Part shown: positions 1-64,000 of the stretch, one piece after another
Layout of the letters: the number at the start of each line of letters is the position of its first letter
Numbering within the stretch: the first letter of the stretch is position 1
Made by a program: the position numbers and the translations under genes
Assembly (NCBI RefSeq): GCF_900187365.1
Contig: NZ_FYDG01000003.1
Span: forward strand, 124,001 to 188,000
Length of the DNA: 64,000 bases
Source of the DNA: Rhodoblastus acidophilus
Lineage (GTDB): Bacteria > Pseudomonadota > Alphaproteobacteria > Rhizobiales > Beijerinckiaceae
Direction: 5' to 3'
The notes under the pieces: model-generated
Databases searched by the model: none
What the model was told of the DNA's origin: nothing
The model's input: only the letters and a program-made list of their open reading frames with translations

Positions 1-1063
1 CGGAGATTTCGGTCAGCTTGCCCTTGGGCGCCTCGGCGTCGAACCAGCACAGGAATTTGGTCAGCGCCACGCCGTCGCGCAAATGCGCGGCGCGGGCGCC
101 GTCGAGTTCGGCCGCATTCTTCTGCGCCTTCATCGCCGCGATCGGGCTGGGCGCCAGCTCGACCTCCGCGCCGGCCGCGCGCGCGATTTGGGTCAGCGCC
201 GCCGCCGCCGTGCCGGAATCGAACTGGATTTTGCGTTTTTTTCCGCCCAGCTCGGCCAAAGCCTGCGGCAGATCCTCGGGCGCCGCCAGATCGGCCAGGG
301 CGCCCAGCGTCGCGCCCGCCCGCGCGTTGAGCTTGTCGGCGGCGAGGAACAGCTTCGGCTTGCCGGTTTGGAACACCAGCGCGAAGCCGAGCGCGATCGG
401 CGTATGGCCGAGATCGGCGCCGCGCAGGTTGAAGGCCCAGGCCAGATCATGCGGATCGCTGATGAGAAAGGCGTCGGCGGAAAACGCCTCGCGGATGCGG
501 GCGAGCTTCTTGTCGGCCTTCTCGCCGGCGTTTTTCAGCGGATGCAGCGCCACGGCGCCGCAGGGCGGGGCGGGGCGGTCGCGCCACAGCGCGTCGATGG
601 GATTGGCCTCGACGGCGACGAGCTCCGCGCCGGCGCGCTGGGCCGCCGCCTCGTAGCGCGCCGCCTGAGCCGGCGTGTGCAGCCAGGGATCGTAGCCGAT
701 CCGCGCCTTCTTTTTGGCGTTCTGCGCCAGCCATTCCGCCGGCGGGGTCCGGTCGAGAGGAACCACGGCGAACGCCTCTGCGTCCACCTGTTCGCGCGCC
801 TGAATCGTGTAGCGTCCGTCCACGAACAAAGCCGCCTTGTCGCGCAGCGCGATGGCGAAGCCGGCGCTGCCGGTAAACCCGGTCAGCCAGGCCAGCCGCT
901 CCTCGCAGGGGGCGACATATTCGTTCTGGTGCGCGTCGGCGCGCGGAACGAGAAAGCCGTCGAGTTTTTGCGCCCGCAGCTTGCCGCGCAAAGCCTTCAG
1001 CCGGGGCGCGCCGAGCGAGGGGTCGGCGGTTTCGCTGAAGTCCTGATAAAGAGAGTCGAACAT
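1..1063 (-). CDS. pepP: Xaa-Pro aminopeptidase (M24 family), 3' end outside window
   Basis: Metallopeptidase that removes N-terminal residues preceding proline in the cytoplasm. About 354 residues are visible, beginning MFDSLYQDFSETADPS. A creatinase/prolidase N-terminal domain spans roughly residues 20-145 (YVAPCEERLAWLTGFTGSAG, then ALFVDGRYTIQAREQV). A second creatinase-like domain follows at about 160-300. This arrangement fits the long, roughly 600-residue three-domain aminopeptidase P. The metal-binding pita-bread domain would lie beyond base 1, so no metal ligands can be seen. The start codon is at 1061-1063, divergent from the kinase-pyrophosphorylase gene. Family call is firm; exact specificity is inferred. 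Confidence 0.85.
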   Translation of the reverse strand, partial: MFDSLYQDFSETADPSLGAPRLKALRGKLRAQKLDGFLVPRADAHQNEYVAPCEERLAWLTGFTGSAGFAIALRDKAALFVDGRYTIQAREQVDAEAFAVVPLDRTPPAEWLAQNAKKKARIGYDPWLHTPAQAARYEAAAQRAGAELVAVEANPIDALWRDRPAPPCGAVALHPLKNAGEKADKKLARIREAFSADAFLISDPHDLAWAFNLRGADLGHTPIALGFALVFQTGKPKLFLAADKLNARAGATLGALADLAAPEDLPQALAELGGKKRKIQFDSGTAAAALTQIARAAGAEVELAPSPIAAMKAQKNAAELDGARAAHLRDGVALTKFLCWFDAEAPKGKLTEIS

Positions 1064-1166
1064 TTCGACAGTTAATCTCTTTTGCCGGCGCAAAGGAAGG
1101 GCGCCCGGCTGCGCAACGCCGTAAAAACCGCTAGAGATAGCCGATTCGCACCGTCTGGGGCCGCCG

Positions 1167-1997
1167 ATGAACCGCAATTACTTCCATCTTCACCTTGTGT
1201 CCGATTCCACCGGCGAAACGCTGATCGCCGTCAGCCGCGCGGTGGCGGCGCAATATCAGGGCACGGTGTCGATCGAGCATGTCTATCCGCTGGTGCGCAA
1301 CGCCGAGCAATTGGGGCGCGTCATCAACGAGATTCAGTCGGCGCCGGGCATCGTGCTCTATACGCTGGTCGATCAGGAGCTCAGCGACGAATTGCAGGCC
1401 TCCTGCGCGGAATTCGGCGCGGTGACGCTGTCGGTGCTCGAACCGATCGTCGAGCTGTTCCATTCCTATCTCGGCCCGGCGCAAAGCCCGCGTCCGGGCG
1501 CGCAGCACATGCTCAATTCGGAATATTTCCGCCGCATCGAGGCGCTGAACTATACGATGGCCCATGACGACGGCCAGGCGGTGGACGATTTCGAGGAGGC
1601 CGACGTGGTGCTGCTGGGCGTCAGCCGCACCTCCAAAACCCCGACCAGCATCTATCTCGCCAATCGCGGCATCAAGACGGCGAATTATCCGCTGGTGCCC
1701 GGCGCGCCGATTCCTCCCGCGCTGTTCTCGCTGCAGCGCCCGCTGGTGGTCGGCTTGTTCGCCTCGCCCGAGCGCATCGTGCAGATTCGCGAGAACCGGC
1801 TGCTGTCGCTCAACGCCAGCGACAACACCAGCTATGTCGACCGCCAGATGGTGTCGGACGAGGTCAACCAGTCCAAGCGCCTGTTCCATGAACGCAAATG
1901 GCCGGTGATCGACGTCACGCGGCGCTCAATCGAAGAAACCGCGGCGGCGATCATGGACCTGCATCGCTCGCATCAGCTCAAGTTCATCGCGGACTGA
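1167..1997 (+). CDS. ppsR: Pyruvate,phosphate dikinase / PEP synthase regulatory kinase-pyrophosphorylase (DUF299)
   Basis: Bifunctional cytoplasmic enzyme that inactivates PPDK or PEP synthase by ADP-dependent phosphorylation and reactivates it by phosphate-dependent dephosphorylation, controlling the pyruvate/PEP node. The 276-residue length is typical. The nucleotide-binding loop [15 protein letters not shown] is at residues 151-165. The N-terminal [11 protein letters not shown] signature and the [11 protein letters not shown] segment near the C-terminus also match. A terminator-like hairpin follows at 2011-2042. Whether the partner is PPDK or PEP synthase cannot be told, because neither is in the window. 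Confidence 0.93.
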
Positions 1998-2010
1998 GCA
2001 GGCGGCGCCG

Positions 2011-2042
2011 AGCCTCGCCCCCTTCACGCGAGGGGCTTTTTG
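2011..2042 (+). terminator. Rho-independent terminator after the kinase-pyrophosphorylase
   Basis: Arms CCTCGC and GCGAGG flank a short loop and are followed by GGCTTTTT. It lies 14 bases after the stop codon and 40 bases before aspS, so the two genes are probably separate transcription units. Confidence 0.65.
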
Positions 2043-2081
2043 GGCTAGGCAGCGCCAAACTCCTAAAAAGGCACAAGACAC

Positions 2082-3911
2082 ATGCACGCCTATCGCACCC
2101 ACACCTGCGGCGAACTCCGCGACACGCACATTGGCGAAAAGGTTCGCCTTTCCGGTTGGTGCCACCGCATCCGAGACTTTGGCGGCGTGCTGTTCATCGA
2201 CCTGCGCGACCATTACGGCATCACCCAATGCGTGGTCGATCCCGATTCACCCGGCTTCAAGACCGCCGAAGCCTTCCGCTCCGAATGGGTGGTGCGGCTC
2301 GACGGCGACGTGCGCCGCCGCCCGACCATGGACGGCAAGAGCACCGACAATGACGACCTCGCCACCGGCAAGATCGAAGTCTATGTCCGCGCCGCCGAAG
2401 TGCTCGGCCCGGCCGGCGAACTGCCGCTGCCGGTGTTCGGCGATCAGGACTATCCCGAGGAAACCCGTCTGAAATATCGCTTCCTCGACCTGCGCCGCGA
2501 ACGCATCCACAACAACATCATGCTGCGCGGGCAGGTGGTCGATTTCATGCGCACCAGCATGAAGGGCGCCGGTTTCAACGAATTTTCCACGCCGATCCTG
2601 ACGGCGTCGTCGCCGGAAGGCGCCCGCGACTTTCTGGTGCCCTCGCGCATTCATCCCGGCAAGTTTTACGCGCTGCCGCAGGCGCCGCAGCAGTATAAGC
2701 AGCTGCTGATGATGGCGGGCTTCGACCGCTATTTCCAGATCGCCCCCTGCTTCCGCGACGAGGACCCGCGCGCCGACCGCCTGCCCGGCGAATTCTACCA
2801 GCTTGATCTGGAAATGAGCTTTGTCACGCAGGACGATGTGTTCGCGGCGATGGAGCCGATCATCACCGGCATTTTCGAAAAGTTCGGCAAGGGCAAGCCG
2901 GTGACGAAAAACTGGCCGCGCATTCCCTATGCCGAGGCCATGCGCAAATATGGCTCCGACAAGCCGGACCTGCGCAACCCGATCATCATGCAGGAGGTTT
3001 CGGAGCATTTCCGCGGCTCCGGCTTCAAGATTTTCGCCCGCCTGCTGGAGCAGCCCAAGAACGAAGTCTGGGCCATCCCGGCGCCGACCGGCGGCCAGCG
3101 CACCTTCGCCGACCGCATGAACTCCTGGGCGCAGACCGAGGGCCAGCCGGGCCTGGGCTACATCCTGTTCTTCGACCGCGCCAAGGACGAAACCACCCAG
3201 AAGGAGCATCCCGGCGCGACCGGCGTCGGCGGCCGTGGCCCGCTCGCCAACAATATCGGCCCGGACCGCGTCGAGGCGATCCGCACGCAGCTTGGCCTCA
3301 ACGCCGGCGACGCCGCCTTCTTCGTGGCGGGCGACCCGGAAAAGTTCGCCAGATTCGCCGGCATGGCCCGCACCAAGGTCGCCGAAGACCTCAATCTGGT
3401 GGACAAGGACCGGTTCGAACTCGCCTGGATCGTCGACTTCCCGATGTACGAGTACAACGAGGAAGACAAGAAGGTCGATTTCGGCCACAACCCCTTCTCG
3501 ATGCCGCAGGGCGGGCTTGAGGCGCTGCAGACGCAGGACCCGCTGACGATCAAGGCGTTCCAGTACGACATCGCCTGCAACGGCTTTGAGATCGCCTCCG
3601 GCGGCATCCGCAACCACCGCCCGGAATCGATGGTGAAGGCGTTCGAAATCGCCGGCTATGGCGAGGAGACGGTGATCGAGCGTTTCGGCGGCATGTATCG
3701 CGCGTTCCAGTACGGCGCGCCGCCGCATGGCGGCATGGCGGCGGGCGTGGACCGCATCATCATGCTGCTGGCGGGCGAGCAGAACCTGCGCGAAGTCGCG
3801 CTGTTCCCGATGAACCAGCGCGCCGAAGACATTTTGATGGGCGCCCCGGCGCCCGCCACGCCCAAGCAGTTGCGCGAACTGCACATGCGCGTGAATGTCG
3901 AAGCGAAGTGA
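2082..3911 (+). CDS. aspS: Aspartate--tRNA(Asp/Asn) ligase
   Basis: Class II aminoacyl-tRNA synthetase charging tRNA-Asp. The 609-residue protein has the bacterial layout. An OB-fold anticodon domain covers residues 1-110 ([20 protein letters not shown]). Motif 2 reads [14 protein letters not shown] insertion lies in the middle, and class II motif 3, [16 protein letters not shown], is near the C-terminus. The His in GWCHRIRD aligns with His31 of the non-discriminating Pseudomonas aeruginosa enzyme, so this AspRS may also charge tRNA-Asn when GatCAB is present. That last point is inference from a single residue. The RBS is AAGGCAC. Confidence 0.97.
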
Positions 3912-3919
3912 CGAATCAA

Positions 3920-3960
3920 CTCCCTCTCCCCGCACGCGGGGAGAGGGCAGGGGTGAGGGG
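3920..3960. repeat. C/G-purine palindromic intergenic element, copy 1
   Basis: Immediately after aspS lies CTCTCCCCGC-acg-CGGGGAGAG followed by a GGGTGAGGGG tail. The core resembles two further elements at 37044-37074 and 58047-58078. In RNA it would form a strong hairpin. Elements like this are common between genes in Rhizobiales genomes. It may act in transcript ending or stability, but no function is shown. Confidence 0.6.
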
Positions 3961-4090
3961 CTGAGGCGTTGGCCTCGGCCCTCAAGAACGTCGCGATCAA
4001 AAGTGTCGCTTTGGGCGCTAAATTGACGCAGTGCCAAAGCGTATCGACTCGTCTAAATTTAATTAGCTATACATCCATAGGTACCGTAAG

Positions 4091-5839
4091 ATGAATCATG
4101 CTCATTCTTGGGTGCACGCGTTTCAAGATCGATTAGATCTCGCACCATTTGGAAGTGCTGGGCTGGCCTTATTCGCATTAGCTCTAAAATTTGGATACGA
4201 TGATGTTGCCTCAATTGGTATTGATGCCGTCGTAGATGGGCCGGACGACAGAAGCGTAGATCTGGTTTACGTTGATCGAGATCAGCGCTTGGCGGTTGTT
4301 GCACAATCTTACGTTGCAAATACGCCGAAAGGTCAGGCGAAAGCAAGTAAAGCTGCGACCCTCAGGCAGGCTCTGTCATATCTAATTGAGGTGGATCTGG
4401 AGAGCCTTCCGGAGCGGTTATGGCCAGCGGCGAGTGATCTGCGCTCAGCACTTGCTGAGGGAGCGATTGATCAACTCTACGTTTGGTTTGTTCATAACTG
4501 CCCGTCGTCCCGGAATGTCTCCAATGAGATAAGAACTGTTGGGGCGACAGTGACTTCTATGATCCGAGCTCATTTTGAAAACTCAAATATAGATATTTTT
4601 GCGGACGATATTTCTAGTGAGGTTCTTGAGCAGCTTTATACAGATACAAACACTCCGATACTTGTGAATGATAAAATAAGCTTCATTACTCATACGACAT
4701 TATCATTCGAAGAGAAAGAATGGCAGTGTGTTATTGCGCCAATTAAATTATCTGATTTAAAGTCTCTTTACACTAGTCATGAGACGAGGCTTTTTTCTGC
4801 TAATGTCCGCGACTTTTTGGGTATGAAGGCAGGTGACTCTAATATTAATCATCAAATGCAGAAAACAATATCTGAAAATCCGCAAAATTTCTTTATATAT
4901 AATAACGGGATCACTCTGTTGACGCATGGAGTGGATGTCTTTGATGTGCCTAATGGTAAAAGGATCGACGCGCACGGTCTATCCATTGTTAATGGTGCGC
5001 AGACTACTGGAACGGTTGGAACCTCAGAAATAGAGCCTCCAGCCGATGCGTTTGTTCTTGCGCGCTTTATCTCCACTAAGAGTGGTGATCTTATTGGTGA
5101 TGTTGTGCGTTATAACAATCGTCAAAACGCTGTAACGGCGTCTGATTTCCGGAGTACAGACAGTATCCAAAAACAACTTGTCGATCAAATGAAGCGCATT
5201 CCCAACGCGGAGTACGACGGTGGTCGGCGAGGCGGTGTTTCGGCAGCGATAAAACGACGTCCAAATTTGCTTCCTTCCTACTCGGTTGGGCAGGCATTAG
5301 CCGCAGTGCACGGCGATCCTACGGTCGCTTACAATGAAAAGTCGGCTATTTGGTCAAAGGATGCCCTTTACAGCCGCTATTTCAACGAGCAGTTAACAGC
5401 GCGGCATGTGGTTTTTTGCTATGGCCTGCTTAAGGCAGTCGAAAATGAGAAGAATGAACTGCGCAAACGTGAGCATAATCACGAGAAGTTGACCAAGGCC
5501 GATATTGCAAAGCTTGAGTTTTACCGCAAGAGAGGTGCAGTCCTGCTCTTATGCGCTGCAATTGGAGAATGCCTTGAGACTATTGCGGACCGTGTCATTG
5601 CGAACCGATTTTCCCTAACTTTTGGTGAAAAAGATTCGCCTGAAGATGCTGCGGCATACTGGCAGCCGACCGTGAAGGCAATTTCAGGGCTTCATGCTCA
5701 TCTTGAGAAAGCCTTTAGTGATGGCTTGAAAAATCAAGAAAAAGTACGTGAGACACTAAAGAATTTTTCGCAAATTGTTGCGACACTGCGGGCTCCTTTT
5801 GCTGAATTCTTCAAGTCAGTCGAAAATAAGCTTTCCTAA
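4091..5839 (+). CDS. AIPR-family protein (abortive infection / phage resistance type), probably horizontally acquired
   Basis: The 582-residue protein carries AIPR-domain landmarks: LFSANVRDFLG near residue 233, FFIYNNGITLL near 267 and LSIVNGAQTTGT near 297. The N-terminal part has SVDLVYVDRDQRLAVVAQSY near 55-74. Its layout resembles the Mrr/PD-(D/E)XK core found in relatives, but with QSY where QxK is expected, so nuclease activity is uncertain. The gene is conspicuously AT-rich and uses A/T-ending codons, unlike the housekeeping genes on both sides. No restriction, methylase, integrase or tRNA gene adjoins it. AIPR proteins are associated with phage resistance and restriction loci; a defence role here is inference. 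An 11-bp-arm hairpin follows. Confidence 0.82.
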   Translation: MNHAHSWVHAFQDRLDLAPFGSAGLALFALALKFGYDDVASIGIDAVVDGPDDRSVDLVYVDRDQRLAVVAQSYVANTPKGQAKASKAATLRQALSYLIEVDLESLPERLWPAASDLRSALAEGAIDQLYVWFVHNCPSSRNVSNEIRTVGATVTSMIRAHFENSNIDIFADDISSEVLEQLYTDTNTPILVNDKISFITHTTLSFEEKEWQCVIAPIKLSDLKSLYTSHETRLFSANVRDFLGMKAGDSNINHQMQKTISENPQNFFIYNNGITLLTHGVDVFDVPNGKRIDAHGLSIVNGAQTTGTVGTSEIEPPADAFVLARFISTKSGDLIGDVVRYNNRQNAVTASDFRSTDSIQKQLVDQMKRIPNAEYDGGRRGGVSAAIKRRPNLLPSYSVGQALAAVHGDPTVAYNEKSAIWSKDALYSRYFNEQLTARHVVFCYGLLKAVENEKNELRKREHNHEKLTKADIAKLEFYRKRGAVLLLCAAIGECLETIADRVIANRFSLTFGEKDSPEDAAAYWQPTVKAISGLHAHLEKAFSDGLKNQEKVRETLKNFSQIVATLRAPFAEFFKSVENKLS

Positions 5840-5865
5840 GTTTTGAATATATCATCTGTAAGATG

Positions 5866-5895
5866 CGTCTCTACGATCAGCGAGTCGTAGAGACG
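5866..5895 (+). terminator. Perfect 11-bp-arm hairpin downstream of the AIPR gene
   Basis: CGTCTCTACGA at 5866-5876 pairs perfectly with TCGTAGAGACG at 5885-5895 across an 8-base loop. It begins 27 bases after the AIPR stop codon. There is no clear T-tract, so it could be a transcript-end hairpin or a site left by insertion of the foreign gene. It also sits between convergent genes. Confidence 0.5.
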
Positions 5896-5922
5896 TTGGT
5901 GACGCGTGCTGGGTGCCCCCTC

Positions 5923-6264
5923 TTACGTCCACAAATTGACTCGCGCGCCCTGCTTGTCGGTGAAATTGCCGAACAGGATCATCACGAAATCAAACACGGT
6001 CCAGACCACAAAACCGCCGCCGGTGATCAGTTGCAGCAGCCCCGTGCCCCACTTCCCGACATAGAATCGGTGAAACCCGAACAGGCCGAAGAAGAAGCAC
6101 AATAGCGCAGCCGGCAGGATGCGCTTGGTCGTCGCGGTGTTGGGCGCGCCGCAATTGGGGCAGGCGACGGCGGTTTCGTAAACCTGATGGCCGCAGGCGC
6201 GGCAGATCAGCAATCGGGGGCCGCCCGCAATCAGATTGGGCGCGCCCGCAGGACCAAAACTCAT
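5923..6264 (-). CDS. Zinc-ribbon and TM2-domain membrane protein
   Basis: The 113-residue protein has an N-terminal zinc ribbon with Cys21, Cys24, Cys35 and Cys38 (CRACG...CPNCG). A TM2 domain at about 48-102 has two transmembrane helices around the signature [19 protein letters not shown]2 proteins are small inner-membrane proteins of unknown biochemical role. Its ATG overlaps the thrS stop codon as ATGA, so it is translationally coupled to thrS. Confidence 0.88.
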
Positions 6265-8189
6265 CGCAAATCCGGAGGCGTCGCCTCCGCTCCCAGATTA
6301 GCCAAAGCCTCGTCCAGCGTCGCAAACGTCTGCGCCTGCGAACCAAGCCGGCGGATCGAAACGGTGCGTTCCGCCGCCTCCTTGCGCCCGACCACGATCA
6401 GCACGGGGATTTTCGCCAGCGACAATTCCCGCACCTTGTAATTGATTTTCTCGTTACGCAGGTCAGTGTCAACCCGCAGTCCCGCCTTGCGCGCGAGCGC
6501 GGCGATCTCCAGCGCGTAATCGTCGGCGTCGCTGGTGATGGTGCAGATGGTGGCCTGCACAGGCGACAGCCAAAGCGGCAGATGCCCGGCGAAATGCTCG
6601 ATCAGGATGCCGGTGAACCGCTCCAGCGAGCCGAACACGGCGCGATGGATCATCACCGGAGTCTGCTTGTCGGAATCGGCGCCGATATAGAAGGCGCCAA
6701 ACCGTCCCGGCAGGTTGAAGTCCACCTGCGTCGTGCCGCACTGCCACTCGCGGCCGATGGCGTCGCGCAGAGTGTATTCGAGCTTCGGGCCGTAGAACGC
6801 GCCTTCGCCGGGGTTGATCCCGGTCTTCACGCCCTGCGCCGCCAGTTCGTCCAGCACCTTTTTCAGCGCGGCCTCGGCCCGGTCCCAGTTCTCGTCGGAG
6901 CCGACGCGTTTTTCCGGGCGGGTCGAAAGTTTGACGACAATATCCTCGAAGCCGAAGTCCTTGTAGATGGTCATGACCATCTCATTGACCTTCATGGCTT
7001 CGCCCATGATCTGCTCTTCGGTGCAGAAAATGTGGGCGTCGTCCTGCGTGAACGCGCGCACGCGCATCACGCCATGGATGGCGCCGGACGGCTCATAGCG
7101 ATGCACGATGCCGAACTCGGCGATTTTCATCGGCAGGTCGCGGTAAGACTTCAGACCGTTCTTGAAGATCTGCACATGGCCGGGGCAATTCATCGGTTTT
7201 AGCGCGAAAATCCGTTCATCCTCGGTCTTGGTGATGAACATGTTCTCGCGATAGGTCTGCCAATGGCCCGAGGTCTCCCACAGCGCCCGGTCCAAGACCT
7301 GCGGCGTGTTGACTTCGATATAGCCCGCCGCCTGCTGGCGCCGTCGCATGAACGAAATCAGGCACTGGAACAGCGTCCAGCCCTTGGGATGCCAGAAGAT
7401 CGTGCCGGGGCCTTCCTCCTGGAAATGGAACAGATCCATTTCGCGGCCCAACCGCCGGTGGTCGCGCCGCTCGGCCTCCTCCAGCATTTTCACGTAAGCG
7501 TCGAGATCGTCCTGCTTGGCGAACGCCGTGGCGTAAATGCGCTGCAGCATCGGCTTGGTGGAATCGCCGCGCCAATAGGCGCCGGCCACCTTCATCAGCT
7601 TGAACGCCTGCCCGATCTTGCCGGTCGAAGGCATGTGCGGCCCGCGGCACAGGTCGAGCCATTCGCCCTGGCGATAGATCGAAATTTTTTGGTCGGCCGG
7701 AATCGCCTGCACCAATTCAACCTTGAACGCCTCGCCATGCTTTTCGAAATAGGCGATGGCGTCGTCGCGCGACCATTCCTCGCGCACGATCGGTTTGTCG
7801 GCGGCGACGATCTCGCGCATCTTCTTTTCGATGGCGGCGAAATCCTCCGGCGTGAACGGGGTCTCGCGGTAGAAGTCGTAGTAGAATCCGTTCTCGATCA
7901 CCGGGCCGATGGTGACCTGCACGCCCGGATAAAGCGCCTGCACCGCATCGGCCAGCACATGCGCCGCGTCATGCCGAATCAACTCCAGCGCGCGCGGATC
8001 CTCGCGGTTGACGAACTCGATTTTAGCGTCGGCTCTGATCGGCGTCGCGGCGTCCACCATCTGGCCGTCCAGCATCATGGCGACGGTTTTTTTGGCCAGC
8101 GAAGGGGAGATGGCTTTGGCGATGTCGAGGCCGGAAACGCCGGGCTCATAGGCGCGCGAAGCGCCATCGGGGAAAGTCACGGAAATCAT
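6261..8189 (-). CDS. thrS: Threonine--tRNA ligase
   Basis: Class II synthetase charging tRNA-Thr. From the ATG at 8187-8189 ([17 protein letters not shown]) the product is 642 residues, the normal size, with an AGGAG ribosome site 5 bases upstream. A longer in-frame start further upstream would add a tail unlike the family. Domains in order: TGS (1-60), editing domain with the [12 protein letters not shown] histidine motif, catalytic core with the zinc-ligand segment MNCPGH, and the C-terminal anticodon-binding domain. It overlaps the TM2 gene by four bases. Confidence 0.97.
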
Positions 8190-8665
8190 GTTTTTCTCCT
8201 GCTCACTCGCCGAGACGGGCCGGCGTAAGCGATGAACGACGTTCCCACCTAATCCTTGTTCGCCAAAAGTGCAATCGCTCTGCGGAAGCCGTACGCAACC
8301 TTTGACGCGAACCAAGACGTCATGACCTAAGGTCATGTACAAAAGAGAGTTTTGTTTGAAAGCACATCTGTTTCGTCCTGAAGATGCAACCGGAAGGATG
8401 CAACAAACTGAAGCTTTACAATAAAGAAGCGTGTGCGTATCGTGGCGACAATTTGTTTTTTATGGTTCGACCCAGATAAGGCCGACATGAAGTGTTTTCA
8501 GAGAGATATATGGCGTCTCAGGCATGTCTTCGTGAGAATCCTTGCGGAAGCCGTCCCGGACGCGCGCGCATCTCCCGAACCTTCCCGCGTCATCTTTCAA
8601 TCGACATCCGCACTCAGAGCCACGCGGGCGCCCAATTGGCTCGCCAATGAAAACGGGGAACAGAC
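8190..8665. other. Divergent intergenic region between thrS and the secreted repeat protein
   Basis: This 476-base stretch holds no convincing gene. It must contain the promoters of both divergent genes. It includes a perfect dyad CATGACCT-A-AGGTCATG at 8321-8337. A direct repeat GATGCAAC occurs at 8383-8390 and 8398-8405. Short reading frames in the AT-richer middle lack ribosome sites and family resemblance. Confidence 0.6.
8321..8337. promoter_or_regulatory. Operator-like perfect dyad upstream of thrS
   Basis: Eight-base arms CATGACCT and AGGTCATG surround a single central base, about 132 bases upstream of the thrS start. The short centre favours a dimeric DNA-binding protein over an RNA hairpin. 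No regulator gene is adjacent. Confidence 0.4.
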
Positions 8666-11449
8666 ATGCTGACAATTAACGGAGCCCTCTCGCTTGAGGG
8701 CGACACGCTCAGTGCGACCAAGGGGCTGTCGGGCCAGGGCGCGGATGGAAGCGGCCCGGGAACCATAAACGTCGGTCAGGACGGCGGAATCGTCCTGAAC
8801 AAGACGGCGACCATCGCCAATCTGGTCATCAATCTCGCCGGCGACAACGCCTACCTTCAACACAACGAATCCGACGCGAACGATTACGCCGCCAATGGCG
8901 GCGCCCTGACGCTGGCGGCGAACACAACGGTGGTTTCGACCGGCGCGCAGACCTCGATCAACAGCTACGGTAATTATGACGGCGCCATCGTCAATAACGG
9001 CGCGATCGACGTCGTTTCCGGAGATTTGACGATCGCGCCCGGCATTTTCGTCAACAACGGCGCCATCGATGTCCTCGGCGGCGGGTTGTCGATCGCCTAT
9101 AATACGCAGTTCTCCAATTACGGAACGGTCGCGATCACCAACGCCCAGTGCGCGGTCGGGGCCGTGACCGGCGCGGGCGGGTTCGTGCTGAACGACAACG
9201 CCCGTCTGGTGATGACCGGCGCGGATGCGGGCGGGACCATCGCCTTCAACGCGTCCAACGCCACGCTCGAACTCGGCTATGGCGTCCAGGTCGACGCCGT
9301 CATTTCCGGCTTCGACCGCGGCGACCGGATCGTGGTCGACGGTCGGATCACCGACGCCGTCTACAATTCGGGCGACGGGACGCTCAAACTCTACAATGAC
9401 GGCGGCCTCGTCGAAACGCTGACGCTCTCCGGCGCCTCCTACACGTTCGATCTGTTCACCGTGACCTCGAACGGCTCCGGTTCGGTGATCACCGAACTGC
9501 CGAACGCCGCCACCGTGGACCAGTATCTCGCCAACAAGGCCGCTTTCGACGACCTTCGGGGCGGCTTCGTCCTTCTCGACGCCGCAACCAACATTGCGGC
9601 GCATCTGGCCCAGCTTGACAACCCGGCGATCAGCTCAATCGGGATCGTCGACAATGCCGCGCTCTCGGTGAGCGTCGCCCAGTTGGCCGATGCGACGGCG
9701 GCGCTGGCCAAGCTTCAGAACCAGGACCAGACCTCCTACAAACTCCTGGTCTCCGGCGCGGCGGCGGATGTCGCAGCCGGCCTGTCCACGCTGGCGGCCG
9801 ATCTCGATCATATCGTCTCCATCGCGCTGACGGATTCCGGCCCGGCCGTCGTGACGCTGAGCATCGCCCAGGCCGCCGACGGCGCGGCCGCGCTCGCCAA
9901 AATCACGACGCCGCACACGCTCGCCATCGCCGATGTCAGCGCCAATGTCGCAAGCTTGACGGCCGATCGGATCGCCGCTCTGGCGTCTCAGGGCGTCACG
10001 ACGATTTCCGTTACGGATCAACTCGTCGCCCTCAACAGGACCCAGAGAACCGCGTTCGGCGCCGCCCATATCGCGCTGCAGGAGCCGTATAGCGGCGGCA
10101 GCTATCAGATCGTTGACTTCAACGACGACGGTTCGGTGCACGAAATCCAGCGCTTCGGCGTCGCCAACAGAAAATGGGACGCCACCGAGACGATCTTCGG
10201 CGCCAATGGTAAGCCGGTCCAGCAGACGGCGACCGTCGGGGCGGGCCATGACGTCGTTTATATCAAGGATTACAACGCCGAGGGCGTCGCCGTCCATATG
10301 ATCCGCACCAGCCTGTCCGGCGCGGCTTCGGAGACCTGGTACAACGACGCCGGCAAGCGGACCCGACAGCTCTCCGCCAATGGCGTCGCCACCGTTTACA
10401 GCTATGACGCCAACAATGTCCTCACCGAGACCGTGCAGAGCGGCGTCACCGGACGGAAATGGGATACGCTCGACACGCGTTACGTCGCCGGCGGCAAGAC
10501 CCTGACGGCGACCCTGGGCGGCGCTCTCGTCTATCAAAGGGATTACGACGCGGCGGGGGTCTTGACCCACTCGATCACCACCGCGCTGTACGGCTCGGCT
10601 TCGGAGATCTGGTACTCCGCCGGGAGCAAGTCGGTCAGCCAGGTCGCCGAAGACGGCGCCACGACGCTGTACACCTACGACGCCAACAACGTGCTGGTCG
10701 AGGCGCGCGTCAGCGCCATCCCCGGCCAGGCCTATGACGCGACCGCCGCGATTTTCGTCAACGGCAAGGTCGTCTCGGAAACCTGGACCAAGCAAGGCGT
10801 GGTCTGGCAGACGGAAAGCTGGGACGCCAGCGGCGCCGTCGCCGACGTCCATAATTACGTGAGCGGCGCGTTTCAGGGCGTCTCCTACACGTCGGTCGAT
10901 CATCTCTACGCCGCCGGGCTGAAGACGGCGGACGTCTATCTCTCCAGCGACGGCGCGACGCTGGCGCGTCAGGACTACGCCTCGAACGGCGGTTGGACGA
11001 TTTCCGTTGGCGGCCTCGTGAAAACGAAACTGGCGAACGCCAACGGGAGTTCGGAAATCCGGACCACTGGCATCACCGGCCAGAAATATAATGAAACCGA
11101 CGTGTTCTACGACGCCAGCGGCAAGGGGGTCAGCGAGGCCTGGCTGTCGAACGGCGTGGTCACGGCGATCAAGAACTGGAACCCCGACGGAACCGTCAAC
11201 AGCGTCGAATCCGGCGCGCGGTCGAGCGTCGATCTGCTTGCCTTCGATCCGGTCTCGACGACGCTCGGCTATTCGGAAAACGCCGGGGGCGGCGGCGTGC
11301 TGACGCTGTCCCAGGGCGCCGAGTATCTGAGCTTCGCGCTGCTTGGCCAGTTCTCAGCGGCGGATTTCGCTCTGACGCCCGGCAGCGCCGGGGGCGTGAC
11401 CGTTAGCGCGCAAAACGGCCAGACGGTTTTCCTCGCCGCGCACGCCTGA
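8666..11449 (+). CDS. Large repetitive extracellular protein, probable type I secretion substrate
   Basis: The 927-residue acidic protein has no N-terminal signal peptide. Residues 20-240 are rich in N-N-G-A-I-D strands, suggesting a beta-helix (IVNNGAIDVV, FVNNGAIDVL). Residues 290-465 repeat the VSVAQLADATAALAKL / LSIAQAADGAAALAKI pattern seen in alphaproteobacterial T1SS proteins. Residues 480-860 carry YD-like repeats with recurring VANRKWDATET, VTGRKWDTLDT, IPGQAYDATAA and ITGQKYNETDV units. The end (LGYSENAGGGGVLTLSQGAE then LSFALLGQFSAADF) resembles C-terminal repeats of T1SS cargo. No ABC/MFP/TolC exporter lies in the window. Adhesin or matrix function is inferred. Confidence 0.7.
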   Translation: MLTINGALSLEGDTLSATKGLSGQGADGSGPGTINVGQDGGIVLNKTATIANLVINLAGDNAYLQHNESDANDYAANGGALTLAANTTVVSTGAQTSINSYGNYDGAIVNNGAIDVVSGDLTIAPGIFVNNGAIDVLGGGLSIAYNTQFSNYGTVAITNAQCAVGAVTGAGGFVLNDNARLVMTGADAGGTIAFNASNATLELGYGVQVDAVISGFDRGDRIVVDGRITDAVYNSGDGTLKLYNDGGLVETLTLSGASYTFDLFTVTSNGSGSVITELPNAATVDQYLANKAAFDDLRGGFVLLDAATNIAAHLAQLDNPAISSIGIVDNAALSVSVAQLADATAALAKLQNQDQTSYKLLVSGAAADVAAGLSTLAADLDHIVSIALTDSGPAVVTLSIAQAADGAAALAKITTPHTLAIADVSANVASLTADRIAALASQGVTTISVTDQLVALNRTQRTAFGAAHIALQEPYSGGSYQIVDFNDDGSVHEIQRFGVANRKWDATETIFGANGKPVQQTATVGAGHDVVYIKDYNAEGVAVHMIRTSLSGAASETWYNDAGKRTRQLSANGVATVYSYDANNVLTETVQSGVTGRKWDTLDTRYVAGGKTLTATLGGALVYQRDYDAAGVLTHSITTALYGSASEIWYSAGSKSVSQVAEDGATTLYTYDANNVLVEARVSAIPGQAYDATAAIFVNGKVVSETWTKQGVVWQTESWDASGAVADVHNYVSGAFQGVSYTSVDHLYAAGLKTADVYLSSDGATLARQDYASNGGWTISVGGLVKTKLANANGSSEIRTTGITGQKYNETDVFYDASGKGVSEAWLSNGVVTAIKNWNPDGTVNSVESGARSSVDLLAFDPVSTTLGYSENAGGGGVLTLSQGAEYLSFALLGQFSAADFALTPGSAGGVTVSAQNGQTVFLAAHA

Positions 11450-11455
11450 GTTGAC

Positions 11456-11484
11456 GCGCCGCCGCTTCGCGCGGCGGCGCTTCC
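11456..11484 (+). terminator. Hairpin terminator after the secreted repeat protein
   Basis: GCGCCGCCGC and GCGGCGGCGC form a perfect 10-bp stem with a 5-base loop, starting 6 bases after the stop codon. The T-tract is short (TTCC), so termination may be partial. Confidence 0.6.
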
Positions 11485-11513
11485 ATCGTTTCCTGCGCGC
11501 TTCGTCTTCGACG

Positions 11514-11783
11514 TCAGTGCAGCCGGAATTCGGCCCCGACCAGTCTCAGTTCAGCCGGCTTGATCAAGCCGGAATGGCCAACGATGACCTGATGGATGGC
11601 GCCCTCGATCTTCTCGGTCCAGAATTGCAAGAACTTGCGCAATTCGGGAAATTCGGGTTGCAGATCGTAATTCTGCCAGACGAATTCCTGAATGATCGCC
11701 GGATGGTCCGGCATGCGGTAAAGGATATTGGCCGTGGTCATGCCATAGCCCTGCAACTGCTTGACGAAGTCACTCGAGACCAT
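11514..11783 (-). CDS. usg: Usg family protein
   Basis: The 89-residue protein MVSSDFVKQLQGYGMTTANI... with the YRMPDHPAIIQEFVWQNYDL core matches the small Usg family of alphaproteobacteria, once proposed to be linked to tryptophan biosynthesis. No trp gene is nearby, so its biochemical role stays unknown. GGAGG lies 7-8 bases before the ATG. A sigma-70-like promoter lies just upstream. Confidence 0.85.
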   Translation of the reverse strand: MVSSDFVKQLQGYGMTTANILYRMPDHPAIIQEFVWQNYDLQPEFPELRKFLQFWTEKIEGAIHQVIVGHSGLIKPAELRLVGAEFRLH

Positions 11784-11807
11784 CGAAACACCTCCAGTCC
11801 TGTGGGA

Positions 11808-11838
11808 ATATTAGGGGGCTGTTTCAAAAAACTGTCAA
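11808..11838 (-). promoter_or_regulatory. Sigma-70-like promoter for usg
   Basis: On the minus strand TTGACA (11833-11838) and TAATAT (11808-11813) are separated by 19 bases, slightly long. The -10 hexamer ends about 25 bases before the ATG. It suggests usg is transcribed independently of the P450 gene upstream. Confidence 0.45.
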
Positions 11839-11922
11839 GAATTCAGTCTGTTAGTACTCATGCGGCGTGAGTGCTGATTTTTGGCCGCTCGCGCGCGAAC
11901 TCTTACCGTCCGCGTCCTGCGG

Positions 11923-13665
11923 TCAGGCGCGCAGCCGCAGGCGCACGCGCAATCCCGCCGGCGACATGACGAAGCCGAAGGATTCCGCGACGTCGGCCGC
12001 CGCGCCCATGCGCTCCACATCGAAATGCTTGTAGAGCATCGCCAGAATCGTGTTCATTTCGACAAGGGCGAGCGCGCGGCCCGGACACATGCGCGGGCCC
12101 GACCCAAACGGAAGATGCGCGCCGATATCATGCGCGCCGCCGGCGTCGGCGGTTCGGGACTCCAGCCAGCGCTGCGGCCGGAACGCGCGCCCGTCGGCGA
12201 AATGTCCGTCGTCGAGCGCGGCGGGGCGAGACAGCGCCGCCACGAGGGTTCCGCTGGGGATCTCGACATCGCCGATCTGCGTGTCGACATTCGCTTCCAG
12301 CAGAATCACCGGCCCCACCGGCTTGAGCCGCATCGCTTCATTGGCCACGGCGTTGGTTGCGGTCAGCGCATTGGCCGCGTCGATGTCCTCCGGCGCGGCG
12401 GCGTCTCCGAGTTGGCTGTCGGCTTCGGCCCGGATCCGCCGCCCCCAGTCCGGATGGTCCGCCAGCAGGTGAATCGCCCAGGCGGTCGAATTGGCGGTGG
12501 TGTCCTCGCCGGCGAGCACCAGGGTGAACAGGTTCGAGAGGATGACGTCATCGGAGAAGGCGCGGCCGTTCTCATCGGTCGCCCGCGCCATGGCGTCGAG
12601 GAAACTCGCCGGCGCGCGTGCGTTTTGGCCGCCCGCCGCCCGCCGGCGCGCCGCTGCGAGCAGGCCCGACAGCCAGGAATGGACTGCCGCGACCGAGCGG
12701 TCGAAGCGACGGTCGCCCGGCGATCGCAGCAGGCGCCATGTCGGCAAAAGCGCGAAGATCCGGCGCGAAAGCGCGGGAAGAATGACGGCGAGATGCTCGT
12801 GAATCTCGCTCTCCTCACGCTCCACCGTATTGAGGTCATGGCCGAACACGACCAGCAGGGTCACATCGACGGTGAACCGCTTCAGTTCCTCCACCATGTC
12901 GAAGGACGCGCTCTCCAGCGCCAGCCGGCGCCAGCGTGTGCGCAGCCGTCGCGCGACGGTCTGGATATGCGGATAGACTTGGCGGAGATGGCGTTGCGAC
13001 AGCGCCGCCACGGTCAGTTTCCGTTGCAGCCGCCAGCTGTCGCCTTCGGCGTTGAACACGCCGCGGACGCCGATTTCGGCCAGGATGCGATCGAGACTGG
13101 CGGGCCTGCGGAACGTTTCGGGCCGGCGCCGCAGCACATGGTCGATCAGGCGGGGATCGCTGACCGCGACGGCGCGGGCGCGGCCCAGCGCAAACCGGTA
13201 AACGGAGCCGTAGCGCGCCGCCCAGCCCTCCAGAACCAAATGGATCGATTGGGGTTCGAGCTGATGAAGATTGCCCAGAAAGGGCAGCGGCCGGGGGCCG
13301 GGCAGCTCATGCAGCTTGCGCGCCGCCGGCTTCGAGCCGGCGCAGTCGCCGAGCGCCGAGACGTCGGCGAACAGGGCGCCGTCCCTTTCGACGATCGGGC
13401 AGGACGCCAGAAGCTCGGGGCCGCCGGCGCGGCGGCCGGAGGCGACGTCGAACCGCCAGCGATGGTTGCGGCATACGAGATGGCCGCCGTCAATCTCGCC
13501 TTCGCCGAGCAGCGCGCCGAGATGCGGACAGCGGCCCTCGAAGGCGCGCCACCCGTCCGGCGTGCGAAGCACGGCGAGGTCGCGGCCGTCGACGGAGAGC
13601 GCGAACGGCCCGGCGCCGACAAGCTCATTGACCGGCGCGACGCGCGCGAAAGACGCAGGTTCCAT
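11923..13665 (-). CDS. Rieske ferredoxin-cytochrome P450 fusion monooxygenase
   Basis: The 580-residue polypeptide joins two redox domains. Residues 1-105 form a Rieske [2Fe-2S] domain with Cys46-Pro-His48 and Cys65-x2-His68 (the CxH-16-CxxH pattern). Residues from about 118 onward form a complete P450. It starts with a proline-rich LPGPRPLPFLGN hinge. It has the I-helix AGEDTT near 385, the ExxR pair in NEAMRLKP near 441, and the haem loop FGSGPRMCPG with Cys527 as thiolate ligand. All cofactor ligands are present. The Rieske domain presumably passes electrons to the haem; no reductase lies nearby. Substrate is unknown. GGGAGG lies just before the ATG. Confidence 0.9.
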   Translation of the reverse strand: MEPASFARVAPVNELVGAGPFALSVDGRDLAVLRTPDGWRAFEGRCPHLGALLGEGEIDGGHLVCRNHRWRFDVASGRRAGGPELLASCPIVERDGALFADVSALGDCAGSKPAARKLHELPGPRPLPFLGNLHQLEPQSIHLVLEGWAARYGSVYRFALGRARAVAVSDPRLIDHVLRRRPETFRRPASLDRILAEIGVRGVFNAEGDSWRLQRKLTVAALSQRHLRQVYPHIQTVARRLRTRWRRLALESASFDMVEELKRFTVDVTLLVVFGHDLNTVEREESEIHEHLAVILPALSRRIFALLPTWRLLRSPGDRRFDRSVAAVHSWLSGLLAAARRRAAGGQNARAPASFLDAMARATDENGRAFSDDVILSNLFTLVLAGEDTTANSTAWAIHLLADHPDWGRRIRAEADSQLGDAAAPEDIDAANALTATNAVANEAMRLKPVGPVILLEANVDTQIGDVEIPSGTLVAALSRPAALDDGHFADGRAFRPQRWLESRTADAGGAHDIGAHLPFGSGPRMCPGRALALVEMNTILAMLYKHFDVERMGAAADVAESFGFVMSPAGLRVRLRLRA

Positions 13666-13812
13666 GGATGACCTCCCTGGCGACGACAGGCGTTATCGAA
13701 GGCGGGGCGGCAGCCATTTTCATGAAGTCCGTCGTCGTCGAACGGCGGCGTTGAAGTTTCGCGCACGCGAATCACGCTGCGCGCAAGCGCCGAGCGTCCA
13801 ATCCGGGAGATC

Positions 13813-13886
13813 TGGAGCGGGTGAAGGGAATCGAACCCTCGTATTCAGCTTGGAAGGCTGCTGCTCTACCATTGAGCTACACCCGC
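13813..13886 (-). tRNA. tRNA-Gly (anticodon UCC)
   Basis: The minus strand reads GCGGGTGTAGCTCAATGGTA at the 5' end, an anticodon loop CTTCCAA, the GGTTCGATTCC T-arm and an acceptor stem closing with CACCCGC plus an encoded TCCA end. The cloverleaf is complete at 74 bases including CCA. Confidence 0.96.
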
Positions 13887-13948
13887 GCGCCCCTTCTTAT
13901 GCCAAGCATTGCCGGTCGGGTCAATCGCCGGAGGCGTCCGCCCGCGCT

Positions 13949-15763
13949 TCAGCCGCCGAGAAACCCGCCGCTCTGGCGCCGCCACAACTGCGCGTAAAGT
14001 CCGTCGCGCGCCAAAAGTTCCGCATGCGAGCCGTCCTCGACGATCCGGCCCTTGTCGAGCACGATCAGCCGGTCGAGATGCGCGATGGTCGAGAGCCGGT
14101 GCGCGATGGCCAGCGTGGTGCGGCCGCGCATCAGCTCGGTCATTTCCTGCTGAATCGCGGCCTCCACCTCGCTGTCCAGCGCGCTGGTCGCCTCGTCCAG
14201 CACCAGAATCGGCGCATCCTCGAGAATCACCCGCGCGATGGCGATGCGCTGGCGCTGGCCGCCCGACAGTTTGACGCCGCGTTCGCCCACCTGGGCCGCG
14301 AAGCCGCGCGCGCCATCCTGATCCGACAGCGATTCGATGAAGGGTTCGGCATGGGCGCGCCGCGCCGCCTCGCGCAGCTCGTCGCAGGAGGCTTCGGGGC
14401 GGCCGTAGGCGATGTTTTCCGCGATGGTGCGATGCAGCAGACTGTTGTCCTGCGTCACCACGGCGATATGGCTGCGCAGACTGCGCTGGGTGACTGCGGC
14501 GATATCCTGGCCGTCGATCAGGATCTTTCCGCTTTTGAGGTCGTAAAAGCGCAGCAGCAGATTGACCAGCGTGCTCTTGCCCGCGCCGCTGCGCCCGATC
14601 AGCCCGACTTTTTGCCCCGCCGGAATCACCAGGGCGAGGCCTTCGACCACTTTTTCGCCGCCGTAATCGAAGCTGATGTTTTTGAACGCGATGGTTCCGC
14701 CGCCCGGCTTCACCTGCAAGTCCCCGGCGTCCGGCCGGTCCACCACCGACCAGGGCTGGGCGATGGTCTCCATACATTCCTCGACCCGCGCCAGCGCCTC
14801 GAACACGGCGGTCGATTCGTGGCGGATCCAGCCGGACATGTTGACCAGCTGCCACACCATCGGGATCACCATCACGGCGACGCCGGAGCTGATGCGCCCC
14901 TCCTGCCAGTGCGCCAGGGCCAGCGTCGGCGCCGAAATCAGCAGCGCCACATTCATCGCCGAATGGGTCGCGCCCATGCGCCAGATGCGGTCGAGCGCCC
15001 GCCCGAAACTCGCGCCATGCGCTTCCAGTTCGGCCAGGGTCGCGGCGGTCTCCTCGGCTTCCCGCGCGAACAGCTTGACCAGGCCGATATTGGCGTAGAC
15101 GTCGTTGATATGTCCGACCAGCCGGGTATGGTCGCGATTATGCGCCAGTTGCAGTTTTCGCGCGCGGGGCAGGAAATAGAACAGCGAGGCGATATAGGCC
15201 GTCAGCCAGACCACCACGGGCGTCGCCAGCCACAGGTCGAAATGCATCATGGTTCCGACCACGGCCACCGAGAAGAAGCCGCAATACCACATGGCGCTCA
15301 TCACGCTGCGCAGCGGGTCGCGCAGGGCGGCGCCGCCCTCGACCACCTTGTTGGCGATGCGGCCGGCGAAATCATGGGCGAAATAGGCCATGGAATGGCC
15401 CAGCGTGTAGCGCGCCAGCTGGTAGCGGATCAGATTGTTGAACCGCGGCGTATAGATGTGGTCGTAGATGAACCACAGCACGATCATGAAGCCGCCCCAG
15501 GCGACCAGAATCGGCGCGGCGACCTGCCACAGCCAGGGATGGTCGAGCACGTCGCGCGTCGCGCTCGCCGCGTTGATGTCGTTGACCAGCCAGCCGATCA
15601 TGACCGGAATCATCGCCTGTCCTGCCGCGACGCAGGCCTCCAGCGTGAGCAGGACGAGAAGCAGGCCCTTGATCTGGCGGACGAAGTGCCAGATGAACGG
15701 CCAGAGTTCCGAGGGCGGCGGGCCTTTGGGCGCGCCTTCGAGCTTGATGAGGTCGAGCGGCAT
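13949..15763 (-). CDS. ABC exporter, fused permease and ATPase (MsbA/multidrug type)
   Basis: The 604-residue half-transporter has an N-terminal six-helix type I exporter domain (about 35-330) and a C-terminal ATPase. Walker A GRSGAGKST is near 391, the Q-loop in VVTQDN, the signature LSGGQRQRIA near 499, Walker B ILVLDEAT near 521, and the H-loop histidine in IAHRLS. It should act as a homodimer in the inner membrane, exporting lipid or drug-like molecules. The substrate cannot be read from the sequence. It ends 63 bases before the tRNA-Gly. Confidence 0.92.
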   Translation of the reverse strand: MPLDLIKLEGAPKGPPPSELWPFIWHFVRQIKGLLLVLLTLEACVAAGQAMIPVMIGWLVNDINAASATRDVLDHPWLWQVAAPILVAWGGFMIVLWFIYDHIYTPRFNNLIRYQLARYTLGHSMAYFAHDFAGRIANKVVEGGAALRDPLRSVMSAMWYCGFFSVAVVGTMMHFDLWLATPVVVWLTAYIASLFYFLPRARKLQLAHNRDHTRLVGHINDVYANIGLVKLFAREAEETAATLAELEAHGASFGRALDRIWRMGATHSAMNVALLISAPTLALAHWQEGRISSGVAVMVIPMVWQLVNMSGWIRHESTAVFEALARVEECMETIAQPWSVVDRPDAGDLQVKPGGGTIAFKNISFDYGGEKVVEGLALVIPAGQKVGLIGRSGAGKSTLVNLLLRFYDLKSGKILIDGQDIAAVTQRSLRSHIAVVTQDNSLLHRTIAENIAYGRPEASCDELREAARRAHAEPFIESLSDQDGARGFAAQVGERGVKLSGGQRQRIAIARVILEDAPILVLDEATSALDSEVEAAIQQEMTELMRGRTTLAIAHRLSTIAHLDRLIVLDKGRIVEDGSHAELLARDGLYAQLWRRQSGGFLGG

Positions 15764-15883
15764 GGCGTGATCGGGGAGGGGAGGAGTGCGCCCCCCTTTT
15801 ACGAAAGGCCGCCGGATTAGGCGAACGATTTATGGGCGCCGGGCGCGCGGCGCCGCAGGATGGCGCGTCAAGCCGGAGGAAAA

Positions 15884-16060
15884 ATGGCCGATCTCGATCT
15901 GATCATGCAGGCGCTGGCCCTGACCGCGATCGTGCTGTACCTGCTGCCGCGCGTGATCGGCGGGCGCGGCGCGACGGCGCTGCCCTGGATCGGCGCGGCG
16001 CTCCTGACCGGCGGAATTATTATCGCGCTGGTTCAGACCTTCTTCTGGTTCTCGAAATGA
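15884..16060 (+). CDS. Small two-span membrane protein
   Basis: The 58-residue protein starts MADLDLIMQALALTAIVLYL; GGAGGAAAA precedes this ATG, so I prefer it to the in-frame ATG at 15860. Two hydrophobic helices (about 6-24 and 34-55) are separated by a short GGRGATALPW loop. I recognise no family. It ends 7 bases before the CoA-binding protein gene and is likely co-transcribed with it. Confidence 0.7.
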   Translation: MADLDLIMQALALTAIVLYLLPRVIGGRGATALPWIGAALLTGGIIIALVQTFFWFSK

Positions 16061-16067
16061 GGACGGC

Positions 16068-16472
16068 ATGACCGACGAAATCGGCGCAGTGTTGCGCGAG
16101 GTGAAAACCATCGCCCTGGTGGGCGCCAGCGCGCGGCCGGACCGGCCAAGCCATGAGGTGATGGCGTTCCTGCAGAGCCGCGGTTACCGGGTGATTCCCG
16201 TCAATCCCGGCCTCGCCGGCCAGACCCTGCTGGGCGAGCGCGTGTTCGCCAGCCTGGGCGAGATCGACGCGCCGATCGACATGGTCGATGTGTTCCGCCG
16301 CCCGGAAACCGTCGCCCCCATCGCCGAGGCGGCCATCGCCGTGGGCGCGCGGGTTTTGTGGCTGCAATTGGGCGTGGTCAACGAAGACGCCGCGGCGCGG
16401 GCGCGCGCCGCCGGGCTGAAGGTGGTGATGGATCGCTGCCCGAAGATCGAATGGCTGCGGCGCCACGGCTGA
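16068..16472 (+). CDS. CoA-binding protein (YccU-like Rossmann fold)
   Basis: The 134-residue single-domain protein has the nucleotide-binding start KTIALVGASARPDRPSHEV, the YRVIPVNPGLAGQTLLGERV segment and the LWLQLGVVNEDAA motif of the CoA_binding_2 family, related to the N-terminal domain of succinyl-CoA synthetase alpha. These stand-alone proteins bind CoA, but their physiological role is unclear. It is convergent with the chemoreceptor gene. Confidence 0.9.
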   Translation: MTDEIGAVLREVKTIALVGASARPDRPSHEVMAFLQSRGYRVIPVNPGLAGQTLLGERVFASLGEIDAPIDMVDVFRRPETVAPIAEAAIAVGARVLWLQLGVVNEDAAARARAAGLKVVMDRCPKIEWLRRHG

Positions 16473-16478
16473 TCGCGC

Positions 16479-18182
16479 TTACGCCGCCCGGATCGACTGC
16501 AGGAACGTATCGACCTCCGCGCGCATCAGCCCGGCCTGACGCGCCAGTTCGGCGGCGGAGCTGAGGATCTGGTCCGAGGCGCTGGACGATTCCCGCGTCG
16601 CCTGCAGCACGCCGCCGATATTGTCGGCCACGTTGCGGGCGCCGGTCGAGGCTTCCTGCACATTGGCCGAGATTTCCTGCGTCGCCTCGCCCTGCTGGCT
16701 GACCGAGACGGCGATGGACTGAGCCACCGCCGCCGACTTTTCGGTGGCGCGCACCACGCCCGAAATGTTTTCCGCCGCGCGCGCGCTGGTCGCCTGGATG
16801 TCGGCGATCTGGGCGCTGATTTCGGCGGTCGAGCGCGCTGTCTGCTCGGCCAGCGATTTCACCTCCTGCGCGACGACCGCGAACCCGCGTCCCGCCTCGC
16901 CGGCGCGCGCGGCTTCGATGGTCGCGTTGAGCGCCAGCATGTTGGTCTGTCCGGCGATGTCGGAGATCAGGCTGACGATGCCGCCGATCCTCTCGGCGGC
17001 GAGGCTGAGTTCGCGCATCCGCAGGTCGGTGCGTTCGGCCTGTTCGGCGGATTCCCGCGCGATCTCCTGCGACTGCCGCACCTGCTCGTCGATCTCCTTG
17101 ACGGAATAGGACAATTGCTCCGTCGCGGAGGCGACCGAGCCGATATTGCCGGAGGAGGCCTCGGAGGCGGCGACGACGGCGGCCGCCTGCGCCTCGGCCT
17201 TGGCGGCCGAATCGTTCATCGTGCGCGCGACCACCTGAAAGTTTTGCGCGGCGAGCGACACGCCATTGACGATGCCGCTGATCGACGCCTCGAACTTTTC
17301 CGCGAGCTGGGCCGAGAGGGCGCGGCGCTGCGCTTCCTGGCCGGCGCGGGCCGTCTCGGCTTCCTTCTCCAGTTTCTTGCTGCGCAGCAGATTGGCCTTG
17401 AACACCTGCAAAGTCCTGGCCAGCGCGCCGATCTCGTCGCCCCGCTCGCCGCCGGGGATGCTGACGGAATCGTCGCCCTTGGCGAGGCCTTCGAGCGCGT
17501 CGATGGCTTGGCGCAGCGGCGAGAGCAATCCGAACAGCAGCGCGAACGCCACCGCCAGCGTCAGGACGAGGCTCAACGCCAGCCCCCCGCTCACGATCTT
17601 CTTGCTCAGTCCGGCGATCCGCTCCTCGGCGTCGCCCTCGCGCTGCGCCGTGGCGATATTGTAATCGAGGTCCTTGGAGATGATCTTGACGAGCTTGTCG
17701 CGCGTGGCGGCGTCGCCATTGGTGAAGGCGTTCATGGCGCCGGTCATGTTGCCGCTGCGGGCGATGTCATGGGTGTCCAGCGCCGACTGGCGGAAGTTGG
17801 GCCAGGCTTTTTGGAATTCGTCCATCAGCTTTTCGTCGTCGGTCCCGACGTTGATCAGCGGCTTGTAGGCGTCGAACGCCTTGTCCACCTTGGCGGCGGC
17901 GTCGGCCATGAGGTCGTCGACGTTTTCGGCGCCGAAATTGGCGGCGATGGCCAGCAGGCCATTGGCTTCCGCCAGACGATAGGCGTTGATGGCGCCGCGC
18001 AGCAGCGAAACGCGATAAACGGCAGGCAAACGGTTCTTGACGACGACGGAGGAGGTCGCCTCCATCTGCTGCATCTGATACAGCGACACCAGGCCAAGGG
18101 AGGCGACCACTGCGACCAAGCCGAATAGCGCGCCGAGGATTTTCGTGCGCGCGCTGGTGTTTCGCCACATTGTCACGATCAC
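16479..18182 (-). CDS. Methyl-accepting chemotaxis protein
   Basis: Transmembrane chemoreceptor of about 567 residues. A first membrane helix lies at 12-32, followed by a four-helix-bundle-type periplasmic sensor (about 35-190). A second helix is near 200-222, then HAMP (about 222-275) and a long cytoplasmic signalling coiled coil with the CheA/CheW-binding tip ([20 protein letters not shown]). GGAGG five bases before a GTG at 18180-18182 supports that start; an ATG four codons later is the alternative. The ligand is unknown, and no che genes are in the window. Confidence 0.93.
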
Positions 18183-18300
18183 GTCCGCCTCCGAACAACT
18201 TAATTGGAATTCGACGGACGGCAGACTAGACGGGCAAGGTTGCGCTGGCCTTGCGCGTCAAGGGCCTGGAAGCCCATGACGCGCCGATGACGCGGCGTTT

Positions 18301-18744
18301 TTAGCCGATCAGATGCTTTTCAATGTCCCAGACCGGCATTTTCGTCAGATCCTTGTCGATTTCGGCGACGATATGGGTCTTGACCTCGTCATGCAGCGCC
18401 TTGCGCAATTCGGCCAGCGTCCGGGCCGGCGCGGCGATGGCCAGCGCGCGGACGCCGCGTTCGCGCACCAGCCGCTCCAGCGCGGCGGCGGCCTGCTGGG
18501 CGAATTTATGTTCCTCGATGTCATGCCAGTCTGCGGATTCGACCGCGCTGCGGGCGGCTCCCACGCCCACCCGCCCCGGACGGTCGCTGCCCTGGTCGCG
18601 GGTGGCGGGGTTTTCGGCGTCGGCCATCACCTGCTCGGTGACGAAATTGGCGAATTTCTCATCGCCTTCATTGCGCAAGAACAAGGCCTTGCGGCCATCT
18701 CCCACGAAAACATAGGCGTCATGGGGCAGGGCGAGCTTGGTCAT
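18301..18744 (-). CDS. Host-attachment family protein (baeRF-type)
   Basis: The 147-residue protein contains AYVFVGDGRKALFLRNEGD at the N-terminus, a variable middle (RDQGSDRPGRVGVG) and a C-terminal half with FAQQAAAALERLVRERG and LAIAAPARTLAELRKAL. This is the pattern of the host_attach family, named from Agrobacterium and structurally related to release-factor-like eRF1 domains. Its true function is not established. It stands alone between the chemoreceptor and the iron permease. Confidence 0.85.
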   Translation of the reverse strand: MTKLALPHDAYVFVGDGRKALFLRNEGDEKFANFVTEQVMADAENPATRDQGSDRPGRVGVGAARSAVESADWHDIEEHKFAQQAAAALERLVRERGVRALAIAAPARTLAELRKALHDEVKTHIVAEIDKDLTKMPVWDIEKHLIG

Positions 18745-18864
18745 GGGGTCGTCTCCAACGCGAGGCGGGGACTCACGCCCGACGGCGCAAAAAGTTCCCG
18801 CTCGCCCCGAGTGAACGCCGCCGCCCCCGCCGCCGCCATGACCCCCGTCAAGGTTTGGTCCGGC

Positions 18865-19695
18865 TCAGGCCTGGGTCGGGCGCGGCTGCAACGGCTTGGG
18901 CGCCGCCGCCCGCGTGGCGAGGAAAATACCGATGAGCGCGACCAGATAGACCGCGAGCTGCATGCCGGAGGGCCTGTCGACATAGCCGAACAGCACATGC
19001 AGCATCCGGCCGACAATGCTGTCGTCGGGCAGGATGGCCGAGGTGTTCCACACCGTGCGCGACCACGCGTTCACCAGCCCGGCCTGCTGCAGATAGACCA
19101 CGCTCTGCGCCGCCATGCCGGCGGCGAGGAAGGTGATCAGCCCGGTGGTGACGCCGAACAGCGCCTTGGCCGGAATTTTCACGAGGCCATAGAACATCAG
19201 GGCCGACAGGCCGGCGCCGAGCGCCAAGCCGCCGGCGCCGCCGGCCAGCATCGAGCCGACCGTCTCCTTGCCGGAAGCGGCGACGCCATAGAGGAACAGC
19301 ACCACCTCCGAGCCCTCGCGCAGCACGGCCACGGCCACCACAATGGCCAGCGCGGTCAAATCCTTGCCGCCCTTGGCCACTTCCTGCCCCACGCCGCGCA
19401 ATTCCGCCGCCATCTCGCGGCCATGACGCGCCATCCAGATATTGTGCCAGCCCAGCATGACGGTGGCGACGATCAGCACGGAAGCGTTGAACACCTCCTG
19501 GCCCACCCCTTCCAGCGCATTGGACAGTTCGCCCGCGAACACGGCCAGCAGGCAGGCGCCCAGCACGCCCGCGGCGACGCCGACGGCGACATAGCTTCCC
19601 CGGCGCGGAACGCCGCGTGTGACCGCGAGCACGATGCCGACGATCAGGCCGGCTTCAATGACTTCGCGAAAGACAATAATGAGCGCGCCGAGCAT
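18865..19695 (-). CDS. FTR1-family iron permease
   Basis: Inner-membrane iron permease of about 276 residues with seven predicted helices. Both family motifs are present: FREVIEAG near the start (R-E-x-x-E) and LREGSEVVLFL mid-protein (REGSE). The ATG at 19693-19695 (MLGALIIVFREVIEAG) places the first helix at the usual position; an upstream in-frame ATG would add eight residues. EfeO and EfeB partners are absent. A putative Irr box lies 156 bases upstream. Confidence 0.9.
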   Translation of the reverse strand: MLGALIIVFREVIEAGLIVGIVLAVTRGVPRRGSYVAVGVAAGVLGACLLAVFAGELSNALEGVGQEVFNASVLIVATVMLGWHNIWMARHGREMAAELRGVGQEVAKGGKDLTALAIVVAVAVLREGSEVVLFLYGVAASGKETVGSMLAGGAGGLALGAGLSALMFYGLVKIPAKALFGVTTGLITFLAAGMAAQSVVYLQQAGLVNAWSRTVWNTSAILPDDSIVGRMLHVLFGYVDRPSGMQLAVYLVALIGIFLATRAAAPKPLQPRPTQA

Positions 19696-19850
19696 TTCTT
19701 CAATCCTGGACCTGTTCAAGCGGCGCGGCGGCGGTTCCGCCCGCCGCCGCGCCGGGGATTGACGCGTTACGACAGCGCGATGGGAGAGAGCGCATCGCGC
19801 CTCCCGCTTATCGCAGGCGCGAAGCCGCGTCGCAAAGGAATGTGGCCAGT

Positions 19851-19867
19851 TTAGAAAACTTCAAAAC
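19851..19867. promoter_or_regulatory. ICE-like (Irr) box upstream of the FTR1 permease gene
   Basis: TTTAGAA-AAC-TTCAAAA matches the Irr iron-control-element consensus TTTAGAA-N3-TTCTAAA at 13 of 14 half-site bases. It lies 156 bases before the permease start and after the end of bfr. Irr control is inferred from Rhizobiales precedent. Confidence 0.5.
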
Positions 19868-19969
19868 TCCGGCGTGGCCGTGGCGCGCACAAACGCAAAC
19901 GCAAACATGCAAAGGGGAGGCGACCTGCGCCGTCCCCACCGCCTGCTTCGATCCGACGCTGTTCGCGTC

Positions 19970-20446
19970 TCAGGAAATCTCGCCCATATGCTTCTGGCCG
20001 TAGAGCTGAACGCCCACCTGCTTGATCAGCTCAAGCTGGGTTTCGAGGAAGTCGATATGCTCCTCCTCGTCATGGGTGAGCTGCTCGAACAGGTTTTGCG
20101 TGACGCGATCGTTGACGGACAGGCAATAGGCGGCGGCTTCGAGATAGAGCGCGCGGGCGTCCAGTTCGGCCGCAAGATCGGCGCGGAGGATTTCCTCGAT
20201 ATTCTCACCGATGCGCAGGGCGCTCAGCTCCTGCATGTTGGGAAAGCCTTCGAGAAACAGAATGCGCGCCGTCACCTTGTCGGCGTGCTCCATTTCCTCG
20301 ATGGATTCCTTGCGCCATTTCTTGGCGAGTTCCCGATAGCCCCAATTGTCCAGGATACGGTAATGCAGCCAATATTGGTTGATTGCGGTGAGTTCGCTGC
20401 GCAGGGCCTTGTTGAGATATTCAATGACTCTTGTGTCGCCGCGCAT
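19970..20446 (-). CDS. bfr: Bacterioferritin
   Basis: Haem-containing iron-storage protein of 158 residues forming a 24-mer. Ferroxidase ligands are visible: Glu18 in RSELTAINQYW, the EEMEH segment with Glu51/His54, Glu94 in AAELDARALY, and the DEEEH segment with Glu127/His130. Met52 in the same EEMEH segment is the haem ligand. It lies 92 bases downstream of bfd in the same orientation and is probably co-expressed with it under the ICE-like box at 20848-20864. Confidence 0.97.
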   Translation of the reverse strand: MRGDTRVIEYLNKALRSELTAINQYWLHYRILDNWGYRELAKKWRKESIEEMEHADKVTARILFLEGFPNMQELSALRIGENIEEILRADLAAELDARALYLEAAAYCLSVNDRVTQNLFEQLTHDEEEHIDFLETQLELIKQVGVQLYGQKHMGEIS

Positions 20447-20538
20447 GTTGTTCTCCCGGAGTTTTTTTCAGGGAGCCAAGTCTAACCGGCCGCCGGGGCG
20501 GCGCAAGCCGATAATAGTGGCGCCCCACCGGGCGAATT

Positions 20539-20757
20539 TCAGGCGCAGGCGGAGAGATCGGCCTGGCCGCGCGACGGCTCCTCGCCGCCGCAGGACGAGT
20601 CGAGCGCCGAGCGAATGCTGCGAATGCACTTGCCGCATTTGGGCGCGCGTCCCAGGCAGCGGAACACCTCGCTGGGCCGTTCGACCGGCGCGCCGCACGG
20701 CTTGGACGCGGTTTGAACGTCGCGGTCGGAAATCACATTGCAGGAACAGAGAATCAT
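20539..20757 (-). CDS. bfd: Bacterioferritin-associated ferredoxin
   Basis: The 72-residue [2Fe-2S] protein delivers electrons to the bacterioferritin haem so that stored iron can leave the core. The cluster cysteines are seen as CSC at 4-6 and the CGKC pair near 41-44, the usual Bfd spacing. The C-terminal extension LDSSCGGEEPSRGQ is unconserved. The bfd-bfr order supports joint iron mobilisation and storage. Confidence 0.93.
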   Translation of the reverse strand: MILCSCNVISDRDVQTASKPCGAPVERPSEVFRCLGRAPKCGKCIRSIRSALDSSCGGEEPSRGQADLSACA

Positions 20758-20847
20758 GGGTCCGCCAAGCTTGAGCGAAAACGGTGCAGTTCCAGGGCAT
20801 CAAAAGAATGCCAGCGTTCCCGCTCGCCGCAAACCATATTGGCGTTG

Positions 20848-20864
20848 TTTGGAAGGTTTCTAAA
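20848..20864. promoter_or_regulatory. ICE-like (Irr) box upstream of bfd-bfr
   Basis: TTTGGAA-GGT-TTCTAAA matches the Irr consensus TTTAGAA-N3-TTCTAAA at 13 of 14 bases. It lies 91 bases upstream of the bfd ATG. Its right edge is shared with the T-tract of the oxlT terminator. Confidence 0.6.
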
Positions 20865-20892
20865 AAAAGCCCGGAGGGGGCGCCTCCGGGTC
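20861..20892 (-). terminator. Rho-independent terminator of the oxlT/fds transcription unit
   Basis: On the minus strand ACCCGGAGG and CCTCCGGGC pair around a short GC loop and are followed by seven T residues. It closes the long fds-oxlT unit right before the bfd promoter region. Confidence 0.85.
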
Positions 20893-20905
20893 TCATCGCT
20901 TGGGG

Positions 20906-22555
20906 TCACTGGAAGATGGCCAGCGCTTTTTGCAACGTCTGCCACACGCCCCAGGCGAGGGGAACGCCGACCGCGCCCCAGGCCAGCGCCGCCTTGATGT
21001 CGAACGCGCCGCCGCCAATGCCGTAGCCGCCGATCGGGCCGGACGGAATCGCCTGCGCCGTCGCGAGTTTCTCGCTCTCGTCCTCCGGCATCAGATATTT
21101 GGGGTTCACCGGCCGCACCAGCGCGTTGCAGATCAGCCCGACCACAAGGAAGCCGGCGAGAATGTACAGGGTGGCGTCGTAGAGCCGGTCCGCCGGCACG
21201 CCCGCCGCCTTGTTGAACTCGCGGATGTAGTTGACCACCACGGGGCCGACAATGCCGGCGGTGGACCAAGCCGTGAGCAGGCGGCCATGGATGGCGCCGA
21301 CATAGGCCGTGCCGAAAATATCCGCGAGATAGGCCGGCACGGTGGCGAAACCGCCGCCATACATCGACAGGATGATGCCGAACGCCAGCACGAACAGCGC
21401 GCGGTCTCCGCTATGCGCCAGCGTCGGCGCCGCTGCGTAAAGGGCGATGCCGAGGCCGAAGAAGATGAAATAGGTCGCCTTGCGCCCGAAATGGTCCGAG
21501 GACGAGGCCCACAGGAAGCGCCCGGCGATGTTGAACAGCGACAGCAAGCCCGCAAAGCCCGCCGCAATCACCGCGATGGCGCCCTTCTGCGAGGCGTCGA
21601 GCGCGGCGAAGCCCAGCTCCGGCTTGCCGATCAGGGCGCCGCCGAAAATCTCCTGCAACATGGGCGAGGCCATGCCGATCACGCCGATGCCGGCGGAGAC
21701 GTTCAGGCACAGCACCAGCCAGATCAGCCAGAACTGCGGCGTCTTGTGCGCGTCGCGCAGATGCACGTTGCCGCTGGAGATCATCCTGTTGCGGGTCGCG
21801 GGCGGGGTCCAGCCCTCCGGGCGCCAGCCGTGCGGCGGCACGCGATAGCCCAGCGCGCCGCCAAGCATGTAGAGGAAATAAACGCCGCCGAGCACGACAA
21901 ACGTTTGCCAGACGCCGACGCTGTCCGGCGTCTTGAAATGGTTCATCAGCAGCGCCGCCAGCGGCGAGCCGATCATCGCGCCGCCGCCGAAGCCCATGAT
22001 GGCCATGCCGGTGGCCATGCCGCGCCGGTCGGGAAACCATTTGATCAGCGTCGAGACCGGCGAAATATAGCCCAGCCCCAAGCCGATTCCGCCGATCACG
22101 CCCGGTCCCAGCCACAGCAGCCAGAGCTGGTGCCAATAGACGCCGGCGGCGCCGATCAGCAGCCCGCCGGCCCAGCAGAAGGCGGCGACAAGCCCGGCCT
22201 TGCGCGGCCCGGCGCGCTCCAGCCAGCCGCCCCACAGCGCCGCCGAGGAGCCGAGCAGCACGAAGAACAAGGTGTACATCCAGCCGAGATCGGCCACTTT
22301 CCAGTCGCAGCTGGTGGTGAACAGGGCGGTCAGCAGGCCGGCGCCGGCGGGGCAGGCGACGGATTTGGCGATTCCGAGCGATTGGCTCAACGGCAGCCAG
22401 AACACCGAAAAACCATACGCCATGCCGATGCAGAGATGGATGGCCAGCGCGGCGGGCGGAACGAGCCACCTGTTGAAGCCGGGCTTGGCGACGGTGGCCT
22501 CGCGGTCAAGCCAATGCGGCGCCGGCGGGGCGCCAGCGTGAATCTGTGCAGTCAT
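20906..22555 (-). CDS. oxlT: Oxalate/formate antiporter family MFS transporter
   Basis: The 549-residue inner-membrane protein has twelve MFS helices and an extra C-terminal hydrophobic segment (about 520-545). OFA-family features include AIHLCIGMAYGFSVFWLPLS, FPDRRGMATGMAIMGFGGGA and FGRKATYF. It lies 63 bases after fdsD in the same direction. A formate-handling context supports oxalate2-/formate- exchange, but OFA members also carry other anions, so the substrate is inferred. GGGAGG lies 6 bases before the ATG. Confidence 0.85.
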   Translation of the reverse strand: MTAQIHAGAPPAPHWLDREATVAKPGFNRWLVPPAALAIHLCIGMAYGFSVFWLPLSQSLGIAKSVACPAGAGLLTALFTTSCDWKVADLGWMYTLFFVLLGSSAALWGGWLERAGPRKAGLVAAFCWAGGLLIGAAGVYWHQLWLLWLGPGVIGGIGLGLGYISPVSTLIKWFPDRRGMATGMAIMGFGGGAMIGSPLAALLMNHFKTPDSVGVWQTFVVLGGVYFLYMLGGALGYRVPPHGWRPEGWTPPATRNRMISSGNVHLRDAHKTPQFWLIWLVLCLNVSAGIGVIGMASPMLQEIFGGALIGKPELGFAALDASQKGAIAVIAAGFAGLLSLFNIAGRFLWASSSDHFGRKATYFIFFGLGIALYAAAPTLAHSGDRALFVLAFGIILSMYGGGFATVPAYLADIFGTAYVGAIHGRLLTAWSTAGIVGPVVVNYIREFNKAAGVPADRLYDATLYILAGFLVVGLICNALVRPVNPKYLMPEDESEKLATAQAIPSGPIGGYGIGGGAFDIKAALAWGAVGVPLAWGVWQTLQKALAIFQ

Positions 22556-22618
22556 TGCTTCCTCCCAATTGCGGCCGGATTTCCGGTCCGTTTTTGAAAT
22601 CCGCTTTGAAAACGGCGT

Positions 22619-22858
22619 CTAGAACGCCTGCGCCTTTCTTCGCTTCACCAATCCGCGCGCCGCCTCCAGCGCGGCCGGCTCCAGCGTGCGGCCGCCCGCC
22701 GCCGCCAGAAAATCCTCGCGCATTTTCGGGGTCCAGAACTTGTTGATATGGCCGGCGATGGCCTCGGGCGCCGTCGCGCCCGAACTCTTGTAGAAATCGG
22801 CGATCTGGCCCGCCATGGTCAGCAGCTTCGCGCTGGAATCGTGGGCGATTTCGTTCAT
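22619..22858 (-). CDS. fdsD: NAD-dependent formate dehydrogenase delta subunit
   Basis: The 79-residue protein (MNEIAHDSSAKLLTMAGQIA...) has the FYKSSGATAPEAIAGHINKFW core of FdsD, a small subunit needed for an active molybdenum formate dehydrogenase complex. The ATG overlaps the fdhD stop as ATGA, so translation is coupled. It is the last fds gene before the antiporter. Confidence 0.92.
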   Translation of the reverse strand: MNEIAHDSSAKLLTMAGQIADFYKSSGATAPEAIAGHINKFWTPKMREDFLAAAGGRTLEPAALEAARGLVKRRKAQAF

Positions 22859-23694
22859 GAGGCGGTCCTGTGCTGCGAAAGATCGGAACGGGCGACGTCT
22901 CCGGCGAAAACCGCAAAACTGTCGGCGCGCGCCACGGCGGCCAGCGTCAGGCCCAACGCTTCGGCCCGCGCGATGGCGAGGCTGGTCGGCGCGGAAATGG
23001 CCGCCAGCAGCGGGGCGCCGAAAAACGCGGTTTTCTCGACCATTTCGAAGGATGCGCGGCTGGTGACGACGACAAAACCGTTTTGGGCGCGCAAACCTTG
23101 CCGCAGCGCCGCGCCGATACATTTGTCGAGCGCATTGTGCCGCCCGACATCCTCGCGCGCGATCAGGATGACGCCGTCGCGGTCGCAAAAGGCGGCGGCG
23201 TGGACGGCGCGTGTGAGCGCGTTGAGCGGTTGGTTCGCGGAAAGGTTTTTGAGCGCGGCGAACACCGCCTGGGCCTCGACCGGCGCCGCCGGCGCCAGCC
23301 GGCGCGCCTGCGGCAGCATGGCCTCGCTCTCGACGCCGCACAGCCCGCAGGAGCTGCGTCCCTCGATGGCGCGGCGTCGGGCGAGATGCCCGCGCATCTT
23401 TTCCGGGGCGAGGCGCATGTCCACGGCGACGCCCTGGCCCCGCGCGGCGACGTCGAGGGCGCGAATGTCCTCCACGCCCGCGATCAGTCCCTCTGTAAGG
23501 GCGAAGCCGAAGGCGAAATCCTCGACGTCGCCGGGGCTGGCCATCATCACCGCATAGGGCACGCCGCCGAACAGAAAGCTCACCGGCGTTTCCTCGGCGA
23601 CGGCGCGCGCGCCGTCATGCGTCAGCCCGCCGGCCTCGAACACCTGTGTCGCCGCCTCGCGCGCGGGAAAAGCAAAAAGCTCACTCGGCGGCAT
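22855..23694 (-). CDS. fdhD: Formate dehydrogenase accessory sulfurtransferase
   Basis: FdhD (also called FdsC) sulfurates the bis-MGD molybdenum cofactor, relaying sulfur from a cysteine desulfurase. The 279-residue protein carries SSCGLCGVES with the CxxC cysteines and the REDVGRHNALDKCIG segment. I place the start at 23692-23694 (MPPSELFAFPARE), overlapping the end of fdsA by 14 bases. It sits between fdsA and fdsD, the classic fdsGBACD order. Confidence 0.94.
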   Translation of the reverse strand: MPPSELFAFPAREAATQVFEAGGLTHDGARAVAEETPVSFLFGGVPYAVMMASPGDVEDFAFGFALTEGLIAGVEDIRALDVAARGQGVAVDMRLAPEKMRGHLARRRAIEGRSSCGLCGVESEAMLPQARRLAPAAPVEAQAVFAALKNLSANQPLNALTRAVHAAAFCDRDGVILIAREDVGRHNALDKCIGAALRQGLRAQNGFVVVTSRASFEMVEKTAFFGAPLLAAISAPTSLAIARAEALGLTLAAVARADSFAVFAGDVARSDLSQHRTAS

Positions 23695-26515
23695 TCGCGC
23701 CCTCCAGCAGCCGCAGGGCGACGTCCTCATGCGCGTTGCGCCGCTGCCAGTCCGACAGCGAATTGGTGCGCCGCACCTCCACCGCCGTCACCTTGTATTC
23801 CGGGCAATTGGTCGCCCAATCGCTGTTTTCCGTGGTGACGACATTGGCGCCGGAGCCGGGGTGATGGAACGTGGTGTAAACCACGCCCGGCTGCATCCGC
23901 TCGCTGATCTTGGCCCGCAACGCCACATCTCCGGCGCGCGAGGCCACCGACACCAGCTCGCCATCGAGAATGCCGCGCTGCTCGGCGTCGAACGGGTGGA
24001 TTTCCAGCACATCCTCGGGATGCCACGCCGAGTTCTCGGTGCGCCGCGTCTGCGCGCCGACATTATATTGCGACAGGATGCGCCCGGTGGTGAGGATCAG
24101 CGGGAAGCGCGGCCCGCTGCGTTCGCTGGTGGGCACATATTCGGTCAACATGAACTTGCCGGCGCCGTTGACGAAACGCTCGACATGCATCATCGGCGTG
24201 CCCTCGGGCGAAGCCTCGTTGCACGGCCATTGCACCGACCCCATTTCGTCCAGCTTGGAATAGCTCACGCCGGCGAAGGTCGGGGTCAGCGCCGCGATCT
24301 CGTCCATGATTTCCGATGGATGATTGTACGCCATGGGATAGCCGAGCGCGGTCGAGAGTTCGCAGATCGCCGCCCATTCGTCCTTGCCCGACAGCGGCGT
24401 CATCACTTTTCGCACCCGGTTGATACGGCGCTCGGCGTTGGTGAAGGTGCCGTCCTTTTCGAGGAAAGACGCGCCCGGCAGGAACACATGCGCGAATTTG
24501 GCCGTCTCGTTCAGGAACAGGTCCTGCACCACCACGCATTCCATGTTCTTCAACGCGGCCGAGACGTGATTGGTGTTCGGATCGGATTGCGCGATGTCCT
24601 CGCCATGCACGAACAGACCCTTGAAATGCCCGCCGAGCGCCTCGTCGAACATGTTGGGGATGCGCAGGCCCGGCTCGTCATCGAGCTTTAACCCCCAGCG
24701 CGTCTCGAAGGCGCCGCGCACCTCGTCGTTGCCGACATGGCGATAGCCCGGCAATTCGTGCGGGAACGACCCCATGTCGCAGGAGCCCTGCACATTGTTC
24801 TGCCCGCGCAACGGATTCACGCCGGCGCCGACATGGCCGATATTGCCGGTGGCCATGGCGAGATTCGCCAAAGCCATCACCGTGGTCGAGCCCTGGCTGT
24901 GCTCGGTGACGCCGAGGCCGTAGTAGATTGCGGCGTTTTTCACGCTGGCGTAGAGACGCGCGGCCTTGCGCAGTTCGGCGGCGGGGACGCCGGTGAACTG
25001 CTCGCTGTATTCGGGCGAATTCTGCTCCAGCGCGATAAAGCGCGCCCAGGATTCAAACGCGTCGCGGTCGCAGCGCGCGGCGATATAGTCCTCCCTCAGC
25101 AGCCCTTCCGTCACGATCACATGCGCCAGCGCATTGACCACGGCGACATTGGTTCCGGGCAGCAATTGCAGGTGATGCGCCGCCTGAACATGCGGCGAGC
25201 GCACGAGGTCGATGGCGCGCGGGTCGATCACGATCAGCTTGGCGCCTTGCCGCAGCCGCTTCTTCATCCGCGAGCCGAACACCGGATGGGCGTCGGTCGG
25301 ATTGGCGCCGATCACCAGAATGACGTCGGCTTCGTCCACCGACTTGAAATCCTGCGTGCCCGCTGAGGTGCCGAGCGTCACCGACAGGCCGTAGCCGGTC
25401 GGCGAATGGCAGACGCGGGCGCAGGTGTCGATATTGTTGTTGCGCAGCGCGGCCCGCACCAGCTTTTGCAGCACGAACACTTCCTCGTTGGTGCAGCGCG
25501 AGGAGGAAATGGCGCCCACGGATTCCCGGCCATATTTGCTCTGGATCCGCTTGAACTCGGACGCGGTATGCGCGATGGCCTCGTCCCACGAAACCTCGCG
25601 CCACGGGTCGGTGATCCTCTCGCGGATCATCGGCTTGGTCTTGCGGTCCTTGTGGGTGGCGTAGCCATAGGCGAAGCGGCCCTTGACGCAGCTATGGCCC
25701 TCGTTCGCCTGGCCCTGCTTGTACGGGACCATGCGCACCAGTTGCTCGCCGCGCATTTCCGCCTTGAACGAACAGCCGACGCCGCAATAGGCGCAGGTGG
25801 TGACCTTGGAATGTTCCGGCTGTCCCTCGGCGATCACGCTCTTTTCGATCAGCGTTGCTGTCGGGCAGGCCTGCACGCAGGCGCCGCAGGACACACATTC
25901 GCTGGTGAGGAAATCGGTCGGCCCGGATGCGATGCGCGAATCGAAGCCGCGTCCGCTGGCGGTCAGCGCGAACGTGCCCTGCACCTCCTCGCAGGCGCGC
26001 ACGCAGCGATAGCAGACGATGCACTTGGACGGATCGTAAGTGAAGTAGGGGTTGGACTCGTCCTTGGCGTCCTTCAGATGGTTGGCGCCCTCGCCATAGC
26101 GCACCGCGCGCAGGCCGACCTCGCCCGCCGTATCCTGCAACTCGCAATCGCCGTTGGCGGCGCAGGTCAGGCAATCGAGCGGATGGTCGGAGATGTACAG
26201 CTCCATCACGCCGCGCCGCAGCTTTTGCAGCCGCTCGGTCTGGGTGCGCACCACCATGCCGTCTTCGGCGGGCGTGGTGCAGGAGGCCGGCGTTCCGCGC
26301 CGGCCTTCGATTTCAACCAGACACATGCGGCAGGAGCCGAAACTTTCCAGCGAGTCCGTGGCGCACAGTTTGGGGATTTTCACCCCGCGCTGCGTCGAGG
26401 CGGCCATCACCGATGTCCCCTGGGGCACGGTGACCTGCTCGCCGTCGATGGTGAGCGTGACGGTTTGGTCGGAAACGCGGATGGGCGTGCCGAAGTCCAG
26501 TTCCTTGATCAGCAT
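23681..26515 (-). CDS. fdsA: NAD-dependent formate dehydrogenase, catalytic alpha subunit
   Basis: Oxidises formate to CO2 at a bis-MGD molybdenum centre. The 944-residue protein shows its whole electron chain. [2Fe-2S]: Cys51, 62, 65, 79. His-ligated [4Fe-4S]: His111, Cys115, 118, 124. Two ferredoxin-type [4Fe-4S]: Cys165/168/171/175 and Cys207/210/213/217. Proximal [4Fe-4S]: Cys241/244/248/276. The molybdenum ligand should be Cys369 in CARVCHSPTGYG, so this is a cysteine, not selenocysteine, enzyme. The next His370 is also conserved. It is 9 bases after fdsB. The complex is soluble and cytoplasmic. Confidence 0.96.
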   Translation of the reverse strand: MLIKELDFGTPIRVSDQTVTLTIDGEQVTVPQGTSVMAASTQRGVKIPKLCATDSLESFGSCRMCLVEIEGRRGTPASCTTPAEDGMVVRTQTERLQKLRRGVMELYISDHPLDCLTCAANGDCELQDTAGEVGLRAVRYGEGANHLKDAKDESNPYFTYDPSKCIVCYRCVRACEEVQGTFALTASGRGFDSRIASGPTDFLTSECVSCGACVQACPTATLIEKSVIAEGQPEHSKVTTCAYCGVGCSFKAEMRGEQLVRMVPYKQGQANEGHSCVKGRFAYGYATHKDRKTKPMIRERITDPWREVSWDEAIAHTASEFKRIQSKYGRESVGAISSSRCTNEEVFVLQKLVRAALRNNNIDTCARVCHSPTGYGLSVTLGTSAGTQDFKSVDEADVILVIGANPTDAHPVFGSRMKKRLRQGAKLIVIDPRAIDLVRSPHVQAAHHLQLLPGTNVAVVNALAHVIVTEGLLREDYIAARCDRDAFESWARFIALEQNSPEYSEQFTGVPAAELRKAARLYASVKNAAIYYGLGVTEHSQGSTTVMALANLAMATGNIGHVGAGVNPLRGQNNVQGSCDMGSFPHELPGYRHVGNDEVRGAFETRWGLKLDDEPGLRIPNMFDEALGGHFKGLFVHGEDIAQSDPNTNHVSAALKNMECVVVQDLFLNETAKFAHVFLPGASFLEKDGTFTNAERRINRVRKVMTPLSGKDEWAAICELSTALGYPMAYNHPSEIMDEIAALTPTFAGVSYSKLDEMGSVQWPCNEASPEGTPMMHVERFVNGAGKFMLTEYVPTSERSGPRFPLILTTGRILSQYNVGAQTRRTENSAWHPEDVLEIHPFDAEQRGILDGELVSVASRAGDVALRAKISERMQPGVVYTTFHHPGSGANVVTTENSDWATNCPEYKVTAVEVRRTNSLSDWQRRNAHEDVALRLLEGANAAE

Positions 26516-26524
26516 GGAACGCTC

Positions 26525-28084
26525 CTATTCGGCTGCGGTTTTGTGCGCGACGGGGGAGAAATCTTCCGGAAAACGGTTCAGGGCGGAGAGCACGGGATTG
26601 GGGATCAACCCGCCATGGGCGCAAAGCGATCCCGCTGTCATTACGTCGCAAAGGTCGCGCAGCAGCGCGATGTTCTGCGGAATCCGCTCGCCCGCCACGA
26701 TGCGCTCGACCAGCTCGCCGCCGCGCGTCGCGCCGATGCGGCAGGGCGTGCATTTGCCGCAACTCTCGTCGGCGCCGAAGCGCAAGGCGAACCGCGCCAT
26801 GCGCGCCATGTCCACGGTATCGTCGAACACGACGATGCCGCCATGGCCGAGCATGGCGCCGTTGGCCGCCAGCTCCTCGTAATCCATCTGCAAATCGAGT
26901 TGCGACTCGGTGATATAGGCGCCGAGGGGGCCGCCAATCTGGATGGCGCGGATCGGTCGCCCCGAGGCTGTGCCGCCGCCGAACCCCTCGACGATCTCGC
27001 GCAAGGTGATGCCGAAGGCGAGTTCGATCAGCCCGCCGCGCTTGACATTGCCGCCAAGCTGAACGGGCAGGGTGCCGCGCGACTTGCCGCTGCCGAAATC
27101 GGCGTAAGCCTGTCCGCCCTCGGCGAGAATGAACGGGATCGCCGCGAAGGACAGCACGTTGTTGACCAGCGTCGGCCGCCCGAACAGGCCGTGCAGCGCC
27201 GGGATCGGCGGCTTGGCCCGCACCAGCGCGCGCTTGCCCTCCAGGCTTTCGATCAGCGCGGTTTCCTCGCCGCAGATATAGGCTCCGGCGCCGATGCGCT
27301 GTTCGAGATGGAAGTGTTTTCCGGGACCGAAGGCGTCGTCGCCGATCCAGCCGGCCTGTTCCGCCAGCTCCATCGCCCGCGCCATGGTTTTCGCGGCATG
27401 GGGATATTCCGAGCGCAGGTAGATGAAGCCCTTGGAGGCGCCGACGGCATAGGCGCCGATGGCCATGCCCTCGATCAGCATGAAGGGGTCGCCTTCAAAG
27501 ATCATGCGGTCAGCAAACGTGCCGCTGTCGCCCTCATCGGCGTTGCAGATCACATATTTGCGGTCGGCTTGCGCGTCGTGGACCGTCTTCCATTTGACGC
27601 CGGTGGGGAAACCGGCGCCGCCGCGTCCGCGCAGGCCGGAGGCGCGGACTTCCTCGACCACTTCGGCGGGCGATATCTGCAACGCCCGCCGCAGCCCCTT
27701 GAGCCCGTCATGAGCGGCGTAATCGTCGAGCGACAGCGGATCGACCACGCCGCAGCGGGCGAAGGACAGCCGCTGCTGCTGCTGCATCCACACCATGTCG
27801 GCGACGGGGCCGAGCCTGAGCCGGTGCGCGCCGCCGGCCAGCGCGCCGGTCTCGAACAGCCCGGCGACATCCTCGGGCCGCACCGGGCCGAAGCCGACCC
27901 GGCCCTGCGGCGTTGCGATCTCGACCAGCGGCTCCAGCCAGAACATGCCATGCGAGCCGGTCCGCTTGATCTCCAGCGACACGCCGTGCGCCAAAGCCTC
28001 GCGCCGGAACGCGTCGGCCACCCGATCCGCGCCGAGCGAGAGCGCGGCGGCGTCGCAGGGAATGTAAACGGTCAGGGCGGTCAT
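26525..28084 (-). CDS. fdsB: NAD-dependent formate dehydrogenase beta subunit (FMN/NADH-binding)
   Basis: The 519-residue NuoF-like subunit passes electrons from FdsA to NAD+ through FMN. An N-terminal thioredoxin-like segment (about 1-110) is fused to the flavoprotein part with GLRGRGGAGFPTGVKW (FMN/NADH glycine-rich loop) and YVICNADEGDSGTF. The [4Fe-4S] motif is ESCGKCTPCRIGATRG. Its ATG overlaps the fdsG stop as ATGA. Confidence 0.95.
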   Translation of the reverse strand: MTALTVYIPCDAAALSLGADRVADAFRREALAHGVSLEIKRTGSHGMFWLEPLVEIATPQGRVGFGPVRPEDVAGLFETGALAGGAHRLRLGPVADMVWMQQQQRLSFARCGVVDPLSLDDYAAHDGLKGLRRALQISPAEVVEEVRASGLRGRGGAGFPTGVKWKTVHDAQADRKYVICNADEGDSGTFADRMIFEGDPFMLIEGMAIGAYAVGASKGFIYLRSEYPHAAKTMARAMELAEQAGWIGDDAFGPGKHFHLEQRIGAGAYICGEETALIESLEGKRALVRAKPPIPALHGLFGRPTLVNNVLSFAAIPFILAEGGQAYADFGSGKSRGTLPVQLGGNVKRGGLIELAFGITLREIVEGFGGGTASGRPIRAIQIGGPLGAYITESQLDLQMDYEELAANGAMLGHGGIVVFDDTVDMARMARFALRFGADESCGKCTPCRIGATRGGELVERIVAGERIPQNIALLRDLCDVMTAGSLCAHGGLIPNPVLSALNRFPEDFSPVAHKTAAE

Positions 28085-28566
28085 CGGGCCGCTCCTTCGC
28101 GCGCGGCGCGAGCGTGCAGGGCGGCCAGCGCCTCGTCGGTCAAAGCGCCGAAAATCTCGCCGTCATACAGGGCGTTGGGGCCGAGCGCGCAATTGCCCAG
28201 GCAATAGACGGTCTCGACCTCGACGCCGCCGTGGAAGCCGCCGTCGATGCGGCAGCCCGTCGCCTGCTCGAACCGCTCCGCCAAATCCTCGGCGCCGCGC
28301 GCCTGGCACGCCTCGGCGCGGCACAGTTTTATCGTGCGCCCGAGCGGCTTTTGCCGCTTGAAATCCTTGTAAAAGCTCAGCGTCCCGAACACTTCCGCGC
28401 GCGAAACGTTGAGCGCCCCGGCGATCAGTCCGACCGCGCGCGCGTCGACATAGCCGAACGTCTCCTGCAATTCATGCAGGATCGGCAGCAGCGGCCCTTC
28501 CAGGCCGGTTTTCGACGCAATGATGTCTTGAGCGCGGGATTCGTCCCACGACAATTGTGTTTCCAT
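28081..28566 (-). CDS. fdsG: NAD-dependent formate dehydrogenase gamma subunit
   Basis: The 161-residue NuoE-like subunit carries a [2Fe-2S] cluster bound by the CRAEAC pair and the CLGNC pair. I chose the ATG at 28564-28566 (METQLSWDESRAQ) because an upstream in-frame start adds an unrelated tail. It is the first gene of fdsGBACD. A 25-bp dyad at 28654-28678 lies 88 bases upstream. Confidence 0.94.
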   Translation of the reverse strand: METQLSWDESRAQDIIASKTGLEGPLLPILHELQETFGYVDARAVGLIAGALNVSRAEVFGTLSFYKDFKRQKPLGRTIKLCRAEACQARGAEDLAERFEQATGCRIDGGFHGGVEVETVYCLGNCALGPNALYDGEIFGALTDEALAALHARAAREGAAR

Positions 28567-28653
28567 CCCTGAAGTCCTGCATTTTTTATGATTTTGCAGA
28601 TTGACAGGATCAGAACGCAAAGGCCGGTTCGGCGCAAATCAATTGTTTCAAAC

Positions 28654-28678
28654 GCATGATAGGCAGCGTCTATCATGC
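28654..28678. promoter_or_regulatory. Inverted repeat upstream of fdsG, LysR-type spacing
   Basis: GCATGATAG and CTATCATGC are perfect 9-base arms separated by 7 bases. Inside, the T at 28660 and the A at 28672 satisfy the T-N11-A rule of LysR regulators. In Cupriavidus a LysR regulator, FdsR, controls fds, which makes this a plausible operator. No lysR gene is in the window. Confidence 0.55.
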
Positions 28679-28701
28679 GGTGGTAAACCTCGGCCGTCGC
28701 T

Positions 28702-29007
28702 CTATTGCAACCGCACCTGTTCGGCGCCCGCCGCGCGCAGGGCGTCGGTCACGATTTCCGTCTGTTCGTCGTCACATTCGACGGAAACCTCGATGGCGCC
28801 AGCCAATTCCGGCTCCTTGTCGTTCGTCAGATCCTCGGCGCCATAATGGCCGCTCTCCAGATCGGCGCCAGCGACGCGGGTGCCCGCGCTGTTGGCGGCG
28901 CCCTCGGCCACGACGAAAATATCGGTCCGCTCCAGACCGTGTTCCTGCACCAGATGCTCCACCGCGCGTTCGGCGTCGCGGCGGGTGGCGAAATGTCCGA
29001 TGATCAT
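28702..29007 (-). CDS. Small conserved cytoplasmic protein, function unknown
   Basis: The 101-residue acidic protein starts MIIGHFATRRDAERAVEHLV and ends IVTDALRAAGAEQVRLQ. The pattern suggests two ferredoxin-like beta-alpha-beta halves with a polar middle loop (ESGHYGAEDLTNDKEPE), as in some stress-related small proteins. I cannot name a family with certainty. GGGAG lies 7 bases before the ATG. It may share a promoter region with neither neighbour. Confidence 0.65.
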   Translation of the reverse strand: MIIGHFATRRDAERAVEHLVQEHGLERTDIFVVAEGAANSAGTRVAGADLESGHYGAEDLTNDKEPELAGAIEVSVECDDEQTEIVTDALRAAGAEQVRLQ

Positions 29008-29076
29008 GCGGCGCTCCCTTGGCGCGGGCTTAAGCCCGCGCGGCGCGACAACGCCCGGAACGCGCGTCCGTTCCGC

Positions 29077-31113
29077 TCAAATGCGCCGGATGGCGCGGGA
29101 AAGGGCCATCAGCGGGAAATAATGGCAGTACATGCCGTAACGCAGCATGAAGGCGCGCGACAGCTCCGGCCCCTGTTTCAGCCGCTGCGCCAGCAGGGGA
29201 TCGTCGAGCCGGATCGTCTGCCCCACGCCATAGCCGGGGAAGCCCGTGCCGGTGAAGTGCGGCTCCGGCCACGTCCCTTCGCGCTGGTTTTCCAGCAAAT
29301 ACTGGCAGCCGCGCTCGATGGACTCGCGGTCCTGCGCGCGTCCGACGGCTAGCAGCGCCATCAGCGCCCAGCCGGTTTGCGACGCGGTGGCCTCGCCGCG
29401 CCCGGCCTGATCCGCCTGCATGTAGGAGGCGCAGCTCTCGCCCCAGCCGCCATTGGCCTGCTGGCGCGAAACCAGCCAGTCGCAGGCGCGGCCGATATAC
29501 GGTTGCGTCATGTCCTCGCCGATGGCGGCGAGCGCCGGCAGCACCGCGCCGGTTCCATAGAGATAATTGACGCCCCAGCGCCCGAACCACGGGCCGTCCG
29601 CCTCCTGCTGCTCGCGGATGTAGCGCAGCGCCCGGATCATCGACGGATGCTCGCGCGAAATCCCCAGCTTGCCGAACGCCTCGACGACATGGGCGGTCAC
29701 GTCCACCGAGGGCGGGTCCAGCGCCTCGCCAAAATCGCAGAACGGGATTTTGGTGAGGATTTTCCGGGTGTTGTCCTTGTCGAACGCGCCCCAGCCGCCA
29801 CTTTGGCTCTGCATGGCGATCAGCCAGTCCACGCCGAGCTGAATCGCCTCCTCAATGCCGCGCGCCTTCCACTTTTCCTGCGTGCGGAACGGGACCAGCG
29901 CGATCAGCGCCACGGCGGTGTCGTCGGTGTCGGGATAGCAATTGTTGGCGTATTCGAACGCCCAGCCGCCCGGCTGAACCTTGGGCAGTTTTACCGACCA
30001 GTCGCCGGGAACGCGCACCTGCCGCCGCAGCAGCCAGTCCACGGCTTTGTCCGCCGCCTCGCTGTCGAGCGCCTCGGCGTCGTCGAAGGCCAGCAGCGTC
30101 AGCATCGTGTCCCAGACCGGGCTGTTGGTGGCCTGGATGAACGTAGCGTCGCCGACATCGACGCGCCAGCCGGGATCGTTGAGCGCGTCCAGCCCCTTGG
30201 CCAGCACGGGATGGGTGACGGGATAGCCCTCCGTCTTCAGCGCCATCAGGCTGTAGATCCACGGCGGCTGGATGCCGCCCCAGGCCCCGTCGGCGTCCTG
30301 GTGCTTGACGATCCATTCCAGCACATGCCGGACGGCGGCGGAGCGCAGGCCGCCGAGGCCGGTGAGATGGCCGAAATCCTGCAGCCCATGCAGAATCTTG
30401 TCGGCGCGGCGGAAGAACCGGTCCCAGAGATCCGGCTGCGGCTTGGCCGGCAGCGCATAGTCGAAGGCGTCGCGCCCCTCGGGGAACAGGGCGTCGAGCC
30501 GGTTTTGCGGCGGCAGCGGCCGCGACGGGCGCCGCGCCGACAGCACGGTGATCGGCACCAGCGTCGCGCGCGCCCATTGGGCGAAATGGTAGATGTTGAA
30601 GGGAAACCACAACGGGAACCAGATCACTTCCGGCGGCACGTTGGGGGTTTTCTCCCACGGCCATTCGCCGATCAGCGCTAGCCAGTAGCGGGTGAAGACG
30701 CGGATGTTCTTCAGGCCGCCCTTGGACTCGATCCAGGCCTGCGCATTGAGCAGGGCGGGGTGGCCCGCCGCATAGCCCGAGCAGCGCAGCGCCGCATAGG
30801 CTTCGACGGTGGTGTTGATGTCGCCATTGGGCGCGCCGTAATAGATCTCCCAGGCGCCGTCGGGCCGCTGCGTGTCGAGCAGCGACTGGGCCAGCCGGGC
30901 GCAGAGCGGATGATCGTCGAGGCCGAGGAACCACAGCGCGAGGCGCCATTGCGCCTCCATGCAGCTGTTGGATTCGGCGCGGCCGACCCAATGGCCGTCC
31001 GGCTTCTGGCGTTCGACCAGCCAATCCACCGCCGCGCGCACGCCGGAACGCAAGGCGGCGGCGAAATTATCCTGCGAGACGGGCGTATCGGCGACAGTCA
31101 AGGCTTCCCCCAT
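29077..31113 (-). CDS. shc: Squalene--hopene cyclase
   Basis: The 678-residue terpene cyclase converts squalene to hopene/hopanol at the inner-membrane face, the committing step of hopanoid synthesis. The catalytic acid motif DxDD is present as YPDTDDTAVAL near residue 396. Several QW repeats are visible, such as QRPDGAWEIYYG, DADGAWGG, QSGGWGAFD and QQANGGWGESC. No other hpn genes adjoin it, unlike the clustered hopanoid operons of many relatives. Confidence 0.95.
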   Translation of the reverse strand: MGEALTVADTPVSQDNFAAALRSGVRAAVDWLVERQKPDGHWVGRAESNSCMEAQWRLALWFLGLDDHPLCARLAQSLLDTQRPDGAWEIYYGAPNGDINTTVEAYAALRCSGYAAGHPALLNAQAWIESKGGLKNIRVFTRYWLALIGEWPWEKTPNVPPEVIWFPLWFPFNIYHFAQWARATLVPITVLSARRPSRPLPPQNRLDALFPEGRDAFDYALPAKPQPDLWDRFFRRADKILHGLQDFGHLTGLGGLRSAAVRHVLEWIVKHQDADGAWGGIQPPWIYSLMALKTEGYPVTHPVLAKGLDALNDPGWRVDVGDATFIQATNSPVWDTMLTLLAFDDAEALDSEAADKAVDWLLRRQVRVPGDWSVKLPKVQPGGWAFEYANNCYPDTDDTAVALIALVPFRTQEKWKARGIEEAIQLGVDWLIAMQSQSGGWGAFDKDNTRKILTKIPFCDFGEALDPPSVDVTAHVVEAFGKLGISREHPSMIRALRYIREQQEADGPWFGRWGVNYLYGTGAVLPALAAIGEDMTQPYIGRACDWLVSRQQANGGWGESCASYMQADQAGRGEATASQTGWALMALLAVGRAQDRESIERGCQYLLENQREGTWPEPHFTGTGFPGYGVGQTIRLDDPLLAQRLKQGPELSRAFMLRYGMYCHYFPLMALSRAIRRI

Positions 31114-31182
31114 GGAGCTTCAGCGGAGCGCGGCGTGGCGCCCGTTTCCCATAAACCCCGCGCCGCCGAAAGCCAACCTCGG

Positions 31183-31542
31183 CTATCGGCCCAGCACCAG
31201 CCCGTAGGAGGCGTCGAGCCGCAGGTGACGGTGATCGCCGTAGCTGTAGTCGCCCAGGGTGGCGTAGCCCGAATGATGGGCGTGGACCCGCCTGTGACAC
31301 GTCCGCCGAGTGTAATAGGTCTGCTGTACGTAATGAACGCGCCGCACCGCCCGATAGGTCACCACCGGCACGAGCCGCGTCGTCACTACCGGGCGCAGCG
31401 CATGATGCGGAACCAGCCGAACATGATGCGGCGCCGGGCGACACGTCGTCTCGCAGCACGTGACGCATTGGGCCTGGGCCGGACCGGCGCCGGCTAATGC
31501 CGCCAGGCCGATGACCGCGGCGAGGAGGGCTGTCTTGATCAT
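31183..31542 (-). CDS. Secreted histidine/tyrosine-rich basic protein, function unknown
   Basis: The ATG at 31540-31542 has AGGAG 8 bases upstream and begins a clear signal peptide (MIKTALLAAVIGLAALAGAG ending AQA). The mature part, about 94 residues, opens with a cysteine cluster (CVTCCETTC). It continues with His/Arg/Tyr-rich repeats such as RLVPHHALRPV and TRLVPVVTY. I recognise no family. It might be a periplasmic metal-binding or envelope protein, but nothing proves this. Confidence 0.65.
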   Translation of the reverse strand: MIKTALLAAVIGLAALAGAGPAQAQCVTCCETTCRPAPHHVRLVPHHALRPVVTTRLVPVVTYRAVRRVHYVQQTYYTRRTCHRRVHAHHSGYATLGDYSYGDHRHLRLDASYGLVLGR

Positions 31543-31739
31543 GAAATCCGCTCCTGTCGAAATGGGCGAAACCGGCGCTATCGCGCCGATCCAAATCCTT
31601 TTCGCCACAGTTCGCCAAGCCGGGCGCGCCGTCAAATCAATCGTCGCGGCGTGCTTAACCTAATTCGCCGCGTGGACGGGCGGCGCGCAAAGATGTAGGA
31701 CACGCCCAACCGAATAATAGTCCAGGATCCAAGAGAAAC

Positions 31740-33581
31740 ATGCCCGCCTATCGCTCCCGCACTTCCACCCACGGCCGCAACATGGCCGGCGCGCGCGGCC
31801 TCTGGCGCGCCACCGGCATGAAGGAGGGCGATTTCGGCAAGCCGATCATCGCCGTGGTCAACAGCTTCACCCAGTTCGTGCCCGGCCACGTCCATTTGAA
31901 GGATTTGGGCCAGCTGGTGGCGCGCGAGATCGAGGCCGCCGGCGGCGTCGCCAAGGAATTCAACACCATCGCCATCGACGACGGCATCGCCATGGGCCAT
32001 TCCGGCATGCTCTACAGCCTGCCCTCGCGCGAGATCATCGCCGACAGCGTCGAATATATGGCCAACGCCCATTGCGCCGACGCTCTAGTGTGCATCTCCA
32101 ATTGCGACAAGATCACGCCCGGCATGCTGATGGCGGCGCTGCGCCTCAACATTCCCGCGATTTTCGTCTCCGGCGGCCCGATGGAGGCCGGCAAGGTCGT
32201 GCTCTCCACCGGACCGAAGAAGGTGGATCTGATCGACGCCATGATCGTCGCCGCCGATCCCAAGACCAGCGACGACGACGTCACGGCGATGGAGCGTTCG
32301 GCCTGCCCGACCTGCGGTTCCTGCTCCGGCATGTTCACCGCCAACAGCATGAACTGCCTGACGGAAGCGCTGGGCCTGTCGCTGCCGGGCAATGGCACGG
32401 TGGTCGCCACCCACGCCGACCGCAAGGGCCTGTTCCTGGAAGCCGGCCGGAAAATCGTGGACCTGTGCAAGCGTTATTACGAGCAGGACGACGAGAGCGT
32501 GCTGCCGCGCAGCATCGCCACCTTCAAGGCGTTCGAGAACGCCATGACGCTCGACATCGCCATGGGCGGCTCGACCAACACCGTGCTGCACCTGCTCGCG
32601 GCGGCTTACGAAGCCGGGGTCGATTTCAAGATGGCCGACATCGACCGGCTGTCGCGCCGCGTTCCCGTGCTGTGCAAGGTCGCCCCCTCGGTGGCCAACG
32701 TCCATGTCGAGGACGTGCATCGCGCCGGCGGCATCCACGGCATCCTCGGCGAACTCGACCGCGCCGGTCTGCTCAACCGCGACGTCCATTCCGTCCATGC
32801 GGAGAGCCTCGCCGCCGGTCTGGCCCAATGGGACATCAAGCGCACCGACCGCGCCGAACTCGACACGTTCTACCGCGCGGCGCCCGGCGGCGTGCCGACG
32901 CAGGAGGCGTTCAGCCAGCAGGCGCGCTATGAATCCGTGGACGCCGACCGCGAGACTGGCGTGATCCGCAGCGCCGACCACGCCTTTTCCAAGGACGGCG
33001 GCCTCGCGGTCCTGTTCGGCAATCTGGCCGAAGACGGCGCCATCGTGAAGACGGCGGGCGTGGATGCGAGCATTCTGAAATTCACCGGCCCGGCCGTGGT
33101 TTACGAAAGCCAGGACGAGGCGGTCAAAGGCATTCTGTCCGGCGCGGTCAAGGCGGGCGATGTGGTGATCATCCGCTACGAAGGCCCGCGCGGCGGCCCG
33201 GGCATGCAGGAAATGCTCTATCCCACCAGCTATCTCAAGAGCATGGGGCTGGGCAAAGCCTGCGGGCTGATCACCGACGGCCGGTTTTCCGGCGGCACCT
33301 CCGGTCTGTGCATCGGCCATGTCTCGCCCGAAGCGCAGGAGGGCGGCCTGATCGGCCTGGTGGCCACCGGCGATTCCATCGTGATCGACATTCCCAATCG
33401 CGTGCTGAAGCTCGACGTCGCCGAGGACGAATTGCAGCGCCGGCGCGCCGCCATGGAGGCCAAGGGCAAGGCGGCCTGGAAGCCGGTTTCGCGCGAGCGA
33501 AAAGTCTCGGCGGCGCTGCGCGCCTATGCCGCCATGACCACCAGCGCCGCCAAGGGCGCCGTGCGCGTCGTGCCGGAATAA
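31740..33581 (+). CDS. ilvD: Dihydroxy-acid dehydratase
   Basis: Iron-sulfur dehydratase acting late in valine, isoleucine and leucine synthesis. The 613-residue product has the cluster cysteines in [12 protein letters not shown] and [20 protein letters not shown], and the C-terminal [19 protein letters not shown] motif with the catalytic serine region. AAGAGA precedes the ATG. A strong terminator follows. The gene is monocistronic here. Confidence 0.97.
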
Positions 33582-33609
33582 GCGATCGCGCCTGCTGTTG
33601 CGTCAATTC

Positions 33610-33645
33610 GGCGGGGACGCCCCAGCGTCCCCGCTTTTTCTTTTG
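33610..33645 (+). terminator. Rho-independent terminator of ilvD
   Basis: GCGGGGACGC and GCGTCCCCGC form a 10-bp stem with a short loop, followed by TTTTTCTTTT. It begins 30 bases after the ilvD stop codon. Confidence 0.9.
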
Positions 33646-33878
33646 TAAGGCTCAGGGTGTTGAAAGCGCGTCGTTTTTGGCGGGCGATGCGCGGAGTGGG
33701 TCGATGTGGGCGTGCGAATACAGCTGTCTGTGTAAGTAAAACAAAATAAATAACGTAGATGTAGAAAAAATTCTGGTTTAACCATTCACTGCGAAGTTTC
33801 TCCTTTGCGATGCGGCATGTCGATCTAAAATAATAATCCATTAATCGGTGATGTTTTACTTCGACCCAGGTTTTCTCT

Positions 33879-34790
33879 ATGGGTTTGGCTATGAGCACCA
33901 CGCAAATTTCCGAATCTGAGCCCCGCGAGGTTGACGTTCTCCCGCGCGCCGTCGAGGCGCAGGGAGACGCCATGCCGTCGGCGCCGCAGCCTCAGGCCGG
34001 CGCGCGCGACATCCAACCGGCCCCTGAGCCGGTCGCCCGCGACGCCGCCGCGCCGGCGTCGGCGGAAGCCATCGCGCTGGAAATCGTCGAGCCGCCGGCG
34101 TCGACCGAAGCCGCCATCGACGACAACCACATTCAGCGCCGGTTCGCCGCGCGCAAGCTGGCCCGCGAGCAGGAGCGCAAGAAGCGGGAGGCCGAGGAGG
34201 AGCTGGAGCGCCACCTGCTCGAGCGCGCCATGCGCGCCAAGCCCAAGGCCGAAATCGTCGAGGAGCCGTCCGTCTGGGCGCAGGCCTGGACCGATCTGCT
34301 GGCGTTGCTCAAGTCCAAGCGATTCCACCACGGATTGGCCTATGGGGCGCTCGCCCTCATGGTCGGCGTGGTCGGGTACTCCGGCTATCAGTTCAACGCG
34401 GAGCACGTCGCCGCGGAACTGCGCAGCCGCTGTGAGGAAAACAACATGACATATGCGAGCGGCTCGAAGGTCTATTGTTACGACGACCGTCGCTTCGCTC
34501 ACCAGATCACCGAATCCGGCGTCGCCGGCCGGATGAATCTCGATTGGAAGATCAACGAGCGTCTGCTGCGCATGGCCATCAGGGCGGCCGACCGCGCCTC
34601 GGCGCAGGCGGCCCGGCCGGTCGAATTGGCCGCGATCGCCGACAAGCCGGCGGGCGCGATCCCCGTCGTCGTCAAACCGGCGCAAGTCCCGGCGCCGGTT
34701 CCTCCCACGGTTGCGGAACAGGTGGATTTGGCGCCTGACACGGTCTCCGATCTCGCGGCGCAATTGATGCGCACGCCAAAGGTGTACTGA
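33879..34790 (+). CDS. Single-span membrane protein with N-terminal coiled coil, function unknown
   Basis: The 303-residue protein has a Pro/Ala/Glu-rich N-terminus (1-85) and a charged helix about 85-125 (KLAREQERKKREAEEELERH) likely to form a coiled coil. One membrane helix lies near 152-170 (LAYGALALMVGVVGYSGYQF), followed by a C-terminal domain with two cysteines (LRSRC and VYCYDDRRF) and a Pro/Val-rich end. I know no family. An in-frame ATG at 33891 is an alternative start. The roughly 230-base AT-rich stretch before it presumably holds the promoter. Confidence 0.65.
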   Translation: MGLAMSTTQISESEPREVDVLPRAVEAQGDAMPSAPQPQAGARDIQPAPEPVARDAAAPASAEAIALEIVEPPASTEAAIDDNHIQRRFAARKLAREQERKKREAEEELERHLLERAMRAKPKAEIVEEPSVWAQAWTDLLALLKSKRFHHGLAYGALALMVGVVGYSGYQFNAEHVAAELRSRCEENNMTYASGSKVYCYDDRRFAHQITESGVAGRMNLDWKINERLLRMAIRAADRASAQAARPVELAAIADKPAGAIPVVVKPAQVPAPVPPTVAEQVDLAPDTVSDLAAQLMRTPKVY

Positions 34791-35031
34791 CCCGCCGCGT
34801 CAACCTGTCCGGCGCTGTTTGTCATCAAAGCGAAATCTCCTTCGCGCCTCCGGCGAAGGGGGCTTTGCGGCTGCCGGCCGCGTGTTCAACGAAGTGCTAG
34901 CTCACGCGACGCCGGCCGTTACGCTAGACAGGTTGCAGACTTGCGTGGGGAGAAACCGCGGGCGAAGCGCCTGCGCGCAATGCCCAAAAAGGTTCACCCG
35001 CGCGCGTCTTGGAATACAGGGAGGAGCCTTC

Positions 35032-35346
35032 ATGGCTGCAAGTGCGTTAGAAATTGAAAAGAATCCGAAATTCCGTGCGTTGGTCGCTGCGCGCAAGTCG
35101 CTCGGCTGGACGCTTTCGATCGTCATGCTGGCGATCTACTTCGGCTTCATCCTGCTCGTCGCCTTCAACAAGGAACTGGGCAACCTGCTCGGCGCGCCGC
35201 TCGGCGCCGGTTCCGTCACCACCGTCGGCATCGTCATCGGCCTGGGCGTGATCGTCTCCGCCTTCATCCTCACCGGCATTTACGTCCTGCGGGCCAACGC
35301 CAAATATGACGAATTGACCCGTCAGATCGTCGAGGAGAGCAAGTGA
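35032..35346 (+). CDS. DUF485 membrane protein, ActP partner
   Basis: The 104-residue protein has two membrane helices (about 23-45 and 60-85) and the family pattern [21 protein letters not shown]...[23 protein letters not shown] lies 6 bases before the ATG. Its TGA overlaps the actP ATG (TGATG). DUF485 proteins occur almost always directly before acetate symporters and are probably small accessory subunits. Confidence 0.92.
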
Positions 35347-37037
35347 TGCGCCTCGCCTCTCTCCCCATCGGCGCCGCGCTGGCCGCTCTGGTCTCGCCCG
35401 CCTTCGCCGACGCCATCGCCGGCGGCGCCCAGAAACAGGCCACCAACTGGGCGGCTATCGGCATGTTCGCCCTGTTCGTGCTGTTCACGCTGGGCATCAC
35501 CTATTGGGCGGCCAAGCGCACCCGCTCCGCCGCGCAGTTCTACACGGCGGGCGGCGGCATCACCGGCTTTCAGAACGGCCTCGCCATCGCCGGCGACTAT
35601 ATGTCCGCCGCCTCGTTCCTGGGCATTTCCGGCCTGGTCTATAGCTCGGGCTTCGACGGCCTGATCTATTCGGTGGGCTGGCTGGTCGGCTGGCCGATCG
35701 TCACCTTCCTGATCGCGGAGCCGCTGCGCAACCTTGGCAAGTTCACCTTCGCCGACGTCGCCTCGTTCCGCTTCCAGCAGGCGCCGATTCGCATCATGGC
35801 GGCCTGCGGCACGCTGGTGACGGTCGCGTTCTACCTGATCGCGCAAATGGTCGGCGCGGGCTCGCTGATCAAGCTGCTGTTCGGCCTTGACTACGCTTAT
35901 GCGGTGGTCATCGTCGGCGTTCTCATGATCGTTTACGTGACCTTCGGCGGCATGGTGGCGACCACCTGGGTGCAGATTATCAAGGCCTGCCTGCTGCTGG
36001 CCGGCGCGACCTTCATGGCGGTGATGGTGCTGGCCAAGTTCGGCTTCTCGCCGGAAGCTTTGTTCGCCAAGGCCACCGAAGTCCATCCCAAGCATCTGGC
36101 GATCATGCAGCCCGGTTCGCTCATCAACAGCCCGCTGTCGGCGATTTCGCTCGGCCTCGCGCTGATGTTCGGCACGGCGGGCCTGCCGCACATCCTGATG
36201 CGCTTCTTCACCGTGTCCGACGCCAAGGCGGCGCGCAAGTCGGTGTTCTACGCCACCGGCTTCATCGGCTATTTCTACATCCTGACCTTCATCATCGGCT
36301 TCGGCGCGATCGTGCTGGTCTCGACCAATCCCGAATTCCTCAACGCGGATCTGATCGCCAAGGGCAAGTCGGGCATCGAGGCCATCAAGGGCGGCAACAA
36401 CATGGCGGCGATCGACCTCGCCGGCGCTGTTGGCGGCGACATCTTCCTGGGCTTCATCTCGGCGGTGGCCTTCGCCACGATCCTCGCGGTCGTGTCCGGG
36501 CTGACGCTGGCGGGCGCCTCGGCGATTTCGCACGACCTCTACGCCACCGTGTTCAAGAACGGCAACGCCAACGAGCAGGACGAAATCCGCGTCTCGAAAA
36601 TTGCGACCATCGTGCTCGGCGTCGTCGCCGTGATCCTTGGCATCGTGTTCGAGAAGCAGAACGTCGCCTTCATGGTGGGCCTCGCCTTCTCGATCGCGGC
36701 CTCGTGCAACTTCCCGGTGCTGCTGATGTCGATGATGTGGCGCGGCATGACCACGCGCGGCGCGGTCTATGGCGGCTTCTTCGGCCTGATCTCGGCGCTG
36801 GTCGGCGTGATCTTCTCGCCGGCGGTGTGGGAAGTCACGCTGGGCTATGCGAAGGGTTCGGCCGCGTTCCAGATCTCGAATCCGGCGCTGTTCTCGATGG
36901 CCATCGCCTTCTTCAGCATCTGGCTGTTCTCCAAGCTCGACCGCAGCCGTCGCGCGGGGCAGGACAAGGCGGGTTTCGATCCGCAATATGTGCGCTCGCA
37001 GACCGGCATCGGCGCCGCCGGGGCGGCCTCGCACTGA
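35346..37037 (+). CDS. actP: Cation/acetate symporter
   Basis: Sodium:solute symporter family member of about 563 residues, importing acetate or related short carboxylates with Na+. The N-terminus has a signal-like hydrophobic segment ([20 protein letters not shown]), followed by about 13 helices. Family segments [20 protein letters not shown] and [20 protein letters not shown] are visible. I prefer the ATG at 35346 over the GTG one codon earlier. It belongs with DUF485 before it and the DUF294 and exonuclease genes after it. Confidence 0.93.
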
Positions 37038-37043
37038 CGAAAA

Positions 37044-37074
37044 CTTCCCCTCTCCCTGTAAACGGGGAGGGGGG
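37044..37074. repeat. C/G-purine palindromic intergenic element, copy 2
   Basis: CCCCTCTCC-ctgtaaac-GGGGAGGGG lies between actP and the DUF294 gene. Its core including TGTAAA matches, in the opposite orientation, the element at 58047-58078. It may form a hairpin within the operon transcript. Confidence 0.6.
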
Positions 37075-37097
37075 AACATTTTCCCCAGAGATTTGCC

Positions 37098-38888
37098 ATG
37101 AGCGTGCTTCTCGACACGTCGGCGGCCCCGTTCGACCGGTTGACGCCGGACGAGGCCGAGGAACTGCAATCGGCGCTCGACATCCATTACTACCGGCCCG
37201 GCGCGACCATTCTCGCCGAGGGCGCCAAGCCCGAAGGGCTTTATCTCGTCGTCAAGGGCTGCGTCGAGGAGCGCCAGCAGGGCGAGCCGGTGGCCATGCT
37301 CGGCCCCAAGGATTTCTTCGACGCGCGCGCGGTGGTGCAGGGCGCCAGCGTCAGCGCCTTCGTCGCCACGGAAGAAACCCTCTGCGCCATCGCGCCGCGC
37401 GCCGAACTGGTGCGTCTGATCAACGCCAATCCGCGCTTCGGCGCCTTCTTCTATCTCGACATCACCCGAAAACTCGACGCGCTGGCCGGCGAGAGCGAAT
37501 CCAGCCAGTTCAGCTCGCTGATGCACGCGCGGGTGCGCGATTTGCAGATGGCGCCGGCTGTGGTGATCTCCGCGACCGAAAGCCTGAAGGCGGCTGGCGA
37601 AAAAATGCAGGCGATCGACTGCAACGCCCTGCTGGTGCGCGACGGCGAGCGGATGGGCATCGTCACCGGCATGAATCTCGCCAAGGCGGTGATCCTCAAG
37701 GACATGGCCACCGACGCGCCGGTGGGACGCATCGCCCATTTCGATCTGGTCGCGGTGACGCCCGACGATTTCGTTTCGCATGTGCTGTTGCTGATGACCA
37801 AGCACAACAAGCGCCGCGTCGTGGTGCGGCAGGACGACGCTTTTGTCGGCATTGTCGAGGACATCGACCTGCTCGGCCATTTCGCCGGCAATTCGCAACT
37901 GGTCTCCAACCGCATCGACCGCGCCGCCACGCTCGACGAACTCGCCGCCGCCGCCCGCCAGATCGCCGATCAGATCAAGCCGCTGCGCCGTCAGGGGGTG
38001 AAGGTGCAGGTGGTGGCGGAAATTGTCTCCGACCTCAACCGCCGTCTGTTCGCCAAACTGTTCGAGCTGACCTGCCCGCCGGAAATCGCCGGCAAAATCT
38101 GCCTGATCGTGATGGGCAGCGAGGGGCGCGGCGAGCAGACAGTGCGCACCGACCAGGACAACGGCCTGATCCTGGCGGAGCCGCTCGACCGCAGCCTGCT
38201 CGACAATTTCCGCGAAAGATTCTCAGCCGCGCTCCAAAAATTCGGCTTTCCGCCCTGTCCGGGCCATGTGATGGTCAGCAATCCGCTGTGGGTGCGCACC
38301 GTCGATGAATATGTCGCGGATTTCAGCCGCTGGACGGCGACGCCGGACAATGACTCCGCGATGAATGTCGCGATTTTCTATGACGCGACGGCGGTCGCCG
38401 GCGACGCCACGCTGCTGCTGGACGCTAAATGGGCGCTGCTGCAAAAGGCGCGCGGCGAGCGCGTTTTCCTCGCCCGCTTCGCCGCGGCGGTGCTGGCGTT
38501 CGAGCCGCCGATCGGTCTGTTCAACAATCTGAAACTGGCTGGCGGCGAGGGTCTCGACGTCAAGAAAGGCGGCATTTTCCCCATCGTCCACGGCGTGCGC
38601 GCGCTGGCGATCGAACAGGGGCTGGAGGAGACCAATACGTTCGAGCGCCTCGCCAAACTGGCGGAAAAGGGCCTGCTCAAGGAGGATTTCGCGCGAGGGC
38701 TCGCCCAGGCGCTCGACTATTTGCTGACGCTGCGGCTCGACGCGCAGCTCGCGGCCTCCGACGCCTCGAACCTGTACCGGCCCGGCGCGCTGACCAGCAT
38801 GGACCGCGACCTGCTGCGCGACTCGTTCCAGCAAGTGAAGCAATTGCGCGATCTGGTGCGCCGCCGCTTCAACCTCAACATGTTCTGA
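37098..38888 (+). CDS. Cyclic-nucleotide-binding, CBS and DUF294 nucleotidyltransferase protein
   Basis: Cytoplasmic 596-residue signalling protein. A cyclic-nucleotide-binding domain lies at about 10-130 (YYRPGATILAEGAKPEGLYL), a CBS pair at about 150-275, and a DUF294 nucleotidyltransferase domain at about 310-450 with MGSEGRGEQTVRTDQDNGL (the GSxGRxEQ and TDxD pattern). A DUF294 substrate-binding C-terminal domain completes it. The family commonly follows actP and precedes a 3'-5' exonuclease, as here, which suggests a role in regulating carbon uptake. The reaction is not known. Confidence 0.9.
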   Translation: MSVLLDTSAAPFDRLTPDEAEELQSALDIHYYRPGATILAEGAKPEGLYLVVKGCVEERQQGEPVAMLGPKDFFDARAVVQGASVSAFVATEETLCAIAPRAELVRLINANPRFGAFFYLDITRKLDALAGESESSQFSSLMHARVRDLQMAPAVVISATESLKAAGEKMQAIDCNALLVRDGERMGIVTGMNLAKAVILKDMATDAPVGRIAHFDLVAVTPDDFVSHVLLLMTKHNKRRVVVRQDDAFVGIVEDIDLLGHFAGNSQLVSNRIDRAATLDELAAAARQIADQIKPLRRQGVKVQVVAEIVSDLNRRLFAKLFELTCPPEIAGKICLIVMGSEGRGEQTVRTDQDNGLILAEPLDRSLLDNFRERFSAALQKFGFPPCPGHVMVSNPLWVRTVDEYVADFSRWTATPDNDSAMNVAIFYDATAVAGDATLLLDAKWALLQKARGERVFLARFAAAVLAFEPPIGLFNNLKLAGGEGLDVKKGGIFPIVHGVRALAIEQGLEETNTFERLAKLAEKGLLKEDFARGLAQALDYLLTLRLDAQLAASDASNLYRPGALTSMDRDLLRDSFQQVKQLRDLVRRRFNLNMF

Positions 38889-38898
38889 GGCGAAAAAC

Positions 38899-39567
38899 AT
38901 GCTGCGCTGGCTGATGCGGCAGATGGACAGGGTGGCGTTGCAGGACCGCTCCTACATGTTCCTGTTCGAGCCCGGCCCCGAGGGCGAATATGTCTCGATC
39001 GACTGCGAGACCACCGGCCTCGACCGCGGGCGCGACGAGATCATTTCGGTGGCGGCGATCCGCATCAAGGACGATCAGATTCTCGCCAGCGAAAGTTTTC
39101 GCGCCATCACCCGTCCGCGCTGCGCCATTTCGCCGGAGGCGATCAAGGTCCATGGTCTGCGCGAGCAGGATGTGGCGCAGGCCCCGATCATGAACGAGGT
39201 GCTGCCGGACCTGCTGCGTTTCATCGGCGGGCGCCCGCTGGTCGGCTATTACATCGCCTTCGACCTGGACATGCTCAACAAGCATGTGGCCGAACTGATC
39301 GGCGTCGAACTGCCCAACAAGACCGTGGAAGTGTCGAACATCTACTACGGCCTGAAATATGGCGACGCGCCGCCCGGCACCCAGGTCGATCTGAAGTTTT
39401 CCAGCATTTTGAGGGATTTGGGCCTGCCGCTGTTCAACCAGCACGACGCCCATTCCGACGCGCTGATGACGGCGATGATCTATGTCGCGCTGCGCGATCT
39501 CAAGGCGCGCGGCGTGCGGATCGCGCGTCCCCGCCACACGCCGACGCAGGACTATCCCGGAGGGTAG
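38899..39567 (+). CDS. 3'-5' exonuclease, DnaQ/epsilon-like
   Basis: The 222-residue protein is a DEDDh-type exonuclease. Exo I contains SIDCETTGLD (Asp and Glu), exo II IAFDLDML and exo III HDAHSDALMT (His and Asp). It is not the replicative epsilon subunit, given its short N-terminal arm (MLRWLMRQMDRVALQD) and its place in the actP-DUF294 cluster, 10 bases after DUF294. Confidence 0.92.
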   Translation: MLRWLMRQMDRVALQDRSYMFLFEPGPEGEYVSIDCETTGLDRGRDEIISVAAIRIKDDQILASESFRAITRPRCAISPEAIKVHGLREQDVAQAPIMNEVLPDLLRFIGGRPLVGYYIAFDLDMLNKHVAELIGVELPNKTVEVSNIYYGLKYGDAPPGTQVDLKFSSILRDLGLPLFNQHDAHSDALMTAMIYVALRDLKARGVRIARPRHTPTQDYPGG

Positions 39568-39631
39568 GACCCCCGGTTTCGCGGCGCAGAATCATGGTCT
39601 AGAAGCATTCCATTAACCATGGGAGCCCTCC

Positions 39632-40402
39632 TTGACCGACATCACCTTGTACGAACAGCGCGGCGAGATCGCCCATTTCGTCTTCAACCGGCCGCAGGCG
39701 CGCAACGCCCTGACGTTTGAAATGTACGAGCATCTTTATCAGGCGGTGCTCAGGGTCAATGAGGACAGGACCGTCAAGGCGCTGCTGATTTCCGGCGCCG
39801 GCGGAAAAGCTTTCGCGGCGGGCACCGACATCGCCGAATTCCGCGCGCTGAATTCGGACCAGGACTGCATCGACTACGAAACCAAGATCGAGCGCATCCT
39901 GTCGGCGCTGGAGCAGTGCCGCGTTCCGACCCTCGCCGCCATCGCCGGCGCCTGCACCGGCGGCGGGGCGGCCATCGCCGCCTGCTGCGACCTGCGTCTC
40001 GCCGCCAGCGACGCCAAATTCGGCTTCCCCATCGCGCGCACCCTGGGCAATTGCCTGTCGGTGGCCAATTACGGCCGTCTCGTCCATCTGATCGGCGCGG
40101 CGCGGGTGAAAGACCTGATCTTCACCGCGCGGCTGATCGGCGCCGAGGAAGCGCGGATGTTCGGGCTGGTCGGCGAGATCGTCGCGCCCGAGGCGCTGAT
40201 GGCCCGCGCCGAGGAACTGGCGAAGACGGTGGCGGGCCATGCGCCGCTGACGCTGTCGGCCACCAAACAGGCGCTGCTGCGCCTGCGCCCGCCGATGGAG
40301 ACCGGCGCCGATCTGGTGGTGATGTGCTACCGCAGCCAGGATTTTCAGGAGGGCATGGAGGCGTTTCTCGCCAAGCGCCCGCCCAACTGGACCGGCGCAT
40401 AA
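39632..40402 (+). CDS. Enoyl-CoA hydratase/isomerase family protein (TTG start)
   Basis: The 256-residue crotonase-fold enzyme has the oxyanion-hole segments AFAAGTDIAEFRAL and AGACTGGGAAIAACCDLRLA. The usual catalytic Glu of hydratases is not clearly placed, so hydratase, isomerase or another crotonase reaction are all possible. No ATG fits; the TTG at 39632-39634 has GGGAG 6 bases upstream. A hairpin follows at 40411-40433. Confidence 0.85.
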   Translation: MTDITLYEQRGEIAHFVFNRPQARNALTFEMYEHLYQAVLRVNEDRTVKALLISGAGGKAFAAGTDIAEFRALNSDQDCIDYETKIERILSALEQCRVPTLAAIAGACTGGGAAIAACCDLRLAASDAKFGFPIARTLGNCLSVANYGRLVHLIGAARVKDLIFTARLIGAEEARMFGLVGEIVAPEALMARAEELAKTVAGHAPLTLSATKQALLRLRPPMETGADLVVMCYRSQDFQEGMEAFLAKRPPNWTGA

Positions 40403-40789
40403 GCTGGCGACGCCTGGGCCGGAGGTCCAGGCGCTTCGTTGGGCGCGGGTGTGGTTTCGACCGTCGGTTTGGCGGCGCGCATCCGCGTCTCCCATGCAAC
40501 GCGTCAGCAATCCTTAAGTTTACGTGCGTAATAGATTCCGTTGGTCATCTGACTAACCAAAGTAATGCTGATTCCGTACGTCAGAATATGTTGAAATTCA
40601 CGATTAAAATACGATTAAGTTGCGGTGAATAATGTTTCGAATATGGTCGGCTCATGGAAGCTTTGCTTCACGATAAAAACGAAAAGCCAAGTTCTTTGGT
40701 TAATCGGCGACGCATATCGGCGCGCTGAAACGGAAACTCTGTTGAGTCCCGGCCCGAGATCTGCTTTCGACAGCGAGTTGAGAGTAACC
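40403..40789. other. Intergenic region upstream of XRE regulator 1
   Basis: This 387-base stretch starts with a hairpin (CGCCTGGGCC-gga-GGTCCAGGCG, 40411-40433, one G-T pair), probably ending the crotonase transcript. It then becomes AT-rich with a weak TTGGT...ACCAA dyad at 40541-40560. No gene is convincing; the in-frame extension of the regulator here lacks family similarity. Confidence 0.5.
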
Positions 40790-41167
40790 ATGATGCCTGA
40801 CATCAATCCCATCGATAAACATGTTGGCGGTCGCCTGAGGACTCTGCGCGAGGCGCGGGGACTGTCGCCGGAAGAACTGGTGCGCGCCGGCCGCCTCAGC
40901 ATCGACCGGCTCGAGCGGCTCGAGACCGGCCGCGAGCGTCTCAACGTCGACGACATGCGCCGCCTGTGCGACGTGCTCGGCGCCAGCCCGGCGGACTTCT
41001 TCGTCGGCCTCAATGACGGGGGCAGATCGGCGCCGCCCGGCGGCGATCTCTCGATTGAGGACGAGGGCCGGTTGCTGCTGGCCGACTTCCGCCGCATCGC
41101 CGATCCCAAAAAGCGCCGCATGCTGATGATGCTGGCTGGGGCCTTCGCTCAAGAGAACGCCAGGTGA
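40790..41167 (+). CDS. XRE-family transcriptional regulator 1
   Basis: The 125-residue DNA-binding protein has a helix-turn-helix at about 14-68 (LRTLREARGLSPEELVRAGR, then RLERLETGRERLNVDDMRRL) and a short C-terminal part ending KKRRMLMMLAGAFAQENAR. The chosen ATG at 40790 starts the conserved domain. Ribosome site is weak (GAGAG). Layout is like that of the second XRE gene at 55440. Targets unknown. Confidence 0.85.
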   Translation: MMPDINPIDKHVGGRLRTLREARGLSPEELVRAGRLSIDRLERLETGRERLNVDDMRRLCDVLGASPADFFVGLNDGGRSAPPGGDLSIEDEGRLLLADFRRIADPKKRRMLMMLAGAFAQENAR

Positions 41168-41257
41168 GACAACGCCAGGCGCGAAAATGCGAGTTGAGAA
41201 AATGCCAAGCGGGAAAGCGGCAAGGGAACGCCATGCCCGGCCGCTCCGCGTCTTGCA

Positions 41258-41286
41258 GCGGCCGCTCCGCGCTTGGGAGCGGCCGC
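41258..41286. terminator. Perfect 11-bp-arm GC hairpin downstream of XRE regulator 1
   Basis: GCGGCCGCTCC (41258-41268) pairs with GGAGCGGCCGC (41276-41286) across 7 bases. A partial direct copy of the left arm lies just before it. There is no T-tract. It is in the gap between the XRE gene and the small gene at 41407. Confidence 0.5.
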
Positions 41287-41304
41287 GATATCAAGACGCC
41301 CGGC

Positions 41305-41320
41305 CGCGGAAATTTCCGCG
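41305..41320. promoter_or_regulatory. Perfect 16-bp palindrome upstream of the small gene at 41407
   Basis: CGCGGAAATTTCCGCG reads the same on both strands with no central gap, 87 bases before the ATG. It looks like an operator for a dimeric repressor; the XRE protein encoded just upstream is one candidate. Confidence 0.45.
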
Positions 41321-41406
41321 ATCCGATCAAATTTTATTGAGTTTCTGAAAGCCGCCTTCGTCGCTAAGAGTCACGCTGTCGCCAATGCCAAAAGGTGGGG
41401 TGGATC

Positions 41407-41643
41407 ATGGCGCAACCGGTGTTTCAGACCAGCAATCTCGATGTCGCCTTGACCAAGGCGGAAGCCGGGTGCGACGTCGCCTATACCGGCCCGTTTGACG
41501 GCGTCTTCCGCTATGAAAGCGTGCGGCGCAAGGCGTTGCGCGCGCGAGAGAGCATCGCTCGCGCCACCGCCGCCGAAGATTTCCAGTGCGTCCTCGAACG
41601 CCTGGTCGAGGACGCCCGCCGCCAGAAGAGCGGGCTGAACTGA
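41407..41643 (+). CDS. Small conserved-looking cytoplasmic protein, function unknown
   Basis: The 78-residue protein MAQPVFQTSNLDVALTKAEA... has no membrane segment. Its C-terminal half is a charged helix (VRRKALRARESIARATAAED). I recognise no domain. It is convergent with the quinone oxidoreductase, 5 bases apart, and downstream of a palindrome. Confidence 0.55.
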   Translation: MAQPVFQTSNLDVALTKAEAGCDVAYTGPFDGVFRYESVRRKALRARESIARATAAEDFQCVLERLVEDARRQKSGLN

Positions 41644-41648
41644 CGGGT

Positions 41649-42644
41649 TCAGCGCCCCGTGGTGAGCACGATCTTGCCCAGGTGCGCCGAGCTTTCCATC
41701 AGCTCGTGCGCCTGACGCGCCTGATCGAGAGGGAAAGTCGCGTGCAGCCGGGGCGCGGCGGCGCCTGAATCCAGCAGCGGCCACACTTTTTCGCGCAACG
41801 CCGAGGCGATGGCGGCCTTGGCGGCCAGCGGGCGCGACCGCAGCGTGGAGCCGGTCAGCGTCAGCCGCTTCAGCATCACGCTCATGAAATCGAAATCCTT
41901 GACCTTCGATCCCTGCAGGAAGGCGATCTGCACCAGCCGTCCATCAGGCGCCAGCGCCTGGACATTGCGCTGCAGATAGGGGCCGCCCACCATATCCAGA
42001 ATGACATTCGCGCCCTTCTTGCCGGTCTTTTCCTTCACCACGGCGACGAAATCCTCGTCGCGATAGTTGATGGCGACGTCGGCGCCGAGGCCGAGGCAGA
42101 AATCGCATTTCTCCGGCGAACCCGCCGTGGCGAACACCCGCGCGCCAAAATGTTTCGCCAGCTGGATGGCGGTCGAACCGATGCCGCTGGAGCCGCCGTG
42201 AACCAGAAAAATCTCGCCGGGACGCAGCGCGCCCCGCGTAAACACATTGTCGTAAACGGTGAAAAACGTCTCGGGAACGCCGGCCGCCTCGATCAGCGAC
42301 AGCGGCGCGGGTTTCGTCAGGCAGAGCGCGGCCTCGGCCACGCAATAATCGGCGTAGCCGCCCGAGCCGACCAAAGCGCAGACCTCGTCGCCGGGACGCA
42401 GCGTCTCGACGCCTTCGCCCAGCGCGACGATGCGCCCGGCGATTTCAAGGCCGGGAATCTGGCTCTCGCCGGGGGGCGGCGGGTAAAGGCCGGCGCGCTG
42501 GATGCAGTCGGGCCGGTTGACGCCCGCCGCGACCACCTCCACCAGCACCTGTCCCGCCGCCGGGGCGGGGATTTCGGCCTGCCGCAGCCGGATCACTTCC
42601 GGGCCGCCGGCGCCCTCGAAAAACACTTCACGCATCAGCGACAT
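41649..42644 (-). CDS. NAD(P)H quinone oxidoreductase, zinc-independent MDR family
   Basis: The 331-residue medium-chain dehydrogenase/reductase has the N-terminal GroES-like fold (GVNRPDCIQRAGLYPPPPGE) and the Rossmann segment FLVHGGSSGIGSTAIQLAKH. It lacks the catalytic-zinc cysteine and histidine, so it belongs with QOR/PIG3-type NADPH:quinone reductases. Substrate is not deducible. It lies 7 bases after the TauE gene in the same direction, suggesting one transcript. Confidence 0.92.
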   Translation of the reverse strand: MSLMREVFFEGAGGPEVIRLRQAEIPAPAAGQVLVEVVAAGVNRPDCIQRAGLYPPPPGESQIPGLEIAGRIVALGEGVETLRPGDEVCALVGSGGYADYCVAEAALCLTKPAPLSLIEAAGVPETFFTVYDNVFTRGALRPGEIFLVHGGSSGIGSTAIQLAKHFGARVFATAGSPEKCDFCLGLGADVAINYRDEDFVAVVKEKTGKKGANVILDMVGGPYLQRNVQALAPDGRLVQIAFLQGSKVKDFDFMSVMLKRLTLTGSTLRSRPLAAKAAIASALREKVWPLLDSGAAAPRLHATFPLDQARQAHELMESSAHLGKIVLTTGR

Positions 42645-42651
42645 GGCGACC

Positions 42652-43401
42652 TCACAGGGTTTTCAGATAAAAATGCAGGCTGAGGACCAGCCCGATGCAG
42701 ATAACGAAAAGCCGGACATAAAGCGGCTTGATGCGCGACCCCGCATGGGCGCCGAGGAAGCCGCCCGCGATCGAGCCGGCGGCCATCACCACGGCCTCCA
42801 GCCAATAAATCTTGCCGGAAAACAGGAATACGCCGGTGGCGGTGAGGTTCATCAGCGTGGCCAGCGCCATTTTCAGGCTGTTCATCAGCAAGATGTCGCG
42901 CAGGCCGTAGAGCGTCAGCGCCGCCAGCATCAAAATGCCGATGCCGCCGCCGAAATAGCCGCCATAGATCGCAACGAACACCTGCGCCGTCAGCACGCCG
43001 GCGGCGCCGAGCAGCGGCTTGTCGGTCTGCTTCGGCATGAACATGCCAAAGGCGAACACCAGCGTCGCCCCGAGCAGCAGGAAGGGGACGAGTTTCGCGA
43101 ACACCTGTTCGGAGGTCGAAAGCAGCAGGATGGCGCCGAACAGGCCGCCGACCAGCGAAATCCAGGCGAGCTTGTGGCCGTCGATGCGGGGATCGTCGAG
43201 CGACTGCCGCAGCGTTTTGCGATAGGCGAACGTCGTGGCGACCTGGGCCGGGAACAACGCGAGCGTGCTGGTGGCGTTGGCGGCGATGGGCGAAAGGCCC
43301 GCGGCGATCAGCGAGGGGAAGGTCAAAAATGATCCGCCGCCCGCCAGCGCGTTGATGAAACCGGCGGCGAGCCCGGCGAGAAAGATCAGCAGCAACGACA
43401 T
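42652..43401 (-). CDS. TauE/SafE family sulfite/organic anion exporter
   Basis: The 249-residue polytopic inner-membrane protein has about eight helices and the two family repeats. It starts LLLIFLAGLAAGFINALAGG with the conserved NALAGGGSFLTFPSL loop and later has GGYFGGGIGILMLAALTL. The family exports sulfite or sulfoacetate-like anions; the actual substrate is unknown. Confidence 0.9.
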   Translation of the reverse strand: MSLLLIFLAGLAAGFINALAGGGSFLTFPSLIAAGLSPIAANATSTLALFPAQVATTFAYRKTLRQSLDDPRIDGHKLAWISLVGGLFGAILLLSTSEQVFAKLVPFLLLGATLVFAFGMFMPKQTDKPLLGAAGVLTAQVFVAIYGGYFGGGIGILMLAALTLYGLRDILLMNSLKMALATLMNLTATGVFLFSGKIYWLEAVVMAAGSIAGGFLGAHAGSRIKPLYVRLFVICIGLVLSLHFYLKTL

Positions 43402-43533
43402 TCGGGCGGCGAAGCTCCGGCGGGAAGGCGCCCTTTTCGGGCGGGGCGGGGCGGTTTCCCGCAGCTTTTAGGCTGTGCGCGGCCGGATGCGCAAGGGCCG
43501 GCGCGCATGGCGCCGCCGCGCGACGGTTGAATG

Positions 43534-43578
43534 TTTCACCCGGCCTGTTTAATCATCGGGTTCACCGGCCGGGTGAAA
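43534..43578. promoter_or_regulatory. Long inverted repeat upstream of the GH94 gene
   Basis: TTTCACCCGGCC (43534-43545) and GGCCGGGTGAAA (43567-43578) are perfect 12-base arms with a 21-base spacer. A third half-site, TTCACCGGCC, begins at 43561 and overlaps the right arm. The right arm ends 31 bases before the ATG. It could be an operator or a leader hairpin. Confidence 0.5.
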
Positions 43579-43609
43579 TTTCCGGCGATTCGAGACAGGC
43601 CCCGGCGAT

Positions 43610-46600
43610 ATGGCGAAAGCACAACAGGCGAGCGTAGCAAGAGTTTCTCCTCCCGCGCTCGGCGCCTTGCGGGCCTTCAGCGCCTTCGCGCTGGTGTTCG
43701 CGCTCAGCCGCCTGCTGGAGGGCGGCGCCGAGAACGCCGGCGTCGCGGCCGCGCTCGGCGCCCTGGCGCTGCAGGGCTTCGCCATCGCCGTCACGGGCAA
43801 ACGGGAGCGCCTCGGCCATCTCGGGCTCGACGGCCTCGCCCTGTTCGCCTTCGGCCTCGCCAGCGCGCCGCAGCTCAAAATCTGGGCGGCGCCGCAAACG
43901 CTGGCCGACCTGTTCCAGATGACGCCGATCGGCGCCGGCCTCGCCATCGTGCTCTATTTCGCCGTCGCCCTGCGCGGCCTTTCGCTGGAGGGCCGGCGTC
44001 CCGCCTTTGCCGTCAGCCTCGCGCTGCTGGCGCTGCCCTTCGTGTTCAACCTGCTGCTGGCGCTGGGTTCGCCGCTGTTCGACAGGGCGGCGGCGGCGCT
44101 GCCGCTTCCGGCGTCCGTCGCGCTGGCCGGCTTGCGCGGCGCGGCTTTGTTCGTCGTCAACGAGGCGTTTGTGCTCGGCGCCTGCCTCGCCATGGGCCGC
44201 CGCGCCTCGCGCGACCCGCGCCTGCACGCGCTGCTGCTCGTTGCGGCGGCCGGCGCGGCGGCGACGCCCATCCTGGCCGAATTCGGCACGACCGCGTTGG
44301 TGGCGCATCTTGTGACCCCGCTCGACATTGTCGCCGCCGCGCTGGCCGCGGCGCTCGCGCAGGCCGGGCTGTGGGGCGAGGTCTATCTCGTCACCTCCGT
44401 GCTCGGCGACATTCTGCATGGCGCGCCGCCGGTCGCGCCGCGGCTTGAGGCGACGCTGCGCTCCGGCGCGGCCAAGGGCGCGATGTTTGGCGGCGTGTTC
44501 ATGGCGCTGCTGCTGACGGCGGCGGCGCTGGCGCAGGCGCCGCAGGCGTTCGGCGACGCGCTCAACGGGTTTTCGGGCGTCGCGGCCTGGCTGGCCGCCG
44601 CCGCGCTCGGCGCCGCGCTGTTCCCGATGGGCCGCGCGATTCTGGAATCGACCGACGCCACCCCGCCTTTCCCCAGGCGCCTGCTGGCCGCCTATCGCGC
44701 CGCGCCCAATTACGCCGCCGGCGCGGTGGCCGGCGCCGGCATGTTCTACGCTTTCTCTCAGGCCCTTCCGGCCGCCGGCGCCGCCGAGCGGTTCGGGCTG
44801 GGCTTCGCCATCGGCGCGGCGTCCTATGTCGCGGCGCTGCTCTACGCAGATCTCGCAGAAATCGGCGCCGGCCTGCGCGCCCGCCCGCGTCCCTGGCGTC
44901 CCTACGCGCTGGGCGTGCTGCTCGGCGGCGTGCTCGGCGGCGCCATCGGCTGGTATTTCGACCAGGGCCAGCTCGAGGTCGTGCTGGCGCATTTCCGCGA
45001 GCATGTGGCGATCAACAATCTCGCGGCGGGGCGCGCCGACACGCATTATGTGATCACCCCGTTCTTCTCCAAATGGGGTGCGACCGACCTCGGAATCGTC
45101 ACCGGCGGCGTCAAGCTGTTCTATCTGGAATCGCTGTCCGGCGTGATCCAGTGGGTGTTCGCCGCGCCGCTGTTCAGCGTCAACCTGTTCTTGCTCACCG
45201 CGCTGCTGACGCGCAGCACGGCGCCAATCAAGCGGCTGTTCAGCATGGAAGGCCTGAGCGGCCTCGCCGACAATGCGGTGGTGGTGCTGCGCTGGGGCCT
45301 GTGGATGGCGCCGATCATCTACGCCTTCCTGAAGGTCGCGCCCGATCCGCAATGGTACAATCAGGACGGCCTCGTTCGCTCGGCGGTCGCCAGCGTGATG
45401 GCGGCGACGCTTCCCGACGGGCAATTCCGCGACTGGAGCCTCGCGATCTTCACCGCGCTGCTCACCTATGACTGGCTGCGCGTGCTGATCTGGTTCGATC
45501 ACATGGGCCTGCGCGTCGCCACCCTGGTCAACCTGTCCTTCGTGGGCGGCGACATGGCCGACGGCGCCGCCGCGCGCTTCCTCGGCGCGCGCGGCAACGC
45601 CCGCGCCATTCCCGAAGCCATCCGCCGCTTCGGCACCTGGGCGCCGCTGCTGATTCCGTTCTACATCCCGCGCGGCGCCGAATGGGACAAGGCCTGGAGC
45701 GGCGCCGAAATCGCGGCGCGCGCGCCGATGCCGCCGCTGGTCGATCTCGCGCTCGGCTATGCGCTGGCCGCGCTCGGCGTTGCCGCCGCGCTCGGCCTGT
45801 TCCTGCTGATGCGGCCGAAGCCGCAGGCGTCGGGCGCCCGCGAGCAGATCGCCAATGGCCTGCTGACGCTGGAGTTCTACGGCAGCGGCGAAGGCCATTA
45901 CCGCGTCGAGAGCGCGGCCCGGCGCGGCGCGCCTGTCGACATGACCCGCGCGCCCGACGATCCGATGCTGCCGCGCGGCGCCTTCTTCTATTTTCTTGAG
46001 CCCTCGAGCGGGACTCAGGACGCCTCAGGCGGAAACCTGTGGTCGCTGACCGCCGCGCCGACCCGCGTCGGCTTCGGCGCGCTGGAGGCGACGTCGCCGA
46101 CCCTGGCGCAGGCGCGCGGCGAAATCTACGGCCTGCGCTGCGAAACCCGGATCGAAATGGTCGAGGGCGAGGCTTTGGCGCTCACCCGCTTAAAAATCGC
46201 CAACACCGGCGCGCTGCCGAGAAAATTCCGCATTTGCAGCTATCGCGACCTCGTGATGAACGAGGGCGGCGTGGAGCGCCGCGACGCCGCCTATAACGCC
46301 TTGCATGTCGGCACGACCTTTGTGCGCGGCCTCGGCGCGCTGCTGTTCCGCAACCGCCTGCTCAAGAACCAGACCGGCGATTTCGCCGCGAAACGGCTGT
46401 CGCGCGAGATCGCCTATCACGCGGTTCACGAGCGCAAGGGCGTGCGCCTCGTCGGCTACGAGGACGTGCGCGCGCGCTTCTTCGGCCTCGGCCAGCGCCG
46501 CGACCCCGACGCCTTGCTGCAAAACCTCGCGTTGCGCGATCCCGCCGACGAGGGCTTGCTGTATGGCTTCGATCCGTGCGCGGCGCTGATGGTCGAGGTG

Positions 46601-49093
46601 GACTTGCCCGCCGACGGCGTGACGGAAATCCTGTTCGCCGACGGCTGGGCCGAGGATGAACGCCTCGCCGCCCGCGCGCTGGCCAAGGCCTTCGCCGCCG
46701 ACATCCCCGAAAATTTCGACGCCGCCTTCGCCCGCCGCCGCGTGCTGGCGCCGCCGATCACGCCGAAGGGCGAACGCTTCGCCTTCTCCGAGGACGGCCG
46801 CACGCTGACGACGCCGCCCGGCGCGCCGCGCCCCTATTCGCATGTGCTGGCCAATCCGGCCGGCTTCGGCGCCGTGGTCACCCATGACGGCGAAATCTTC
46901 TCGTTCTTCCGCAACGCCCGCGCTAACAGCGTGACGCCGTTCCGCATCGGCGAGGGCCGCAACGCCCCGCCGGCGCAGGCGATTCATGTGGTCGAGCGCG
47001 AGACCGGCGAGGTTTTCGGCGCGACCCTGCTGCCGTTGCGCCGCGCCGACACGCGCTATAACGTCGAATTCACCGTGGGCGCGGCGGTCTTCACCGCGCA
47101 AAATCCGCGCCTCGACCTGCGCCAGGAGGTGTTTGTCGCCCCCGACGACGCCGTGCAAATCCAGGTTTTGACCCTGACCAACCGCACCGACCGCCGCCAG
47201 TGCTATCGCGTGGCGCCGGTGGCGGAAATCGTGCTGGCGGAAACCCCGGCCGATGCGGTGGGCGCGCTGGAGACGCAGGTCGACGAGACCGGGCAGGCGG
47301 TGTATTTCCGCAATGGAAGCAACGGCTTCGTGCAGGACTGGGCATTCGCCGCCTTCTCGCTCGACGCTGACGACACCGAAACCTGCCGCGCCAAAATCCT
47401 GGGGCGCAAGAGCCGGGATCCGCGCGTGCCGTTCCTGGCCGAACATGGCCATGCCGACGGCGGCGCCGCCGACGACGGCCGTCGCGCCGCCGGGTTCGCC
47501 GGCTATGTCGAGGTCGCGCCCGGCGCCTCCGAGCGCGTCGCCTTCGTGCTGGGCGCGGCGCGCGAATTCGAGACGGCGCAGGCGCTGGCCCGCCGTGCAG
47601 CGACGCTCGCCTATGCCGACGAGAAGCGCGGGCTGCTCGACACGTTCTGGTCGAACCTGCTGTCCACGCTGCGGGTGAAAACCAACAATCCCAGCTTCGA
47701 CCGGCTGGTCAACGACTGGCTGCCCTATCAGGCTCTTACCGCCCGTCTCTGGGGCCGCACCGGCCCGGCGCAGCGGTCGGGCGCCTTCGGCTATCGCGAC
47801 CAGTTGCAGGACGTGCTGCCCTTCATCGCCCGCGCGCCGGAGATCGCGCGCCGGCAAATCCTGCTGCACGCCAGCCAGCAATTCGTCTGCGGCGACGTGC
47901 TGAAATGGTGGCATGAGGCGCCGGAAGGCGGCGTCGGCATCGGCGAGCGCAGCCATGCGTCCGATCCGCATCTGTGGCTGCCCTATGTCACGCTGCGTTA
48001 TGTCGCCGTGACCGGCGATGCGGGAATCCTGCACGAAAAGGTCGGCTTCATCGAAGGCGCGCCGGTTCCGGCCGGGGTGGAGGGCCATGTCATCGCGCCG
48101 ACGCCTTCGCCGGAAACGGCGAGCCTGCTGGAGCACTGCCGTCGCGCGATCGACCGCGCCCTGGCGCATTTCGGCGCCCATGGCCTGCCGCTGATGGGCG
48201 CGGGCGACTGGGACGACGGCATGAATCTCGTGGGCTTCCGCGGCAAGGGCGAAAGCGCGTGGATGGGCTTCTTCCTCTACGACAATCTGACCCGCTTCGC
48301 CGCGCTGCTGCGTTCGGAAAAACAGGAGAAACTGGCGGACCATTACGCCGCCCGCGCCGACGTGCTGCATTTCGCGCTCGACGCCTGCTGGCGCGGCGAC
48401 CGCTATGTCCGCGCCTTCGCCGACGACGGCCAGGAGTTTTTGGCGCTCGGCGCCATGTCCTCGGCCTGGCCGGCTTTGTCGGGCGCGGCGCAGGGCGAGC
48501 GCGGCCGCAAGGCGCTCGAACATGCGCTGGAGGCGCTCGACAAGGGCGACCGCGTGCTGCTGGTGACGCCGCCCTATGACGAAACCTCCAAGCCGTTCCC
48601 GGGCCGAAGCGCGGACTACCCGCCGGGCGTGCGCGAGAATGGCGGGCAATACACCCATGGCGCGTCGTGGTTCGTCGACGCGCTGGCGCGGCTTGGCGAA
48701 CGCGCCTCCGCCGAGGGCGACGCGAAGGAGGCCTCCCGCTATTTCACGCGCGCCGTGGAAGTGTGGATGTCCTTGTCGCCGCTGACAAAAACCTCGCCCG
48801 AGAAAATCGACCTTTACGGCCTGCCGCCGCACCAGCAGCCGGCGGACGTCTATGATGGGCCGGGCTACGAGGGCCGGGGCGGCTGGGCCTGGTACACCGG
48901 CGCGGCGTCGCGCATGATGTCGGCGGCCTATGCGGCGCTCGGGGTCAGCGTGGAGAACGGCGAGTTGAAGCTGCGCGCCGACGCCTGCGCCGACAAGGCG
49001 GGGCTAAGGCTGGAAAGCGTGACCTTCAAGGGCAAGACCGTGACGCGCTTCGCCAGCGAGGAAGCCATCAAGGCCGACGCGCTCACGTCCTGA
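43610..49093 (+). CDS. Giant membrane-anchored GH94 glycoside phosphorylase-like protein
   Basis: The 1827-residue protein has two parts. Residues 1-745 hold many hydrophobic helices and one loop-rich stretch about 450-560. Residues 760-1827 form a glycosyltransferase-36/GH94-type region: two beta-sandwich segments (about 765-1040 and 1075-1330), then the alpha/alpha barrel with the acid Asp in GAGDWDDGMN near 1531. NdvB/ChvB cyclic glucan synthases share this barrel but also carry a GT84 synthase domain, which I cannot find here. A role in phosphorolysis, trimming or chain-length control of an extracellular glucan is inferred. Start chosen at the ATG following a long dyad; ribosome site is weak. 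Confidence 0.8.
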   Translation: MAKAQQASVARVSPPALGALRAFSAFALVFALSRLLEGGAENAGVAAALGALALQGFAIAVTGKRERLGHLGLDGLALFAFGLASAPQLKIWAAPQTLADLFQMTPIGAGLAIVLYFAVALRGLSLEGRRPAFAVSLALLALPFVFNLLLALGSPLFDRAAAALPLPASVALAGLRGAALFVVNEAFVLGACLAMGRRASRDPRLHALLLVAAAGAAATPILAEFGTTALVAHLVTPLDIVAAALAAALAQAGLWGEVYLVTSVLGDILHGAPPVAPRLEATLRSGAAKGAMFGGVFMALLLTAAALAQAPQAFGDALNGFSGVAAWLAAAALGAALFPMGRAILESTDATPPFPRRLLAAYRAAPNYAAGAVAGAGMFYAFSQALPAAGAAERFGLGFAIGAASYVAALLYADLAEIGAGLRARPRPWRPYALGVLLGGVLGGAIGWYFDQGQLEVVLAHFREHVAINNLAAGRADTHYVITPFFSKWGATDLGIVTGGVKLFYLESLSGVIQWVFAAPLFSVNLFLLTALLTRSTAPIKRLFSMEGLSGLADNAVVVLRWGLWMAPIIYAFLKVAPDPQWYNQDGLVRSAVASVMAATLPDGQFRDWSLAIFTALLTYDWLRVLIWFDHMGLRVATLVNLSFVGGDMADGAAARFLGARGNARAIPEAIRRFGTWAPLLIPFYIPRGAEWDKAWSGAEIAARAPMPPLVDLALGYALAALGVAAALGLFLLMRPKPQASGAREQIANGLLTLEFYGSGEGHYRVESAARRGAPVDMTRAPDDPMLPRGAFFYFLEPSSGTQDASGGNLWSLTAAPTRVGFGALEATSPTLAQARGEIYGLRCETRIEMVEGEALALTRLKIANTGALPRKFRICSYRDLVMNEGGVERRDAAYNALHVGTTFVRGLGALLFRNRLLKNQTGDFAAKRLSREIAYHAVHERKGVRLVGYEDVRARFFGLGQRRDPDALLQNLALRDPADEGLLYGFDPCAALMVEVDLPADGVTEILFADGWAEDERLAARALAKAFAADIPENFDAAFARRRVLAPPITPKGERFAFSEDGRTLTTPPGAPRPYSHVLANPAGFGAVVTHDGEIFSFFRNARANSVTPFRIGEGRNAPPAQAIHVVERETGEVFGATLLPLRRADTRYNVEFTVGAAVFTAQNPRLDLRQEVFVAPDDAVQIQVLTLTNRTDRRQCYRVAPVAEIVLAETPADAVGALETQVDETGQAVYFRNGSNGFVQDWAFAAFSLDADDTETCRAKILGRKSRDPRVPFLAEHGHADGGAADDGRRAAGFAGYVEVAPGASERVAFVLGAAREFETAQALARRAATLAYADEKRGLLDTFWSNLLSTLRVKTNNPSFDRLVNDWLPYQALTARLWGRTGPAQRSGAFGYRDQLQDVLPFIARAPEIARRQILLHASQQFVCGDVLKWWHEAPEGGVGIGERSHASDPHLWLPYVTLRYVAVTGDAGILHEKVGFIEGAPVPAGVEGHVIAPTPSPETASLLEHCRRAIDRALAHFGAHGLPLMGAGDWDDGMNLVGFRGKGESAWMGFFLYDNLTRFAALLRSEKQEKLADHYAARADVLHFALDACWRGDRYVRAFADDGQEFLALGAMSSAWPALSGAAQGERGRKALEHALEALDKGDRVLLVTPPYDETSKPFPGRSADYPPGVRENGGQYTHGASWFVDALARLGERASAEGDAKEASRYFTRAVEVWMSLSPLTKTSPEKIDLYGLPPHQQPADVYDGPGYEGRGGWAWYTGAASRMMSAAYAALGVSVENGELKLRADACADKAGLRLESVTFKGKTVTRFASEEAIKADALTS

Positions 49094-49223
49094 GGGCGGC
49101 GGTTGGGGCCGCGCGGTTCTTGGACCGGGCGGCCGCTTCGCGATTGCGAGGCGCAGCCTGGGCGTCTGGAATTTCACCTTGAGGCGCCAGCGGCCGCGCC
49201 TCGTGAGATCGGAAAGGAGCCTC

Positions 49224-51581
49224 GTGTCCTCTGCGCCTCAAGACTCGTCGCCCCCGGCTTCTTCGCCTTTGGCCCGGTGGCCCTGGCTATCGCGTTTCGG
49301 CGAAGCGACCGCGACCCTGGGCGCCCTGAGCGCAGGGGAATGGCTGGCCCTGACGTTCGGAATCATCGGCGCGCATCTGACCGTCGGCTATAATTACCTT
49401 CTGTTTCACACCGGCGTCGAGTTCTTCACCGCCTGCGTCTGCTTCAACATCTTTCTGGTGCTGAGCAGCACGTCGGACATCAGCCGGAACAATTTTCTCA
49501 CCATCGTCGGCGTCGCCTATGTGTTCGTCGGCGTGATCGACCTGCTGCACGCCCTCGCCTTCAAGGGCATGCCGATCTTCACCGACTACGACTATTATTC
49601 GCCGCAGCTGTGGATCGCGGCGCGCTATCTTGAATCCGGCGCGGTCGTGATCGGCCTGCTGGCGCTCACCGCCCGCCGCCATGTGAGCGCGGCGGCGGTG
49701 CTCGCGGCCTGCCTGCTCGCCACATGCGGCTTCCTGCTGGCGATTTTCTACACCCGGACGTTCCCGGTCTGCTTCATCCCCGGCAAGGGGCTCACCCCGT
49801 TCAAGATCGGCAGCGAATTCGTCATCATCGCGCTGGATTTTGTCGCGCTGGCGCTGCTGCATCGTCGCCGCGCCCTGTTCGAAGCCGACGTATTTCGCCT
49901 GCTGCGCATGTCGCTGGTCGCGGCGGCGGCGATGGAGCTGTGCTTCTGCTTCTACGACGCGCCCAATATGGACGACGCGCTGTCCGAGGCCGGCCATGTC
50001 ATCAAGCTGTTCGCCTTTTATGTGCTGTACAAGGCCATCGTCGTCGGCAGCGTCCGCAATCCCCTCGTGCTGGTGGCGCAGGAGTTGCGCGACAGCGAGA
50101 AACGGCTCCGCTGCGCGATGGCGGCGGCGGGCCTGACCTATGTCGAGGTCGATCCCGTCCACGGCAAAGTCCGCCGCGCCGAGAATTTCGCCGAAGTGAT
50201 CGGGTATCAGCCCAGAGCGGACGGCTCTGAGGAATGTATGGTCGAACTGCTGGCCCATGTGCCGCCGGAGGACCAGCCGCGCGTCGTGCAGGCCCAGACC
50301 TTGCGCCTGCCCGTCATCGAGGCCCGCGTGATCGGCGACGACGGCCAGGTCCGCTGGATTGAAAGCTCGGCCGCCATTCCGGAGGGCGAGGGCGCGCGGC
50401 GCGCCTTCGTCACCATTCTCGACGTCACGGCGCGGGTGCACGCGCGCGAGCAATTGCTCGCCGCCAAGAGCGAGGCCGAGCGCGCCGACAGGGCCAAGTC
50501 GAAATTCCTCGCCGCCGCCAGCCACGACCTTCGCCAGCCGGTGCAGGCGCTGATGCTCTATCTGGCGATGATGGGCCGGCACACGCGCGACCTGCCGCGG
50601 GCGGCGGAGACGGTCAAGCACATGCAGGCGGCGCTCGACAGCCTCTCCAACCTGCTCACCTCGATCCTCGACATTTCGCGCCTCGACGCCGGCGTGATCG
50701 CGCCGAACGCGGAGCCGGTCGATCTGGCCGGCATGATCGCCCGGCTGTCTGGGGAATATGCGGCCAAGGCCGCGCAGCGCGGCCTGAAATTTCGCGCCGT
50801 CGCGCCGACGCTGGCGGTGCGCGCCGACGCCATCCTGCTGGAGCGCGCCTTGCGCAACCTGATCGAGAACGCGCTGCGCTATACGCCTGAAGGCGGCGTG
50901 CTGCTCGGCGCCCGCCGTCGCGGCGCGCGCGTCCGCATCGACGTGATCGACTCCGGCGTGGGCGTCGCGCCCGGCCGGACCGAGGATATTTTTCAGGAAT
51001 TCGTTCAGCTCGACAATCCCGGCCGCGACATGAACAAGGGGCTGGGGCTCGGCCTCGCCATCGTGGCGCGGGTGGCGCGGCTGATGGACGGCGCGGTCGA
51101 ACTCGTCTCCGCGCCGGGGCGGGGCTCGCGGTTCTCGCTGACTCTGCCGGCCTGCGCCCCGCCCGCCGCGCCGGCGGCGCCGCAGCCGGAGCCGCGCCGG
51201 CCGGGCCAGGGCCGCGTGCTGATCGTCGAGGACAATTCCATCGTGCGCGAAGGCCTGGAGCGCATGTTGCAGGAATGGGGCTACCAGACGGCGACGGCGG
51301 AAAACGGCGAGGCGGCGCTGGCGCTGGTCGAGGCGGAAGGCCCGTTCGCCCTGCGCCTGCTGGACTACAGCCTGGGGCAGGGCATCAGCGGACTGTCGGC
51401 GGCGCAGCGGCTGGCGCAGGTGAGGCCCGCGCCGACCATCATTCTCACCGGCGACACCGCGCGGGAGCGCATCGCGGAAATCGCCGCGAGCGGTTTCGCC
51501 ATGCTGCACAAGCCCGTGACCTCGCAACAGCTGCGGGCGGCGCTGGAAGGGCTGTTGCACCGCGACGCGGGCGAGGCGTGA
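49224..51581 (+). CDS. Hybrid sensor histidine kinase with MASE3 membrane sensor
   Basis: Inner-membrane signalling protein of 785 residues from a GTG at 49224-49226, which has GGAAAGGAG just upstream. Domains in order: MASE3 membrane domain (about 35-280, with IVGVAYVFVGVIDLLHALAF); a PAS-like domain (about 290-400); HisKA with the phospho-His in SHDLRQP near 434; HATPase with N-box NLIENALRY and G-box GLGLGLAIV; and a receiver with VEDNSIVREGL and the acceptor Asp in LLDYSLGQG. No separate response regulator is nearby. The signal is unknown. Confidence 0.9.
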   Translation: MSSAPQDSSPPASSPLARWPWLSRFGEATATLGALSAGEWLALTFGIIGAHLTVGYNYLLFHTGVEFFTACVCFNIFLVLSSTSDISRNNFLTIVGVAYVFVGVIDLLHALAFKGMPIFTDYDYYSPQLWIAARYLESGAVVIGLLALTARRHVSAAAVLAACLLATCGFLLAIFYTRTFPVCFIPGKGLTPFKIGSEFVIIALDFVALALLHRRRALFEADVFRLLRMSLVAAAAMELCFCFYDAPNMDDALSEAGHVIKLFAFYVLYKAIVVGSVRNPLVLVAQELRDSEKRLRCAMAAAGLTYVEVDPVHGKVRRAENFAEVIGYQPRADGSEECMVELLAHVPPEDQPRVVQAQTLRLPVIEARVIGDDGQVRWIESSAAIPEGEGARRAFVTILDVTARVHAREQLLAAKSEAERADRAKSKFLAAASHDLRQPVQALMLYLAMMGRHTRDLPRAAETVKHMQAALDSLSNLLTSILDISRLDAGVIAPNAEPVDLAGMIARLSGEYAAKAAQRGLKFRAVAPTLAVRADAILLERALRNLIENALRYTPEGGVLLGARRRGARVRIDVIDSGVGVAPGRTEDIFQEFVQLDNPGRDMNKGLGLGLAIVARVARLMDGAVELVSAPGRGSRFSLTLPACAPPAAPAAPQPEPRRPGQGRVLIVEDNSIVREGLERMLQEWGYQTATAENGEAALALVEAEGPFALRLLDYSLGQGISGLSAAQRLAQVRPAPTIILTGDTARERIAEIAASGFAMLHKPVTSQQLRAALEGLLHRDAGEA

Positions 51582-51614
51582 CGGCGTTTCTCTCCCCGTC
51601 GCGCAGGCCGAGCG

Positions 51615-52148
51615 TCAGAATTGCGGCTGGCGATAGCGGGCGCGGTCGGCGCCGGGCGTGACCGAGTCCGGGTCGTAGCCATGCGCGACCAGCTCCCGGG
51701 CGGTGACGTCGCCGCCCGCCGCCGCGCGGTCGATCATGGCGCGGCCCAGCTTTTCGTCGCGCCCGACGCCATGGCCGCGCAACAGATCCAGCCCATAATT
51801 GAAGGCGCCGAGCGATGAGCCCCGGTCGGCCAGCCTCTTGTCCCAGTCCGCCGCCGCGATCGGGTTGGCGGGGCGCTCGAACCCGTTTTCTTCCATATAG
51901 GACATCCAGGGCATGGCGTTGTCATTGCCTTCGTTGGCGCAGCGCTCGAAGATCTTGCGCGCCTCCTCGTGCTGGCCGGTCTTGTCCATGAACACGCCAT
52001 AGGCGCACAGATGCGGGTCGAGTTTCTCGGCCCCGGCCTTGCCGACATAATAGTCCACGCTGAGCTGGTTCGGGTTGAGTTCGCCCGCCTCATCGGCGCG
52101 CGCGGCGCCGGCGAGCAGGGACAGCATTAGGACGCAAGCGATACGCAT
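51615..52148 (-). CDS. Periplasmic Sel1-like repeat protein, paralog A
   Basis: The 177-residue protein has a signal peptide (MRIACVLMLSLLAGAARA). The mature part has two cysteines (CAYGVF, FERCANEG) and a Sel1-type repeat (FNYGLDLLRGHGVGRDEKLG). It shares a framework with the next gene, including KIFERCA and the ending RQPQF, so the pair arose by tandem duplication. Sel1 repeats bind proteins; the partner is unknown. It is 8 bases after paralog B. Confidence 0.75.
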   Translation of the reverse strand: MRIACVLMLSLLAGAARADEAGELNPNQLSVDYYVGKAGAEKLDPHLCAYGVFMDKTGQHEEARKIFERCANEGNDNAMPWMSYMEENGFERPANPIAAADWDKRLADRGSSLGAFNYGLDLLRGHGVGRDEKLGRAMIDRAAAGGDVTARELVAHGYDPDSVTPGADRARYRQPQF

Positions 52149-52156
52149 GGCGACTC

Positions 52157-52735
52157 TCAGAACTGAGGTTGACGATAATGGGCGAGATCGGCGGTCGGGG
52201 TGACCGAGGCCGGGTCGTAATCATGCGCGGCGAGGTCGCGCGCGGTGGGCTCGCCGGCCGCCGCCGCCCGGTCCACCAGCGCCTTGCCGAGCGCGGGGTC
52301 GCGCGGAACGCCATGGCCGCGCAGCACGTCGAGGCCATAGTTCAGTTGCCCCAGCGCCGAGCCGGTTTCCGCCAGCTTGCGGTCCCACTCGGCCGCCGCC
52401 GCGGGGTCCGGCGGCCGGTCGTAGCCATTCTCCTCGGTCCAGGCCGCCCAGGGCATGGCGTAGGGATTGCCGTGCTGGGCGCAGCGTTCGAAAATCTTCC
52501 GCGCCGGCTCATGCCAGCCCATTTTGGCGATGGGGTAGCCATACATGCACATGCCCGGATCGAAGCGGCCGTCCTCGGCGCGCGCCGCCCAATATTGCAC
52601 GGTCAGCTCTTCCGGATTGAGCACGCCCTGTTCGTCCGCCACGGTTTCGCCGACCGGCGCCGCCAGCGCGGGCGCAAGCGCCGCAGGCAGGGCGAGCCAG
52701 CACGCGGCGGCCGCGAAAGCCTCCTTCAGTCCCAT
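52157..52735 (-). CDS. Periplasmic Sel1-like repeat protein, paralog B
   Basis: The 192-residue protein has a signal peptide (CWLALPAALAPALAAP) and mirrors paralog A: CMYGYP, ARKIFERCAQHGNPYAMPW, LNYGLDVLRGHGVPRD and the HYRQPQF end. GGGAGGA lies 4-5 bases before the ATG. Upstream in the same direction are a terminator hairpin and pqqA, so read-through from pqqA is possible. Function unknown. Confidence 0.75.
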   Translation of the reverse strand: MGLKEAFAAAACWLALPAALAPALAAPVGETVADEQGVLNPEELTVQYWAARAEDGRFDPGMCMYGYPIAKMGWHEPARKIFERCAQHGNPYAMPWAAWTEENGYDRPPDPAAAAEWDRKLAETGSALGQLNYGLDVLRGHGVPRDPALGKALVDRAAAAGEPTARDLAAHDYDPASVTPTADLAHYRQPQF

Positions 52736-52774
52736 GCGTTCCTCCCAATGTTTTTTTTTGACACTCTGCCATAA

Positions 52775-52810
52775 AACAAACGCCCGGTCCCTTCTTTCGA
52801 AGGGCCGGGC
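52775..52810 (-). terminator. Hairpin terminator/attenuator after pqqA
   Basis: On the minus strand GCCCGG-CCCTTC and GAAGGG-ACCGGGC form a stem of about 12 bp with a short loop and one bulge, followed by GTTTGTTTT. It begins about 26 bases after the pqqA stop. In known pqq operons a hairpin after pqqA keeps pqqA transcripts in excess. Confidence 0.8.
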
Positions 52811-52835
52811 GGCGCCTGGAGGAATGGCGAAAAAC

Positions 52836-52913
52836 TCAGATTTCGGCCGACATATAGCTGGTGACTTCCATGCCGACGCACACTTCGCAAGCTTCCGGAA
52901 CGGTCCACGTCAT
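52836..52913 (-). CDS. pqqA: Coenzyme PQQ precursor peptide PqqA
   Basis: The 25-residue peptide begins MTWTVPEACEVCVG and continues MEVTSYMSAEI. It has the invariant E-x3-Y pair (Glu16 and Tyr20) that PqqE crosslinks and that becomes the PQQ backbone, within the CVGMEVTSY core shared with Methylobacterium PqqA. GGGAG lies 7 bases before the ATG. pqqB, C, D and E are not in the window; a terminator and two Sel1-like genes follow instead. It is therefore either an extra pqqA copy or the only one, split from the rest. Confidence 0.88.
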   Translation of the reverse strand: MTWTVPEACEVCVGMEVTSYMSAEI

Positions 52914-53010
52914 CGTCAAACTCCCGATATTTTTGTTCGGCCAGGGCTTTTCCACTCTGGTCCTTCTTGCTTATAGGCGCCCGCGCCGCAAAAGGGGTCA
53001 TGCGCGCGGG

Positions 53011-53029
53011 AGAAATTTGTAAGATTTCT
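53011..53029. promoter_or_regulatory. Dyad in the pqqA / cytochrome b561 divergent region
   Basis: AGAAAT (53011-53016) and ATTTCT (53024-53029) are perfect 6-base arms with 7 bases between, 98 bases upstream of pqqA and 107 before the b561 gene. It is an AT-rich island in GC-rich DNA and may be an operator for either gene. Confidence 0.35.
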
Positions 53030-53135
53030 GTCAGCTCGCCCCGCTCGACTCGCCGAATGCGGGGCGCGGCGGAACCCGCCGGCGGGGCGCCGCGTCTTGC
53101 CAGCGTCTTGGAGTCGCCGACAGAGGGGGCGAGAC

Positions 53136-53747
53136 ATGGACGCGGCATCTTCCGAACCGACGCATAAAGCGGCGCAGCCCCAGGCGGGAGCGCGCTACGC
53201 CACCATGGCGCAGGCGTTGCACTGGCTGACGGCGGCGCTGGTGTTCGCCACGCTGGCGCTGGCCTGGGTGATGTACAACATGCCCGACAACGCGCCGACG
53301 CGCGGCTTGCTGTTCACCCTGCACAAGTCGTTCGGCATCACCATTTTCGCGCTTGTGGTGGCGCGCCTGGTCTGGCGCGCGCGCCACGGCGTTCCGGACC
53401 TCAAGGCGCCCGCGTGGATGCGAGCCGCCGCCGCCGCCTCGCATGGGCTGCTCTACCTCACGCTGCTCGCGCTGCCGCTGTCCGGCTACATTATGTCGGC
53501 GGCGACCGGACGGCCGATTTCCTTCTTCGGCGTCCTGGATCTGCCGGGGTTCGCGGAAAAGACGGAGTCGACCATGGACGCGGCCTTCCTCGCACATGTC
53601 GGCTTCCTGCAATGGGCGCTCTACGCCCTGCTGCTGCTGCATGTCGGCGCCGCGATCTGGCATGAGGCCGTGCGCCGCGACGGCGCGCTCGAACGGATGC
53701 TGCCCGCGCAACGCGACGGCGCGCCCACAATGCCGCCCAAATCCTGA
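53136..53747 (+). CDS. Cytochrome b561 family protein
   Basis: The 203-residue inner-membrane di-haem cytochrome has four helices. Candidate haem histidines are in MAQALHWLTAAL, LHKSFGITIFAL, ASHGLLYLTLLA and HVGFLQWALYALLLLH. It shuttles electrons between quinones and partner proteins. The ATG at 53136 has GAGGGGG just upstream. It is transcribed away from pqqA; a link to PQQ enzymes is speculation. Confidence 0.9.
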   Translation: MDAASSEPTHKAAQPQAGARYATMAQALHWLTAALVFATLALAWVMYNMPDNAPTRGLLFTLHKSFGITIFALVVARLVWRARHGVPDLKAPAWMRAAAAASHGLLYLTLLALPLSGYIMSAATGRPISFFGVLDLPGFAEKTESTMDAAFLAHVGFLQWALYALLLLHVGAAIWHEAVRRDGALERMLPAQRDGAPTMPPKS

Positions 53748-53766
53748 CGCGCGTCGGAGGCGAAGC

Positions 53767-54216
<450 letters not shown>

Positions 54217-54226
54217 GGTCGCCTCC

Positions 54227-54820
<594 letters not shown>

Positions 54821-55020
54821 CAGGAGTCAGGTTCCGATCTGTTGCGCGCGACCGCGCGGACGGAAGTCTTATCGCCGGATCGCGCGCCGCCGTGAAGGGG
54901 AAATACGCGGCCAACGCCATTGCGCCGGCCGCGGGGACCAACCAAATCTTCAGGAAAAACGGCGTTGCAACCGCAGGGTTGGTGTCACGGCCCGCCGGGC
55001 GTTTGTACGAGGGGGGCACC

Positions 55021-55230
55021 ATGTCAGAACAGCTTCGCGCGGCGATTGAACGCGCTTTCATCGATTTATATTACGCGGCCGCCGAATTGAAACTGGCCGA
55101 ACCGGATTTGGACGGCGCCCCGGCGGCGACCGAGCATGTCAAACTGGCGATCCGCGCGCTGCTCGGAGGCCTGAGGTCCAGTCGCGCGGAAGATACCGGC
55201 GCGCCGCCAAACGGGTCCATGCCGAACTGA
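55021..55230 (+). CDS. Small protein of unknown function
   Basis: The 69-residue protein MSEQLRAAIERAFIDLYYAA... is mostly helical with no membrane segment or cysteine. GAGGGGGG lies close before the ATG. I recognise no family. It is divergent from tolQ across about 200 bases with no other visible gene. Confidence 0.5.
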   Translation: MSEQLRAAIERAFIDLYYAAAELKLAEPDLDGAPAATEHVKLAIRALLGGLRSSRAEDTGAPPNGSMPN

Positions 55231-55439
55231 CGCCGGAGGATCAATTCAAGTGGCTTGAGCATGACTTGAGTCACTTCCGGGATCTCCCGTCCGTAAACTA
55301 AACGTTACGGGAGATGGCGACGCGCTCCAGCCCGCCGAATCTGCAACGGGGTCTTTCGAGCCTGAGACGTCCCAAGACCAGCGTCGGCTGTTTGGGAACA
55401 CGCTCGCTGCTACGGCTCCAAACCGGAGTGGCGCGCGCC

Positions 55440-55724
55440 ATGGCGAATCCAGTCGACGCTTATGTCGGAAAGCGCATTGCTTTGCGGCGGAAGTGGCTGG
55501 GGCTGTCCGTCGCCGAAGCCGCGGCGGCGATCGCAACCGATTTTGCCACATTCGAGCGTTACGAAGCCGGCGCGGAGCGGGTCAGCGCGGTCCGGTTGCG
55601 GGCCTTGTGCGAGGCGTTCGACGTGCGCCCGACTTTCTTCTTTTGCGACGAATCGACTCCCGACGCCCATGCCCAGGTGTTGGCGCAGCTGCAATGCGTG
55701 CGGCTGCGTCGCAACCTGCAATAA
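55440..55724 (+). CDS. XRE-family transcriptional regulator 2
   Basis: The 94-residue protein is little more than a helix-turn-helix domain (VGKRIALRRKWLGLSVAEAA, then FERYEAGAERVSAVRLRALC) and an FFFCDES tail. It resembles the first XRE protein in layout. The ATG at 55440 has GGAG 10 bases upstream. Targets unknown. Confidence 0.82.
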   Translation: MANPVDAYVGKRIALRRKWLGLSVAEAAAAIATDFATFERYEAGAERVSAVRLRALCEAFDVRPTFFFCDESTPDAHAQVLAQLQCVRLRRNLQ

Positions 55725-55842
55725 GACGTCGGCGTCACCCTGGCGCGGGCATAATCCGCAACAGCGGGCGCGGTTTTCGGAAAAATATGCGCCAAAACAA
55801 AAAGCTGAGGCGTGTTCGGCGAACGGACGCTCATCGCGCGCG

Positions 55843-56337
55843 CTAGAAGCGGGGCGGCGGCGCCTGCCGCCCGCCGCCTTCGCCCGGCGCGACGGCGCGG
55901 GGCTTTCCCCCGCCCCGGTCGAGTTCGGGCGGCTTGGGAATTTCGATCGGCCCGAAGGCCGGCGCGGGCCGCGCCAACGGCGGGGCGGCGGGCGCAAGCT
56001 CCGGCAGGATGGGCGAGGCGGGCGCCGGCTTCAGGTTCGACGGCACGGCGGGAACCGACGATTCGCCCGCGGGCAGTTCGGTGTGCGGCGTCAGGTCGGG
56101 GATCGGCTCCAGCGCGGGCAGGGACAGCGGCGTCTGTTGCGCCGACAGCAGGCGCGCCTGCTGCGTCAGCCACAAGCCCAGGGCGGCGGCGGCCAGCGCC
56201 GCCAGCAGCATGAAGGGAATCCGAAACCTTAACCAGGCGCGCCGCGCGAAAGCGGGAATTTTCGCGCGCAACCACGCGCGCGCCTCGATGTGATAAGCGA
56301 GCCAGCTTTCGTGATGCAGAGGATGTCTGGCGCCCAT
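55843..56337 (-). CDS. Membrane-anchored proline-rich protein, function unknown
   Basis: The 164-residue protein has a basic cytoplasmic N-terminus (about 1-38), one helix (about 40-60, FMLLAALAAAALGLWL) and a Pro/Ala-rich outside tail ending GGGRQAPPPRF. I know no family. Low complexity and codon bias make the frame look convincing, but the start and function are uncertain. It lies 65 bases upstream of the decarboxylase end region in the opposite order, both on the minus strand. Confidence 0.55.
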   Translation of the reverse strand: MGARHPLHHESWLAYHIEARAWLRAKIPAFARRAWLRFRIPFMLLAALAAAALGLWLTQQARLLSAQQTPLSLPALEPIPDLTPHTELPAGESSVPAVPSNLKPAPASPILPELAPAAPPLARPAPAFGPIEIPKPPELDRGGGKPRAVAPGEGGGRQAPPPRF

Positions 56338-56402
56338 GGCGCGGGCCTCCGGGTCTTCCCGTCAGATGGGAAGGCGGCGGCGCGCAGCCAAGCGCGGCCA
56401 TA

Positions 56403-58043
56403 TTACCTGTAGAGCGCCGTCAGCGCATTGTGAAACTGGATCGCCAGCGGCGAGGCGGCGTCGCCGGGGGTGACGATCTCGATATAGGCGCCGCTGTTGG
56501 CGCCGTCGGCCGCCGCCAGCGCCCGGTCCAGCTCGGCGCAATTGGTCGCGCGCGCCACCAGCCAGTCGTCGCAGCCGAAGGCGGCGGGCAGGGCGCTGTA
56601 GCGCCAGGGGGCGATGTCGTTGTAGACGCTCGCCGGATCCTTGCACAGCAGCCGCTCGATCAGATAGCCCTTGTTGTTGATGACGAGGACGATGGGCTTG
56701 GCGCCGTAGCGCGCGAAGGCGCCGATCTCCTGAACCGTCATTTGATGCGAGCCGTCGCCGGTGATCAGCACGGTGCGGCGCTCCGGCGCGGCCAGCGCGG
56801 CGCCGAGCGCGGCCGGCGTGGCCCAGCCGATCGAGCCCCACAGCGTCTGATTGTAGAAATTGGCGCCGGCCGGCAATCGGGCGAAGCCCAGGCCCATCGA
56901 CACCGTGCCGGTCTCGGCCACCACAATGTCGCCCTCGCGCAGAAAACCGGCGAGGCGCGGAAACAGCGCGGTGGCGTCGATCGGCGCGTCGCCGGCGCCC
57001 TCAATGTCGCCCAGCGAGCGCGCGTCGAGGCGCGGCCAGTCGCGGTGGGGCAGGCGGGCGGTCAACGCCGCCAGCAGATCGGCCATTTCGACATTGTAAA
57101 AAGTTTTGGCGCCGACCCGCACCCGATGCCGTCCGACCCAGATGGTCTTGTTGGGATCGAGCCGGGCGGTGAAGGCGCCGGTGTTGAAATCGGTCATCAG
57201 CGCGCCGACCGCGAGGATGACGTCGGCGCTTTCGACGAAATCGCGCACCTCCGGCTGCATCAGCGCGCCGTCATACATGCCGACATAGGCGGGATGTGTC
57301 TCGTCCAGCACCGACTTGTCCATGAACATGGTGGCGAACGGCAGGCCCGTGGCGTCGAGCAGCGCCCGCATCGCCGGCTGGCAGCCGCCGCGCGCCACCA
57401 GCAGCCCCGGCAGCACGCAGGTCCGCTCCGCCGCCGCCAGCGCCGAGACGATGGCTTCCGTCGCCTCGGCCAGCGCCTCGGCTTCGCTCTGCGGCGGCTG
57501 GATCGGTCGGGATTCCCCTGCGACCGGCCGCGTCGCCAGATCGGCGGGAAACGCCATATAGACGGGGCGCAGGTGGTACAGCGCCTCGGCGATCAGCCGC
57601 TCGGTCTCATAGGCGACGTTTTCCGGCGTCATCACCGCATGGGCGCAGACGACAGGCTCGGACATGCGGCGAAACAGGTCGTAATCGCCGGTGCCGAGCG
57701 TGTGGTGCATCAGCGCGCGCGATTCCTGAATCGCGATATTGGGCGCGCCGACCAGATGGAACACCGGCAAATGCTCGGCATAGGCGCCGGCCACGCCATT
57801 GAGGGCGGAAAGCTCGCCGACGCCGTAAGTGGTGCAGAGCGCGCCGACGCCGCGCAGCCGGGCGTAGCCCTCGGCGGCATAGGCGGCGTTCAGCTCGTTG
57901 GAGCAGCCGATCCAGTCGAGATCGGGATCGGCGCAAATGGCGTCGTTGACGGGAAAGGCGTAATCGCCGGGAACGCCGAACACATGCGCGACGCCAATGT
58001 CGCGCAGGCGCTTGAGCACATGCTGGATGACGGTGACGCCCAT
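56403..58043 (-). CDS. Thiamine diphosphate-dependent pyruvate/indolepyruvate decarboxylase
   Basis: The 546-residue enzyme decarboxylates a 2-keto acid to an aldehyde. Counting from the ATG at 58043, the catalytic residues fall at the same numbers as in Zymomonas pyruvate decarboxylase: Asp27, Glu50, His113 and His114 (LMHHTLG). The ThDP/Mg motif is ITGDGSHQMT...VINNKGY, with Glu in GYLIE matching Glu473. Pyruvate is the likely substrate; indolepyruvate or phenylpyruvate are alternatives. The palindromic element at 58047-58078 lies immediately upstream and supplies the purine-rich ribosome site. Confidence 0.9.
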   Translation of the reverse strand: MGVTVIQHVLKRLRDIGVAHVFGVPGDYAFPVNDAICADPDLDWIGCSNELNAAYAAEGYARLRGVGALCTTYGVGELSALNGVAGAYAEHLPVFHLVGAPNIAIQESRALMHHTLGTGDYDLFRRMSEPVVCAHAVMTPENVAYETERLIAEALYHLRPVYMAFPADLATRPVAGESRPIQPPQSEAEALAEATEAIVSALAAAERTCVLPGLLVARGGCQPAMRALLDATGLPFATMFMDKSVLDETHPAYVGMYDGALMQPEVRDFVESADVILAVGALMTDFNTGAFTARLDPNKTIWVGRHRVRVGAKTFYNVEMADLLAALTARLPHRDWPRLDARSLGDIEGAGDAPIDATALFPRLAGFLREGDIVVAETGTVSMGLGFARLPAGANFYNQTLWGSIGWATPAALGAALAAPERRTVLITGDGSHQMTVQEIGAFARYGAKPIVLVINNKGYLIERLLCKDPASVYNDIAPWRYSALPAAFGCDDWLVARATNCAELDRALAAADGANSGAYIEIVTPGDAASPLAIQFHNALTALYR

Positions 58044-58046
58044 GTC

Positions 58047-58078
58047 CAACCCCCCTCCCGTTTTACATGGGAGGGGAG
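58047..58078. repeat. C/G-purine palindromic intergenic element, copy 3
   Basis: CCCCTCCC-gttttacat-GGGAGGGG sits directly before the decarboxylase ATG. It is related in inverted orientation to the element at 37044-37074, sharing the central TGTAAA. Its purine strand doubles as the ribosome-binding site, so hairpin formation could hinder translation. Confidence 0.6.
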
Positions 58079-58095
58079 CTTCGGCGCGGCAAGGG

Positions 58096-58467
58096 TCAGT
58101 TGGCGCGCCGTCCGTTCGGCGGGGTCACGTCGGCGCGACGCTGCCGGGTGTGGTCGATCACCAGCAGGCGGTCGCCGTCGCGGCGGATGTCCACGGTGGC
58201 GGCGTCCTCGTCGAGCGCGCCGGGAACCGACAGCGTGGCGGACTGGCCGTCCTTCAGCGCGCACACGACGCGGAACGGCTGGCCCTGATGGTCGAGCGTG
58301 GTCACGACCTCGAAAACGTCGCCCTTGGGCGTGAAATAGATGAGGCCGCGCACGTCGCGCAATTCAAACGACTTGCCGGCGTAGGTCTTCAGCTCGGCGG
58401 CGCTCGCGGCGCTGGAGAGGAGGGCGGCGGCGCAGCCGGCCGCGAGAAGGACGAGGGGTTGGCGCAT
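58096..58467 (-). CDS. Small secreted protein, function unknown
   Basis: The protein of about 123 residues starts MRQPLVLLAAGCAAALLSSA, a clear signal peptide ending near AASA. The mature part of about 100 residues looks like a beta-rich domain (VVTTLDHQGQPFRVVCALKD). It has a single cysteine in the mature part. CGGAG lies 8 bases before the ATG. I recognise no domain. Confidence 0.65.
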   Translation of the reverse strand: MRQPLVLLAAGCAAALLSSAASAAELKTYAGKSFELRDVRGLIYFTPKGDVFEVVTTLDHQGQPFRVVCALKDGQSATLSVPGALDEDAATVDIRRDGDRLLVIDHTRQRRADVTPPNGRRAN

Positions 58468-58743
58468 GATCAAGACTCCGATGAGGGGGGACGTCCTCCC
58501 GGCCCGCGATAAGTCGGCAGTCTTTTGGTTGTGGTTCGACGCGCGCGCAAGCGTGGTCTGTTTATGGACCGCGTCAGTGTGCGCTGCAACAAAAAATACG
58601 GCGTCCGGTTGTCACGGCGGCGAAGGCAATGCGACAATCGCTGGCGAATTCGCGCCGCAAACGGCCGTTTTGCGCGGGCGGGCGCGGCTCCGGCGCTGGC
58701 ACGGAAGATGCTCAACCGGCAAACGATTTACAGGGAGAACGAG

Positions 58744-59529
58744 ATGGCTCAAGCCGAGGCGCAGGGACAATCCGGACTTCCGGCCAGTGGCGACGGCGGC
58801 GTCCGCTTCGGCGGCTTCGCCTTCGCCGATCCGCCGCAAGGGCCGGGCCTGTTCGCGCTCACCCGCCGCGTCGGCGACCGGCTGTTTCCCGTGCTGATCG
58901 GCGAAAGCGACGACGTCGCGGCGACCCTCGACGCGCTGCGGACGGAGGAGCCGGCGCTGGCGCGCGGGCTCGCCGACGGCGCCCATTTCATGACGCGCGA
59001 CAACGCCCGGATGCGCCGCCACATTCTGCGCGATCTCGTCGGCAAATATAATCCGCCGCTCAATGTCGAGGGCCGCACCGCGCGGGCGGCGCCGGAGATC
59101 GCCGCGCTGGTCCCTGACCGCGCCGAAGGCGATTTTCCCGAGGCGGTGTCCGAGGACATCGAGGTCAGCGAAGCCGATCTCGACCGTCTCGTGCGGGTGT
59201 TCTATCGCAGGGCGCGCGAGGACTCGGTGATCGGCCCGGTGTTCGACAGCCATGTCAGCGATTGGGAGAACCATTTGGATCTCGTGCAGAATTTCTGGTC
59301 GCGCGCCTTCCTGCGCACCGAACGCTACAAGGGCGCGCCGTTCGCGCCGCATCTCGGCCTGAACCTGAAGCCCGCCCATTTCGACCGCTGGGTCGCCCTG
59401 TTCAAGGAAACCGCCGCGGCCGAGCTGAAGCCGGCCGCCGCCCGCGCCGCCATCGCGCGGGCGGAACATATGAGCGCGGCCTTCCAGGCCGGCCTGTATC
59501 CGCTGGGCCATCCGGAGCGCGCCCGATGA
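58744..59529 (+). CDS. Group III truncated haemoglobin with N-terminal extension
   Basis: The 261-residue protein has a 2/2 globin at about 140-255: VFYRRAREDSVIGPVF (Tyr154 at B10), HLDLVQNFWSRAFL, and PHLGLNLKPAHFDRWVALF with His203 as the likely proximal ligand. Residues 20-110 form an extra domain unlike any I recognise (RVGDRLFPVLIGESDD). Family members bind O2 or handle NO and peroxide. GGGAG lies before the ATG, and the stop overlaps the next ATG as ATGA, so it is translated with the cysteine-cluster protein. Confidence 0.85.
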   Translation: MAQAEAQGQSGLPASGDGGVRFGGFAFADPPQGPGLFALTRRVGDRLFPVLIGESDDVAATLDALRTEEPALARGLADGAHFMTRDNARMRRHILRDLVGKYNPPLNVEGRTARAAPEIAALVPDRAEGDFPEAVSEDIEVSEADLDRLVRVFYRRAREDSVIGPVFDSHVSDWENHLDLVQNFWSRAFLRTERYKGAPFAPHLGLNLKPAHFDRWVALFKETAAAELKPAAARAAIARAEHMSAAFQAGLYPLGHPERAR

Positions 59530-60245
59530 CCGAAGCCCAGGAGAATAGCCCCGAAGCCTTTTTCGCCGCCCTGCGCGAAAATTTCGGCGAAACCATCCGC
59601 GCCGGACGCTCCGCCGAGGGCGTCTGCGATCCCCGGCTGATCGAGGTTTTGGCCGCGCAGGCGGCGGAGCTGTTCGATCGCAACGCCGAAATCCAGAGCG
59701 AGGGCCAGCCGGAGCCGGCCTGCTGTCGCGGCTGCGCCGCCTGTTGCGCCTTGCAGGTCGCCGCCACCGCGCCGGAGATCTTTCTGGCCGCGCGCTTCCT
59801 GCGCATCACCGCCTCGGCCTTCGCCGCCTATGGCGTCGATTTCACCGCCCGCGTCGCCGCCTTCAACGCCAAGACGCGCGGCCTCGACCAGCAGGCGCGC
59901 TTCGCCTCCACGATGCTGTGTCCGTTCATCATCAACGGCGCCTGCGCGATTTATGCGGCGCGCACGCTGGCCTGTCGCGGCCATGTCGCCTTCGACCGCG
60001 CCGCCTGCGAAGCGGCGGCGCGCGGCGAGGATGTCGAAACGCCGGTGTCCGCCGCGCACAAGACGGTGCGCGTGCTGGTGCAGGGCGCGCTGCAGGAAGC
60101 CTTGCGCGAGCGCGGACTCGACGGGGGCGCCGCCGAGTTTCTCACCGGCCTCGAACGGGCGCTGACCGACCCGGACGCCGAGACGCGCTGGCTGCGCGGC
60201 GAACAAGTGTTCGAGGATCTGCGTCTCGACGCCGGCGCGGATTGA
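59526..60245 (+). CDS. YkgJ family cysteine-cluster protein
   Basis: The 239-residue protein has CCRGCAACC near residue 65 and CPFIINGACAIYAARTLAC near 136, the two cysteine groups of the YkgJ/UPF0153 family, which probably bind zinc or an iron-sulfur cluster. It starts four bases before the haemoglobin stop ends, an ATGA coupling. Coupling to a trHb3 hints at a redox or nitrosative role; that is inference. Confidence 0.85.
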   Translation: MTEAQENSPEAFFAALRENFGETIRAGRSAEGVCDPRLIEVLAAQAAELFDRNAEIQSEGQPEPACCRGCAACCALQVAATAPEIFLAARFLRITASAFAAYGVDFTARVAAFNAKTRGLDQQARFASTMLCPFIINGACAIYAARTLACRGHVAFDRAACEAAARGEDVETPVSAAHKTVRVLVQGALQEALRERGLDGGAAEFLTGLERALTDPDAETRWLRGEQVFEDLRLDAGAD

Positions 60246-60251
60246 CCGGCC

Positions 60252-61121
60252 TCACGCGGCCGGCGTGACGATCTCGTCGGGATCGCGCGCCGCCGCGATG
60301 CGGGCGTATTCCGCCTTCACCAGCGCTTCGCCATATTTGCGCTCCAGCCGCCGCACGGTGAAATGGCCCTTGGCCAGCGACTGAAAATGCTCGATGAAGG
60401 CCAGATTGACCGCCGCGCCGCCCAGCGCGCCGAGCACCGGCGTCGCCTGCGCCAAAAATTTCTGGCTGACCACCACGCCGAACCGTGAGGCGACCTGGGT
60501 GGTGAAGCGCACCAGCGCCGGCGCGGTTTCGTCGATCAGGCCGCGGCTGGCGACGAACCGCGCCGCTTCGGTCACGCTGCGCGCCATCAGGCCGCGCAGG
60601 GCGAAATAGCTCGATTCGGACAATTCGGCCTCGGCTCCGCGTCCGTCGAGCGCGAACACCTGCAGGCAGGCCAGCGCCGTTTCCGGCTGGCTGAGATCCT
60701 CGCCCTCGGCGCGGGCGATGTCGGCGATGGCGCGCAGCATCAGCGCCGTGCTCACCGGCAGCTCCACCGGCAGGCTGGCGAGGCCCAGCGCGCCGCCCGC
60801 CGCCCCGGAGGCGGCCACCATGGCGCGATGAAAGCCGACGCGGTCGCGCACCGGCGCGCCGTTCAGGCTGGCGAAGGCCGCCCGCAGCGCGACGCGCATG
60901 GCGGCGCCGGCCGCCTTGCCGACCACTTGCGCCGCGCGGGCCGGCACCAGTTGGGTGGCGAAACTCACCTGCCGCCCCACCAGATTCGCCAGGCGCAGCG
61001 CCAGGCTGTTGCGCTCCAGCCGCCGCACCGCCTCCATCAGCGCGGCGTGATCGACGGCGGACATGTCGCTCCGCCTGCCGCCGTCGGACGGATGCGGCTT
61101 GTCGGTTTGTTCCAGAGTCAT
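60252..61121 (-). CDS. EcsC family protein
   Basis: The 289-residue protein has the EcsC-like central region with LASLPVELPVSTALMLRAIA and C-terminal VLGALGGAAVNLAFIEHFQS and FTVRRLERKYG. The ATG at 61119-61121 has GGGAGG 5 bases upstream. The Bacillus namesake is encoded beside the Ecs ABC transporter, but this stand-alone form has no known role. Convergent with the YkgJ gene. Confidence 0.88.
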   Translation of the reverse strand: MTLEQTDKPHPSDGGRRSDMSAVDHAALMEAVRRLERNSLALRLANLVGRQVSFATQLVPARAAQVVGKAAGAAMRVALRAAFASLNGAPVRDRVGFHRAMVAASGAAGGALGLASLPVELPVSTALMLRAIADIARAEGEDLSQPETALACLQVFALDGRGAEAELSESSYFALRGLMARSVTEAARFVASRGLIDETAPALVRFTTQVASRFGVVVSQKFLAQATPVLGALGGAAVNLAFIEHFQSLAKGHFTVRRLERKYGEALVKAEYARIAAARDPDEIVTPAA

Positions 61122-61511
61122 GCGGGCCTCCCGCGCCATTTCGGGTTTCCGGGCGGCAGGGGCGCGGCGCGGACCCAGTGCAGAGATGGTTCGCGACGGC
61201 GCGAAGTCAAGATTTCGCCGCCAGATTGACGTAAGGAACCCCTGAATTAACTCTGTCCCGGCCTTGCAAGTAAATAAACAGGCTTTCCCAGCATTAACCG
61301 AACGTCATTACCTACGGGAAACCATCAAGTCAAAACATTGAAAAACAAGAAAAAAATCGGATTTAGCCGCATTTTAACCGTTCCGATCAGGCTTTGTTAG
61401 ACTTAATGGCGCGCCAGCAAAAAATGAACGGCGTTGGATAAAATGCGAGAATTTCGCTTCAATCGACTCCAATAGGCCCCGGTCATACTCGCTTCATCAA
61501 CGAGGTATGAC
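61122..61511. other. Intergenic region between EcsC and BTLCP genes
   Basis: This 390-base divergent stretch is AT-rich from about 61230 to 61500, which is usual for promoters in this GC-rich DNA. I find no gene, strong dyad or convincing sigma-70 hexamer pair. Confidence 0.5.
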
Positions 61512-62141
61512 ATGCGTATCGCAGCTTTCACGACGATGGGTCTGGTTCTGGCGCTGGCGGCGGCGCCGTTCATCGCGTCGGACGTCGGCGCGAAGGCCAG
61601 CGTGTCCTCCGGCGTCGAAGTCGCCTACGCCTCGGTCGGCGCGGACACCTCGATCCCCTTCGGCTGGGTGGAGTTCTGCCAACGCTACGCCAGCGAATGC
61701 GCGGTCTCCGGCAAGGTGGCCGACGTCAATCTGACGGAAGCCTCGATGCATGAAATCCGGCAGGTCAACACCTTCGTCAATCGCTCCGTGGAAGCGGTGT
61801 CCGACATGGAGCATTGGGGCGTGGTGGACCGCTGGGATCTGCCGGCGGACGGCAAGGGCGATTGCGAAGATTATGCGCTTATGAAGCGCAAGATGCTGAT
61901 CGAACGCGGCTATCCCCGTTCCGCCCTGCTGGTCACCGTGGTGCGCGACCAGCAGAACGAAGGCCACGCCATTCTCACGGTCAAGACCAATGGCGGCGAA
62001 TATGTGCTCGACAATCTCACCGACGAGGTGAAGCCGGTCAGCAAGATCGCCTATCGCTTCGTGAAGCGCCAGAGCCAGCAGGACCCGAATGTGTGGGTCG
62101 CGCTCGGCCCGGTCGCCGCCCAGAAATTCGCCTCGCGCTAA
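61512..62141 (+). CDS. BTLCP transglutaminase-like cysteine peptidase
   Basis: The 209-residue protein has a signal peptide (MRIAAFTTMGLVLALAAAPF). The catalytic triad of the bacterial transglutaminase-like cysteine proteinase family is complete: Cys118 (GKGDCEDYAL), His152 (EGHAILTV) and Asp167 (EYVLDNL). LapG, a relative, releases biofilm adhesins of Pseudomonas. Here LapD-like partners are absent, and the stand-alone Rhizobiales form has no proven substrate. Terminator follows. Confidence 0.92.
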   Translation: MRIAAFTTMGLVLALAAAPFIASDVGAKASVSSGVEVAYASVGADTSIPFGWVEFCQRYASECAVSGKVADVNLTEASMHEIRQVNTFVNRSVEAVSDMEHWGVVDRWDLPADGKGDCEDYALMKRKMLIERGYPRSALLVTVVRDQQNEGHAILTVKTNGGEYVLDNLTDEVKPVSKIAYRFVKRQSQQDPNVWVALGPVAAQKFASR

Positions 62142-62161
62142 AACCTCTCCTCCCGGCGAAA

Positions 62162-62196
62162 AGCCCCGCGTGTAAAAAGCGCGGGGTTTTTTGTTT
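62162..62196 (+). terminator. Rho-independent terminator of the BTLCP gene
   Basis: AGCCCCGCG and GCGCGGGGT pair around TGTAAAAA and lead into TTTTTTGTTT. It lies 20 bases after the stop codon. Confidence 0.9.
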
Positions 62197-62228
62197 CCGG
62201 CGCCGGTCCGAGCGTCTATGACGGCGCC

Positions 62229-63269
62229 ATGCGCGTAGATGTGTTCGATTTCGACCTGCCTGAAGACAGAATCGCCCTGCGGCCGGCCAGTCCGCGCGAA
62301 TCCGCCCGCCTGTTGGCGATCGGCGAGGATTTGCGCGATCTGCATGTCGGCGACCTGCCGTCGCAGTTGCGCCCCGGCGACGTGCTGGTGGTCAATGACG
62401 CCAAGGTGATTCCCGCCCAGTTGTTCGGGACGCGCACGCGCGGCGAGGCGGTCGCGCGCATCGAGGCGACCCTGCACAAGAAGCAGGATGGCGCGCATTG
62501 GCGCGCCTTCGTCCGCCCCGCCAAGAAGCTGAAGCTCGGCGAAACCGTCGCGTTCGGCGACGACGGCGCCCTTCAGGCCGTGGTCGAGGCCAAGAATGAG
62601 GGCGAGGTTCTGCTCGGCTTCAACCTGTCCGGCCCCGCGCTCGACAATGCGCTGATGGCGGTCGGCCACATGCCGCTGCCGCCCTATATCGCGGCGCGGC
62701 GCGCGGAAGACGCGCAGGACGCCCAAGACTATCAGACGGTTTTCGCGCAAAAGCCCGGCGCGGTGGCGGCCCCCACCGCCGGCCTGCATTTCACCCCCGC
62801 CTTGCTCGCAGCGGCGCAGGCGGCCGGGGCGCGCATCGAAAAGGTGACGCTGCTGGTCGGCGCCGGCACGTTTCTTCCGGTCAAGGCCGAGGACACCAAA
62901 GACCATGTGATGCACGCCGAATGGGGCGAGATCGACGCGGAGACGGCGGCGCGACTCAATGCGGCGCGGGCGCAAGGCGGCCGGATCGTGGCCGTCGGCA
63001 CCACCAGCTTGCGCATTCTCGAAAGCGCGGCGGACGAGACGGGAATCAAACCCTTCTCCGGCGAGACCTCTATTTTCATCACGCCCGGCTACCGCTTCAA
63101 CGCGGTCGACATGCTGATGACCAATTTTCACCTGCCGCGCTCGACCCTGTTTATGCTGGTCTGCGCCTTCGCCGGGCTGGAGCGGATGCAAAGCGCCTAC
63201 GCCCACGCGATTCGTAGCGGATACCGCTTCTATTCCTACGGAGACGCGTGCTTGCTGATGGGGAAATGA
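62229..63269 (+). CDS. queA: S-adenosylmethionine:tRNA ribosyltransferase-isomerase
   Basis: The 346-residue enzyme makes epoxyqueuosine in tRNA wobble positions, a late step of queuosine synthesis. Signature segments: [20 protein letters not shown] at the start, [30 protein letters not shown] and [20 protein letters not shown]. Length is standard. No tgt gene lies in the window; metG follows 70 bases later. Confidence 0.97.
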
Positions 63270-63339
63270 GGTCGCCCCCTTGGCCTTTCGTCCGCGCTTC
63301 TTTAGTTTGCCTCAAACTTGAAATGACGAGCGACGGGCC

Positions 63340-64000
63340 ATGGCCGACAAGCAAACCTATTACATCACCACCGCCATACCCTACGCCAATGGCGCGCCGC
63401 ACATCGGCCACGCCTATGAGCGCATCGCCACCGACGTGTTCGCCCGCTTCCAGCGGCTCGACGGCAAGGACGTGCTGTTCGTCACCGGCATGGACGAGCA
63501 CGGGCTGAAAATGCAGCAGACGGCGGCGCGCGAAGGCATTTCGGCGCAACAGCTCGCCGACCGCACCGCCGCGCAGTTCGAGGCCATGGGCGCAAAGCTC
63601 AACGCCCGCGCCGACGATATCGTGCGCACCACCCAGGCGCGGCACAAGACGACCGTGCAGGAAGTCTGGCGCCGCATGGCCGCCAAGGGCGACATCTACC
63701 TGTCGAAATACAGCGGCTGGTATTCGGTGCGCGACGAAGCCTATTACGACGAGGGCGAACTCACCGAAAACGCGGACGGCAAGAAATTCGCGCCCACCGG
63801 CACGCCGGTCGAATGGGTCGAGGAGGAGAGCTATTTCTTCAAGCTCTCGGCCTATGCCGAAAAACTGCTGGCCTATTACGAGGCGCATCCGGATTTCGTC
63901 ACGCCGGAGAAATATCTCAACGAAATCGTTGCTTTCGTGAAGCGCGGCCTGAACGATCTGTCGATCAGCCGCACCACCTTCGACTGGGGCATCAAAGTGC
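63340..64000 (+). CDS. metG: Methionine--tRNA ligase, 3' end outside window
   Basis: Class I synthetase; about 220 residues visible. The HIGH motif appears as [14 protein letters not shown]. The connective-peptide region ([20 protein letters not shown] and [13 protein letters not shown]) lacks the zinc-knuckle cysteines, so this is the zinc-free form. The KMSKS loop lies beyond base 64000. The ribosome site is weak (GACGAG). Confidence 0.94.

Follow-up and report, generated by a model that had tools for sequence, protein, structure and literature searches.

A Rieske ferredoxin-cytochrome P450 fusion in Rhodoblastus acidophilus, with rare but recurrent counterparts in three bacterial phyla

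Redox partners limit P450 biocatalysis. The textbook case of a Class V system is the CYP51-ferredoxin of Methylococcus capsulatus. On the Rieske side, TmoC-type ferredoxins are the dedicated electron donors of toluene monooxygenases, which are diiron oxygenases, and low-potential ferredoxins of the oxygenase type have cluster loops without the extra cysteines of the bc1 type. In the ten-class scheme of P450 redox systems, Class V is a ferredoxin-heme fusion (NADPH -> FdR -> Fdx-heme), and a Rieske donor appears in none of the classes (PMC9112060). Class VII (P450RhF / CYP116B) and Class VIII (CYP102) are likewise natural fusions of a P450 to its redox partner. No description of a Rieske-P450 fusion was found in the open literature searched, subscription papers being outside that scope.

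Such a fusion was identified within the 64,000-nucleotide window of the Rhodoblastus acidophilus genome analyzed here. As claimed in the original prediction, a single open reading frame (11923..13665) encodes both a Rieske ferredoxin and a cytochrome P450, an assignment based on the undivided frame, Pfam domains, and full-length homologs; it spans 580 amino acids and lies on the minus strand. The frame opens with ATG at 13665-13663, 5 nt downstream of a good ribosome-binding site read directly from the sequence (AGGGAGGT, 13671..13678, minus strand), and runs unbroken to 11923; codon-position GC is even over the whole gene. The Rieske [2Fe-2S] domain (residues 8 to 84, 13414..13644; all features here are on the minus strand) matched PF00355 with an E value of 7e-14 and 51.9 bits against a cutoff of 20.3, and lies in a module of about residues 1 to 105 (13351-13665). 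Its two cluster ligand boxes, Cys46-Pro-His48 (13522..13530) and Cys65-Arg-Asn-His68 (13462..13473), were present in all 11 fusions found; the first box, and the Cys and His of the second, were invariant among five aligned fusions. A hinge of variable length and sequence among fusions (residues 106 to 120, 13306..13350) leads into the P450 domain (residues 122 to 572, 11950..13302), which matched PF00067 over profile positions 2 to 458 of 462 (E value of 1e-78; 265 bits against a cutoff of 22.8). The P450 patterns [AG]Gx[DE]T[TS], ExxR, and FxxGxRxCxG with its thiolate Cys were all satisfied: the I-helix oxygen-activation motif AGEDTT (residues 385 to 390, 12496..12513; A385, G386, E387, and T389 invariant in the five fusions), the K-helix EAMR (residues 443 to 446, 12328..12339; invariant), and the heme-binding loop FGSGPRMCPG with thiolate Cys527 (residues 520 to 529, 12079..12108; Cys invariant). 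Every ligand and motif residue named in advance (Cys46/His48, Cys65/His68, AGEDTT, ExxR, and Cys527) was thus found in its place. The fusion is the sole P450 of the 4.7-Mb genome.

Compared with the described systems, the fusion appears to resemble Class V, in that a ferredoxin and a P450 occupy one chain and the reductase is presumably separate; the Rieske cluster and its N-terminal placement would be the new elements. The Class V ferredoxin carries a Cys-only 3Fe-4S cluster at the C terminus, whereas the ferredoxin here is a His/Cys-ligated Rieske domain at the N terminus. Class VII and VIII P450s hold flavin and NAD(P)H domains in the same chain and are self-sufficient, but the fusion has neither, Pfam giving Rieske and p450 domains only; the missing reductase domain therefore rules out a self-sufficient P450 of either class and is consistent with the predicted need for an external reductase. 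CYP116B also differs in its iron-sulfur domain, which is a plant-type, all-Cys 2Fe-2S domain. Two other assignments were considered and rejected: the alpha subunit of a Rieske nonheme oxygenase, as residues 122 to 572 match p450 alone in Pfam with no mononuclear-iron domain, and a CYP170A1-like albaflavenone monooxygenase, the best NCBIfam match, which reached 172 bits against an equivalog cutoff of 700.

Full-length fusions with no stop were encoded by two congeners, G009 (73% identity) and G006 (67%), and a fusion at 49% identity by a Myxococcales MAG (L002), with a run of N within its P450 part. Searches of a plasmid collection by tblastn added a full-length copy from Methylorubrum extorquens AM1 (36%, L037:10010-11833) and, from the Bacteroidota member Persicobacter sp. 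JZB09, a 28% match beginning at query residue 40 (L041:6893-8623), whose open reading frame, when read, also contained an N-terminal Rieske domain. A profile built from five fusions recovered 4 further intact copies within the family of R. acidophilus (G959, G887, G989, and G1009), plus one in G947 (L070:2316-4128) that is interrupted by an unknown base together with a change of frame, the likeliest cause being a contig gap and not a true break. That two separate genes were fused by an assembly or sequencing error is an explanation to which we give practically no credence: the congeneric and Myxococcales homologs align through the hinge without a stop, and the identical join recurs in independent genomes, including the complete megaplasmid sequence of strain AM1. 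The artifact is ruled out because full-length copies exist in these independent genomes. Neither the gene itself nor its close relatives had a stop or frameshift at the hinge, and the fusion, far from missing in those relatives, is kept in several genera and three phyla, so that both grounds on which the original prediction might have failed fell away.

The fusion is rare, yet it recurs in three bacterial phyla. It occurred in 3 of 11 genomes of the genus, its own included (2 of 10 congeners), and in 8 of 347 sampled genomes of the family, spread over four genera. Class and phylum scans, with scoring confined to the top three candidates of each genome, returned no fusion other than that of R. 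acidophilus itself in samples of 385 genomes from the Alphaproteobacteria and 398 from the Pseudomonadota, and its description as an uncommon pairing with a Rieske donor therefore holds.

Close unfused P450s were found in the class and phylum scans as well as in the plasmid search, the plasmid-borne ones (Variovorax, Caballeronia, Paraburkholderia, and Persicobacter psychrovividus) showing 32 to 41% identity. No adjacent ferredoxin gene was seen beside the unfused P450s of these four taxa, of the alphaproteobacterial genomes G423 and G802, or of others. In a maximum-likelihood tree of the P450 domain, fused and unfused members formed one subfamily (support of 100/100), the latter lacking the Rieske domain. 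Fused members fell in three places: Persicobacter; AM1 with G887; and the Myxococcales MAG with the other family members. Nested within the last of these groups (support of 98/90) was the unfused P450 of G802, best read as the loss of a Rieske domain with the P450 retained. Because fused and unfused forms are interleaved, the fusion was gained or lost several times, and the existence of unfused kin, with G802 nested among fusions, shows that some lineages can do without the Rieske domain. The P450 tree rejected a single fused clade (p-AU of 3e-58), whereas the short Rieske tree (about 127 columns) did not reject a single origin of the fused Rieske domains (p-AU of 0.41); two histories therefore stand, with either one old fusion followed by repeated losses or repeated uptake of a Rieske domain by the same P450 subfamily.

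The loss read from G802 could also be taken to mean that the Rieske domain is a nonfunctional or structural leftover of a domain shuffle. We regard this as very improbable, since the four cluster ligands were retained in 11 of 11 fusions and dN/dS of the Rieske part was 0.11 to 0.18 among the three congeners. The corresponding values for the P450 part were 0.20 to 0.28, and only the 15-residue hinge had a dN/dS that was not low, i.e., it was unconstrained. Both domains are under purifying selection and the hinge is free, a pattern that fits two working domains joined by what would be a flexible linker.

The best PDB match of the Rieske domain, and thus its nearest solved structure, was T4moC (E value of 2.7e-9), while the best bc1 chain reached an E value of 0.028. 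For each of the three fused lineages, TmoC genes from operons for toluene monooxygenases (Ideonella, Cupriavidus, Paraburkholderia, Ancylobacter, and Marinobacter) are among the nearest annotated free relatives. By best matches, then, its kin appear to be the TmoC-type donor ferredoxins, although the tree makes no decision on membership of the TmoC clade. T4moC/TmoC proteins share with it a length of about 110 amino acids and CPH...CRxH(x)W loops, and they are nearest both in the PDB and among plasmid records; however, T4moC works as a separate polypeptide to reduce a diiron hydroxylase, whereas the domain here is tethered to a heme oxygenase. Extra cysteines of the bc1 disulfide type were missing from the cluster loops of the fused Rieske domains, as expected for what would be a low-potential ferredoxin of the oxygenase type. 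For one Rieske ferredoxin, BphF, the lower potential has been put down to absent hydrogen bonds (reviewed in PMC11638306).

On these sequence comparisons, this natural ferredoxin-P450 fusion probably serves as the terminal component of a monooxygenase made of two proteins, with electrons passing from reductase to Rieske cluster to heme. A flavoprotein reductase on its own chain, using NAD(P)H, would give single electrons to the low-potential Rieske [2Fe-2S] domain at the N terminus. On its short flexible hinge, this domain would swing onto the P450 at its proximal side and reduce the heme; the reduced heme would then activate O2 and oxidize the substrate. Three parts of this scheme are inferred: electron transfer within the chain, movement of the hinge, and the identity of the reductase. 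An AF2 model of the fusion, with the window protein and pieces of the MAG as input, had a pLDDT of 42, too poor to judge cluster-heme docking. In dioxygenase systems, BphA4-type reductases reduce Rieske ferredoxins, and the R. acidophilus genome encodes one such protein (PF14759; L086:3283-4512, 409 amino acids). Its gene is unlinked to the fusion and is also present in most congeners without a fusion, and it is therefore a candidate partner only. Among the immediate neighbors of the fusion, a reductase or ferredoxin gene was found neither in the window nor in the congeners, and the remaining family loci with neighbors read had none either.

It would also be conceivable, but in our judgment unlikely, that the P450 is reduced directly by another ferredoxin in trans and that its Rieske domain serves as an appendage for regulation or redox sensing, or as a platform for docking. 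Unfused members of the same subfamily must use such a trans partner, and the fused state has changed several times on the P450 tree. However, retention of all cluster ligands and purifying selection on the Rieske domain argue against a sensor or appendage role, as does its kinship with oxygenase electron donors and not with sensors. Moreover, donor-P450 fusion is already a known design in Classes V, VI, and VII (PMC9112060).

The genes around the fusion differ among the window, G009, and G006, and therefore give no clue to the substrate. Efflux genes (MFS/HlyD) lay near the fusion in two loci only (L035 and L066). In AM1 and G887, the fusion falls within similar polyketide clusters containing a ketosynthase, an acyltransferase, and a fatty-acyl-AMP-ligase-like protein; flavin monooxygenases are also present in that of AM1, and in G887 an HMG-CoA-synthase-like gene lies about 6.5 kb past the fusion. 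We take these to be, probably, the toblerol (tob) cluster. Strain AM1 has tobACDEFGHIJKL, reported without coordinates (PMC8969499). In AM1, a DUF3047 protein is encoded directly upstream of the fusion (L037:8612-9835). In Persicobacter, the fusion follows genes for a protein of the pyridoxal-phosphate aminotransferase fold and a short-chain dehydrogenase. In G959, a gene for a DUF1989 protein (L066:2062-2928) lies on the same strand as the fusion gene and shares 14 nt with its end, and the two are therefore probably cotranslated there.

A broader proposal, which we offer tentatively and hold to be somewhat less probable than an even chance, is that this P450 subfamily, present in at least three phyla, has a TmoC-type Rieske ferredoxin as its native donor and has undergone repeated fusing and splitting; it would then constitute a Rieske redox class outside the ten-class scheme, with one branch serving polyketide tailoring. 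If the natural Rieske-P450 works, a cluster typical of nonheme oxygenase chains can drive a heme oxygenase. The interleaved fused and unfused relatives offer ready pairs for the effect of fusion on coupling, and a substrate might be approached through the polyketide-cluster copies.

Several other features near the fusion were observed. In the window, it adjoins a gene for a repetitive protein of 927 amino acids with a weak RHS repeat (8666-11449, plus strand); the same place beside the fusion in G009 is taken by a gene for a repetitive protein of 2350 amino acids with a von Willebrand D domain (L034:735-7787, minus strand), and common repeat phrases (AAHLAQLDN / VSVAQL-like) were recognized in the two by eye. 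The only tRNA gene of the window, tRNA-Gly (TCC), lies just upstream of the fusion (13813-13886, minus strand). About 15 kb from the fusion, an open reading frame on the minus strand (29077-31113) resembles, by eye, a squalene-hopene cyclase.
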